DNA from: Tachypleus tridentatus
Lineage: Eukaryota > Arthropoda > Merostomata > Xiphosura > Limulidae
NCBI RefSeq assembly: GCF_004210375.1
Contig: NC_134832.1
Span: 156,981,592-157,045,591, forward strand
Length of the DNA stretch: 64,000 nucleotides
Reading direction: 5' to 3'
Position 1 is the stretch's first letter; each line of letters begins with the position of its first letter. A model generated the notes under the pieces. The model had not been told where the DNA came from, did not search any database, and was given only the letters and a program-made list of their open reading frames with translations. The position numbers were made by a program, and so were the translations under genes. Positions 1 to 64,000 of this stretch are shown here, piece by piece.

Positions 1-2825
1 CCTACAAAACTATACTACTTCGGTTACTGTACGTTACTGTATAATATACACATGCATATCACTATTTATTCATTACTCTTTATAGTTTAGTTATATTTCT
101 TAAAACATGGGAAGTAATTGAGAAATACGTTGATTTCAAGGGCTCCATGAAGCATAGTTTGAAAAACCACGAGTATCATACAATCTTACAGTTTGTTTTT
201 ATCACTGTTAGTAAACTGTGTATACCTTTCAACTTTAAATGTTTGTTTATCAAAAGCATCTATTTATGTACTTTAATCTAATCATAAAACATTTGTGGTT
301 TTCTCCATTTTTATATTTAATATAATATATATAAATGTATATATAAAATGTGAAAGTCGTATGTACAGAATAAATCTACAGACGACAAAAAAACAACAAC
401 TTGTCACATTTAAAACTTGTTGCTCTGAGATTTACACTGACAAATTGTCATACACCTGATCAAACCCTTTATTTATAATCTAGGTACAATTTGTTTGCTA
501 GATTTAAAGGATAAATTTTCGTTTTCATCACTCAACTTTTAACATCTTCTGAGTTTTCCCACTGCTACCCCTCACTTATCAGTTTTATTTTTATGCCATT
601 TTCCTTCTATTTTGCTTACTTATTTTAAAACAACAATTGATTCAAGAGTATCGTTACACTCGAAACCAATACAAACTGTGAACAAGGACAACAATAAAGT
701 TTAACCACAATATTACTCAACATTTGCGTATAGTAACTTTGGAGACCAGACGTTAAAATAAAAGCCGAACTTGGAGAAGAAAGAGCAAAATTTTATAGCA
801 AAAAATTATCCACCTCACATTTCCACGTATTTCGACCAGTGCAATTTGTTGGTATAAAGCTTTGTATATATATTTTAATTGCATATTCACATAAGATCAT
901 TCTATAAATCTGAATTAAATTATTGAAATAAGAAACAAAAGTAAAACAACTAGTAACATTCACTTTACTGTGCAACCTGTGAGAGTAATTAATAACTAAT
1001 TAGTAATTAGGGTTAGCAAATGTTGGGCTGTTTTAGATAGCGTCATACTGAAAAATTTGAAAAAAGGGACTATTTACTAAGATAAAAAAAAAGATTATTT
1101 TTACGGCAAATACAGCAGGGGAAAGTGTTGGGGCTGTATTGAAGATGAAGAAATATTTTGATATAACAGAAAGGGACAAAGATAAAGTTTTCAATATTTT
1201 ACAGATTCCATCTTCAGTATTCAAAGCAAAATAAAAATAATTTCTAACTAAATAAATAAAATACACTGCTGAAAAAACAATAATTTAAACAAAACTAAAA
1301 TACATAGAAAGTAAATTACTGACAATAAAAAATTCTGAACATATTTTAAAATGTGCTGTTTTAATGAAGACTACATGATATTCGGTGTAAGTTAAAGTTG
1401 TTTGATGTGAATGGTTTCTTTAAGTACTATATCTAGATCAGTGTTATCCCTACAAAGGATACTTATATTTCAACGTTCGTGTTCTGTTTCTTCGCTATTT
1501 TGCTTTATAAACGAAAACCATGAGTTACTCAACTTTTCTGACTATTTTCATGAACAATCTAATGTTTTATTAACTCGTACTACCAGATGGCGTTCGATTT
1601 TTTTTTAATACAACATGCTTTTCCGTCTTCACTCGTGAAATATGGACAAGTCATGAATAAAGATAAATTCGGATTTTGTTAGTCAGGAAAAATTCCATGC
1701 GTAATATGGTGTTAAAACTAATCTGGAACTATAACATAATTTGTGAGTTATAAAAAGTAATAACCTATAACCGTATTATTCTGTGTTTTTGTTTTTTAAT
1801 CTATCTTTCTAACTGCTTTTTCTTTATCATACCCCGATTTAGGAGCACATTTCAGATGTTGGGTGCACAACCCACGTATCAAATTTTAAACTTTAAGTGA
1901 AACATAATTCTAAATGTGTACTAACAGTTTTACTCAGAAATACTTTACTCTTTAGTTTTATAACATTCATTCAGTGCATGTCACAAAGATGAATTCAAAT
2001 TATTCCAGACTTTCATGTTTGTTAACATGTAAACTTTCATGAGTTTCTCCAGTAGACAATCTACCTATTATGTTTTTAACTCCTAATTTCAAATCCTATG
2101 ATTGTATTTGTTAACTAATTTTCATTTCTTCCCGTACTAATTACTCATGTCTCGTTTTTGTACAATTTTCTTCGTGGTTTACTTACTACAATCTTTTTAT
2201 TTTACTCTTGTATGATATTACAGAATGGATCTACACAACAACCAATGAAGCCCGGCTTTGAAAGTAAATGTAGACAACATTTGAATGTAATTGGACAGAG
2301 AACATGATCTACTACTTATTTTATAAATATCATGAACAGTGGTGTCTGTCCATCCATTCGTCTGTCTTTATGACAGTTACTTCTCACACTGAATTTGAAA
2401 ATCTGTGGATGAAGTCAAAGTTCATCATTAACTATTTAAATAACAGGTATCAATAATGTTGACAACAAACAGGATATTCTACACTCACTTGTTATGAATT
2501 AAAAACACTGTGATTCAGATTTGGCACTGTGATATAACGGTATGTTATGAGTGAGTGGCTCTTAGTAGAACACTTTCTATACAAACATCAAACATAGAAA
2601 ACCAAAATCTCTTTAACACACTAACTTTACTTATATTTTTATTCTAACTTATAGTTATTCTTACTTTTATTGTCTGAATTTAGAGACTTTGGAATATTTG
2701 TGGAATGTTTGGAAAGCTGACCAATTGAGTTCAGTTCAGCTGCTCAGCACACAGTTATCCTGTCTGTTCCTGACCCTTCACTCTATACCTTCTTACATTT
2801 TGTCTCACCAGAACACTACAAATAT
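1..2825. other. AT-rich non-coding DNA, nothing recognised
   Basis: Both strands contain only short open frames with no recognisable domain and no paired splice sites. I saw no transposon ends, SINE boxes or tandem repeats apart from homopolymer and AT-rich runs. It is presumably intergenic or deep intronic DNA. Confidence 0.5.
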
Positions 2826-3095
2826 GAGTTTTTAGTAACCAGAAGTCCCACTAGAGAACGAGAAACATGAGTTATAAGAAACAAGAAGTCTCACTAGAAC
2901 ACAACAAATATGAGTTTTTAGTAACCAGAAGTCCCACTAGAGAACGAGAAACATGAGTTATAAGAAACAAGAAGTCTCACTAGAACACAACAAATATGAG
3001 TTTTTAGTAACCAGAAGTCCCACTAGAGAACGAGAAACATGAGTTATAAGAAACAAGAAGTCTTACTAGAACACAACAAATATGAGTTTTCAGCA
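2826..3095. repeat. 86-bp minisatellite, about 3 copies
   Basis: Copies begin at 2826, 2912, 2998 and 3084 (the last partial), spaced exactly 86 bp and nearly identical. Each unit is itself an older dimer of two related 43-bp halves: one half begins tgagtttttagtaacc and the other tgagttataagaaac, and both continue into an agaagtc(t/c)cactag segment. The array merges directly into the next, unrelated 34-bp array. Confidence 0.9.
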
Positions 3096-3112
3096 ACGAG
3101 AAGTCTCAGCAG

Positions 3113-5867
3113 CATAATAAAACAGTGATAAAACAGTCAGTGAAATTGAAGACCAAGAGTGTCGAAAGAGTAAGTGAAATTGAAGACCAACAGTGTTGAA
3201 ACAGTAACTTAAACTGAAGAACAATAGTGTTCAAACAGAAGTGAAAGTGAAAACCAACAATATGAAAACAGTCAGTTAAACTTGAAGATGAACACTGTTG
3301 AAATAGTCCGTGAAAGTGAAGCCCAATAGTATTGAAAGTGATGACCAAAAGTGTAAAAACAGACAGTGGAAGTGAAAACCAATAGCGTTGAAACAGAAGT
3401 GGAAGTTAAGACCAACAGTGCTGAAACAGACCGTGAAAGTGATGACGTTCTCTATTGAAACAGTCAATGAAAGTGAAGACCAACAGTGTGAAAACAATGA
3501 CTGAAACTGAGGATTAGTAGTATTGAAATAGAAGTGAAAGAGAAGACCAACAATGTGACAAGAGATTGATACTAAGAACCGTTACTGTTGAAACAGTCAG
3601 TGAAAGTGAAGATCAACAGTGTGAAAACAGTGAAACTAAAGAGCAACAGTGTTTAAACAGACGTTGAAGTTGAAGACTAACACTGTTGAAACAGTCATTG
3701 ATACTGCAAACAAATAGTTTTAAAACAGTCATTGAAATTGAATATATAATGAAACTGAAGACCAATAATGTTGAAACAGACAGTGAAGTTGAAGAACAAC
3801 AGTGTTGAAACAGTCAGTGAAAGTGAAGACCAAAGGTGTGAAAACAGTCAGTGGAAGTCAAGACCAGTAGTGTTGAAATGGAAGTGGACTTGAAGATCAA
3901 CAGTGTGAAAACAAAACAGTGAAACTGAAGACAAATAGTACTGAAACAGAGAGTGAAGTTGAAGACTTACATGTTGGAAGAGTCAGTGAAAGTGAAGACC
4001 AATAGTGTTAAAGCATTCTGTGAAACTGAATAACAATTATTGAACATAGAGTGAAACTGAAGGCCAATAATGTTGAAACAGATGGTGAAATTGAAAATTA
4101 ACAGTGTTGGAGCACACAGTGAAAGTGAAGACCAACAGTGTGAATACAGTCAGTTGAATTCTAGACCAACAGAGTTCAAACAGAAACTAAAGTGAAGACC
4201 AAAGTGTGAAAACAGACAGTGAAACTGAACACCAAGTGTTAACACATACATTAAAATTGAAGACCAACACTATTGAAACAGTCGTTGAAATTGAAAACCA
4301 GTAGTGTTAAAATGTAGAGTAAAAGTGAAGATCAACACTATTGAAACAGACCGAAGATTTAGACTACACTGTTGAAACAGTCAGTGAAATTGAAGACCAT
4401 TAGTGTTGATACAACAGTGAAACAGAAGAATAACAGTGTTGAAACGGACAGTGAAATTGAAGATCAAGAATGTTGAAAAAGCCAGTTAAAGTGAAGACCA
4501 ACAGTGTTGTAACAGAAGCTATAGTGAACACCAAAAGTTTGAAAACAGACAGTGAAACTGAATACCAAGTGTTGAAATAATCAGTGAAATTGAAGACAGT
4601 GTGAAAACAGTCAATTAAAATGAAGTTCAGCACTATGGAACAGTCCGTGAATGTGAAGATAAACACCAGTGAAGCAGAGAGTGAAATTGAAACCTACACT
4701 GTTGAAATATTATGTAAAAGTGATGACCAATACTGTTGAGACAGATCATGAAATTGAAGACCGACAGTACAAAAACAGGCACTGAAAGTGAAGATCAACA
4801 CTGCTGAAACACAGTGATATTGAACACCAACAATGTGGAAACCATTAGTGAAACCGAAGACCAATAATGTTGATAAAGTCAGTGAAATTGAAGACCCACT
4901 CTGTTGAAAGATTCAGTTAAATAGAAGACCAACACTGCTGAAACAGAACATGAAATTGATAATGTACTCTATTGAAACAGTCATTGAAAGTGAACACCAG
5001 TTCTGTTAAAAGAGAGTAAAAGTGAAAACACACTGTTGAAACAAACAGTAAAATTGAAGACATACACTGTTGAAACAAACAGTCAAATTAAAGACCAACT
5101 CTGTACAAAAACAGAGACTGAAACTGAAAACCAACACTACTGAAACTGACGGTGAAATTGAAAACCTACACTGTTGCAACTTTCAGTGAAAGTGAAGGCG
5201 AACACTTTTGAAACAGACCATAAAATTGAAGACCAACACTATTGAAACAATCACTGAAAATGAAAACCAGTAGTGTTAAAATGTAGAGGGAGGTTGAAGA
5301 TCAAGACTGTTGAAACAAACTGAAAGTTGAGACTACATTGTTGAAACAGAGTGAAATTGAAGACCATTAGTGTTGACACAGGCAGTTAAATTGAAGATCA
5401 ACAATTTTGAAACAGCCAGTGAACGTGAAGACCAACACTGTGAAAACAGTCAGTGTAAGTCAAGACCAGTAGTGTTAAAATGTAGAGTAAAAGTAAAGAC
5501 AAATGCTGTTGAGGCAGACAATCAAATTAGAGACCAATGCCATTCAAACAGACAGTGAAACTGAAAACCAATAGTGTTAAAATGTTGAGTGAAATTGAAG
5601 TTCAGCACTGTTGAAACTGACTGAAAATTAAGACTACACTGTTGAAACAGCAAGTGAAAGTGAAGACCAACAGTGTGTAAACAGCGAGTGTAGCTGAGGA
5701 CCTTTATTATAGAAAGTGAAAGAGAAGACCAACAGTGTAAAAAGAGACTGATACCAAAGACCATTAGTGTTGTAACAGTCAGTGAAAGTGAAGATCAACA
5801 GTGTGAAACAAGTAAACACCAAAAGTGATAAAAGGGACAGTGAAATTGAAGACCAACATAGAAACTG
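3113..5867. repeat. 34-bp degenerate minisatellite, about 80 copies
   Basis: The unit is close to gaccaacagtgttgaaac followed by agtcagtgaaagtgaa, repeated for about 2.75 kb with many substitutions and small indels. Because 34 is not a multiple of 3, the array gives rotating pseudo-frames rich in F, T, S, L and V on the minus strand. These are not genes. The copy number is estimated from length. Confidence 0.88.
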
Positions 5868-6335
5868 ACAAAGAAAATAAAAATAACAATACTGTTCTTT
5901 TTTGTGTTTTATTTGAAACATTACAGAACTGTAAATATGAATAACAATACTATACTTTTTGTGCTTTATTTGAAACATTAAAGAACTGTAAAATAAATTG
6001 TTCTTGTTGTGTGTTTTATTTAAAATAATACAGAACTGTAGATATAAAGAACCAAACTGTACTATTGTGCATTTTATTTGAAACATTACAGAACTATAAA
6101 TCCAAATAACTATGCTGGATTTTTTTGTGTAATTTATTTGAAACATTAAAGAACTGTAAATACAAATAACCACACTATAATTGTTGGGTGGTTAATTTTA
6201 AACATTACAGAAGTATAAATATAAATAACCACACTGTAATTGTTGTGTATTTTACTTAAAATATTACAAAACTGTAAATATAAATTACAACACACTATAC
6301 TTGTGTGTTTTATTTGATATATTATACAACTGTTT
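5868..6335. repeat. 50-60 bp minisatellite, 8 copies
   Basis: The shared segment atttgaaacattacagaac (variants allowed) recurs at about 5911, 5968, 6018, 6076, 6136, 6195, 6254 and 6312, so spacing is 50-60 bp. It directly follows the 34-bp array. The long minus-strand frame across 5634-6173 is an artefact of this array. Confidence 0.85.
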
Positions 6336-6719
6336 TCCTTGGATTGATAAAAATTTGTCTTTAAAAATATTCCACATCTGATCAACTGTCCAATTCACAA
6401 CAGACAATCATTGTTGTATCCCTTCAAAATGTTCTTGTTTGCAATTTGTAAACAGAATATTATTATTCCTTATCTGCATATGCAGGAAAACATAAAACCT
6501 AATAAAGGAATGATCACTTACTCCCAGATAGTATCCAAAATTTGAACCCTCTTGATTATTTCTACAGTTAAAGTTAACAATAAATCTAAACTAGCAGTTT
6601 CTAGTGTGTTTCTTGACTAACTGGTAAAGAAAGGCACCATAAACAGTCCTTACTCTCCCATATTTTGACTTTAGCATTTTCCAATCAAAATAACTGAAAT
6701 TAAAATCATCCATACGTAC
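6336..6719. other. spacer between two arrays, nothing recognised
   Basis: About 380 bp of AT-rich single-copy sequence with no coding signal, transposon ends or repeats that I can recognise. Confidence 0.4.
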
Positions 6720-7930
6720 TGTTTTGTTCAGTAGGTACAAACCTAGAGACAGATCACTACTTGTAGTGGTAAATTAATTGTGTTATTCATTACCAACAAT
6801 ACTGTAGATAGATCACTTACTCCATGTAAAGTGGAATATTTTGTTCAGTAGAAACTAGTGAAGAGAGATATTACTACCTGTAGTGATAAGTTAACAATTT
6901 TGTTCACTAGGAATGAACCTAGATACAGATCATTATTTTAAGTGGTAAGTCAACTATTTTGTTCAGTAGCAATGAGTCACAAGAGAGACCATTAATTGGG
7001 GTAGAAAGTCAGTCACTTTGTGTATTACCTACAAAGCTGGAGATAGATCATTACTTACAGTGGTAAGTCACTAGTTTTGCTGAGAAGGAATGAGCCTGGA
7101 GACAGATGACTATCTGGAATGGAAAGTAAACTATTTGTGGAGAAGCATCGTGGTTGGAGATAGATCATTACTTGAAGTGGAAATTCAACTATTTTGTTCA
7201 AAAGTAATAGTGGTGGAGATAGAAGTAATGAGTCTATAGAGAGATCATTACCTGCAGTGTTAGGTCAACTTTTTTTTTGTTTCTTCAGAAGGAAAAAGTC
7301 TGGAGACAAATCCCTACCTGCAGTGGTAAGTCAACTATTTTGTTCAGAAGTAATGGAACTGGAAAAAGATAAATAACAAGTCTGGAGATAGATCATCACT
7401 TCAAGTGGAAATACAACTATTTTGTTTAGAAGGAACAGTTTCTAGAATGGTCATTAGTTCCAATAAAAAATCAAGTGTTTTGTTACGAAGGAATAAGTCT
7501 GGAGAGAAATCACTATCTGCTACAGTAAATCAAGTGTTTTGTTAAGAAGGAATAAGTCTGGAGAGAAATCACTATCTGCTACAGTCAATCAACTGATTTG
7601 CTAAGAAGAAATAATTTTAGATACTGGTTACTATTTGTAATGACAAATTAAATAATTTCTTCACTGGAAACAAATCCACAGAAAACTCAGTACTGGTATG
7701 CCAACTACTTTGTTCATTAGAATGAAGTCTTGAGATCAATCACTACCTGCTCTGTTAAGTTGGAATAGTTATAGAGGCAGATTACTATCTGGAGTGGTAA
7801 GTGAAGTATTCTGTTTAACAGTGACAAGACTGAAGAGAGACCACTGTCTGCAGTGGTTAGTCAATCATTTTTTCACTACTTTTGAGTCTTGAGACAGATC
7901 ACTACTTTCTGTGAGAAGTTATTAATTTTG
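6720..7930. repeat. about 62-bp degenerate minisatellite, about 19 copies
   Basis: Units have the form: gaa(t)gagtctggagatagat, then cattacctgcagtggtaagt, then caactattttgttcagaag. Length and sequence vary between copies. Many copies preserve cagtggtaagt, which resembles a consensus 5' splice site (GGTAAGT). The right edge fades out near 7930. Confidence 0.8.
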
Positions 7931-9001
7931 TTCAGAAGGAACAAATATCTGGAATAATGATTTGCAGGTATTTTAAGTAAGTTTCTGATTCCAATGACAA
8001 AGAAAACGCAAAAAGACCATATAAGTTTTTTGTTGATAGCTGTCATCTGAGCCTTCAAGGTAAGATATTTTGAAGTAAGAATTACATGATATTTGACTGA
8101 ATCTGAACACTGAATGGGAACATCGACAAGTTGGATATCAAAACAGAAACAAATAAATAAAGTAGAACTTATATTATTATGAAATGTAAGTTTTAATATA
8201 AATTAGTTTACTCATCATTAATAGCTGAAAATACTTCAAGAGCTTGAAATAGCATATCATTACAATAAATTATTATCAGGCAGACCAGCTGGTAATCTAT
8301 AAATAAGTTAAATAAATAAATACGTTTTTAACCTGGTAAACAAGTTTTTCATTTCTTCACCAAAAATGTAATTTCAGTAGGAAAAGCAAAGAACGATGTT
8401 GAGGCCTAATTCATTGTTGGTGACAAATTTTAACATTGATAAAGAAGCACTAATTATTTGAAAACTTGTAGAATTTCAACTGATTCAGTTTACATACTAA
8501 AGGAGTTTAGCACAGGTCAATATACACACTTCTTTTAACTGTGGAGTCCTCCCACAACACATTAATTTATGGACCAGGTAGTGTTGTGAAATACTTCATG
8601 AAGCAACTGGATATATTAAATGTTTTTATGCAATTGCTTTAGCAATTAAGAAAGAAACTATGACAAATTTACATAATCTTAGAAGTTTCTGGGTGTGGCA
8701 CAAATATATAAAGAAATGTTGTAGAAGAGAACACCTACATCGTGAAATAATAAGAACTATGTGACACAGTTAACTATCACTAATAATCAAAACTGTTAAA
8801 AAAAATGATACTCAGCACATCTGCTGGAAGGTTTGAAGAAAATCTCAGTAAAGGATAGCCCTGAGTTTGACAATGATAAACAAGTGACACCATTCTGTTA
8901 GCACAGATACACTACAGAAAACTATATACATCAAGCAGTAATTGGTCCTTTTAGGTGGCATTGATAACCAGACAAAAAAATTGATAAAAAAAAGGGAGAA
9001 T
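7931..9001. other. AT-rich non-coding DNA, nothing recognised
   Basis: No tandem repeat, SINE box or coding similarity recognised between the minisatellite and the Tc1 element. Confidence 0.4.
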
Positions 9002-10163
9002 TATATACTCTTCAAAAAAAGAAACGCAAAAAGCAAAATATGAGACAAATTGTTGACAAGTTTATTCCGGGTAGTTCTGTATGACATGTGTGAAACTTTG
9101 CACATTCACTGCTGAACATACAAAGTCTGCAAAGGCGAAGTCCACGCTCACTAGTTGAAGTTTAACGTTACTCAATGTCAATAATGAGTATGCCCCCCGT
9201 GAGCATCAATAACTGCTTGACATCTCCTGCCCATGGAAACGATGAGATGACGAATCACATCCTGTGGAATGGCTGTCCACTCAGCCTGCAAAGCTGCTGC
9301 AAGCTGAAGTAGAGTCTGCGGTTGAGGTTGTCGCAGACGTCGGTCCAACTCGTCCCAAAGATGTTCGATGGGGTTTAAATCTGGTGATCTGGAGGGCCAG
9401 GGAAGAACGTTGAAGTTGTGGTGTCTCAAGAAGACAGTGGTGAGTTGGGCTGTGTGAGCACGGGCGTTGTCATGTTGAAAAACGTCGCTGACGTTCACCA
9501 TGATGGGTTGCACATGGGGCCTAAGAATCTCGTAGACGGTTGCGTACGGTCTGATCGGAAATCCTACGCAGCCCTGGTATGGTTGAGGCAGTAGACGTCG
9601 CAGTGGTGGTCCTATCCCGAAGGTGACGTAACCGGATGTAGCGATCTTGTGCGGACGTGGTCACAGGAGGTCTGCCTGATCGTGGACGGTCACGAGTTGA
9701 TCCATGTTGTTGGTGACGATTCCATAGCCTTGTGATGGTGCTTGAATGGACATTCACAGCTCTGGCAACATCTGATTGACATTCGCCTGCTTCCAAGCGA
9801 CCAGTGGCGTTGTTACTTTGTGCTTCAGTCAGTCTTGGCGTAACTGTATTGCGTGTCAGTGGCTTAACACTGAGCTATGAAAACCGAGAACCCGGCACTT
9901 TATAGGGATTTTGCACATGTTGCACTTGCAGAACATGCATATCTCTCAAACAAATTTATTGTACACGCATGCGTTATGGCGAAAAATCCGATGTTTTCCT
10001 CCATTTTCAAAGTGCACAACTTTTATTGTCATTTTGGTCTGACAATCAGTGTCTTAACACGTGTAACATCACATACTCTGAGCTTGTAACGTTATTACAT
10101 ATATTTCTCTTTAAAATAACAAAAATATCCCTTTTGCATTTCTTGTTTTGAAGAGTATATATA
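9002..10163 (-). mobile_element. Tc1-like DNA transposon, internally deleted
   Basis: Terminal inverted repeats are visible: the left end reads tatatactcttcaaa and the right end is its reverse complement near 10146-10161. The match continues, with a few mismatches, for about 30 bp. TA dinucleotides border both ends, as expected for Tc1/mariner insertion. The element is about 1.16 kb, shorter than the roughly 1.6 kb usual for Tc1 elements. Its transposase, on the minus strand, lacks the middle of the protein, so it could move only with a helper transposase. Confidence 0.9.
9178..9796 (-). pseudogene. Tc1-like transposase with central deletion
   Basis: Tc1 transposases bind the inverted repeats through N-terminal helix-turn-helix domains and cut and join DNA with a DDE catalytic domain. 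The N-terminal part (9796 down to 9521, 91 residues) carries the DNA-binding region, including GRPPVTTSAQDRYIRL and ISDQTVRNRL. The C-terminal part (9540 down to 9178) has the second catalytic region QHDNARAHTAQ and the SRSPDLNPIEHLWDELDRR block with the last acidic residue. Together they give roughly 200 residues against the usual 340 or so, so the first catalytic aspartate and about 130 residues are missing. The two parts are in different frames and join within cgtctacgagattct, which can be read as NRLRDS in one frame and VYEIL in the other. This suggests deletion between short homologous segments. Confidence 0.9.
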
Positions 10164-11310
10164 CACATTATGAAAAAAATTATATTGGGATGGTAAGCAA
10201 ATATTTCACCACGTTAGACTTGTTACAAAACTAAAACTTGTGTGGTAATATAAAAAGTATAGGTACATAATCAGGTAAGTTTTATACTTTTATATGGAAA
10301 TATGTTTTAGATTTAGTTACTCATATACCTTTATCATAACATCAGTTCTTGTATGTCAGTTAAAAACACATAAGTGTTTGTTCTGCAGTGTTTTTTATAT
10401 AATTTGAAAACTATGAAGAAGCTTAAAAAATGGTGATAGGCTGTGGTGAATGTGAAATACTGTATCCAGTGCACCTGTACAGAATGAATAATTATCCATG
10501 TAAGTTAGCGTTTACTTCTTACACTGGTTACCCAGGATGTAATAATGTCTCCACTAATAAATAATATGAAATTGAATAGCCTCATTATTTATTTGCTTCT
10601 GAGATATGGTGAGAATGATACTACAGTCAGTGTACTTGTGTAGGACTTAAACATTGGCTTTGTTTGCTCACGTATAACTTCTATTTGTGTATGGATGTGC
10701 ATTACTGTGTACTTTTGATTAATTCCCAAGCTTATATATTTTATATTTACAGTGCAACAATACATTTATATATACAGAATAATATAGTATGAAACAAGTT
10801 AGATTCCCCACTAATTCATTTGTGTTGTGATGCATTTTATAACTTAATTACACATGTGTATAAGGAATGTAGTAGTAAAGTCAAATAAATGAACTAATTT
10901 ATATCATCTCAGTGAATTAACATACTGGACCATATGCAAAGTGCATCAAAGTTATACAAATTAAACTAAAAACGTTTGAAAATAACACTGCTATCTTTTA
11001 TAACTATTATAATGCACCAGTTGCTTCCAAAAATTCTGTTAACCTTATTATAAGCTGATATTATAGGTGAACAATTAAATATTGTATATAACTGTATGTA
11101 TGTGAAGGTCAGCTTCAGTGTGTGCCATCTGACAACAGAATATCCTTCCTTTTATTCAGAACATATGCTTTTCCCATTGTCACCAAACTATGGTAATTAT
11201 TTTTTGTTGTAACATTTTCAAATGCATTTTGAAACAAACTTATTTACATAAGAAAGTCTCAAGTTGAGACGAGTGTTTTGCTTTTAAAATTCCTGTAATT
11301 ATCTTTTCAG
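10164..11310. other. AT-rich non-coding DNA, nothing recognised
   Basis: No transposon ends, tandem repeats or coding similarity seen. It ends at a pyrimidine-rich tract and AG just before the orphan exon candidate. Confidence 0.4.
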
Positions 11311-11556
11311 ATGGAAATAATAGCTTGGTTTGGTGTTTATATTATAAGAACCATTTCTAACACTAGGAGAAATGCTCGATGTGGTTTATCTATTGCTATA
11401 CTGTTAATGAACAATAGAGACCAAGCACTGCAGTCTTTTTCTGTCACAGGTGGCTTGGCAAAAGACACTGGATACCCAGAAGAAATGACAATACCTTTGT
11501 TTGAACCACCAGTTGAAGCTATAGTTGATAAGTTACTCTATATGCAGACATTGTAA
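11311..11556 (+). CDS. candidate orphan coding exon (unknown protein)
   Basis: An 81-codon open frame begins directly after a good acceptor (ttatcttttcag, AG at 11309-11310). Its composition looks like real protein rather than AT-rich noise. It starts MEIIAWFGVYIIRTISN and includes RNARCGLSIAILLMNNR and SVTGGLAKDTGYPEEM, with mixed charged, Gly and Pro residues, and is followed by a stop. It could be a 3' terminal exon, an internal exon ending at a weak donor near 11552, or part of a degraded transposon or retrocopy. I do not recognise the family and found no partner exon nearby. A function is not proposed. Confidence 0.35.
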   Translation: MEIIAWFGVYIIRTISNTRRNARCGLSIAILLMNNRDQALQSFSVTGGLAKDTGYPEEMTIPLFEPPVEAIVDKLLYMQTL

Positions 11557-11641
11557 ATGTGAGTTGGAATAATTTTATTATCTTGAAAGCCTAAAGTGTG
11601 CATATTCAATTTCAAATACAATTTACTATTGCTATTGCACT

Positions 11642-11755
11642 CTAGTGGCACAGCAGTATGTCTGTGAACTCACACTGCTAAAAACTGGATTTTGATACCC
11701 ATGGTGGGCAGAGCACAGATAACCCATTGTGCTTAATCCTAAACAAAGAAATGGT
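11642..11755 (+). repeat. tRNA-derived SINE, family B
   Basis: The copy starts tagtggcacagcagtatg (A-box-like) and has a B-box-like tttgatacccatggtggg about 40 bp later. It then continues gcagagcacagataacccat and ends in an A-rich stretch. The same order recurs at 14556-14689, 22998-23080, 42797-42875, 48222-48325 and 48455-48535. Confidence 0.75.
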
Positions 11756-12263
11756 TATTGTTAACTTTAACTTTAAAAATTGGTTTGAAATATTTAATTT
11801 AAAATGTTCAGAGTTACAGAGTTTCTCAGAGTTATGAAATAATTATTTGTGTCTCTTAACCAGCTTTACATTTTGCAAAAAACTGTATTAATTAAAGAAA
11901 AAGAACATGCTTGTAAGGATGATTCCAGTTCTGTAATGAAAACCAGTGGAACAAGGTTAAGCACAATAAGGGTTGAAAACAGAAAACAAAGGAGTTCAAG
12001 TTGTCTACAAGTTCTGTAAACAAAGCTGTAATATTTATGAAACTTTTTTAAAAGTATGAGAAAATTCATCTGAGAATAAAACTGAAAACATTTTAGCCAA
12101 TCATTATCTAATCCATATCACAGAATAAATGTTCACTATAACCTAATTCATATTCAGGCAGAACCAAACTGATTAAACATCCATAATTACTTTACTGTAA
12201 ATTTCGAAAAATTATAATGCAACATTAACTGGAAAACAACTCATTTTTATATCAAACAAAATT
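11756..12263. other. AT-rich non-coding DNA, nothing recognised
   Basis: About 500 bp with no recognisable coding, SINE or tandem-repeat signal. Confidence 0.35.
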
Positions 12264-12421
12264 TTATAATTTCCTTGCTGGTGTTACAAATTCTAAGTTT
12301 GATATTTTTCTGGCTAGATTCTTAGCAACAATATCTAAAAAATTATCCAAATGGCACACTGATTCATTAATGACAGATTTTCTGTTAATGTTCAGGGCAT
12401 CCATTTTGAAATTCAGACCAT
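12264..12421 (-). CDS. candidate terminal exon, minus strand (unknown protein)
   Basis: Reading the minus strand, a pyrimidine-rich tract and AG (ttatttccatgcag) precede an open frame of about 52 codons. It starts DGLNFKMDALNINRKS, includes CHLDNFLDIVAKNLARK and ends at a TAA. The amphipathic, charged composition is more protein-like than nearby noise. I do not recognise a family, I see no clear polyadenylation signal downstream, and no second exon was found. It could be a chance frame or a remnant. Confidence 0.22.
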
Positions 12422-12744
12422 CTGCATGGAAATAAGAAATGACAATTAACATCCACGTATATGTCACCACAATTTATGGACAAGAACCTGTCACACACAT
12501 AATGAAATATTGATTTGCTAAGCTTTACTAACCAGATATGTTAAATATGACACCATTTTAATGCATCCCTGAGAACACTGTGGTTTTGTTGACAAGGTTT
12601 GCTGCTAGAATTATTTCCATGTCAAGAAAAGTTTTATCTATAGTAAAGTGATTCAGACAGAATGTGGTATTTGTTGTTAAACTTATTTAAGCATTGATTA
12701 AGTAACGTTAGGCTTTCTTATTACAGATAATCTAGAGTCACATC

Positions 12745-12965
12745 AAGTAATTCATGATGATGAGAAACCCACTTGAAGTAAAAATGTATTCTCAAGACAG
12801 ATGGTATAGGTATTAACACTTTAATTGAAATAAAGTACAGAACAATGTTTTTAGTATAGCTGCAAACTCTCTTTGTTAACCTGAAGATTGTCTAAGACAG
12901 TTGAAACACTGTTCTGTACTTTAATTTAATTAAAGTTTCAATACCCATTCCAGCCGTCACGAGAA
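12745..12965. repeat. fold-back copy of Penelope-type terminal repeat
   Basis: The left half contains gatgatgagaaacccacttg and runs to aaagtacagaacaatgttt. The right half is largely its inverse, from aaacactgttctgtacttta to cgtcacgagaaaac. The same unit occurs at 22360-22495 and 46775-46910. On the + strand gttaacctgaagattgtc (from about 12877) followed by gaaacactgttct resembles a decayed hammerhead core like those in the Penelope element at 23.6-24.8 kb. Assignment to that element class is inference from the shared end module. Confidence 0.5.
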
Positions 12966-14125
12966 AACATTTCAAGTAATTCTTGTAGAAAGCCCCTGTA
13001 AAACATATAATTATAATAAAGACAGAGAAAAGTGTAAATTTCAAGCTCTGATTAAAATGCCAGGGTGACAAAATTATAAGGGAAGATGTGTGTTCAACCA
13101 ATATTTTCCACCCAGTCTTACATGCCCCGAGATGTTTGGGAAGGAAAATTCATGGAAGTGTAATAGACCAGGCATGACAAAACACAGATTTGTACAGTAG
13201 TGTGACAGTGACTCAGATTTTTAATGGAAATCATCAAAAAGAAACATGGAGGCTTATAAAATCAGTCTTCAAGTACTGTTTTAACTCTACTTCAAAGTGT
13301 TTTTGATGACTGACCAGCTCTTAAATAGTCACTTGAGACCAGTGTAGTACAGCTGAAAATTGCATGCAATAATAATAAAGACATGGGAAAAGAACGGACA
13401 TTTATGACTGAGCTGGAATCCTTGAATATAAAAGCCCAATATAAAGGACTCACCCTGCATTTGTCAACACAGATGACTGACAAAAGTAAAGTGAAAAAGG
13501 ACTTGATGACTGGTACTACAAGAATATCTCAGTGAACAATGAATAATTTCACATGCATAAAAAACACTATACTATAATAAACACAGGTTAGTAAATTAAA
13601 TGTATAATGGTAAACCTGTTACACCATCTAGGTTACCTGTGTTTAAATTTACATTTAAAGATCAATTATTTTTTACTACAAGTCACATCTAATTTGGGAA
13701 CAGAGTTAAGTGAAAACTGTTATTATTAACTGGGTGCCTTTTACTCTCATGGTTTTGAAATTGGTGTGATTTTATGTACTTTGAGTTATAGGTTATTTGG
13801 ATGGACTTCTGTATTTCTTACTGAAGGGTTTTTTTATCTCCGGCTTTCTTTTGTTGATTTTGCACCTTATGTTTTGTTTTATGTTTTACATTCAAATTTC
13901 ATTGATTTCTAGGTTTACTATTTTATTTACTTTGTAATTACTAAAAGTTTTTATGTTATGTTCACTTGTTAGTATTAAATACTATCTCTTAGTATGTTTA
14001 CTTATGTGTCTTTTTGGCAACCCTTCATGACTTCCCAGATCTCTTTCCCTCCTCCTCAGGATTGTATCTCTTCCATTTGTTTTGTTGAGTTTGTTCAAGA
14101 TTCTCTATGACAACTCAACAGCAAT
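12966..14125. other. AT-rich non-coding DNA, nothing recognised
   Basis: No tandem repeats, SINE boxes or coding similarity recognised. The last ~100 bp may be more of the decayed DIRS element that follows. Confidence 0.35.
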
Positions 14126-14950
14126 TTTACTCTCATTTATTTCTTTTATCCAAAAAATATGGAATATTGGAAACTCATTGTAGATCTGTTTTGACTGTAC
14201 ACCTTTCTTGAGATACTTCACTTCACCATGGAGTTCTTCCTCTCATTTTAGTGAGTTTCTTCCTCAGAACTTTGAATGACCAAGTTCAGTTTGTTGGCCA
14301 CCTATCTTCACATCTCAATTGCTCCATTGTGACATCCTTTTCTTTGGTTCATCCACAATGGTACTGTCTTCCAGTTCTGGACACTGCCATTTGGTCTTTC
14401 TTTAGCTCAGTTCTTGTTTTGCCAAGAAGTATGATCTTTTGCATGTCATTTTCACTTACTTAGCCTTCAGACTCACAATTACACAGTCAACTGGCTGCTA
14501 CTACTAACTTTTTTGGGCCAAGTCAGCAACCCACATTCACTTATTTCTTCAAGAGTCCACCAGTGGCACAGCAGCATGTCTACAGACTTACAACACTAAA
14601 AACTGTTTTTTTTTTTATAACTGTGGTGGGCAAAGTACAAGTAGACTATTGTGTAGCTTTTTGCTTAACTTCAAGGCAAACAAACAAACTTCTTCAAGAA
14701 GCTGCTTGAGTTGGGTTTCTCATAAAGTTGGAGAAGTTCTTTACTACCCCCAGTAGAATGGGAGGTCAGGAAGGCTTTACCTTCTTCTCTCTCTCTCTGT
14801 AAGAGGTTTTAACTCTTTCAGAAATCCTTTGGTCAAGTGCACATGACTTTCCTTTACTGGATGCTTCCTGACCACTAGGACTTCTTACATAATCTCTTGA
14901 GTCTTATACATTTACCCTCTGATCAGACTCTTCTGCATAGTAATTTCCTA
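14126..14950 (+). pseudogene. DIRS-like retrotransposon reverse transcriptase remnant
   Basis: DIRS elements are tyrosine-recombinase retrotransposons, and their reverse transcriptase has characteristic blocks. Translating with frame changes shows a KKYG..KLIVDL block near 14150, a SLLATYLHISI block near 14290-14320 (cf. SLDLKDAYFHI in the family), and FQFWTLPFGLSLAQ near 14365-14410 (cf. FQFRALPFGLSTAP). After the inserted SINE come LLELGFL.SW and EVLTLSEILWSSAHDF near 14700-14870, which fit the family's GF.INW and VLTLS regions. There are several stops and frameshifts and no catalytic YLDD box that I could place. No tyrosine recombinase was found, so this is a dead fragment. Confidence 0.6.
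14556..14689 (+). repeat. SINE family B inserted in the DIRS remnant
   Basis: The copy has tggcacagcagcatgtct, a poly-T tract, ggtgggcaaagt and an A-rich aaacaaacaaa end. It is flanked by the 10-bp direct repeat ttcttcaaga (14545-14554 and 14690-14699), a target site duplication. The insertion therefore postdates the DIRS copy. Confidence 0.85.
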
Positions 14951-17119
14951 TATATCAATTTATAAAATATATAATTTTCTATATATAAATATATAGAACA
15001 GTAATTTAAATGCTTAACTCAAAGCTATATAAACTGATAAAAACCCTATAACCCGAGCACTTTCAAAACGTTACCCTTCAAATTTATTTAGTAAAATTAT
15101 ACATATTTTTGAAACTGTCAATAACAGTTCTGTTTTTGAAATAAATATAAAACTATAAATGTGTTAACAGAGAAAGTCAGATTACCTAATGTAAACAGGT
15201 TCATATTAGCTACAATTTTTAGATTTAACAGAAATACAAACTTTTAGTTCATTAAGACCTGCTGTTTTAAAGTTTATCATTTTATTTTGTTTTAATGTGT
15301 AATCATGTATTAAATATTTATACACAGACACATTCTTGCATGGATGAAATATTATTAAACAGTGAATTAAAAGTTTTACTTAATAAAACAACTACATTAA
15401 AACTCCCCTCAGAATTAGTTTATAATTTTCTTTTGCCACCACTTTTTGTGTCTCTTGAACATTATATTTGTACAAAACATTTCTTTACAGATTTAATTTA
15501 CAAAGAAGCTCACAAAGTATTTGGTATAATTTTTTTTCTAGTTACCTGGAACAAGACAGCTGCCATCTAGTGGTCATCAATAAATACAATGGATTTTTAT
15601 TGGGTCTCTTCCTTTAATTGTGAGAACAATGTATTTTAAATATTCAGAAAAGTATGGTAATTCTGATGATAGCTGTATATCAATAAAAAAACATTCTGTA
15701 AAAAATAAGAAATCTCAATTGAAATTCATAAGAAAAATAAAACAGTTAAAAGTACAAAGATAAACACCTTAAGGCATGATACAACCACTCCTCCCATTCA
15801 TCTCTTTCAAAATTTCTCTGTAGAATAAGAGAAATTTTAAATATGTTGTTTATGTTTTATTAGAAGTAGAAATACTACAACAATATCTCTTATATTCAAA
15901 GTACACTGCCATATTTTACATGTTTACAGAAGAATAATGATACAGAAGGTATAAAGCAGACACTGAAATTAACAAATACACAACTGATTTTGTGTATTTA
16001 ACATGAGCTTGTAACCACAATGTAACTATGAATGTATATGCACAATGATAGTACCTAATGTGGTTTCACGAAACTTTTTACACATTAAACGTTACAAGTA
16101 TTTTGTAAATAAAAACAATTACAATTTTTAGTTGAGGATTTTCACTAAAACTTTGTCCATAAATATAAGGATTAAGATCGTGGGTGAATGGTGCAAATGT
16201 AAAGTGATTTTGATGTCAAAATTAAAATATTTTTCTTTATCTAAAACTTTTGAAACTTTATTTGCATAATCACTAAATGTTTCTAAATATATGTGACATT
16301 TTTTTCTTTTCAGAAACACTTTGTGATGTTTTTCTTATTTTATCCACCATAACATATACTGGGGTTGGTGGATTTAAACTTACCTTGTTACCACCATATA
16401 AAATTACGAAATAAATATAAATTACCCTTTGTCTTTCTAGAATGATATAAAGTTGTAACAAGGTACTAGAACTGTTTATTTGTTTATTGTGCATTGAATG
16501 TTGTGTAACTAATAATTATACCACACAAGTTGTAAATCACTGAACAAATATACAATGAACATTAACGTTTTAAATTATATAATCCATGTGCTACTCACAA
16601 GCATACTCTGTTAAGAAGAATCTATTTTATTTTTTATCTCATAAGTTTCTATTTTTACATTTTACTTACTGTTATAATAATAAATAAATAAATAAACATT
16701 AAAAAATGGAATAAAGCACACACCTTTGTCTTTTCTGCATTTTTTATTGTATTTGTCAGAAAACTTAAGCTTACCTTTTTATATATTAATGGTACTATTA
16801 CAATAAATAATGCAAATAATAACACACAGAAAACACTGTCATAATTTTCTGGCTTTCTAACTGTGTAACAATATCCTTGAAGAAATTCAGCTAAGCTCTA
16901 CAATGTAATTTCAAATGACAAAACAGACAATGTTGTGTAAAGTAATAATGTATGAAATATTAAAGAGAAATATTGGCTTTTGTGAAAGATGGAATGTGAT
17001 AGGTTGGTTTGATTATCTAGTTGAGGGTTTGTAGGGAAATAACAATGGGAGATATAAAAATTAAGTCTATATTACATTTATTATTTCTTGGAGGGATGTT
17101 CAATAAATTAGAGAAAAGG
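14951..17119. other. AT-rich non-coding DNA with a small (TAAA)n tract
   Basis: Mostly AT-rich sequence with no coding similarity recognised. A short taataaataaataaataaa microsatellite lies near 16676-16697, and an AT palindrome-rich stretch lies near 14945-14995. The 91-codon frame at 15295-15570 has no recognisable domain. Confidence 0.4.
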
Positions 17120-17240
17120 AAAGACCAGTTAAATTACCTTAAAGAGTACTCAAGCTGATTAAATTACCTTAAAAATTGCACTTAGACCAGTTAAATGAAT
17201 TTAAAAAGTGCACTCAATCTGGATAAATTACATTAAAACT
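17120..17240. repeat. about 35-bp tandem repeat, 3-4 copies
   Basis: Degenerate copies of gaccagttaaattacctta plus an aaaagtgcactca segment follow one another four times. Confidence 0.65.
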
Positions 17241-17798
17241 CTGTTTTACTGAATACATTATTATTATTATCCTTTCTTTTTCTATTGTTAGTCTTACTCT
17301 GACATATTAAATGTTAGGCCTATCACTTCTAATGAAGGTTAACTTCACGTTGAACATTTTCTTAGCTGTGACTATTCTGGTATTTGTTTTTTGCTTTTTC
17401 CTCCTTTTCTCATATTCTATATCTTTTATAACTAAATCGTGTCCTCGTTATATTCACAATATCAGTGAATTACAAAGACTACTTCTAATGATTGCCTGCT
17501 TTTAACTCTGTTATAATAAAGAAACGACTAAATAATCATAAAATACGAATTCTTAAATTAACTAAAATTAATACCTGCTCTTAACAGTCTTTCATATCAT
17601 GACAAAGCCCCTCTACAATATGAAAATTTAAAGTGTCTTTCACTACACACAAAAACTGTCCTCAGTTCATCTACATAACTGGCCAGTTCATCTGCCCAAG
17701 TCATTTTATGGCTTAAATGGGGAACTTCTAATTCTTAAAATGTAATAGTCACCTTGTGGTTATCGCACTGTATACAAGCGCGTATGAATGTACACAAG
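17241..17798. other. non-coding DNA left of the hAT element
   Basis: Nothing recognised in about 560 bp of AT-rich sequence up to the hAT target duplication. Confidence 0.35.
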
Positions 17799-18283
17799 TG
17801 TTAGACCAGGGGTGTGCAACAGGCGGCCCGCGGGCCACAACCCGGCCCGCCAAGCCATTTAGTGTGGCCCTAGTTGTTGTAATCTAACCATGTGGCCTGA
17901 TCTGTAATCCAACGCAAATGGAATATTTTTAAAAGCATAGATCCTACGGGATTCCCAGGCTTCGACTCGACAAACTTCTAAAATTATCTTTGTTAGAGAG
18001 GAGCAGGCCGAATTCGATTGGTCGGCCTCCTTAGGGCATGAATAGGTGACGTGCACTAGCACTATTGTCTACGACTCAACGTCATGTCCTGAACCTCGGC
18101 TTCGCCCACTGGCGACAATTTTCCCTAACCTCTGCTGTCCGTCATTCATTATTGGTGAAAATTTTATTACCTTTTACAGTTACTACAAGAGATTGAAGGT
18201 AAATTGATTATTATTTAGCATATTGTTGTGACTTTACTGAATTTATTAAAATTTTTGCTTTCAGATGCATCTGATTCTATGTA

Positions 18284-18733
18284 CAGTGTGACCTCGTTAT
18301 TCGCGGGGTTACGTTCTTTACCCTCCGCGAATAGCGAAAACCGCGAATATTGGACGCAGTTTTAAAACGTATATGTATGCGATTATATACTATATGAAAT
18401 GCTTCTCAAACACTAATGATACTTATACTCATTGATGCAGTAATAATGTAGCAATATTGCATACTGTTATGTATTTCACTAAATTGTACCGTGCGTTACC
18501 GGGCTGTGCTTTGCCGTTTGCGTTGTTGGGGAAGCTGAGGCAGTCAGCCAATAGCAGTCCAATCTTGTTTGGTGAAGACGACAATTGATAAAAACGGCTT
18601 GATTGAGTAAATACAACAGAAATCTCCTCGAAAAGCCCTTTCAGTCTCTGTGACCTACAAAACGCAGTTCGCGCATAACCCGCGAATATGCGGGGCCGCG
18701 AATGGCGAACCGCGAATAGGCGAGGTCACACTG
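18284..18733. mobile_element. pogo/Tigger-like MITE nested in the hAT element
   Basis: The ends are cagtgtgacctcg and cgaggtcacactg, a perfect 13-bp inverted match. The similarity continues inward through several cgcgaat-type motifs. TA dinucleotides flank both sides (18282-18283 and 18734-18735). There is no coding capacity in the 450 bp. The CAGTG-TGACCTCG start and TA target fit Tigger/pogo-type elements; the family name is inference. Confidence 0.9.
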
Positions 18734-18903
18734 TATTTTGCTATTCTCAATTAATTTAAGTACCGGAAGGCTATGATCGGGATGCCAATTTAGAAACATG
18801 TGTTTCTGTCCATAAGAGGTTCCATGTGTAAATAAATTCTATGTTTTTTTCTACTTTGCTATTTTCGTGAGAATAATTTTGTTTTGATTTCAGGGCTAGT
18901 AAA

Positions 18904-20693
18904 ATGTCAGCAGTTAAGAAACGAAAAATTGATGATGAGGGAAGGTTATTCAACAGTGAATGGTGCACAAAATATCTTGTTGTCCCACATAATCAAGGTG
19001 TTGTCTGCCTCGTCTGTCAAACTACAATTGCAGTCATGAAAGAGTACAATATTAAGCGACATTACGCAACTAAGCACTCCTCCCAGTTTGATGAAATTGT
19101 TGGTCAGGCACGAAAGGACAAAATTGAACATTTAAAACATCCATTGAAAAGCAACAAGGTGTTTTTACCACTTTCAAGAAAAATTCAGAACTGGTGACAA
19201 AACTGAGTTTAAGCTTTGTGAATGTATGGCAGAAAAGGGAAAGCATTTCAGTGATGGATAATTTATTAAAAATTGTTTAACAATATTCACAGAATATGCA
19301 TGTCCAGAGAAAAAATATTTGGTGGAGCAAACTAGCCTTTCCCGCTTTACTGTCTCACGCAGGACAAAAGATCTTTCAGAGGACATCAAAGAAACTTTGA
19401 AAGAGATTGAATTCGTGTGAAGCTTTCAGTCTGGCTTTGGATGAAAGCACTGATATCAATGACACATCCCAACTTGTCATTTTCATCAGAGCTGTTACTG
19501 CAGGCTTTGATGTTTTCGAAGAGTTTTTAGATATGGCAAGCCTTTCCTCCACAACCACAGGACAGGATATTTGTGAACAAGTGCTTAAGGTTGTAGAAAA
19601 GTTTGAACTGAATCCTTATAAATTATGTGGTGTTACAACAGATGGTGCTCCTTCCATGACAGGTAGGACAAATGGATTCACCAAGAAATTTCTAACTGCA
19701 ATTGGAGCACAAGACGTAGTTGTAAGCCATTGCATTATTCACCAAGAGAGCTTGTGCACCAAAGTTCTGGATTTTGCAGAAGTCATGAAAAATGTCGTCC
19801 AATGCGTAAATTATATTCGAACACGAGGATTAAATCATCGACAATTTAAAACTTTTTTAGATGAGCTGGACAGTGAGTATTCAGATGTTTTGTACTTCTC
19901 TGCTGTACGTTGGCTTAGTAGAGCTGCTACTTTGAAGAGATTCTGGAATCTGCGAGAGGAGATTAAGTTCTTCATGGAGAGCAAACGTCAGACTGTGGAC
20001 TTCTTGAGCAATGAGAACTGGCTGAATGACTTAGCATTCCTCACAGACATTACACAGCATCTGTCTGATTTAAACTTAAAACTACAAGGGAAAAGTCAAC
20101 TTGTGAATAAGTTGTTTGAGCATATTTGTGCTTTTGAGAAGAAATTGGAACTTTTCCAGGTTCAGTTGAGAAGAGCCATATTGACCCATTTTACATGTCT
20201 TGCAACCAGGAAACTGGAATTTCCTAATCTGGATTGCACCAAATATGGAACCAGTGTACAAAAGCTGCGTGATGAGTTTGCAAACAGATTTCCAGATTTC
20301 AGACAAACTGAAATTAGATTGAAATTGTTCGCTCAACCTTTTGATTTGGCAGTGGAAGACAGTCCTGATGATTGCCAAATGGAACTCATTGAACTGCAGG
20401 CTGACATGGACACTAAAAGGAAATTCTCTGAAAACAGTTTGCTAGACTTTTACAAACTCTGTGTACGTGAAAAGTTTCCCAATTTGTCCCGTCATGCACA
20501 AAGAATTGCCTCCCTTTTTGGTAGCACCTACTGCTGTGAGCAATTTTTCTCCAAAATGAAGCTCATCAAAACCAAATGTAGAAGTCAGCTGACTGATGAA
20601 CATTTGACCAGTCAGTTAAGAGTGGCAACCACTTCTGTCAAAGCTGATTTTGACAAGCTCTGCAAGGACTCTAAATTTCAAGTGTCGCACTAA
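18904..20693 (+). pseudogene. hAT transposase (ZBED5/GTF2IRD2-like), frameshifted
   Basis: hAT transposases bind the element ends through an N-terminal zinc finger and cut with a DDE/RNase H-like core. The first open part (18904-19197) has a BED/C2H2-like finger: CLVCQ, then HYATKH about 25 residues later. The second (19407-20693, 428 residues) holds the catalytic region with LALDESTDIND and GVTTDGAPSMTG, which carry acidic residues. It ends in a hAT dimerisation region including FGSTYCCEQFFSKMKLIKT. The linking part reads through three frames: shifts occur near 19150, 19205 and 19404, and a TAA stop lies at 19259-19261. An inactive protein is therefore expected despite the intact ends. It resembles the transposase-derived ZBED5/FAM200/GTF2IRD2 group rather than a host gene. 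Confidence 0.93.
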
Positions 20694-20864
20694 AATGATC
20701 ACTCATGCAAAATTATATAATATTATTGCTTGCATTTTGAGAATTTTTTTTAATTTATTGTGCATGTACACGAATAAGCTTGTTTTTTTAAGTGGCCCCG
20801 CTTGATTGATGAAGTTGGTTATATGGCCCACCGACGAAAAATGTTGCACACCCCTGTGTTAGAC

Positions 20865-22345
20865 AGTGTGTTCTCCCTGAGCGGAAGTGAGTTCAGGCAT
20901 CGCCAACTAGATCTTTTAAATAAAATCATGACCATTATAATGATGAGTTCCCCCAAATGTTTCTTACCTAAACTGTTTGTAATTATCTCACTGTCATTAT
21001 TCTTAACATCAAATAACACAGTAAAAAAATAGTTAAATTAGTGATATTTTAAAAAGTATCTTTAAAGAACAATTTGCTGATTTATACAAAAACAATTTAG
21101 AATTTATTAGCTTAGTCAAAAAATCTAATATTCATTATAAACAGATGATATTTTGAAAGTATATTAAAAGTGCTGACCAGTGTGAATCTTAGTCTCAGAA
21201 ACGTATTTTTACTTTAACTGTAACTACCTCGATTTAGTGGTTTTGCGCTTTACCGGACACTGCATTCCTCAGTTATCATAAATAAAATGTGGACTGACAG
21301 AAATAGACGAAATTACAATTGTTAGCCTATCCAATTGGCCTGTTTTTATGACATTCTTATGGAATTCTGCAAACCCCAAGTCAGATTTTACTGGCTGGTT
21401 GGTCATTGGAGTTGGAATATCTTCAAGGTAGATCATATTTTCATCTTACAGGGATACTTTTCAGTACTAATCTTTATGTCCAACAAACTTCAGCACAGAA
21501 TATCCCATGTAGCACTTGAATAATCTGATAGTGAGATCTGCTATCCTGACTCACCAGAACCACCTTTCCTGCTGTTAGTTTTACTCTCTTATAATAGAAA
21601 ACCTAAAAAACATAGAATATTAACTTGCGAAATAAACTAAATAATAATGTCTACACTAAGCAGTATTTAATATCACGACATTGGTCAAGCCACATAACTC
21701 TAATATTACGTCACACAGTTCGCGTTTGAACTGAGACAGAATTAATGAAGAAAGTGGACGTCAATAGATAAAAAATGTAAAACAACGACTTTTTAACAGA
21801 CAGATATGAATAAAGTACAAACATTCTCTTGGTATCAGACTGGCACGAGAAACAGAGAAAGGAAACATTTATTTGTTATATCTTACAAGTTATGTGTGAG
21901 TTCCCATCGATATTAAAATAAGACCTGTGAGTTATAAGACACAAACATTAAACTAAAAAACTCATAATTTTGTATATTGTTGAGATCTACAGTTCAAAAA
22001 TAACATAATATTATCATTGCAATATCTCTAAACTACCTGTAGTCTAGATATAAGTATCGCCAAATATGGTATCAGATTGTAAATTTAAAATAATAGACTC
22101 GTTGACAGATGAATGGACAACAAGGTTAAAAGAAGCATTTACAGTTAAAAATTTAACATCAGTGCTGAACGACACCACTGTATGTTAAACTTTGATAAAC
22201 TTGTCATGTATGAGGTAAGCAAAAGTGAATACATCGTTGAACCATCAAACGTTTATATCTCTCTGAAATACGTCTACATATGCCAATATAAAATACATCT
22301 ATCTATTTTGGAACATCCTGAGTGAATTCACAGCTGTCACTCCTG
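20865..22345. other. AT-rich non-coding DNA, nothing recognised
   Basis: No coding similarity, tandem repeats or SINE boxes seen in this stretch. Confidence 0.4.
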
Positions 22346-22359
22346 CAAGAAAAGACATT

Positions 22360-22495
22360 TAATGATCCATGATGACGAGAAACCCACTTGAAGTAAAAAT
22401 GTATTTTAAAAACGGTCGGTATGGGTATTAAAACTTTTATTAAAATAAAGTAGAGAACAACATTTCGAGTTTAGATCTTCAGGTTAACAGAGACA
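22360..22495 (-). repeat. Penelope-type terminal repeat fragment
   Basis: The copy reads tgatgacgagaaacccactt, then cggtatgggtattaaaac, then gtagagaacaacatttcgag and cttcaggttaacag. On the minus strand the core CTGAAGA is kept and GAAAT is followed by GTTGTTCTC. The stem II segment is broken, so the hammerhead-like motif is decayed. The same unit is found at 12745-12965 and 46775-46910. Confidence 0.5.
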
Positions 22496-22997
22496 GATAA
22501 CGAGGGAGAGATTACCTTGCTAGTCCTTCATTTCTTCTCATTATAGTCGCTACTCTGGAAAATGTTATTATTCAATAAAGTCCTTGAACACCAAACAAAC
22601 ATTCCAACTTCCCATCTGTTACTTTGGTTTCATTTCATAATTTTGGATATAAAAGGAGCTATAAATTTAAGAAGAAATGACTTGCATGATGGTAATGATC
22701 TGACAGATTGTTACAAACTGGCTTTATTTCCTGTTTTCTAGTGTCATCTGTCGGCTATTTAAATAAATGTTAAGCAAAACATGATTTTGAACAATGTGAC
22801 TGTTTATGAAGAACTGGTTAAGATGTGTTTGCAATATATATTAAAGAAACCAGCCTCATTAGGAAAAACACAGTGTATACAATGATCCAATTCATAGTTT
22901 ATTTGTATCTTAGATATATAATACATCAATACACATTGTTTCAATACACTAACTTTCAAAGTATGATTTGTTTATTTCTTTGTTATTAAGAACAAAA
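22496..22997. other. AT-rich non-coding DNA, nothing recognised
   Basis: About 500 bp with no recognisable feature. Confidence 0.3.
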
Positions 22998-23080
22998 ATA
23001 CTCAAACAGACCACCACGAGTATCAAAATCTGGTTAATAGCAGTGTAAGTTCGTAGGCATACTGCTGTTTTACGGGGGGA
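22998..23080 (-). repeat. SINE family B fragment
   Basis: On the minus strand the sequence reads agcagtatgcctacgaactt, then cagattttgatactcgtgg, matching the A-box and B-box blocks of the SINE at 11642. Confidence 0.65.
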
Positions 23081-23565
23081 CTTTAATATACTAAATAGGT
23101 TCAGTTTGTAAAACTGACAAAGAAGAATTACGCTCTTATTAAAAATAACGTTCGATTTTCAATAATTAATAACTCAAAATATGGATTAGCAACTGTTTGT
23201 TGTCAAATATTTCTTTGTTTGAAATATATTTTTATATGAAGGAATACGTGTTGAATTTCCACATATAAATTTTGAATAAATAACTTATAATAAAGAAATG
23301 GCCAGATGAACATAAAAAAAAATATTGTATCTAAGTAATGTTTCAGAAAGAATAATACAAAGTTAAATTAACGACAAAAATACAGTGAAAGTTGTAAGTA
23401 AACTAAATGCGATAAGATTGAACTGTATAGAATTTCAACCATATATCAACTCGCAAAGAGATAGGAAGAAAAAGTATGAAGTTAAACTTAACGACATTTT
23501 ATTGTGGAATCATCATACCAGATTAACTATCAATAGATGGCGCTTACTCTGTCAAGTTCAGAAAT
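23081..23565. other. AT-rich non-coding DNA left of the Penelope element
   Basis: No recognisable coding or repeat signal. Confidence 0.3.
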
Positions 23566-23629
23566 TGATTGCATCTCCATATATGCAAAAACGGCTCGTT
23601 TGGGTTGAGAAAATATTTTACATAAAAGA

Positions 23630-23671
23630 GCGAACAACGTTTCGACCTTCTTTGGTCATCGTCAGGTTCAC
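23630..23671 (-). ncRNA. candidate hammerhead ribozyme, left terminal repeat
   Basis: On the minus strand: GTGAAC (stem I 5' side), core CTGACGA (fits CUGANGA), an extra T, stem II GACC/GGTC with loop AAAGAA, GAAA, then CGTT and GTTCGC (stem I 3' side, pairing with GTGAAC including one G-U pair). The expected cleavage site is after GTT. Stem III is reduced to about one pair. It is the mirror copy of the motif at 24715-24756, with a one-base change in loop II. Confidence 0.65.
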
Positions 23672-23769
23672 AAAGGAAGAGGTAACTGACCGGATCTGAC
23701 CACATGTTTGGAAGGGGTTGTGTAACTGAGTGTCGGAATGTAGAGCATTTTTCAATCACATTAACTCTA

Positions 23770-24607
23770 TACATCCCAACATTAACTTCACATGTGAACA
23801 GGAAGAAAGCAATCAAATATCATTTCTTAACCTCAAAATTACAAGAACCCACACACAATTCAAAACAGAATTCCACTGAAAAATCACCATACTGGACTAT
23901 ACATTCCTTGGGACTCAGCACATGAAACAAAACAAAAACTCAACATACTAAGAAACCAAATAAACACAGCCATAAAACTATGCTCACCAAATAAAATTAA
24001 CGATGAATTAGACAAAATAAAACAATACTTCATCAACATCAATAAGTTTCCTTCACAAACCGTAGAAAACATTATACGCACACACCTAGACAGAAAGCAA
24101 AATCAACCAACAAAAGTTAATACATCTCACGAATCAAAAAATCACGAAACCATATACTGCTGCATACCATATATTCCTGACATCAGCAGACAAATAACCA
24201 ACATTTGGCAAAAACTAGTAACAAAATATGATATTCCATTTAATACCAAATTTATTCAAAAACCAGTCACAAAACTGAGGTCTATACTATGTAAAAACTA
24301 CACTGACAAACACCACACCAACATTATTTATAAAATACAATGTGATAACTGCCACGACTTCTATATTGGAGAAACAAGTAGAAAAATGGAAACCAGATTC
24401 AAAGAACATAAAAAGTCACCTTCACACGTTTTCAAACACTGCAAGTCAAATAAACACAACATAACCATAGAAAACACTCAAATACAAAATAAAGAAACAA
24501 ACACAAAGAAACGCAAAATTAGAGAAGCCTTACTTGTACAACAACTTAAACCCAAAATAAACCAATATAAAGGAACGCTTTATACCTATATTAATATAAT
24601 AAAATAG
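23770..24607 (+). pseudogene. Penelope-like polyprotein C-terminus with GIY-YIG endonuclease
   Basis: In Penelope-like elements the reverse transcriptase is followed by a GIY-YIG nuclease that nicks target DNA. From about 23780 one frame reads NFTCEQEESNQISFLNLKIT, a typical segment near the end of the reverse transcriptase. After a stop and a frame change near 23880-23905 a long open stretch of about 230 codons runs to the TAG at 24605-24607. It begins GLYIPWDSAHETKQK. It contains the GIY-YIG region YKIQCDNCHDFYIGETSRK with METRFKEH directly after, and a Lys-rich end. The Cys pair and the YIGET-R-EH spacing match this domain. The palm and finger regions of the reverse transcriptase, including any YADD box, are absent, so the protein is a 5'-truncated remnant. 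Confidence 0.85.
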
Positions 24608-24714
24608 ATAAATTATATATTGAAACATCTAACACCGCTCTCTTCATTCCGACACTCAGTTACACAACCCCTTCCAAACATGTGGTCAGCTACCGGTCAG
24701 TTACCTCTTTCTTT

Positions 24715-24756
24715 GTGAACCTGACGATGACCGAAGAAGGTCGAAACGTTGTTCGC
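24715..24756 (+). ncRNA. candidate hammerhead ribozyme, right terminal repeat
   Basis: The order is: GTGAAC at 24715-24720, core CTGACGA at 24721-24727, one extra T, stem II GACC (24729-24732) and GGTC (24739-24742) around loop GAAGAA, GAAA at 24743-24746, CGTT, then GTTCGC at 24751-24756. GTGAAC and GTTCGC can form a 6-bp stem I. The conserved hammerhead nucleotides are present, stem III is nearly absent, and one base is inserted next to the core. Such variants are known from Penelope-like elements; activity here is inferred, not shown. Confidence 0.68.
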
Positions 24757-24879
24757 TCTTCTATGTAAAATATTTTCTCAACCCAAACGAGCCGTTTTGG
24801 AAAAAATATTTCTCTACAAGTGAATTTTCTCTACACCACTGATTGCATCTCTAACGGCCACTTAATGGAAACACGATTG

Positions 24880-25152
24880 TTTTTTTGTTTACTTGTTTTT
24901 CATTTTCGCACAAAGCTTCTCGAGGGCTATCTGTGCTAGCCGTCCTTATTTTATCAGTGTAAGACAAGAGGGAAGGCAGCTAGTCATCACCACCCACCAC
25001 CAACTCTTTGGCTACTCTTTTACCAACGAATAGTGGGATTGACCGTGACATAATAACGCCCCCACGGCATGGAGGGCGAGCATGTATGGTGCGACCGGGA
25101 TTCGAAACCGCGACTCTCGGATTACGAGTCGAACGCCTTAACACGCTTGGAT
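24880..25152 (-). repeat. tRNA-derived SINE, family A
   Basis: On the minus strand the head reads ttaaggcgttcgactcgtaa (A-box side) and cggtttcgaatcccggtcg (B box). The body follows, with gagtagccaaagagttgg and tagctgccttccctcttgtc, and the tail is aagctttgtgcgaaaatga. The pol III promoter boxes and 3' tail agree with the other family A copies in this window. It begins just after the Penelope element's target duplication. Confidence 0.9.
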
Positions 25153-25739
25153 TAGAACTTTTAACGAAGCCAGTTACATGAAGATGGTAGTTAATTTACT
25201 ACTGAAAGTTTGTTCGTTTTATATCAGTTTGAAAGTGAGAAGGAACTATACACTGCCTAAAATATGTTACATTGTTTTTTGTTTTATTGAAGGTTGTAAC
25301 TATAATGCATCTATAAAAATCAGCTCGAAATAAGTAAACCTTTAAAATGGCGACTGATCCTTCATAAAAATATGAAAAGTTGTTGCTTAAAATAAACGAT
25401 AGGTTTCAATAGTTAACTTTTTATCAACTGTGGGTGGAGAAGGTGACAAGGACCAGCAGGTTCCTTTGTATCGATGTCTTCGTGAAACACAAACACGTCT
25501 GTGGTCTGCCTTAAATTAACAACCAAAACTACCCTTACCATCTCATAGTCAAATGCAAGAATACAGTCATGTAATGGTTTGATCAGAAAATTTGGAATCA
25601 TGCAAGATCATGGTTACAGTTGGCAGAAGCGGAAAAAAAATGAGACAGATGTCACTTGGGTTCCTGCGAATCTTTCGTGAACCAAACAAACAAGGGATAA
25701 GTACATTGGTTACTCTTTAGTTGTTGTACATTTCTTCTG
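25153..25739. other. non-coding DNA; one unassigned 62-codon minus frame
   Basis: A minus-strand frame at 25413-25601 has slightly higher GC than its surroundings and reads plausibly (for example NLRQTTDVFVFHEDIDTKEP). I recognise no domain and no splice signals. It may belong to the Penelope remnant just to its right, but I could not match it. Confidence 0.3.
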
Positions 25740-25925
25740 TAATGTCGTTGTTGTCTTTGAGCTTTAAAACTGGATTATTGAATTGTCTTTGGTAACATTC
25801 GTTAAGATTTTATAGTTCTTTGAATTTCATTGAATATTTTATGTCTTCTTTAGTAAGTTCTTTTATTATTCTTTTTCGATAATTACGGTTTCACCACCTT
25901 TATTAGTGTTTACTATGTCTTATAC
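25740..25925 (-). pseudogene. Penelope-like reverse transcriptase N-terminal remnant
   Basis: On the minus strand one frame gives NTNKGGETVIIEKE, resembling the DKGGGTVI motif near the start of Penelope-type reverse transcriptases. After stops and a frame change come MKFKEL and YQRQFNNPVLKLKDNND, then ITEEMY, in the order expected for that region. It is badly decayed and distinct from the element at 23.6-24.8 kb. Confidence 0.5.
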
Positions 25926-25930
25926 TGTTA

Positions 25931-26000
25931 AATTAGGGACGGCTAGCGCAGATAGCCCTCGAGTGGCTTTGCGCGAAATTCCAAAACAAACAAAGAAACA
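25931..26000 (+). repeat. SINE family A 3' fragment
   Basis: Contains gggacggctagcgcagatag, then ccctcgagtggctttgcgcg and an A-rich end with aaacaaacaaag. It matches the 3' part of family A copies in + orientation. The tRNA head is absent. Confidence 0.8.
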
Positions 26001-26349
26001 ATCTATAATAATTTGAGAATTATTCCATAATTACTTTTATATTGGAATGTGACGTTTCGTAACGTTTTGTTTTAGTTATTAAGTAGATAATCTACAATTC
26101 TGGACGATGTTTCATGGATGAAATTGTTCAGGTTTTTATAAATACTGTTTCTTGATAATCAGTTTTAGTTCATTTTGCAGCCGTTAGGGTTTAAGTCTGC
26201 ATGTGACACAAGGTTCATGATACCTTTATTTGAGCTACCTCAAAAGTTCTTCATTATATTATATTTAAATATGTATATCATAGAGAGAGGATATTTGAAA
26301 GATATAGAGAACACTTTGGGATGTTAGATACTTTTAAAATACATTTAAT
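26001..26349. other. AT-rich non-coding DNA, nothing recognised
   Basis: No recognisable feature in about 350 bp. Confidence 0.3.
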
Positions 26350-26615
26350 TGGAAATTTTATGTTCTTGTTTTATAAAATACGGTAATAATTACAATAGTG
26401 GTTCAGCCCACTACTGCAAAAGAGAGTATTAATTTGTTTTATAAAAATACAGTTGTAATTACAACAGTATGTCATTGTACAATATAATTCTGGACAATAA
26501 AAAAATCCAGTGTATTACCCTGTTTTATAAAATAGAGTTATAATTCCAATGCTACGCCGTGGTACAACACACCATTGGGTAATAAAGACCGAATGTGTCT
26601 ATCGCTACTTCTGTA
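26350..26615. repeat. degenerate repeat, about 3 copies of 75-90 bp
   Basis: Three loosely similar copies contain ttgttttataaaata, a (g)taataattacaatag-type segment and an aataaag/aataaaa end. Confidence 0.45.
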
Positions 26616-27734
26616 CGTATGTTACAGTATTTTATAGCTGTAAGAGAGTAGTATAAATATATCACCCACATCTTAAAACTTCACGAAATTCTCTTGTTTG
26701 TCTCTTATAGTAAACTGAGTGACATAAAAAGAAATGTACCAGGCAATTCATGGTAGTCTTAATATCATCGTGGAACAAAATGATTAATGTTTGTTACGCA
26801 TTATTAAAGACCAAATGGAATATAAATTGTTAATTTTCATGCTGTGTCAGGCTGTTTTCCTGTGTTTCTTTAATAACTTCATATCTTGAGTTTGTATAAC
26901 ATGTATCATAAGTTGATTTCACTAACAAATATTATTAGCTGACTTCAGTCACACAAAAGAAAGATTAGCACTACATGACAATTTTACAAAGCAACCAGAC
27001 TCCATATGTTTCAAAGGTATCATTATATGTTTAATACATTATTTCTAACATGTCATCAACTGCTTTGAACTATTTATTATTAAAGAGTTTAGGTGTTCCT
27101 TGAATAACTAACAAAAAATTGTTATGCACGACAAACAAAATTTGTATTACGATGTAATTGTGTCATGTATTTAAAATACATTGTTCTAAGACTCTAAGTT
27201 TATTTTACTAATGAATTATTTTGTGTATAATGTTGTCACAAAACTAAATTGATTACCGTTAAACGTAGTAGTTAAATATTTATATAGCTGTGTACTTCTA
27301 TTTATTTTCTATTGAAACACGTCAGCGAAACGTTGTATATTAAACAAATGATTCCTGACATATGTGATTGTATGAAACTCTTACGCATTTTACCACATTA
27401 CAATTAAACTCTTGAACTGTACAAAGAAACTAAATTTGACAGGAACTTTTGCTTTAACGTATTTTTTCACCTTTAACATCAGAACTGCTTAAAATATTTT
27501 TCTTTCCAGATCTTCAACATTAACATAAGAAGCTTCTACTCAGATTTTTTTCCTTACGTCTTTCATAACTTCTCTAATTATAACAAAAAAGATGATTTTT
27601 CTTGCAGTATTAATGATGTAACAATTAGACATCAGAGTCATTCATTGTAGCTGCTCAGAAAGACGGCAACTTAGTTACAAATAATAATCAACAGAATAAT
27701 ATACTCAGAGCACATATCGAATTGTGATGAGCTG
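26616..27734. other. AT-rich non-coding DNA, nothing recognised
   Basis: No coding, transposon or tandem-repeat signal recognised. Confidence 0.35.
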
Positions 27735-28085
27735 TGACAAAGTGAAATATAAATAGTCTGTCTAACTTAGAAGATTTTACATGCTTGATATAGAGAGATA
27801 AATAGACCATCTTGCTCAAACGATTTCTCATGTTGTGATAGAGGAAGATAAACAGGCTCATTAACTCTGAAGATTCCCCATGTTGTGATAAAGAGAGAGA
27901 TAAACTGAGTGTCTAACCCACCAGGTTCCCATACTGTGATATATGTATAGAGAGAAACAGGTTCGTTATCTTAGAAGATTTTCCAAGTTGTGATAAAGAG
28001 AGAGATAAACAGACTATCTCACCTACCAGGTTCCTTTACTGTGATTTATGTATCAAGAGAAACAGTTTCGTTATTTTAGAAGATT
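27735..28085. repeat. about 60-bp degenerate tandem repeat, about 6 copies
   Basis: Alternating units contain catgttgtgataaagagag, gagataaacagactatct and ttagaagatt(c/t)tcca. Two sub-variants (with and without accaggttccc) alternate, which suggests an older dimer unit of about 120 bp. Confidence 0.7.
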
Positions 28086-28960
28086 CTCCATGTAAATAAA
28101 TTACTTAAATTTGCTGATGATATCAAGGTGTTTGGTGTTGCTGGTTGTGAACAAGATGGTGCTGATTTATAAAAGGATTTAGATTATTTAGTGAGTTGGA
28201 CAAATAAATGGTAGATGGGTCTCAATTAAGATAAATGTAAGATAATGAATGGGGTTATCATGATTTGAATTATAATTTGTATGGGAATAACTTTGACAGT
28301 GTTGTGAAGGAAAGATATCTTGATGCTCTCTAACGCTATACGATCAGGGTGCTGTTACTAATGACAGGGAAAGTAGGATTTAGGTTGTATCTACAGAAAA
28401 ATTGCATACAAGTTTAAAGAGGTTATAATGTGATTGTATAGTTTACTGGTTACACTACATTTGGATTATTTTGTTCAATCTTGGGTTCTTTAATTCAGGA
28501 AAGATATTCTTTTGTTTGAAATGGTTCAAAGGAGGATATGTAGACTGGTACCTGGGACGGAGGATCTGTTATACAAGACGATACTGAAATCTTTCAAACT
28601 CTTTTACTCATGAAGAAAACAACAATAGTTAAAGGGATGTTATTAAGGTGACTAAGATTGTAAAGGGAATTTAAAATGTTTATTTATCATTTATTTCCCT
28701 ATTCACAGGAAGAATGGTTGGGGATTCGTATAAAGTTTGGCAGGATAGGAATCGTCTTCAGCTCAGACAATTTTATTTTTCTAACAATATGGTTAGTTTA
28801 AGGAATGAGTGGCGTTCAAATGTTATAGAGGCAGTAAAATTAAATAAGTACAAAAAAGCTTGATATGTATATGAATGAAAAGGGTTGAATTTAAATTTCT
28901 ATGTATTAATTAACGGTTTTAATTTAACTTAGAACATGGAATAGCCGAGGTGGATCAATA
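28086..28960 (+). pseudogene. CR1-like LINE reverse transcriptase, 3' fragment
   Basis: The fragment starts with the active-site block FADDIKVFGVAG, where the FADD box is the metal-binding part of the palm. It continues DLDYLVSWTNKWQMGLN (with one stop) and a DKCKIM segment. Further on come a FGLFCSILG-type block, MVQRRICRLVPGTEDL and later C-terminal blocks, all in shifted frames. The order matches the second half of CR1-type ORF2. The region near 28860-28960 resembles the 3' end of the CR1-like LINE at 60.3 kb. It is 5'-truncated, directly abuts a minisatellite on its left, and has many stops. Confidence 0.8.
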
Positions 28961-29599
28961 TGTCCATATTGTTTTAACACGTTATGTTACCTTAACTAAG
29001 TGTCATAAGGGAAGATGTTAACTATATAATGAACGTTATAGTAGTTTTTATATTTTAATAGTGGTGTTCTAATACGATGTTAGAAGATTTGGAACATTAA
29101 GAAATGCTACAAGATGACACTAGTTCTTTTCAGTAACTAGTTAAGAATCACTGTTATGAGGAAGAGAAAAAAACGAATGAGGTTAAGTTGAAGGACCAAA
29201 AACAAACAATGTGTTCATTATGTAAATATGAGTATATTAAAATATATTGTTGTAGATTTACCGGTCAATACGCTTTTCAAGCAATTCTTACTCAACAATT
29301 AATCGTTAAAAGTAAAAATGGTCGATTTTGTGAAGCAAGTGTCTATAAAACAGTTTAAAATCATACGGTAAACAATCAGAAATTCTTATTACATATATAT
29401 ATATACATTTACACTTACATGTCTACACCTGTAAAAACATTTATAAAATATACATACGAACTATAAAGTCTTAAAATAAACATCTAGAACTCATAAAGTG
29501 ATAAAAATATTTGAAGGATTAGTAAGCACAAGTTATGAAAACAAGCGTGTGACAAAAATAGCACAAATAATTACATAATTTACTGTATTATTTATTAAT
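28961..29599. other. AT-rich non-coding DNA, nothing recognised
   Basis: Contains a short (AT)n tract near 29390-29405 and no recognised gene. Confidence 0.35.
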
Positions 29600-29880
29600 G
29601 GTTTTTCATTTTGATTCTGAATTTTGCTCAAAGCAATACGAGGGTTATCTGCGCTCGCCGTCCATAATTTAGTAGTGTAAGAATAAACAGACGGCAGCTA
29701 GACTTCACCACCCACCGCCAACTCCTTTGTTAATCGTTTACCAACAAATTGTGGGATTGATCGCCAGATTATAACACCCCAACGGCTGAAAGGACAGTAT
29801 GTTTGGTGCGATGGGTGTTTGAACCCGCGCAGCCTCGGATTAGGAGTCGAGTGCCTTAACCACTTGGACATGACGCCATA
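29600..29880 (-). repeat. SINE family A
   Basis: On the minus strand: gttaaggcactcgactccta (A-box side), gcgggttcaaacacccatcg (B box), then the body and a tttgagcaaaattcagaatc tail. It is more diverged than the copy at 24880. Confidence 0.88.
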
Positions 29881-29984
29881 TATTACGAGTTAAATCAAAG
29901 TATAACAACATTACAAAAACATAAAACGTTCGTTTTACCTATCGGAATGGATACGTCAATAACACTTTATTTCTTTTGGTTGAG

Positions 29985-30620
29985 AAACCTTACCATGATA
30001 GTACAGTCTTGTTGAGATCGTTTCCTGGCACATAATTATCACAGGACACTATTACTTCTCAGTAAGTCTGTCTCAGTGCTTAGTTCATAACCTTTGCTAT
30101 CACACAACTACAACAGTTATCACAGTATTGTCAGTGTCTATTTAAAATATCGCAGTAAAATATTCTTTCAGATAAATTTGTTGAGAAAGTTTTCTAAAAA
30201 GTAACTAAAACAGAACACTTGTCCAAACAAGGATATAATTCGGAAATTTTACTGAAAAGTAATCAATAATGCATCCAGTGCCCAGTTGATAATCTTACTG
30301 ATAAGGTCTGTTTTAGGATCTTCAACTATTACAAAACTACAACAGGGTGCTAGTCCGCCTGGTTGGAAATCAGTGCTGTTAGTGAGAAGTTGAGATCATT
30401 TGCTAAAACAAATTTATAACAGAACTCTAGTCCATCTGAATCATTAGATCAGAACTTTTGCTGTCCTACGTGTAAACGGATATAAATTAATGTTAATGGC
30501 CAGTTCAAATCTCTGCCATAATACAATACAGCTAAGACAGGTACAAGTTTATCTTCGTGGCGAGTTCAGACCTTTCTTATAACATAAGCTAAAACAGACC
30601 TCAGTTCATGTTAGTAACTA
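29985..30620. repeat. very degenerate tandem repeat, about 85 bp unit
   Basis: Loosely similar blocks of the type agtgcccagttgataatctt and cacaactacaacag recur about seven times up to the start of the 58-bp array. Identity is low, and the unit was judged by eye. Confidence 0.35.
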
Positions 30621-30789
30621 GTTTATGTACATAAGGTTAAAATTACTTCCATAGCAGTGGATGGTAAGTGGGTAAATTTTATTTTAAAAGAAGCAGAGTT
30701 AAAAATAAAACCCAGGATTATAAGGAATGGAATGTAATTATCATGAATTATTGTGACAACTAAAGTACTTCTAGTGGAAGTAATTAAAA

Positions 30790-33700
30790 ACAGGGTGATC
30801 TTTAGATTCTGATATAACATTATGTGATCATCTACTAGAACTAAATAAGTATAGGGTGTTTGTATTCTGCTATAACGTTATGTGATATTCTACTTGATGT
30901 AAATAAGTATAGGGTGTTTAGATTCTGCTATAACGTTATGTGATATTCTACTTGATGTAAATAAGTACAGGGTGTTTAGATTCTGCTATAACGTTATGTG
31001 ATATTCTACTGAATGTAAATAAGTACAGGGTGTTTAGATTCTGCTATAACGTTATGTGATATTCTACTTGATGTAAATAAGTACAGGGTGTTTGTATTCT
31101 GCTATAACGTTATGTGATATTATACTTGATGTAAATAAGTATAGGGTGTTTAGATTCTGATATAACGTTATGTGATATTCTACTTGATGTAAATAAGTAC
31201 AGGGTGTTTAGATTCTGCTATAACGTTATGTGATATTATACTGAATGTAAATAAGTACAGGGTGTTTATATTCTGATATAACGTTACGTGATATTCTACT
31301 AGATGTAAATAAGTACAGGGTGTTTATATTCTGCTATAACGTTATGTGATATTCTACTGAATGTAAATAAGTACAGGGTGTTTATATTCTGATATAACGT
31401 TACGTGATATTCTACTAGATGTAAATAAGTACAGGGTGTTTATATTCTGCTATAACGTTATGTGATACTCTACTGAATGTAAATAAGTACAGGGTGTTTA
31501 TATTCTGCTATAACGTTATGTGATATTCTGCTAGATGTAAATAACTACAGGGTGTTTAGATTCTGATATAACATTATGTGATATTCTACTGGATGTAAAT
31601 AAGTACAGGGTGTTTATATTCTGATATAACGTTACGTGATATTCTACTAGATGTAAATAAGTACAGGGTGTTTAGATTCTGCTATAACGTTATGTGATAT
31701 TCTACTGGATGTAAACAAGTACAAAGTGTTTATATTCTGCTATAACGTTATGTGATTTTTTACCAGATGTAAATAAGTACAGGGTGTTTAGATTCTGCTA
31801 TAACGTTATGTGATATTCTACTAGATGTAAATAAGAACAGGGTGTTTAGATTCTGATATAATATTATGTGATCACCTACTAGAACTAAATAAGTATATGG
31901 TGCTTATATTCTGCTATAACGTTACGTGATATTCTACTTGATGTAAATAAGTACAGGGTGTTTAGATTCTGCTATAACGTTATGTGATATTCTACTTGAT
32001 GTAAATAAGTATAGGGTATTTAGATTCTGATATAACGTTATGTGATATTCTACTAGATGTAAATAAGTACAGGGTGTTTTGATTCTGATATAACGTTATG
32101 TGATATTCTACTAGATTTAAAAAAAGTACAGGGTGTTTATATTCTGCTATAACGTTACGTGATATTCTACTAGATGTAAATAAGTACAGGGTGTTTAGAT
32201 TCTGCTAAAACGTTATGTGATATTCTACTGGATGTAAATAAGTACAGGGTGTTTATATTCTGCTATAACGTTATGTGATATTCTACTAGATGTAAATAAG
32301 TACAGGGTGTTTAGATTCTGCTAAACGTTATGTGATATTCTACTAGATATAAAGAAGTACAGGGTGTTTAGATTCTGCTATAACGTTATGTGATATTCTA
32401 CTAGATGTAAATAAGTACAGGGTGTTTAGATTCTGCTATAACGTTATGGTGATATTCTACTAGATGTAAATAAGTACAGGGTGTTTATATTCTGTTCTAA
32501 CGTTACGTGATATTCTACTAGATGTAAATAAATACAGGGTGTTTATATTCTGCTATAACGTTATGTGATATTCTGCTAGATGTAAATAACTACAGGGTGT
32601 TTAGATTCTGATATAACGTTATGTGATATTCTACTGGATGTAAATAAGTACAGGGTGTTTAGATTCTGATATAACGTTATGTGATATTCTATTGGATGTA
32701 AATAAGTACAGGGTGTTTAGATTCTGCTATAACGTTATGTGATTTTTTACTAGATGTAAATAAGTACACGTTGTTTATATTCTGCTATAACGTTATGTGA
32801 TATTCTACTGAATGTAAATAAGTACAGGGTGTTTATATTCTGATATAACGTTACGTGATATTCTACTAGATGTAAATAAGTACAGGGTGTTTATATTCTG
32901 CTATAACGTTATGTGATTTTTTACCATATGTAAATAAGTACAGGGTGTTTAGATTCTGCTATAACGTTATGTGATATTCTACCGGATGTAAACAAGTACA
33001 AAGTGTTTATATTCTGCTATAACGTTATGTGATTTTTTACCAGATGTAAATAAGTACAGGGTGTTTAGATTCTGCTATAACGTTATGTGATATTCTACTA
33101 GATGTAAATATGAACAGGGTGTTTAGATTCTGATATAATATTATGTGATCACCTACTAGAACTAAATAAGTATATGGTGCTTATATTCTGCTATAACGTT
33201 ACGTGATATTCTACTTGATGTAAATAAGTACAGGGTGTTTAGATTCTGCTATAACGTTATGTGATATTCTACTTGATGTAAATAAGTACAGGGTGTTTAG
33301 ATTCTGATATAACTTTATATGATATTCTACTAGATGTAAAAAAGTACAGGGTGTTTTGATTCAGATATAACGTTATGTGATATTCTACTAGATTTAAAAA
33401 AGTACAGTGTGTTTATATTCTGCTATAACGTTACGTGATATTCTACTAGATGTAAATAAGTACAGGGTGTTTAGATTCTGCTAAAACGTTATGTGATATT
33501 CTACTGGATGTAAATAAGTACAGGGTGTTTATATTCTGCTATAACGTTATGTGATATTCTACTAGATGTAAATAAGTACAGGGTGTTTAGATTCTGCTAA
33601 ACGTTATGTGATATTTTACTAGATGTAAATAAGTATAGGGTGTTTAGATTCTGATATAACGTTATGTGATATTCTACTTGATGTAAATAAGTACAGGGTG

Positions 33701-36318
33701 TTTAGATTCTGCTATAACGTTATGGTGATATTCTACTAGATGTAAATAAGTACAGGGTGTTTATATTCTGTTCTAATGTTATGTGATATTCTACTGGATG
33801 TAAATAAGTACAGGGTGTTTATATTCTGTTCTAACGTTATGTGATATTCTACTTAATGTAAATAAGTAAAGGGTGTTTATATTCTGCTATAACGTTACGT
33901 GATATTTTACTAGATGTAAATAAGTACAGGGTGTTTAGATTCTGCTGTAACGTTATGTGATATTCTACTAGATGAAAATAAGTACAGGGTGTTTAGATTC
34001 TGATATAATATTATGTGATCACCTACTAGAACTAAATAAGTACATGGTGTTTATATTCTGTTCCAACGTTATGTGATATTCTACTGGATGTAAATAAGTA
34101 CAGGGTGTTTATATTCTGATATAACGTTACGTGATACTCTACTAGATGTAAATAAGTACAGGGTGTTTATATTCTGCTATAACGTTACGTGATATTTTAC
34201 TAGATGTAAATAAGTACAGGGTGTTTAGATTCTGCTATAACGTTATGTGATATTCTACTAAATGTAAATAAGTACAGGGTGTTTATATTCTGCTATAACG
34301 TTATGTGATACTCTACTGGATGTAAATAAGTACAGGGTGTTTATATTCTGCTATAACGTTATGTGATTTTTTACCAGATGTAAATAAGTAGAGGGTGTTT
34401 AGATTCTGCTATAACGTTATGTGATATTCTACTTGATGTAAATAAGTACAGGGTGTTTAGATTCTGCTATAACGTTATGTGATATTCTACTGGATGTAAA
34501 TAAGTACAGGGTGTTTAGATTCTGCTATAACGTTATGTGATATTCTACTTGATGTAAATAAGTACAGGGTGTTTAGATTCTGCTATAACGTTATGTGATA
34601 TTCTACTGGATGTAAATAAGTACAGGGTGTTTAGATTCTGCTATAACGTTATGTGATATTCTACTAGATGTAAATAAGTACAGGGTGTTTATATTCTGCT
34701 TTAACGTTATGTGATACTCTACTGGATGTAAACATGTACAGGGTGTTTATATTCTGCTATAACGTTATGTGATTTTTTACCAGATGTAAATAAGTACAGG
34801 GTGTTTAGATTCTGCTATAACGTTATGTGATATTCTACTGGATGTAAATAAGTACAGGGTGTTTATATTCTGATATAACGTTACGTGATATTCTACTAGA
34901 TGTAAATAAGTACAGGGTGTTTATATTCTGTTCTAACGTTATGTGATATTCTACTGGATGTAAATAAGTACAGGGTGTTTATATTCTGATATAACGTTAC
35001 GTGATATGCTACTAGATGTAAATAAGTACAGGGTGTTTATATTCTGCTATAACGTTATGTGATACTCTACTGGATGTAAACAAGTACAGGGTGTTTATAT
35101 TCTGCTATAACGTTATGTGATTTTTTACCAGATGTAAATAAGTACAGGGTGTTTAGATTCTGATATAACGTTATGTAATACTCTACTGGATGTAAACAAG
35201 TACAGGCTGTTTATATTCTGCTATAACGTTATGTGATTTTTTACGAGATGTAAATAAGTACAGGGTGTTTAGATTCTGCTATAATGTTATGTGATATTCT
35301 ACTAGATGTAAATAAGAACAGGGTGTTTAGATTCTGATATAATATTGTGTGATCACCTACTAGAACTAAATAAGTATATGGTGCTTATATTCTGCTATAA
35401 CGTTACGTGATATTCTACTAGATGTAAATAAGTACAGGGTGTTTAGATTCTGTTATAAGGTTATGTGATATTCTACTAGATGTAAATAAGTACAGGGTGT
35501 TTGTATTCTGCTATAACGTTATGTGATATTCTACTTGATGTAAATAAGTATAGGGTGTTTAGATTCTGCTATAACGTTATGTGATATTCTACTAGATGTA
35601 AATAAGTACAGGGTGTTTAGATTCTGCTATAAAGTTATGAGATATTCTACTAGATGTAAATAAGTACAGCGTGTTTATATTCTACTATAACGTTATGTGA
35701 TACTCTACTGGATGTAAATAAGTACAGGGTGTTTATATTCTGCTATAACGTTATGTGATTTTTTACCAGATGTAAATAAGTACAGGGTGTTTAGATTTTG
35801 CTATAACGTTATGTGATATTCTACTAGATGTAAATAAGTACAGGGTGTTTAGATTCTGTTATAAGGTTATGTGATATTCTACTAGATGTAAATAAGTACA
35901 GGGTGTTTGTATTCTGCTATAACGTTATGTGATATTCTACTTGATGTAAATAAGTATAGGGTGTTTAGATTCTGCTATAACGTTATGTGATATTCTACTT
36001 GATGTAAATAAGTACAGGGTGTTTAGATTCTGCTATAACGTTATGTGATATTCTACTAGATGTAAATAAGTACAGGGTGTTTAGATTCTGCTATAAAGTT
36101 ATGTGATATTCTACTAGATGTAAATAAGTACAGGGTGTTTATATTATACTATAACGTTATGTGATACTCTACTGGATGTAAATAAGTACAGGGTGTTTAT
36201 ATTCTGCTATAACGTTATGTGATTTTTTTACCAGATGTAAATAAGTACAGGGTGTTTAGATTTTGCTATAACGTTATGTGATATTCTACTAGATGTAAAT
36301 AAGTACAGGGTGTTTACG
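30790..36318. repeat. 58-bp satellite-like array, about 95 copies
   Basis: The unit is gatgtaaataagtacagggt, gtttagattctgctataacg and ttatgtgatattctacta (58 bp). Copies are highly similar over about 5.5 kb. Most units carry ATAACGTTAT, a perfect 10-bp palindrome with a CpG, with a common gttacgtg variant. Two main sub-types (tttagattctg and tttatattctg) alternate irregularly. A rare variant unit with atattatgtgatcacc followed by tactagaactaaataagtat occurs at about 31861, 33138, 34008 and 35342. These spacings are close to 22, 15 and 23 units, showing higher-order duplication. No long open frame runs through it. Confidence 0.97.
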
Positions 36319-36737
36319 TCTTAATATAATGCGGTGTAATAATTATCATTCCAAATCTTTGCTTGGTATATAAACCTGTACATCCTTACATAACAGAGAC
36401 GAAGAGTCGTTATAAATACTATAGAAATCTGACACTTTGTTTCGTAACTGAAACCGAAAGAAATTGAAATAAATTTTAACTTTAACTTGAGCTTTGAAAA
36501 CATTCACAATACCACATGATAGAATCTTATTGCTGGGTGAATACAACACAAAATTAGCTATACCCATAAAACTAACGTAACAACCTGAGGAGATGAGAAT
36601 ATAGATAGGGTAAAAATCCAACCAAAGCCACCTGTCCCTTTTCATGATCTCTTAACTCATAGCCTAAAACCGTTTTAAACAAATTAAAATTTAATTTCCA
36701 CAAGTTCTGTGCTCTGAAACATGAATTAATTGTTTGG
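36319..36737. other. AT-rich non-coding DNA right of the satellite
   Basis: Two overlapping minus-strand frames of 60-99 codons lie here, but I recognise no domain and no convincing splice context. Confidence 0.3.
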
Positions 36738-36805
36738 TTGTTTTGAATTTAAGCACAAAGCTATACATGGGCTATCTGTGCTTTGCCCATCAACAGTAGT
36801 TTCTC
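36738..36805 (-). repeat. SINE 3' fragment
   Basis: Contains gaatttaagcacaaagctat and acatgggctatctgtgcttt, matching the tail of the tRNA-derived SINEs on the minus strand. The head is missing. Confidence 0.6.
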
Positions 36806-38489
36806 GAACAATACCACAGAAGGAACATGAGCCGGTTGGATGATGAAACATATGAATCAACTTAACATTGGTAGTCACCGCATGATACTAAATGAGATAA
36901 TTTAAATTACAATACGGATAACCAAAAAAGGAGTCAAAACAACCTTTCCTAATATAAGACCAGTCAGCAGAAGGTACAATACTTCTTCAAACCTGATGCG
37001 AGCCATGGGGGTTGTCCTGTAAAAACATAAATATCTTTCATGAAAACACCTTGAAATAAATTAAATTTCAAACTGTTATATCTTAGAAAATACGAAACAC
37101 GTGTGTGGGGATTGACATCTATATGAGGTACTTTAGACGAATGTAAAGGTATCTTTTAACCATCTGGTTAAAAAACTTCACTAGACTCGACTTTCATATC
37201 ATGTAGAAGTAACTATATATGACTGTAATTACCTGACACCAGGTACACATCTCTAAATCTATGGTTTAAAAACTAATGATGTTTATTTTTATGGGTAGCT
37301 TTTAGTGTAAATGCCCAATTTTCGTTCCGTGTACTTTATATGCTCGTTTAAATTGTTTATTATTCACATCTTAGCTGATTTAAGTACAAAGGAAAACAGC
37401 GGAAAATTGCCTCATATGTCCTTGACTTTGAATAAACGTACTGAATAAATATTTTGTGACAAGTTTAAATAGCATATATAATAACCAGCTATTTTAAATA
37501 TCAGATACTATTTAGTTATTTATTTATATTTATTTAACTAAAATTAAGTCTTTCCTAAATACTTGTCCAGTTTTGTTCTTCTAGTTATCAAGTTAAAAAG
37601 AGAAGTTTATGTTGAATAATTTATTATATTTAGATTAAATTGAATTCATACAAAAAGTAAAATACGACGAATAAAGCACACTTCTAGAACATTATAGAAA
37701 CTAGGTCTCTGTGGTGTAAGCGAAACAGAAACTTAATACGGTAAAACGTTTTCTTAGTTTGTATTGCATGATAACGAGAAACCCATTTGAACAAAATATG
37801 TTATAAAGCTAGCTGATATGAATACTAAAAACGTTTGTGTATAACAAAAGTTAACCTGTTAATGACCTAAATTTTAATTCCCGAACCAGACTTATCTAAT
37901 ATATTAGTTTTTGTTCCTTCTGGAAGTTAACAAACAACATAACACAAAATACGAAAACACGTTATTTCAAATACACGGTATTTGAAAAGGAAAGAAAAAT
38001 ATAAATATTTAAAAATTAAATATGCAGTAAAAATATTAACGTAAAACCATCAAAAACATAACTAAATACACGTGAAACACTGCATATAATGTACGCATGA
38101 GACACTGTTTAGTAAACTACACATGAAACATTGTATATAAAAGAAACACTCTTTATTAATACATTTAAAAGGTAAACAAAAGTAAAATCCCAGTCCGCTA
38201 TATTTTTTTAACTTTTCTAGTAACTAGTATAACACCTAAAGACTTAGAGACAGAGTAAAGCAACAAATCACCAAATATCTTTAACCTTTGAATGATACCA
38301 GTATAACCTGATCGTTATGACAATATAATAAAATATACACCTTTGTACAATCTATATTAAAACTTAGCCCTTAAAGACATTTTCACAAGATTTACACCCT
38401 TACTGACTATACAATAGAACGTTTACCCTTAAAGTCACTATGGGAATATTACACTATTGTAGATAAGATAACAAAATCAATTTATTTAA
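36806..38489. other. AT-rich non-coding DNA with a faint Penelope-type end fragment
   Basis: Near 37765-37860 the sequence gcatgataacgagaaaccca is followed by an aatactaaaaacgttt segment. It weakly resembles the terminal repeat at 22360. Nothing else was recognised. Confidence 0.35.
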
Positions 38490-38760
38490 AATAAAAAAAA
38501 AATTAGTTTTACAGTTCACACAATCTCTTTCCTTAATCAAACTTTGTAATGGTTTGTGTCTCTATCAGAAGATAAATCTTAACAGAAATGTACACAATTT
38601 CGTACTTTAAAACAAACTTTGTAATTATTAGTGTCTCTAGCATAAGAGAAAGTTAAATAGATATTTAAACAAGTTTGTTCTGTAATAAAACGTTGTAATT
38701 GTTTGTGACTATATATAAAGAGAAAGTTTGATAGATATTTGTGATGGGAAAACATAAACT
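38490..38760. repeat. degenerate tandem repeat, 3 copies of about 80 bp
   Basis: Three copies share the pattern caaactttgtaatggtttgtg, tctctatca(g/t)aaga and gaaagttaaatagatattt. Confidence 0.6.
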
Positions 38761-39124
38761 TTCTTCTAATCTCTGAATCTTACGTAATTTCATGAAACTA
38801 TTAATTGTTTGTAAATTTATAGATTGTATATAGTAAATTTCGTTGTACGTTCCACACTTATTAAAGAATTAAAAGTTTATTTGATCTTTTTTACATCAAC
38901 TGAGTTAAGGTTATTAATGAATCTCGTAATGTTGGGAAAGAAATTACTCTAAGCAATTCAACATGATGCAGTGTGTTTTTGAAAGTTTTTGACGTATCTC
39001 AACGTAAACTTATTTATGTTGTCAGTGACTCACATTGACATAAGATTTATTTTTATCAGCTCAGATTTGCTATTTAAAACGGTTGCGAGACAACTTTAGT
39101 TAAAAAATGGATAAAATCTATTTT
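38761..39124. other. AT-rich non-coding DNA, nothing recognised
   Basis: About 360 bp with no recognisable feature. Confidence 0.3.
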
Positions 39125-39365
39125 TTAGGCCTGACATGGCTTAATGGTCAGGTTACTCGACTCCTTATTAGCAAGTTTAGAATATTAATCCTTGTTTTCG
39201 AAGTTTCTTTTCCTTTTTATTCCATGGTAAAAGAGTAACCGAAGAGTTGGCAATATGTAGTGTTGACTAGTTGCCTTCCCTCTAGTCTGTCACTGCTAAA
39301 TAAGTGAGGGATAGGTCACATAACCATTGTGTTGCTGTGTTCGAAATTCGTATAAATAAAAGGAT
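39125..39365 (+). repeat. SINE family A, diverged
   Basis: The + strand reads ggcttaatggtcaggttact (A-box side), then a body with agttgccttccctctagtct and gtcactgctaaataagtgag. These are the + strand equivalents of the blocks in the other family A copies. The B box is eroded. Confidence 0.75.
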
Positions 39366-39489
39366 CTCTTCAGAACTGTATTATCTTCTTATAAATCCAC
39401 ATGCAAAACGAGAAAATTTTAAGCAGTACATAGTTAAATATAGATAACATTCTTTTTAAATGTGATTCAGAAATATATAAAACAGTCTG

Positions 39490-39955
39490 AACATATGGTA
39501 AGATAATATCCAAATAAAACATAAAGCCGTGTTGTTTGATGATAAGATAATATCAAAATAAAACATAAAGCCGTGTTGTTTGATGATAAGCTAATATCCA
39601 AATAAAACATAAAGCCGTGTTGTTTGATGATAAGCTAATATCAAATAAAACATAAAGCCGTGTTGTTTGATGATAAGATAATATCAAAATAAAACATAAA
39701 AACCGTGTTGTTTGATGATAAGCTAATATCAAAATAAAACATAAAGCCGTGTTGTTTGATGATAAGCTAATATCCAAATAAAACATAAAGCCGTGTTGTT
39801 TGATGATAAGCTAATATCAAAATAAAACATAAAGCCGTGTTGTTTGATGATAAGCTAATATCAAAATAAAACATAAAGCCGTGTTGTTTGATGATAAGCT
39901 AATATCCAAATAAAACATAAAGCCGTGTTGTTTGATGATAAGCTAATATCAAAAG
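39490..39955. repeat. 44-bp minisatellite, about 10.5 copies
   Basis: The unit is aaataaaacataaagccgtg followed by ttgtttgatgataagctaat and atc(c/a), spaced 43-44 bp and nearly identical between copies. The high identity suggests recent amplification. Confidence 0.95.
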
Positions 39956-40224
39956 AAAACATATATACATGTTTTTAGTAAAATAGTGTCTAATTAAGAT
40001 AAACAAATGTGTTATTGAAAGAGTGAGGATAAATCGTGTATTATAAATTGTTTTTGAACATTTTGTATGAACGTTAGTTTTGTAGTTTCTAAAATTTACA
40101 GTAAATATAAATTTAGCAAAAAAAAAAGTGTTCTAACACTTTTGTTTCAAAGTGATGGTAGACCTACTTACTGGATTATGTTTTCTTACTGCGCACTAAT
40201 ACAGTGATTATTGAAGTGCGAAAC

Positions 40225-40330
40225 ATATAAATAGGGTTCTTTACAGATACTCGTCCGCCTGTCGTACGAATTTGACAAGGAGACAGCGCCAGCTTGCTTT
40301 AGTCTCAATCAGAAACTTTTTAACACTAAG
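40225..40330 (+). promoter_or_regulatory. candidate TATA promoter and non-coding exon 1 of the DEG/ENaC gene
   Basis: A TATA box (atataaatag, 40225-40234) lies about 30 bp upstream of a GC-richer stretch at 40252-40300. That stretch ends in a consensus donor, aactaag then gtaagttt, with GT at 40331-40332. No in-frame ATG run is evident in the short exon, consistent with a 5' leader. The next plausible acceptor on this strand in a gene context is at 43919-43935, before the first coding exon of the channel gene. The link between the two is inferred from position and splice-site quality. Confidence 0.45.
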
Positions 40331-40624
40331 GTAAGTTTCCCTTGTTTAACACTAGGCCTGGACAATCACGTCACTCTGTTCGCTTTCAGCCTGAGAGAGC
40401 AGCGTTATGTTCTGAAAATCTAACGATAAACATAAAATTACGTCAATTACAACTACACGCTTAGTGACAATACTTTAAATAAATAACATAATTTTCTCTA
40501 CGGGTTGTCGAAGTGACAGACAAGAGAAAGAGAATATAATTAACATCACTCGCCACAAACAACTACGATACTCAATTCCAATCCATAGTGAGACTGGCCG
40601 TTACATTATAATACTAATAGTATA

Positions 40625-42145
40625 CTGGTGTTTCAAATTACCTTTGTCAGGTTTTGACAACTGACAGTGGTAAACTGGTGTTTTAAGCTACCTTGAGAGG
40701 TTTTGCTAACAAACGTGGTATACTGGTGTTTTAGGTTATTTTTCTCAGGGTTTGTTAAAAGATATGTTTAAACTGATGTTTTAGATAATTGTCTGTTTTT
40801 GTTAACAGACAGTCGTACAAAGGTGTATTCAATCATTTTTGTCAGGTTTTGTTAACAGAGGGTGGTGTACTGATGTTTTTGATTACTTTTTGTCAGGTTT
40901 TGTTAACAGAGGGTGGTGTACTGATGTTTTTGATTACTTTTTGTCAGGTTTTGTTAACAGACAGTGGCGTACTGGTATTGTAGATTATCTTTCTCATGCT
41001 TTATTAACAGAGAGTAATATACCGATGTTTTAAGTTATCTTGATAGGTTTTGTTAACATACGTGTATAAACTGGTGTTTTAGATTATCCTTGTCAGTTTT
41101 TCTTAACAGGCAGTGGTGTACAGGTGTTTTAGATTATGTTTATAAGGTTTTGTTAACAGACAGTGGTATACGGGAGTTTTTGATCATCTGCCTCATGTTT
41201 TATTGACAGAGGGTAACTATACTGGTGTTTCATATTATATTGACAGATTTTCTTAACAGGCAGTGGTATACTGGTATTTTACATTATCTTCATTTTGTAT
41301 TATCAGAGAGTAATATACTGGTGTTTTAAGTTATCTTGACAGGTTTTGTTAATAGACACTGTTATACAAGTATTTTCGAGTGTCTTTAAAAATATTTGTT
41401 AAGAGACAGTTGTATACTGTTGTTTAAAATTATCTTTCTCACATTTTGTTAAAAGGCAGTTATATTGTGGTGTTTTAGATTATTTTAGTCAGTTTATGTC
41501 AACAAACAGTGGTTTACAGGTGTTTTAGATTATCTTTGTCCGGTTTTGTTAAGAGATAGTTGAATACTGGTGTTTCAGATTACCTTGGTTAGTTTTTGTT
41601 AACATTCAGTGATATACAGATGTTTTAGATTATTTTTATCAGGTTCTATTAACCGACAGTGGTATATTGGAGTTTTAGAATATCTTTGTTAGGTTTTTTA
41701 AACATACAATCGAATACCGTGTTTGAGATAATCTTTATAAAATTTTGTAAACCATCAGTGGTATAGTGGTGTTTTAGATTATCATATAAAGTTTTGTGAA
41801 CAGACAATGGTATACTGGAGTTTTAGATCATCTATGTCATGTTTTATTAACAGAAAGTAATATACTGGTGTTTCAGAATATCTTTGTCAGGATTTGTTAA
41901 CAGTCAGTGGCATACTGGTGTTTTAGATTGTCTTGTCAAGTTTTGTTAAAAGGCAGAGGTATAGTGGTGTTTTAGATTATACTTGTCAGGTTTTATAATA
42001 GACAGTGGTATACTGATGTTTTAGATTATATTGTCAGGTTTTGTTAACAGACAGTTTTAAACTGGTGTTAAGTTATCTTGACAGGTTTTGTTAACAGAGA
42101 ATGTTATACTGTTGTTTTAGATTATCTTTACCAGGTTTTGTCAAT
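40625..42145. repeat. about 50-bp degenerate minisatellite, about 30 copies
   Basis: The unit approximates aggttttgttaacagacagt, ggtatactggtgttttagat and tatctttgtc. Many copies hold a pyrimidine-rich tract ending ttgttaacag, which resembles a splice acceptor. It lies in the inferred first intron of the channel gene. The overlapping frames at 40789-41033 are artefacts of the repeat. Confidence 0.88.
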
Positions 42146-42214
42146 ACTGATACTGTTTATATTATTACCATGTAATTATCTTACCTTATACTATTTACAC
42201 TAACACAGTGTCAT

Positions 42215-43480
42215 CAGCATACGTGATACTGTTTCTACAAAATAGAGTAGAAATCCATGAGTCCTGTACTTTAGTTTCTGTAGAATAAAGAGTATTGAGT
42301 TTTCTAAGTGTAATTTCTATAAAATGGACTAAATACATTTAGCTTTGTACCTAAACTTTAATATGTATACAGTAAGGACTGTTGAGCCTTGTTTTTATCT
42401 CTTCTAGAGTGTTGTTTCTATAGTAAGGACAAGGAAATGTTAAGTATTGTAGTTTCTGTAGTATGTACTAAGGAATGTTAATTTACAACAAACGTTGGGC
42501 TTTGTATTTATGTTTTGTTTTGTTATGTAACAGAATATAGGATTGCTTAAAATAATCCTTAACATTTCAGGAGTAAATTGATAAATATTTGATTCGAAAT
42601 GGTAGGATTTCTTTTACTGAAAGTGGTTTAATGTGTTAAAGTGTAGTCATCGGAGAGTACCACTACTTTTTATAATGCTTCAATTTTATTTTCTTTCAAG
42701 TGAGTTTTGAGATCGTCACGTGTATAATGTTTAAATTAATTAACTAGACACAATTGTCATAGTTATCATTTGCCAATATGCATAGAATTACAATTGATGT
42801 CTGCCCACCAAGGGTAACGAAACCCGGTTTTTAGCGTTATAAGTTAACATACATACCGCTGTACACCTAGGAGGCAGTTGTTTATAGGTTACGGAGTAAG
42901 GAATTATGAGTTTAATATTTCATGTTAAGTTAATATGGTCTACGAAATGTCCCTTTTTGTACTTGTTGTTTGTACGGTATATTTCATTATGTGATGTATT
43001 TCGTGTTTAACTTCTATCGTACGTAGTAAGAAATATTGAGCATTTTAATATAGTTTCTATTGTAGGTAAAAATTTGTTGAGTGTACTTCTTACTGTGGTA
43101 TAGAATTTTAAGTCTTGTATTTACGGTTTGTATAATATAGAACGTTCGTTTCTTCAGTATGGACCAAGGAAAGTTGAGTCTCGTTCCTATGGGTTCAATA
43201 AAATGGATTGAAAATAATAACTATTGTATTTATGTTTTAATTGGTATAGAGTAAGGAATATTTAGTTTAACTGTGTGAAATTTTGTTATTGTGTTTCTTC
43301 TTTGTATTGTATGGAGTAGGGAATGTTGAGTGTTATACCTACTGTTTCTATAGAATGGTTCACAGTGTTGAGTTTGTACTTATGGTCATGACGCACTTTC
43401 GTCATGATGAGTTTTCTATTAATGGTTTTTGTTGAAAGGAGTAGAGAACACTGCTTCTTGTACTTATGGCTTCTAAAGCA
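42215..43480. repeat. very degenerate tandem repeat, about 45-55 bp unit
   Basis: Loosely repeated blocks of the form tttctatagaatggactaag, gaatgttgag and tcttgtatttatg occur about 20 times with low identity. It is interrupted by a SINE fragment near 42797-42875. Confidence 0.45.
42797..42875 (-). repeat. SINE family B fragment
   Basis: On the minus strand: aggtgtacagcggtatgtat, a cttataacgctaaaaaccgg segment, and gtttcgttacccttggtggg (B-box side), as in family B copies elsewhere. Confidence 0.75.
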
Positions 43481-43935
43481 TGCAGCAAAAATATTATTTA
43501 TTAACAGCTTTTAGAGTGTGAAGAATATTTAAACTTCTACACATAGTCTTTGTCATATGCCGTAGTTTCTTAACTGTAGTAGGAAGCTACGAGGGTTAGA
43601 TGGTTGTAGTTAGACTTTAAATTCAGTTACAAATAGCTTTATTTTAAATTCATGCCACTGGATTTCACAAGCCACTAGTTCGAGAAAGTTTAAAGTTAGT
43701 ATAAGGAACTGATTCAGAGTCTAAGATTCAAAACACTAAAAACTCTTTAATTCAATATATTAACATATTTGGTTACATCAAGGTTATGAATTATCTTGAA
43801 GATTTTCACTATTAAATCTTTTAACTTCTTCAATTTGAACATGTAACCATTCTTCAATTTAAAGCTCAATAAACATGCTAATTATTATGTGTTTATTGAT
43901 TGCTAATTTTTAACTACCAGTGCAATTCGTTTCAG

Positions 43936-44174
43936 GCTATTATCGGTGGATCACCTCAACCAACTTGTCAAATGAAACCCAAAATTTTACTCAAGAGATT
44001 TTTGAGCCAGGAAGCCCTGGGCAAGCTTATTTTTGTAGGCTCCCTTATTGGCTTTATCTTCCAAAGTTTCCAGTTTCTCCAGTTATTCATGGAGTATCAA
44101 ACAACCATGGACATCTCCATAGAACCCCGTTCAGGAGTTATCTTTCCTGCAGTCACCGTATGCAGTTTCGAAAT
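43936..44174 (+). CDS. DEG/ENaC sodium channel, exon with TM1
   Basis: DEG/ENaC proteins form trimeric, usually amiloride-sensitive Na+ channels in the plasma membrane. Each subunit has two membrane helices and a large Cys-rich extracellular domain. The likely start is the ATG at 43972 (A at -3), giving MKPKILLKRFLSQEALG as a short cytoplasmic N-terminus. TM1 spans residues about 19-40 (LIFVGSLIGFIFQSFQFLQL). After it comes the family hallmark at residues 57-64, IFPAVTVC. Acceptors are available at 43919-43920 and 43934-43935. The donor gtatgt follows at 44175. The exon ends with two bases of a codon, in phase with exon 2. The N-terminus is short and I do not see the usual His-Gly gating motif, so an upstream coding exon or divergence is possible. 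Confidence 0.88.
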
Positions 44175-44189
44175 GTATGTGATGTTTTG

Positions 44190-44884
44190 GTACTTTATCT
44201 TATTTACCGTAATAACTCAAAGAAACACACAGTTTTCAGTTAATATTATTTGTTAGTAAAATGTGCAAGATAAATCTGAAAGTCATCACATCAGTGGCAT
44301 TTGGTATTTCTTGTCACCACAACAACTGTTGACGAATAATTCATATATTTTCAACAGTATACACAAAGAAATAATTATCATCATTTATTATATTTATTCG
44401 TTAGAAAATTTCAGAAAACTAAAAGTAAAACATACAGACATATACATAAAACTTTGTTGCAAAATATTAATAACGTCAATAGAATACTCTCGAATATCAT
44501 TAAAATTTGACTCGTACTGAAACACTACTTGAGTAGAATATTTTATTATTTTAAATCTCATATCCGTGTAACTACTTTTCTACAAAATACAGTACTGTCT
44601 GTTTTATGTCCAAGTTACTATTTATCTATATAAATACAATAGTATTATCTCTTGTATGCCCACATACACTTATCTACATATATATTACAATACTGTCTGT
44701 ATGTCCATATAACTCTTCCTTAGAGTACTGATGGATCTTCACCAAAATTGGTTTGGAAGGCTCATAAGGTTAATGTTAGTGGTACATACTGATTTTCAGT
44801 CCTGCATTTTCCAAATTTTATGCGTGTGTTTTTTTTCGCCGCTACTTGGCCTCATGTTAATGAATATTAAACAAATCTGGCACC
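44190..44884. other. intron of the channel gene, nothing else recognised
   Basis: AT-rich intronic sequence. The 85-codon frame at 44263-44520 has no domain. Confidence 0.4.
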
Positions 44885-45250
44885 AGGGTTTGTTGTGTAC
44901 TGCCATTAGGGTTTAATGTGTACTGCCACTAGGGTTTGTTGGGTACTGCCACTAGGGTTTGTTGTGCACTGCCACTGGATTTTGTTGATTACTGACACTA
45001 GGGTTTATTGTGTACTGCCACTAGGGTTTATTGTGTACTGCCACGAGAGTTTGTTGGGTACTGCTACTTGGGTTTGTTGTGTACTGCTACTAGGGTTTGT
45101 TGTGTACTGCCACTAGGGTTTGTTGGGTACTGCCACTGGGATTTCTTGTGTACTGCCACTAGGGTTTCTTGTGTACTGCCACTAGGGTTTGTTGGGTACT
45201 GCCACTAGGGTTTGTTGTGCATTGCCACTAGGATTTGTTGTGTATTTGCG
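44885..45250. repeat. 23-bp minisatellite, about 16 copies
   Basis: The unit is tttgttgtgtactgccacta plus ggg, with variants such as ttgggtactgcc. It gives a G-triplet every 23 bp on the + strand and rotating open frames of low complexity that are not genes. It is intronic. Confidence 0.95.
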
Positions 45251-46055
45251 GAGACATGTGCAAACTTTCGGTTTTACATTTTGTGTGTTGCAATTTTTAT
45301 GGGATTTTTTTTTTTTTTTACAATTACGTGTCAGTTAAGTAATATTTCATGTTATTAATTAACCTTTCAGTAATTATAAATTTACCTAACTTTCGTCCAG
45401 GGGACGTGTTCTTCAACTTGCTTTTAACACAATAGATGTCTTATGATAATAGATATTGTTTAATAAATAACACCTACAAGTCTAACATTTTAGTTTGTTT
45501 ATATTCTATATTCTTAGAAATGTGTAGGAGTTTATTAAAACCAAAAATAGTGTTCAAAAATTGAAACATTTTAAATACGAATAATATCATTTAGTGATGT
45601 CCTCTTTAATGTCCATAAACGTGACACACAATAGCGAAAAAAGGAGACACATAAAGATATATTTACTGCCACCTAGCAACATGAACAACCTTCTCTTTGT
45701 TCTTGCCTTCCCCGACTATACGTTTCATTTGTTTTACTGCCCTCTACCGGAAACGTTTGTCGTTTCAAACAAAAGATACATTCACTGAGGAAAACAAACA
45801 AACAACAACAAAAATCAACATATCCAACACAAAAGTTTCAGAAGAGCATTAAATGCAACAGGATGTTTGTACTTGTAAATTTAATTATTAAACATATTTT
45901 ACAAGATAACAGGTATTATAGAAAAGAACATCGTCGACTTTAATTAGTAATTGAAAGTATTAATGCTGTTAGTTAATATTATTACCGATATATTTTTATT
46001 TTTATAGATTGTCTAGGCAGAATATTCATGATGAAATTTGATTGAGTAGACAGCA
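45251..46055. other. intronic AT-rich DNA, nothing recognised
   Basis: No recognised coding or repeat content. A short poly-T tract lies at 45305-45321. Confidence 0.35.
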
Positions 46056-46194
46056 ATTGTGTAGAAGAATTACGTAATCGTCCATGATGGTTGCCTGTCA
46101 TAATGACTTAATAATGTATCCTCTGGTGACATTTTGTGGAACTATGAGATCACCACTTTTGGTTACTTTATCGCTCCCACCTCACATCCTTCCC
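46056..46194. repeat. dispersed direct repeat, copy 1
   Basis: The segment gtagaagaattacgtaatcg, then tccatgatggt and tctggtgacattttgtggaa, recurs at 47494-47630 with about 80% identity by eye. The two copies lie about 1.44 kb apart in the same intron. The nature of the repeat is unknown; an old transposon fragment is possible. Confidence 0.7.
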
Positions 46195-46565
46195 TCTATA
46201 ATCTGTCAATACAACAGCCTGTTATATAAATACAACTTCTATAATTATGTTATACAACAGCTTATATAAAAGCACCCTCTATACTTATGCTTCAACAATG
46301 TCCTGTTACATGAAAAAAGTTGTATAATTATGTGTCCATAACAGCCTTGTACATAAACACACGCTCTATAATTATGTTTATACAATAGTCTGTTAGAAAA
46401 CACACCCTCTGTATTTATATTTCTACAACACCCTGTGATATGAACACATCCTCTATTAATTGTATTTCTAAAAGATCTTTTACAAAAATCACATATCTAA
46501 ATATGTTTCATCAACAGCCTATTATATAAACAAAACATTTATAATTATGTTTATACAAAAAGATG
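46195..46565. repeat. about 45-55 bp degenerate tandem repeat, about 7 copies
   Basis: Repeated blocks of caacagcctgttatataaa, cacaccctctataattatg and tttatacaa variants, intronic. Confidence 0.75.
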
Positions 46566-46774
46566 TTGCTGTCTATTTCATCAAATTCCGTTTTCATCAA
46601 TGCTGCTTTCACTCTCAAAAAACTGAAGCCTAATTCTGCATAACCGACATTGACATGTATTAATATCATTGATCTGATTGACTTCCTTGTTTTACCGAGA
46701 ACAGTTTTATGGGTAGAATTTATCAGACAGCAAACTAAAAAAAAAAATACGACTTATTAATGGAAATTTATCAT

Positions 46775-46910
46775 TCGTGATGAAGAGAAACCCAATTGAA
46801 ATAAACATGTATTTCAAGACGATTTGTATGGGTATTAAAACCTTTATTACAATAAAGCAGAGAACAACGTTTCGACCTTCTTAGGTCACCTACAGGTTAA
46901 CAAAGAGAGA
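46775..46910 (-). repeat. Penelope-type terminal repeat with decayed hammerhead motif
   Basis: Contains gatgaagagaaacccaattg, tatgggtattaaaaccttta and gagaacaacgtttcgacctt. On the minus strand the order GTTAAC, CTGTAGG, T, GACC-TAAGAA-GGTC, GAAAC, GTTGTTCTC parallels the hammerhead candidates at 23.6 and 24.7 kb. Here the core CUGANGA is mutated and stem I pairs poorly. Confidence 0.6.
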
Positions 46911-47493
46911 GTTTGTAATCAAGAAAGTTTATACTTGGTGATTCGAAATTACAGATACAGACAGATTAATAAGGATATATAATATCAATAGGTATATACA
47001 AGGTCAATAAGCATAGAATCTGTAGTTCTTAATTTTATCTGATGAATTATTCGCAGAATGGATGCATGAGTCCACATGGACATTTTTGTCATGTAACAAT
47101 ACAAGGTACAAAACGGATTTTCCTTTGGTCTGTAAATTAAGTAAAAAAAATCATAACATCAGGGACTCTAGTGACACAATCTTACGTTGAGACACATTGA
47201 TTGCCAGTTAGGCTTAGTAACAGAGTGTATATGTAAAACAACATTTACCTTTTAAAATATGTATAAATGACTTACTTTGTGAAGTTATAGTACAAAGTCA
47301 AACTACTGAAACAGATAATTATAATTTCTACAAGTTATTTAAGTCTTTTTTTCTGAACTATTTACCTATAAATACTCATGGAACGTAGTGAACTAATGAA
47401 CTAATATCTTAAACTTATCGTGCTAATTAGAGTCATGAAAAAACAGGTAATCGTTTCTGACTTCATGATGGTCTAGCAAAGTATTTCTAGAAA
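46911..47493. other. intronic AT-rich DNA, nothing recognised
   Basis: No recognisable feature. Confidence 0.3.
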
Positions 47494-47630
47494 TTATGTA
47501 GAACAATTACGTAATCGTCCATGATGGTCGACTGTGATGGAGACCTAATAATGTGTCTTCTGGTGACACTTTGTGGAACTATAACGTCACCACTTTAGGT
47601 AATTTCATCGTATCCTCCCTCATCTCTCAA
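47494..47630. repeat. dispersed direct repeat, copy 2
   Basis: Contains gtagaacaattacgtaatcg, tccatgatggtcg and tctggtgacactttgtggaa, matching 46056-46194 in the same orientation. Confidence 0.7.
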
Positions 47631-47801
47631 ATGATCGACATGTGTAACATCAGGCAGGTGCACCCTTATCATTTTCCATTATTTTTCTTTTACAATCTGA
47701 TACCACAGAAATGTGATTCTATTGTACTTAACATTTAAGAACAATGAGATTTTTTTCATATTCTGCTATATGTTGGAAATATTAATTCAGTTTATTTCTA
47801 G

Positions 47802-47856
47802 GTTCAGAAACTCATACGACGAAATTTGGAAGGCTCTTCGAAGAAATTATATCGAA
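47802..47856 (+). CDS. DEG/ENaC sodium channel, exon 2
   Basis: The acceptor tttatttctag (AG 47800-47801) is followed by 55 nt that complete the split codon of exon 1. They encode MFRNSYDEIWKALRRNYIE, so the protein reads VCSFE and then MFRNSYD. This fits the segment just after TM1 in DEG/ENaC proteins (typically VCN..RFR). The donor is gtaaga at 47857. The exon ends in phase 0. It is short but has good splice sites on both sides, and its position after exon 1 is consistent. Confidence 0.78.
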
Positions 47857-48221
47857 GTAAGAAAATCTCTTCTTATACAATTATATGATTTGTCTATATA
47901 TTTCATAGTAATCAAATTTTAACAATATTAAAATGTCACATTTTGTGTGTTCTAGTGGAAAATACTTCTTACTTAATGCTATTAAAATGTACTTAAATGC
48001 ATCGAGGTCAAATAGTCGGAAACGAAACCTACTAGTATACAATAGTTTTTTTTTTCGATCTCACCAGGTGTAAAACAGGATATTGGTTGAAAAATAACTG
48101 GATTAATTTATTTTTTGTTATTAAATTATTTATTTGTTAAATAACTGGATTACTTTAATGTGGTTATAAATTACTTAATTGCTAAAAAATCGAATTAATT
48201 TTATTTGGTAATAAATTGCTT
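47857..48221. other. intronic AT-rich DNA, nothing recognised
   Basis: No recognisable feature apart from short loosely repeated aattaattt(t)attt-type blocks. Confidence 0.3.
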
Positions 48222-48325
48222 ATTTGTGTAGAATTAAGCACAAAGCTGCACAAGCTCTGCCAACCAAGGATATCTAAACCCTGTTTGCAGTGGTGTGAGT
48301 CCATTTGTACCACTGGATTAACTTG
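48222..48325 (-). repeat. SINE family B
   Basis: Contains gaattaagcacaaagctgca, ccaaccaaggatatctaaac and gtggtgtgagtccat on the + strand, the inverse of the family B body and boxes. Confidence 0.65.
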
Positions 48326-48454
48326 ATTAATATAATTTTGTTAATAAATTTCTTAAATGGTTAAATATATCTTAACTAAAAAAATATTTGTGAAATAGCT
48401 TCAGTGAACGACATTTTATCGACCGTGGAAGCCAGAAGGGGCATATCGGGTTTC

Positions 48455-48535
48455 AATATCTGTGCTATGTCTACAGCTCAGATACAGGGTATCGATACCC
48501 GTGGTGGGCAGAACACAGACAGCCCACTTAGTAGT
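48455..48535 (+). repeat. SINE family B fragment
   Basis: Contains gggtatcgatacccgtggtg and ggcagaacacagacagccca, the B-box and body blocks of family B. The A-box part is diverged. Confidence 0.7.
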
Positions 48536-49049
48536 TTCCTGTATATAACAAACAATGGGTTGCTAATACTTTATTTTATTTCCATCTTTTGGTACATTTA
48601 CTAACTAAACCAGACACATACTTAGAGCTTGAGTCGTAAGAAACTAAAAAGTTCATGGCAGGTTTGATATCTGATCTCTTGCTGAAAATATCTACCTGAG
48701 AATCACGACTCTCCACCTCAAATCAAGTACTGTCTGCTTTATAAACTTATTTTAATTTTAAATTATAGTTATAATTCACATATACTTTATCTTGAATAAT
48801 ATATATTTTTATTAGTGTGTAATTACGATATTAATACTTTAACGGTAAAAATAATTCTTACTGGCACCGCTAATAGTATCAGTTTTACAATAAATTTGAT
48901 TTCACTACCTAATAGATAAAATAGGATAATTCTATATCATTTGAATATGTTTAAGATATCTAAATTTGTTGTACTTCTTAAACGGATGATTAAATCCTCT
49001 TTAGCAAATCGTGCTCTAAAAAGTTTCACTACGAAAATGTTATTTTATA
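48536..49049. other. intronic AT-rich DNA, nothing recognised
   Basis: No recognisable feature. Confidence 0.3.
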
Positions 49050-50045
49050 AATCTCGTACAGATTTATGGAGAGGACCTTTACATAAGACTCTATTACAGA
49101 TATATGTGCAGAAGACCATTTTGTAATAATATAATAAAACATTATACACAGGAAAATTACATAATAATCTAGTACAGACGTATAGAGAGGACATTTACAT
49201 AAGAATCTACTATAAATGTATAGAGACGACCTTTATATATTCTCGTTAGATTAACTTTATATAATAACCGATGTGTACATAGTGTACTTTCACATAATAA
49301 TATAGAACAGATTTAAAGAGAAGACCTTTACATAACAATCTATTTTATACGTACAGAAAGTACCTTTACATTATGGTCTAGCACAGATCTATTAAGATAA
49401 CCTTTAAATAACAATCTAACACTGATATATAGAGAAAGCATTTATATAATAATCTACTACACATGTATAGAGAGGACTTTTAAATAATCTACTATAGATT
49501 TATCATGTACATGTACATAATAATCTCTTACAGATGTATAGAGAGGCTCTATACGTAATAAGGTAAAAGAGGTTTATATGGAGGAATTTTTACATAATAA
49601 TCTGGTACAGATATATAAAGCAACTTTACACAAAAATCGAATACATATAGATATAGGAGACCTTTAGAAAGTTATTTAGTACGGATGTATAGATGAAGTA
49701 ATTATCTAGTAGAGTTGAACAGAGTGCCTTTACACAATAAAAAAAGACAGGTGTATAGTCGCTTGTACATAGTAGTACAGATTTATAGAAAATAATTTAA
49801 CATAATAAACTAATATATACGTTTAAAAAGTATCTTTACATAATAATATGTCACAGAAGTGTAGAGAAAATCCTTAAACAATACTCTAGTTCAGTTGTGC
49901 AGAGTACCTTTACACAATAATCTAGTATAGATCTATTGAGAGAGCCTTCACATGATAATTTACTCGAGATATGTAAATGATCTTTAGATAATAATCATTA
50001 TATATGTATACAGAACACCATTACAAAATACTCTAGTACAGATCC
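49050..50045. repeat. about 38-bp degenerate minisatellite, about 26 copies
   Basis: The unit approximates agatgtatagagaggacctt plus tacataataatctagtac, with many substitutions and indels. It is intronic and directly abuts the LINE remnant that follows. Confidence 0.85.
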
Positions 50046-50069
50046 TTTCATTGAACAGTTGTTATCTTC

Positions 50070-52075
50070 CTTTTTATTCCAGAAGACTTTAATGGACATA
50101 ATCCCCTCTGGGGAGATGCTGATATTGATGAGAGAATCTCTCCGCAGAGCATATGCTCTAGGATCACAACCTTTCTCTCTCCGATACTGGTGTTTACGCT
50201 TATTTTCATTCACATATTCAGTCTTTTACTGGTATTTAACTTTCGGTCTGCTTCCTATCATTTTGAGAGAAACTGGCCATGGTCTATGCCACCTGACCCG
50301 TGTGTCTCGGTAATGTCTAGACCAAGCCAACCGACCCTCTTTTACTGCTCTCTCGGAACTTTATCCTGCCATCGTCTGTAAGCCATTAACAGATGGTTGC
50401 ATGGCAACAGTAAATTATTGTATTGTGGAAGAAGTTGCTCAATGTATTCGTAAAACCTCGTCGGTAGTGTAATCTTGCATGTTAAATGGCACGGTTGGCT
50501 TCAAAACAGGCCTGGGATACCTTTTGTAGATATCCCACACTTTTGAACGACATTATGCTTCAGCGGGCACATGCACGTACTCGCAGTTAAGACGTAAAAG
50601 CCAGAAGGAATATTTAATTAAATTCACAACCAGCATCTCTTCTACTACTCGTTCCAAAGTCAAATGAGACAAGACTCGGAAGGTAAGTTGACAGTATGAT
50701 TCTGTCCCCTTCCAATGTTGTTCCCTGATGGCCAGGAAGTTGCTGATGTCCAATGCAACGCCGATACTCTTGGTGAAAGTATTTCCTGGGTATCTGGTGC
50801 TTCTACTTCATCTTCCACTTTCTCAGCTATCAAGACTCCATCAGAGAAGTTGCCTGTTTCCTTTCGGACTGATCATCTGCATGTGCATAATCTTCTCTTT
50901 ACACTAGTGGAATGAATGCAAGCTTGCTCTTCATCGGTCTGGCGGTACATCAGTCTGACCTGATGATATACACTATGAGATGCTGCGCCATCTCTCTTCT
51001 GCTTCTCCTGCTATTCTTCTGGTTTGTTTTAACCAGATCTAGCAGGAGAATGTTTATTTTGATTCGTGGCGCCAGGCTATTAATCTACCTTTCTCTAAGC
51101 CTGGAAAGGAACCCAAGATTTCTTAAAACTACGGTCCAGTTGCATTGGCGAGCTGTCTCTGTACAACCTTACAAAGGATGGTTAATGCTTGTCTTGTTTA
51201 GTTCCATATTACGTGGAGGTATGGCATTTTGTGAGATGTCACTCATATAGGTGGCGTGGCCATTTGCCAATTTTTTTTTTTTTTTAATGGGCAGGCGATT
51301 CTAACTTTGTGTGGTTTTGACACTTTCCGGTTCTCTCCTGAAGGATCATGGAATCTGTCTTTGTCTTGAACGTCACATTTTTCTGTATAAAGATTAATTC
51401 CATCTACATTTGCAAACGGCCATATCTCCCAACCCTGGATCAAATATAACATTACACAAATTATACTATTTATACCAACTCACCAAGGTCTCTACTGGCA
51501 CCGGAATTACTTCACATTAATTCTTACCCTGTTCTTACTGATATTCCAAACTGGCTGGCCCTTGTATTTTTGACATCTACTTCTGTCCGGTTCTTCTGGG
51601 TACCAGGCCACTTTGGCATTCACGGGAACGACCTTGCTGACTGTAGATAAATCTATCTGCTCTTGTGCTGTCACTGCCGTGCCTTTTCCATACATGGACT
51701 ATGGTCCTGTATTCAAGACTCGGGTCCGTACCAACGTGCAATCGACTTAGAGTGAGCAACGTGACAACAAGCTTTTGTAGACAAAACCCTCTATTGGACT
51801 TTGGCCGTTTTGTTTCCGTAACAATGAGAAAGAGGATACTATCTTAACTAAACTACGCATTGGTCACAGTAATTTTTAACTCATCGTTTTCTTTCATCTG
51901 GGAGAGATGCACCAGTGTGTGATCTGTGTGACACGCAAGTCACAATAGTCCACATTTTAGTTTAATGTTGTCGTTACGAATCGGAAAGTCAGCATCATTT
52001 TAAGACATGTTTTATCCACAAGTTTACCCTGACGCTGGACAGACAATGCCATTGGCGATGGTGACACAGTTCACT
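50070..52075 (+). pseudogene. Jockey/I-like LINE remnant (endonuclease, RT, RNase H)
   Basis: Non-LTR retrotransposon polyproteins carry an APE-type endonuclease, a reverse transcriptase and sometimes RNase H. In shifting frames the order here is: endonuclease block EDFNGHNPLWGDADIDER (about 50085-50140), a SDQ..VFNF..LP.ILRE-type endonuclease end near 50230-50280, and a linker with LYPAIVCKPLTDGCMATV near 50360-50410. The reverse transcriptase start PDLMIYTMRC..SL is seen near 50955-50990 and an LAGE..F-PGKE(R/P)-type block near 51040-51110. An RNase H-like WVPGHFGIHGNDLADC follows near 51596-51645. The cysteine-rich end with LTKLRIGHSN and a CVICVTR segment lies near 51840-51930. The catalytic YADD box is not seen; 51250-51480 appears rearranged and contains a T-run. 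Many stops and frameshifts make it non-functional. It lies in a DEG/ENaC intron in the gene's own orientation. Confidence 0.85.
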
Positions 52076-52159
52076 TTACAAATATTTTCATTTTGAGGTT
52101 CATTAACCTTTTAATTCTCTTTAATTTTAAAATAAAAAGGACATTGTTTTAAAATGATC

Positions 52160-52420
52160 TCTTTACAAATTTTGTTTGTTTTGAATTTCGCGCAAAGCTA
52201 CACAAGGGCTATCTGCGCTAGGCTTCCCTAATATAGCAATGCTAAACAAGTGAGAAGGCAGTTAGTCATCACAACCCACCGCTAACTATTGGGCTACTCG
52301 TTTACCAACGAATAGTGGGATTGACCATAATATTATAACGTCCCCGCGGCTCAAAGAGATTCGAACCTGCAGCCCTCAGATTACGAATCGAGCGCCTTAA
52401 CCACCTGGCTATTTACATAT
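52160..52420 (-). repeat. SINE family A
   Basis: On the minus strand: gttaaggcgctcgattcgta, gctgcaggttcgaatctctt (B box) and a body with actattcgttggtaaacgag. The tail is tagctttgcgcgaaattcaa, as in other family A copies. Confidence 0.92.
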
Positions 52421-54171
52421 TTTAATAATTATAGTTCATTTTTAATTTTTTACCGGTCGTTAAGCGAAGATAGCTTTACCACATGAAACTCCAACCAACC
52501 AACGAACTTTTGTTTGAGAGTTATAATGATACAAACATTCTCATGAAGGTAATACACAGATCAATTGTAAAAGAATGAGTAAAACCTTTACTTCAGATTT
52601 ATTTTTATCACAAGTTCTTCTCTGTCTTGTGATTGGCTGTGGTGAGAAGCATATACATTATTTATTACATCATGGAAGTTCCATGTGATATCACCGAAGG
52701 GGGTCCAGCTTAAGCTGACCTTCATTGGTGTTTGAAGTATGTAAACTTTTGGATTAACGAACGTTCCACATATTTATGTTGACGTATTCTCCATTTTTAT
52801 ATATTAATTTAACTATATTTCGATTGATTTTATTATCGTGTATAGAAACGTGAATTAATTGTTTGACAATCTCCTACATCACTCTGATCTTCTGTGGTTT
52901 GATAATCTCAATCAATCAAATAACATTGTATCCATCAGCTGGATCAGAAGTTTACTTCGCAAAGGTGTTAACCTGATGGAAGGTTGTAATCACAGATATT
53001 GTACTTGGTTTAAAATGACAACTGAAACAGTGTAAGGTTTGTTTGATTAAAATTTAAAAAATTGAATACCAATTATTTCACTTATGTCAGTGGGAGATGC
53101 TTGAACACAAGTGACTAAATTTTGTTACGTGTTTACCGATTAATGTTTCGTTTCAGTATGGTCCTAAACTTTTGACCAGCTAGTATTTAGGCTAATTTCA
53201 TAGTGTAAACATTTTCCCTATTAAATGTTAAAAAAAGTTTTTATTATTATTTTCCCTTTTCTTATTTTCATTTTTTGAAGCTCTACTCAAATAAGTGGTA
53301 GAGTCTAACAACACAAAATGATATATTTTCTTTATGGTCATTGGCCTTATGATTTTCGCCAGCAATATATATTCATTAAGGATGAATATAGTTTTTTATG
53401 CTACACAACATCGTGAGATATTAACGTGTTTATAGCCGAAGACAACGCTAGAAGTGTAGTGATAAAACAATGCACTTCAACCTTTAAAACTATGAATGTA
53501 AAAAATCATATTTAATTAGGTATATTTTATTATTTCGTAGCATTACTCTAATGAGATAGTCTGACGAGACAGTGATTTAAAATAATCAAATTATTTTTCA
53601 ATTTCTCCTTGGGAACACATATTTCTAAAGAGCAAGTTCTCAAGGAGAGAAATTATTATGTAAACAAGCATGTAACTTCTATGAGAAAGAATGACTCCTG
53701 CGTTATAAAGTAATTAAATATTTTTATTTTCCCAGTACAAGTAACTAGAAATCTTTGTAGAGTATTAAATCTACAGTTAGGTGGTAAGTTGAAAGGTTTA
53801 GTGTTACATGATTTTATTTTTGTCATAATCTAACGGGAGTCTGATTACATAAAAGCTGATACGTTAACGATAAAGTTCATGCGTTGTCATGATATTGATA
53901 TAAATTTAATTATCCGCTACAATCGATAGTTCATGTATATCTTTAATATCTTCTGCAATCTGCAATGTTTCATGTACATCAATATAAACTGAAATACCTG
54001 CTGCCATCAATGTTTCATTATATATCTATAAAAACAGATTGTATATTAACAGGTATTAACCTCATCAGTTCACCTGAAACATTGAGGTTTGGTTAAACGT
54101 TAAGATCTGTAATCAGTAACACAAGCTTTGTCATTCACGAGTATTGTTGGGTGCGAAATATTGAGGAGTAT
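52421..54171. other. intronic AT-rich DNA, nothing recognised
   Basis: About 1.75 kb without recognisable coding, SINE or tandem-repeat content. Confidence 0.4.
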
Positions 54172-54495
54172 TGTTTGTTTTTGAATTTCGCACAGAGCGA
54201 CTCGAGGGCTATTTGTGCTAACCGTCCCTAATTTAGCAGTGTAAGACTAGAGGGAAGGCAGCTAGTCATCACCACCCACAGCCAACTCTTGGGCTACTCT
54301 TTTACCAACGAATAGTGGGATTGACCGTCACATCATAACGACCCCACGGCTGAAAGGGCGAGCATGTTTGGCGCGACGGGGATGCGTTAAGGCGTTCGAC
54401 TCGTAATCCGATGGTCGCGGGTTCGAAATCGGTCGATGGGTTCGATAGCCCTCGAGTAGCTTTGCGCGAAATTAAAACCAAACAAACTATTTACA
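54172..54495. repeat. two SINE family A copies head to head
   Basis: From 54172 to about 54382 a minus-orientation copy runs from the tail (gaatttcgcacagagcgact) to the region next to the tRNA head. It is joined directly to a + orientation copy with gttaaggcgttcgactcgta, then ggtcgcgggttcgaaatcgg (B box), then the tail gtagctttgcgcgaaattaa. The body of the second copy is mostly deleted. Both promoters' heads meet near 54383. Confidence 0.85.
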
Positions 54496-54905
54496 GCGTT
54501 ATAAAATGTGTTTTTAATACCAAGATAAACTGTTCGAGACACAGTTCGTATTATCCATACACTCATTAGGCTAAATGTTATTGCAATGTTTCGTAGTCTT
54601 ATCATTTCATATACACTGGTTTTAAGTTTCACGAAAATAAAAAAATAATAGGTGAACCAGACTAACTTTATAACGTCAGTAAAGGTACATATTAATGGTA
54701 TCATATAAACTGTGTTATTTTAATTTCATGTTAATTCGTATTAACAACTTATTATGGACTTTTTCAAGTTTGAAAATATCATCAATAGTTTTAAGTTGTG
54801 TAAGAGATGTCTATATTTTTTCTTCAAAACAATATAATATAAAAATAGTTGGAGTGGAATGTTTGTAGTTTATTTTCTATAAAACCCATTCATTTTCTTC
54901 TTTAG
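54496..54905. other. intronic AT-rich DNA, nothing recognised
   Basis: No recognisable feature; a pyrimidine-rich tract precedes the acceptor of exon 3. Confidence 0.35.
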
Positions 54906-54981
54906 GATATCAACATGACATTCCTCAAGAAAAGTGGATTTCAACTGGAAGATATGATACCCAACATTGATCCTTTTATAT
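54906..54981 (+). CDS. DEG/ENaC sodium channel, exon 3
   Basis: A pyrimidine tract and AG (ttcttctttag, 54901-54905) are followed by 76 nt encoding DINMTFLKKSGFQLEDMI and then PNIDPFI. The donor gtatgt is at 54982. The reading is in phase with exon 2 and leaves one extra base (T). The block FQLEDMIPNI fits the GHDLEDFLL-type segment that lies before the first extracellular cysteines in DEG/ENaC channels. The next exon, expected to hold a cysteine-bearing segment, could not be placed with confidence. Confidence 0.78.
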
Positions 54982-56131
54982 GTATGTTGCTCTCTATATT
55001 TAATCATTACGTACAATATTAGTCTTAAAAATAGGCTTTTAATGTATAATTTTTTCACATTAAGAAAGTGCAGAAGCGAAAGTTGTTATCATAAAAGAAT
55101 CAATCGTAAATATTTGTATGTTCAGACAATGTTGTTGAGAAACGTTATAAAATATTTCATACAGTATATCATGTTGTACTGTATATACTGTTGTTGTTTT
55201 TTTCACCTTTCATCATAATTCACCTTCCAGAAATAACTAGAGGTTGTCTAAAACACCAGGTAAGAAAAGTGAACATATAATTCTGAGGGATACAGAAAGT
55301 TCATATTGTTGAATCTTATACAGTCAGTTATTTGGGCTGATGTCCAATGTATTGGTGAATAAAATAAAATCCGATGGACAAACAAGATCTTCACTGAAGA
55401 GTTCAGCAAATATTACACTTGATGGAACCTGTCCTTGTATTTAGGATTTGATGCACCAGGAGTAATTTTATAACATCACTGTTCGTTGACCAACAAACTA
55501 AATTGTCTTTGGTAATAGTGTACTTTTTGGAGTTAATTCATGGAATCAATATAAATATTTTCTGAAAAAAATATGTTTAAATTTCGTCATTTTAGAGGTT
55601 GTTGTCCAAATTAGAACACGATTTTTGAAATTTCGTCAAATATTACACCTATCAAGTGATCGATTCCGTGGTTATCTTGTATGGCAAGTTTATCGTGAAA
55701 CATGTAATATAACATGAAAATTAGGGTTGTTTTCTTTTCCTCTTTCGAACAATCGCCTTGTAAGCCAGGATATACACTTGTGCTTCATGTTCATTATTAT
55801 TTGTTCCTTTGGCTAAGAATGAGACTTATTCCATTCTAGTTCACTGTAAATCTATTTATTTTCTTATTAAACAGCAACCTTGAAAATGTATATTCAGTAC
55901 ACCTATTACTTTGTAGTAGAATAAATAAAGTATATTATTTCGCACCAAATGATTTGAAACGAACTCGAGAAGTCTTTACAAAATATTTTTAGTCATGAAA
56001 TATTAACTAAAAGTCATTACCAACACAAACAATAATGAGATAACTACAACTATAACTTTTATTTTTATATGAATTTCTGTCTTGTTACAAATAATAATTA
56101 TAAAATATTTTTTGTTCCCCACTTACGGCAG
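54982..56131. other. intron of the channel gene holding at least one unresolved exon
   Basis: Exon 3 ends in phase 1 and exon 4 begins needing two bases, so an exon of length 3n+1 should lie here. The best splice-site pair encloses 55231-55259 (acceptor cttccag, donor caggtaaga). Joining it to exon 3 would create a TAA, and its length does not restore phase. No other convincing candidate was seen. Confidence 0.4.
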
Positions 56132-56274
56132 GTTTGATTACGTAACCAGTTATTTTGATCCTGTTTATGGAAACTGCTACTCTTTCAACACAGCATGGTC
56201 TGGTGCTGAAATACGGAAAGCATTTGTCAAACATAGCCAATCTCCGCATCATTCTCCGACTCTTAAAAGCAACA
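56132..56274 (+). CDS. DEG/ENaC sodium channel, exon 4
   Basis: The acceptor acttacggcag (AG 56130-56131) is followed by 143 nt encoding FDYVTSYFDPVYGNCYSFN and then TAWSGAEIRKAFVKHSQS, ending just before gtaagt (56275). The YGNCYSFN block is a strong DEG/ENaC extracellular signature (commonly GNCYTFN). A basic, His/Ser-rich stretch follows. The exon leaves one base over, which fits exon 5. Confidence 0.93.
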
Positions 56275-56949
56275 GTAAGTATCCGTACATATTGTTGATA
56301 GAAAATATTGTTTATTTTCAAAAAGAGTATTGTTATATTTCAGATCGAGACATACAGATTAAAACGTATACATAGATACAATTTGTTGATAAAAAATAAC
56401 ATTCACATTCAACCACAATATTGATCGCTTTTATGTTTTGATACGGAGATAAATAGAATGAGAGGAGGTAATAAAAATATTTGTCAATATCACTATGCAT
56501 AACGGTCATTAGAACAGAAAACGTAAAGAAATCTAATTATTTGAAAACATAATAATTGTAAAAGAGGTATCAGTCATTATCATTGAACCATAAGGATCCT
56601 TTCATGAGTTAACTAAAATATTATGGACTCACAACTCTAAAACACGAAACTTAATCCCACACGGGAAGAAAGAGAATAGTCCAGCGTGGTATTCTCTAAA
56701 ATAAGCAACATGAAGCATGTCAGAGAATATAAATAGAGAAACAAACACATATAGAATGACGTGGTTCAAAGTCCAGAACTAGAACTAGTCACGACAAAAA
56801 TATACCACGGAGAAAGACAGAACATCCATTACAATTATACATCACAAATATCTAAAAAAAATAAAACTAACATAAGTACCTAAATGTGAACTGTATTTTG
56901 TTACATATGATAGCAACACCAAAACGCTCTTTATTGGAAATAAATTAAA
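56275..56949. other. intronic AT-rich DNA, nothing recognised
   Basis: No recognisable feature. Confidence 0.3.
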
Positions 56950-57620
56950 AGTAAAATCACTTCAAGGGAACATAAAGGTTTGATGATTAAACATTAGTTC
57001 AAGTAAGTAAAGCAGATTGTTAATTTGACAACCAGTTCAACGAGCTATAAAATTTTATTTTTTTTTACCAATGTATACAAGGAAGTATAATAGCTTGTTT
57101 ATTTTAAAATCACTTAAAGGATTACAGTAGCGAGTTGATTTAAAACAGTTTCAAACGAGTACGACAGAGAATTGGTTTCACAATCAGTTCAAGGAAATAT
57201 AATAGTTTGTTGGCTCAACAATGAGTTGAATGGAGTATAATAACTTGTTTATTTCAAATTCATTTTAAGTGATTATAATAGCTAACTTTTAACAAGCAAT
57301 TCAATGGAGTGTAGTAATTTCTTGATTTATCAATCAATTCTAAGAAGTTTAATAACTTGTTGATTAAAATCATTTCATTAGAGTACAATAACTTGTTGAT
57401 TTAAGAAAATACTTCAAGGGAGTTTAATAGATTCTTGATTTAACAATTAGTTCAATGAAGTACAATAACTTGTTTATTTAACAGTCGTTCAAAGGAATAT
57501 AATAAGTTGTTTATATAACAATCAGTTCTGTGAAGCATAATAGTTTTTGGTTTAAAAATAACTCAATTAGAATAAAATAATTTGTTCATTTAACAATTAG
57601 TTAAACGAATATAGTTTCTT
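56950..57620. repeat. about 38-42 bp degenerate minisatellite, about 16 copies
   Basis: The unit approximates caatcagttcaaggaagtat plus aataacttgttgatttaa, variable in length and sequence. It is intronic. Confidence 0.82.
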
Positions 57621-57719
57621 GTTGATTGACACTGCACAGTTATTCCAGAATAAACAGCCAATATTTCCAGATTAAACTCAACTGATGTATAACACTATTT
57701 TTAGTTTCATCACTGTATC

Positions 57720-58195
57720 TCTACACTTTTCCAGTTGCGACAAACGTATACATTTATGACGACACCGGGAAATCTTTTTTCCGCCTGCAGTAGTGTGGTG
57801 CAAATTCTCTTACGATTTAGGGGTAGTAGGGTGAGAAAGTCTGCTCGGAAGTTTGCACTGTCCTAGAGCTTATTGATATTAATTGATGACTGTACAGAGA
57901 TGTCAATCTGTACCCTGATGTAATACCAAGTGTCATTGCAGACAACTTTACATTGCTTTAGGATAACGTCATATCTTACCATTCCAAGTTATTCATGAAT
58001 TACTTAGGGATTGAAGTGGAGTGTCCACCAATTTACCGGACTTCTATCCAGTTCAACTCTAATGGGACCAATTGTAGAGACGGATGAGTTGTCGTGTCAA
58101 CCCTCTTGGCAGAGATAGGTGCCTGCGATAAGTTTTAACAGATATATAGAATGTCATACTTCAAGGCTACAAAATAGAAAAGTGAAAAGAATGCC
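57720..58195 (+). pseudogene. Tc1-like transposase remnant
   Basis: In shifting frames the segment reads ADNFTLL, then DNVISYHSKLFMNYLGIEVE (compare the family's DNARPH...YL block). A P.YRTSIQFNSNGTN block follows (compare WP..SPDLNPIEH), then STLLAEIGACDKF (compare the L..EW..IP region). A V.R..D.LR-type stretch precedes it. The order matches the last third of a Tc1 transposase, but both catalytic blocks are eroded and no inverted repeats were located. Confidence 0.5.
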
Positions 58196-58661
58196 CAGAT
58201 GTTGTCGAGGGTTTATGTAAGCTCTAGATAATTGTAGCTATTACTCGAGGTTAAAATGTAAACTTTAGTTTTGTGTTTCTCGTGTTTTTCACAGTAAACA
58301 GATTCGTTTTGACGATTGTTTCATATATTTAATAAATCTATTGGAAAACGAAAACTTAAAATTTTCGTCGAGAAAATTAATGATTTTTTTTGTTTTTAAT
58401 ATTAAACGTTGTTGTTATCTTCGTGGGGTTACAGAAGTGATGAGTACATGTTAGGTTCGTTGTACAATAATGGGGAAAACGGTTATGAGTATTATCTTTT
58501 GACTTATGTTTAACATAACAAAATTCAGAAAATTTGGTAAAATGTTTATATCTGTTTTGATTAAATATTCTTAATTTTGCATGAGACTAATGAGTGACAA
58601 CGAAAATTTAAAATAAATAATTTACAAGAATCGAAAGACAGAATCAATTTTATTTTTACAG
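58196..58661. other. intronic AT-rich DNA before exon 5
   Basis: No recognisable feature; ends in the acceptor tatttttacag. Confidence 0.35.
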
Positions 58662-58819
58662 GTTTTAATTTATTAATTTACCTACCAGTAAAAGATTTTT
58701 CCGTGACTCCGACAGCGTTAATTACTTTCCACCCACCAGATGTGGCTCCGAATGTTCACAACTACGCCAATAGATGGATTCTCAAACCGGGACGCTTGCA
58801 ACAGTATTTTTTCACTCAG
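58662..58819 (+). CDS. DEG/ENaC sodium channel, exon 5
   Basis: After tatttttacag (AG 58660-58661) 158 nt complete the split codon from exon 4. They encode FNLLIYLPVKDFSVTPTAL, ITFHPPDVAPNVHNYANRW and ILKPGRLQQYFFTQ, ending before gtataa. The I(T)FHPP...P block and the following I..PG segment fit the DEG/ENaC beta-strand region (typically V.IH....P....G and I.PG). The exon ends in phase 0 and joins exon 6 cleanly. Confidence 0.92.
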
Positions 58820-59345
58820 GTATAAATAAAACGGACTAACCTAACGTGAAAAATCATTTTAAATTTTGCTTTTTATTTTTTATTGTTTTACTTAATAATA
58901 TATGTAGATTTTTCTTTAAACAAGCTTTTCATACTTTAATGTAAAATAATTTACTTCAATATCTTTGATAGATTATTATATAGCACAGGAAATATTTTAA
59001 ACAGTTACAAGTTACAGCTTTTACAGTTAGTAAAATCTATTTATTTTTGTGGTAAAGCACCAAATTACACCATGTGCATTTAGTCTACCACTTGTATCGA
59101 AACTCGGTCTTTATCATGTAAAATACGAAGATATTCTATTGAGCCAGCGAGGAACGAAAAAAAGAAAACAAAAACAGATATAACGTTTCTATCACTGACG
59201 CGAAACGATATACCTGTTTATAAAATTCGTTTTTCTTTACTGTAAAACAGTAGTGTGTCATATAATAACACTTGCAATCAGCAAATAAACTCAAATCTAA
59301 ACTATTAGTTTAAACTTTGTTTACAATATTCTTGTGATTAAACAG
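58820..59345. other. intronic AT-rich DNA between exons 5 and 6
   Basis: No recognisable feature. Confidence 0.35.
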
Positions 59346-59444
59346 AAAACGTCACTGATGCTAGAACCACCGTACCAAACGAACTGTACAAACTATGATA
59401 AGATTGGTACAACACCAGCAAGACCAGGACTTTTGGAAGAAAAT
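59346..59444 (+). CDS. DEG/ENaC sodium channel, exon 6
   Basis: After the acceptor ttaaacag (AG 59344-59345) 99 nt encode KTSLMLEPPYQTNCTNYDK and then IGTTPARPGLLEEN. They are followed by the donor gtgaga at 59445. The L..PY.TNCTNYD block is a very characteristic DEG/ENaC extracellular motif (L..PY.TNC). Both ends are in phase 0. Confidence 0.95.
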
Positions 59445-60249
59445 GTGAGAATGTTTTTGTTTCTATAATAGATTTGTAAAAATTTTTCTCGCAATTCTTA
59501 CTACTAGCTTTCGGTGAAGGAAGTTTTATAATTATGTTTGTGTTACCGTTAGCTTCTAATGAATAACATAGTTAATGTTGAACATGTTGCTTTACAATAA
59601 GTTTCTTTATATTTTGTGAGAAACGTGACGAGAATCATCTACTTATATTTAACCTCTTCCACACTACAGTATTAGTTAAAAAACAATAACAATATAAGAC
59701 TAAATCTGACCGTTATAAAATATGTACGTGTGTTGACATTGTTTCAGTTGTAACTGATTGTTGTACTATAAATGTTTCCTTTAATTAAAGATGACCAATG
59801 AGTACTATTTTAATCCTCTCTGTAATCCTTTATTAACATGAGAAACGGACTATTCTATGGCGACGTCAAGATATTCTTAAAAACTGTATTTTTAGAAGCA
59901 TGTTGTGTGGTAACATGAACTTTCTTTGTTTCTAGTTACTTAAATCTTCAAACTTCATTTGATAACATGAAACTCATTCAATAAAATTTAATAATTCTGA
60001 TGACATTGATGAAGATAACCTTGAGAAAATAAGTCGGCAAAAATGTCCTTAATAACTTTCCAAACTCATATTTCTTCGCTCGAGACCATAATTTTGATAA
60101 GTGAAACTTGTTTGTAAGTTTAGTGTTAAATCATGTATTAAATTAATTTTTTACAATGTCATTAATAATGCCACATTTTATAATATATTTAGTACTCGAA
60201 TGGTTACTTGTAATTAGAATGTTGACGTTGTTCATCTTTGTAATGGAAG
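59445..60249. other. intronic AT-rich DNA, nothing recognised
   Basis: No recognisable feature up to the 3' end of the antisense LINE. Confidence 0.35.
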
Positions 60250-63200
60250 TTAGGTTTAGGGATAACAAGAGATATATTAGTCCACCTGGGCTACGTCATC
60301 TTCTGAACTAAATTAAAACTATAAAGCAAATAAATCAAGGAAAATGTTGAAGCCAGCATTCATGTACTTATCAAGATTTATCTTAAACGATCTTAAATTT
60401 ACTGTCTCTACAACATCTTAAGGGAACCCACCATCTTAGAATAACAAAACTGTCTTGATTGAAGATGACTTCTACGCTGCCAAAATTTACATTTGTGTCC
60501 TATAATTCACACCTTTAGATATGAAACAAAGATGATGCATCAACAAATCAATTTTCATTACAAACACTTCAATCAGATTCACTCTAGTTCTTCCTTTTTC
60601 AGATAAACAATTTGGGAGATTTCTGCCTCTCTTCATTTTGCAACCTCTCCATCAAATATACCATTTTAGAAATCCTCCTTTGAGTACTTTCTGTTCAATG
60701 TCCTTTCTGAAGTAACTGAGCACAATACTTCAAATCTCGTCTGTACAATCGCATTATAACCTCTTGTATTCAATACTTCTCCAAATACAACCTAAAATCC
60801 TGTTTACCCTACCACTAATAACAGCACACCTCTTATAGGGCTATCGAGTATGATCAACTATTACATCCTGATCCATTTCTTTTATAACACCGTTAAGGTT
60901 ATTCTAGTCCAAATTATACTTATACTTGAAATTATGAAAACCCATATACATTACCTTACATTTATTATAATTAAAAACCATTGTGTCATTTATTTCTTCA
61001 AGTCATTAAATGATATAAATGTTAAATCAGCTACATCCTCTTCACAGCTAGAAACACTCAAGATCTTAATATTGTCTGCAAATTTAAGTTATTTATTGAA
61101 CATTTTTTCATCTATGTTATTTATATAAATCAAAAGTACAATAGTCCTAAGTTGAGCCCTAAAGTACCTCACATGGGACACTAATCTGGTTTACGTGAAC
61201 CCCATTTATAAAAAAGCCTCTACTTTCTTTCATCCAGTCACTCTTCTCTCCAAGTTCCTAACTTATCTCCCGTACTTAGAAAGATATTTTTACAAGCCTC
61301 TTATGTGGCTACCTTATCATATGCTTTCTGTAAATCCAGATTAACTAAATCTATACCTTTATAGTCATCTATATAGGCAGTAGCTCTTGCAAGATGTGCC
61401 AAAAGAATTGTGAAGGAATAGTTTCCTGAGAGAAACAATATTGAGCACCTAATAAAATGTTACAATTTCTGATGTGCCTTTCAAATTATCCTTTATTACT
61501 TTCGTAAACGTTTTCCACAACTGAAGTAAGTATCGTGGGTTAATAATTACTGGGACATATTTATCACCTTCTTTGAAAAGAACAGTGAGATTATCCAACT
61601 TCCAAACCTCTTGTGCCTGCTTTCTATTTAAGGACTGACAAAAATTGTTGTATGTGGCTCACAAATCCGATCTTTAACCTTCTTCAAAACAGCTTGGGAA
61701 ATATTATCTGGCCCAGGAAATTTATCGTTTTAAAACTTCCTTATTATGATAATCTTGTTTGATCTTTTCCTATCAACTAATCAAGGTAAAATCTAAAAAA
61801 AAGCAGATATTATTTATGCAGCCATTTTATAACCATAAATTTCAAGTCTTCTATTATCATTTCTCAAAGATTCTAATATTTTGTTTATTCATAGTTTAGT
61901 ATTTAAAGAAATTATTGCTGTTAATCTTTTCATCTTCAGTTAATTTTTTCCATGTATCCTTTCATATATCCTAATTATGTTTTAGATATCCTATTATGTT
62001 TTTAGATATCTATCTTTTAGATACTATTATCTTTCAGATATTTTAATTAACTTTAGATATCCTAATTATCTTTCAAATGATTCAAATTATATTTATTTCC
62101 TCTCATTTTATCCCTTCGTGTTTGTTACTTACAGCCACTTGTTTTTTCAGTAAGGAGCATCTTTACCTTCAATATTAAAAAAACAAAATCTTTGAACATT
62201 TCCGTAATTTATCAGTCTTAAAATTCGCAACAGATAATTCTTGTCTGAAGTTTTCTTTTTAACTTTCTGACAAAAATATTGTTATTCTAGATCTCTATAC
62301 CCAGCAAAACATCAAACATAATATAGAAATAACTTGATCAGATGTTCTTCAGTTTCCATCCTCTTCTCGTCTAATCCTATATTGAAAATTAATAACAAAT
62401 CGAAACTACTGTTATTTATAGTAGGTTTCTTGACAATTGATAAATAAATTCATCTTGAGCAGTTGCCAAAACCTTTCTCGCTCGTTGTTTGACTCTATCA
62501 ATTCCCAATCAATATGTCTGAAATTAAAATCATGTAAAATTATGGCTTCATTTGTTGCCCAAATATTAATTTCATCAGTTTCATCCGGTGATATGTTACG
62601 AATTCCACAAAAAAACACATTTCTCTTTATTCTATTTCCTAAATAGACACCAAAATGTATTCACTCTATTTTGCTATCTTTCTTACTCTCAACCTAAACA
62701 GCTTGTAGCTCACAGTTTACATATAGAGCTACATATCTCTTTACTTTCGTACACTGTTCATATTAAATAATCTATAACAATACATTTAAAAAATGTTTGT
62801 CATCAGAATCATCTGTGGTCCAACGTGTTCCAGTGATTAATATTATATTAAACTCATCCATTCTTACCAGTGATCTAAAGTAATCTAGTTTATTCCCTAA
62901 ACCTCTACCATTACAATAGTAAAATTATGTCTGTACTTATAACTCTTAAAATTAATCTCAACGTTTTCGATTTCTTATTATTTTTGGATTTATTTTATCT
63001 TGACCCTCATCAGTGTCTAGTCCCAGTTTAAAACTTCTCACAGCTTAGTAAATAGCTTTAGAAAACAATCCATCCTCTACCATATTTAAGTGTAAGCCAT
63101 CCATTCTAGAAAAGCTCCTTTCTTTCACTGAACTGATCCCAGAAGTACAAATAGCCTATCTGATCATCCTAGCGTACTAACAAAACTTGGAATTTAACCC

Positions 63201-63480
63201 TAGTAACCCACTTATAGCTTCATATCCATAATTATTTTTCATCAGTATCCCTGACAAAATTATGTTATATCCCTTTTCTTTAAATATCTGTATCAACAAA
63301 ATTTCCTTTGTTATAGCTCCCTTGTAATATATGTTGTCAACGAATCATTATAAATATAACTTCCTTATCATCCACATCCTTTTCTGACCCTTTCTTTTCC
63401 TTCCCTTTAATAGATCCTCATCTGCAAAATCATACCTGTCCATTTGTATCAATTTTCGAAATTTCAAACAGAGTCAAAAT
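60250..63480 (-). pseudogene. CR1-like LINE, nearly full set of domains, decayed
   Basis: Read on the minus strand from about 63480 down. An SGNH-esterase-like end of ORF1 is suggested by RMDGLHLNMVEDGLFSKAIY (near 63120-63060, with the DGLHL block). The endonuclease follows with FNFRHIDWELIESNNERE (62412-62618 frame). The reverse transcriptase then shows DKFPGPDNISQAVLKK near 61720-61670 and LDLQKAYDKV near 61345-61310. Further blocks (KCKVM, a GYNAIV-type segment) follow, and the C-terminal end carries a VNL(R)SFK..LDKY.N segment near 60400-60350. The 3' end resembles that of the LINE at 28.9 kb. Stops and frame changes are frequent. It is inserted antisense in the intron between channel exons 6 and 7. 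Confidence 0.85.
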
Positions 63481-63660
63481 ACAGTTCCACCGTCACTTCA
63501 TATCACTTTTGGTTGTTATTATTATTGAAAATTGGTTTAACACATTTTACTTAACGCTCAGTAAATTTTAATCTTACACTAAAAAATAAAAGTTATGACT
63601 AACTTTGTAAGATATTAATTGTGTATGTGCTAATCTTGTTTTTTTGGTTCCTTTTTACAG

Positions 63661-63778
63661 TTGTGTGAAATGGAATGTCTCGAGAATGTAACGTTGGACG
63701 CATGTGGATCTGTATGTCCTCAGACGTCTCCGTTTACACTGGAGTCTAAAATCAAAATGGGAAGAAATGCACGATCGA
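63661..63778 (+). CDS. DEG/ENaC sodium channel, exon 7
   Basis: After a pyrimidine-rich tract and AG (cctttttacag, AG at 63659-63660) 118 nt encode LCEMECLENVTLDACGSVC, PQTSPFTLESKIKMGRNAR and S. They are followed by the donor gtaag at 63779. The C..EC.......CG..C spacing matches the extracellular cysteine cluster before TM2 in DEG/ENaC proteins. The exon is in phase with exon 6 and leaves one base over. TM2 and the selectivity filter must lie beyond the window. Confidence 0.9.
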
Positions 63779-64000
63779 GTAAGATAACATATTTCTTTAT
63801 TAATTGTTACCAACAAAACTACAACGAACTATTTATGTTCTGTTTATCAGGACTTTCTAAAACTAATTTTTAGTGATATAAGTTAAGAAACTTGCCCTCA
63901 AGCTACTATGTAGTGGTTAGGCTTTTCAACTTTATAACTACTATGGAAAGATGATTTATTGTTACAATGGTACAATATAATTGCTGAAGTACTGTCTAGG

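Follow-up and report, generated by a model that had tools for sequence, protein, structure and literature searches.

We identified the motif at 24715-24756 of the analysed window (the whole stretch of 64,000 nucleotides from the Tachypleus tridentatus assembly) as, very probably, a minimal type I hammerhead motif within the pseudo-LTR of a dead, 5'-truncated Penelope-like retroelement, the motif being placed, in a living element, at the junction of pseudo-LTR and ORF, where an additional T would give an ATG at the position of the ORF start of an Anolis element and cleavage could free unit-length RNA. Judged by its letters and its position, the motif itself, i.e. a minimal type I hammerhead in a Penelope-like pseudo-LTR, is confirmed as real. 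It is hereafter called copy A and is composed as follows:

24715-24756, plus strand: hammerhead motif copy A, with stem I at 24715-24720/24751-24756 and the core at 24721-24727
24728, plus strand: extra T
24729-24732/24739-24742, plus strand: stem II
24743-24746, plus strand: GAAA
between 24750 and 24751, plus strand: predicted cut, after GTT

Type I hammerheads are defined by the core CUGANGA, followed by GAAA, and by a UH at the cut. Read in order, copy A consists of GTGAAC, CTGACGA, T, GACC, GAAGAA, GGTC, GAAA, C and GTT, followed by the cut and GTTCGC. Stem I has 6 bp including one G-U pair, stem II is formed by four Watson-Crick pairs closed by a 6-base loop, and the single T separates the core from stem II. 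The core, stem II GACC/GGTC, GAAA, GTT, the 6-bp stem I and the inserted T were all claimed by the initial annotation and stand on re-reading of the sequence. It had further described a stem III of about one pair; the reduction is correct, the actual maximum being two pairs, A15.1-U16.1 and C15.2-G16.2, with zero loop bases between them. Stem III cannot be closed within the molecule because AACGTT leaves no loop. This AACGTT is a palindrome, by which intermolecular pairing is possible. Small hammerhead variants with a diminished stem III in Penelope-like elements are reportedly the subject of Lunse 2017 and of Cervera and de la Pena 2014, and copy A resembles these variants, showing the features of the minimal Penelope form, i.e. 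a type I core lacking a usable helix III, location in a Penelope pseudo-LTR and a palindromic stem III permitting dimers.

Comparison within the window, by BLAST and a pattern search, revealed three more copies, the near-identical copy B and the decayed copies C and D, all of which were absent from the initial annotation:

23630-23671, minus strand: hammerhead copy B, differing from copy A in one loop base
46860-46901, minus strand: decayed hammerhead copy C, retaining stem II but altered at two conserved core bases and with a 3-bp stem I
12875-12916, plus strand: decayed hammerhead copy D, with an intact core and a 3-bp stem I but without stem II and U16.1

The type I core together with UH is present in copies A and B and not in C and D, and stems I (6 bp) and II (4 bp) are correctly placed in A and B. 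Conservation of the two pairings in other copies, which had been named as a check, thus holds for copy B and only partly for C and D. The T at the inserted position is present in each of the four copies detected in the window. The basis for judging conservation being two decayed copies and two copies from one insertion, neither the shared T nor the likeness of A and B is proof of selection. The initial annotation regarded copy A as special in combining the inserted base with the missing stem III. This view is not supported, as the T is common to four of four copies, and Penelope hammerheads are described as usually lacking helix III, the minimal type I form without it being already established in Penelope pseudo-LTRs (PMC7761336, PMC7229834).

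We consider it extremely improbable that the motif is a chance match. A full descriptor requiring the core, 0-2 inserted bases, a 4-bp stem II, GAAA, UH and a stem I of at least 5 bp finds exactly two sites in the window on both strands and none in 60 dinucleotide shuffles. A looser core pattern gives two sites against 0.07 expected, and a fixed pattern gives three, of which two are exact and the third has 2 mismatches, where 0.00 are expected. Moreover, the site is one at which Penelope hammerheads are known. Speaking for chance, bare core matches arise randomly in large collections: among the matches listed, 129 stretches contain the core, T and GAAACGTTG, 11 of them in viral contigs and 118 in prokaryote genomes, the latter number being a lower bound. 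None of these 129 listed stretches combines a stem II of at least 4 bp with a stem I of at least 5 bp, and we rejected them as relatives of copy A, judging them chance matches to a pattern that is too loose. A stricter pattern returned three viral-contig stretches, one of which has the core; it was rejected as a relative as well, the ORFs of its contig looking phage-like. A search with a 19-base pattern gave zero matches, and no match was found in phage records. Also on the side of chance, Rfam, run without a positive control, gave no match for the whole window at the gathering score and none around copies A and B at E values up to 10; a hammerhead model search had been proposed by the initial annotation, with a missing hit as one outcome speaking against the motif.

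The surroundings of copies A and B show both to be parts of a single insertion, delimited by a 12-bp direct repeat and having the following structure:

23566-23577, unstranded: left target-site duplication TGATTGCATCTC
23578-24839, plus strand: entire Penelope-like insertion, truncated at the 5' end, its pseudo-LTRs arranged head to head
23578-23745, minus strand: inverted pseudo-LTR with copy B, tail absent
23831-24607, plus strand: 258-aa open frame, remnant of the element's ORF
24308-24607, plus strand: GIY-YIG endonuclease part (PF01541), last 99 aa of the frame
24608-24839, plus strand: pseudo-LTR with copy A, its start set at the base after the stop codon
24809-24839, plus strand: 31-nt tail, on copy A's pseudo-LTR only
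24840-24851, unstranded: right target-site duplication TGATTGCATCTC

Random flank pairs drawn from the window share 12 or more bases in 0 of 781 cases and 10 or more in 7 of 781, the 781 pairs being what remained of 1000 after removal of 219 that were too close together or lay in the satellite array. This array extends over 30801-36316, with a 58-bp unit in about 95 copies at 90% matches, and several smaller arrays occur elsewhere in the window. The inverted arms around A and B show 94% identity in a 115-nt stretch and 98% in a 50-nt stretch, and in the pseudo-LTR of copy A the similarity to the inverted arm starts at 24640. Counted from C3 to the end of the insertion, there are 119 nt for copy A and 88 nt for copy B, therefore a tail of 31 nt on A.

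The last 99 aa of the open frame match PF01541 at positions 3-78 of 78 with an E value of 2.2e-4 and 21.9 bits, 0.7 bit under the cutoff of 22.6; a Pfam scan of the entire 258-aa frame did not show GIY-YIG. No reverse transcriptase match was obtained with Pfam in the frame, most of that region having been lost by the 5' truncation. As a protein query the frame gave no confirmed relative, the PDB sequence search returned nothing and NCBIfam nothing useful, and the predicted structure of the frame, having a mean pLDDT of 38.5, was set aside. A comparable architecture is described for Penelope of the rotifer Adineta vaga, with an inverted adjoining pseudo-LTR, an optional 31-bp tail, 5' truncation and short target-site duplications, the latter being 8-10 bp long in the rotifer compared to 12 and 11 bp here (PMC3846280); the main text of that paper never uses the word "hammerhead". 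The 11-bp duplication belongs to a second insertion in the window:

12743-12753 and 12972-12982: 11-bp duplication TCAAGTAATTC
12754-12971, unstranded: second Penelope-type insertion, ORF-less, with head-to-head pseudo-LTR pieces, piece E on the minus and piece D (with copy D) on the plus strand

Counted by hand, it has a 29-nt tail on one side, on piece E. From these sequence features we conclude that the element at 23578-24839 is Penelope-like, truncated and dead, and the locus of copy A is most likely a fossil without function. The placement of the hammerhead in a Penelope-like terminal repeat, as initially proposed, is thereby borne out by the pseudo-LTR arms, the duplication and the GIY-YIG match.

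Type I hammerheads also occur in animal retrozymes (PMC7229834), and copy A could on this ground be assigned to such a small non-coding hammerhead retroelement, with the Penelope neighbourhood being accidental. We regard this as highly improbable, as both hammerheads lie together with the endonuclease remnant in one insertion with one pair of duplications. Tandem arrays scoring at least 200 overlap none of the copies, and the short tandem non-coding units with canonical hammerheads that mark a retrozyme are not seen here. Elsewhere in the window, a hAT-like transposase is represented by two open frames at 18877-20693, in which a hAT C-terminal dimerisation region (E 7.9e-7) and a zinc finger of the Spin-doc type (E 7.7e-11) were matched. 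An interspersed repeat occurs in both orientations at 24876-25142, 25916-26006, 29611-29786, 39218-39349, 52161-52238 and 54171-54496, one copy lying directly downstream of the Penelope insertion; it looks SINE-like, and ARAGORN found no tRNA in it.

The extra T forms an ATG with its two neighbours:

24727-24768, plus strand: ATG, made up of A9, the extra T and G10.1, with a frame of 13 codons to TAA, identical in copy B

The closest counterpart is the Penelope/Poseidon element PAc of Anolis carolinensis, in which the ORF is described as starting at stem II of its hammerhead, with the cut 26 bp downstream of the ORF start and reverse transcription starting at +111-118 (PMC11167929). PAc and copy A share the hammerhead at the junction of pseudo-LTR and ORF, stems I and II, and the start codon at stem II preceded by C3 and G8, the extra U in PAc being derived from the text description and not from the letters of PAc (PMC11167929). 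Measured from the A of the ATG, the cut of copy A lies at 24 nt compared to 26 in PAc, and the end of the insertion at 113 nt, within the PAc range of 111-118 (PMC11167929); for the second insertion, a hand count gives 114, from 85 nt in D and the 29-nt tail of E. As the distances from ATG to cut and from ATG to end fit PAc, the extra T probably derives from the second position of an ancestral start codon. By this analogy, use as a start codon is likely for an ancestor and putative in this family. In contrast to PAc, both intact copies here run into a stop after 13 codons of the frame starting at the ATG, and they belong to a truncated element with head-to-head pseudo-LTRs. The would-be start codon reads GTG in copy C and ATT in copy D. 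In copy C (46771-46889, minus strand), unlike in A and B, the frame at the ATG position has one early stop and thereafter 36 open codons, to about the end of the tail. The pseudo-LTR of the rotifer element Pen2a_Av comprises the first 12 codons of the ORF compared to 82 nt here from the ATG to the end of the short pseudo-LTR (PMC3846280), and this differing spacing counts against the start-codon reading.

Taken together, we infer a mechanism according to which, in the living element, the pseudo-LTR would continue into the ORF with the motif at the junction, and the extra T would turn A9-T-G into an ATG at the place at which the ORF of Anolis PAc starts. Cleavage after GTT, 24 nt past the ATG, could free unit-length RNA from tandem read-through transcripts, and either the element's protein or a second RNA might compensate for the missing stem III.

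The second RNA could act in a double hammerhead, in which two RNAs or tandem copies share a 4-bp stem III formed from AACGTT and each active site uses the cleavage strand of the partner; we regard this as possible, if doubtful. Dimer cleavage of hammerhead variants is reportedly the claim in the title of Lunse 2017. The palindrome allows such a dimer in principle, its pairing being nested and every pair being standard, and dimers are described as needing a palindromic stem III and tandem motifs (PMC6466107). Such tandem same-strand copies are not present here: copy B, the neighbour of copy A, runs in the opposite orientation, and on the strand of copy A the closest copy found, about 12 kb off, is decayed. 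Lacking a same-strand partner nearby, cis-dimer cleavage is unlikely at this locus, and action as a dimer, which the initial annotation had suggested, is possible in principle through the palindrome. A transcript across both pseudo-LTRs is predicted to form a long duplex (-288.4). The double hammerhead is predicted at -22.9 and is thus less stable than a pair of monomers each in its best fold (-30.4) or than the best fold of the dimer (-31.8); with a linker of 30 A residues the values are -20.8 versus -32.3. Mg2+ and tertiary contacts are left out of account in these energies. Finally, RNA of PAc is described as being cut only in the presence of the element's protein, with C3 and G8 being needed (PMC11167929).

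For bare RNA of copy A, a rod pairing core bases is predicted at -15.2 kcal/mol compared to -11.2 kcal/mol for the hammerhead stems, energies which ignore Mg2+ and tertiary contacts. This best predicted fold is an extended hairpin in which GACG of the core pairs with CGTT of the cleavage site. It would suit a reading according to which the motif is kept as a structured hairpin or a protein-binding site of the pseudo-LTR and is non-catalytic in the family, and hammerhead-mutant PAc RNA is reported to have still worked for insertion in vitro (PMC11167929). We nevertheless judge this reading improbable, as the matching bases are those of the hammerhead core, and cleavage of PAc depends on C3 and G8, a double change rescuing it partly (PMC11167929). 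For a minimal hammerhead, the modelled preference for the inactive rod and the absence of a near same-strand partner agree with the protein-dependent cleavage observed for PAc.

Copy A alone means little, since minimal hammerheads are known in thousands in animal genomes (PMC7761336). Two observations are useful, i.e. the T in four of four copies at the position of the start codon of the best-studied element, and the end of the insertion within a few bases of the published start of reverse transcription. The embedded start codon would deserve more interest if full-length copies bear it out. The purpose of Penelope hammerheads is "still a mystery" according to a review (PMC7761336). Speculatively, and with rather more doubt than confidence, the T may be a selected base that places an AUG inside the ribozyme, and cleavage would thereby behead the message: the uncut RNA would serve as mRNA, and binding of the element's protein to the downstream stem-loop would then promote the cut and turn the RNA into the template. 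If this is true, the hammerhead would be a switch from translation to template.
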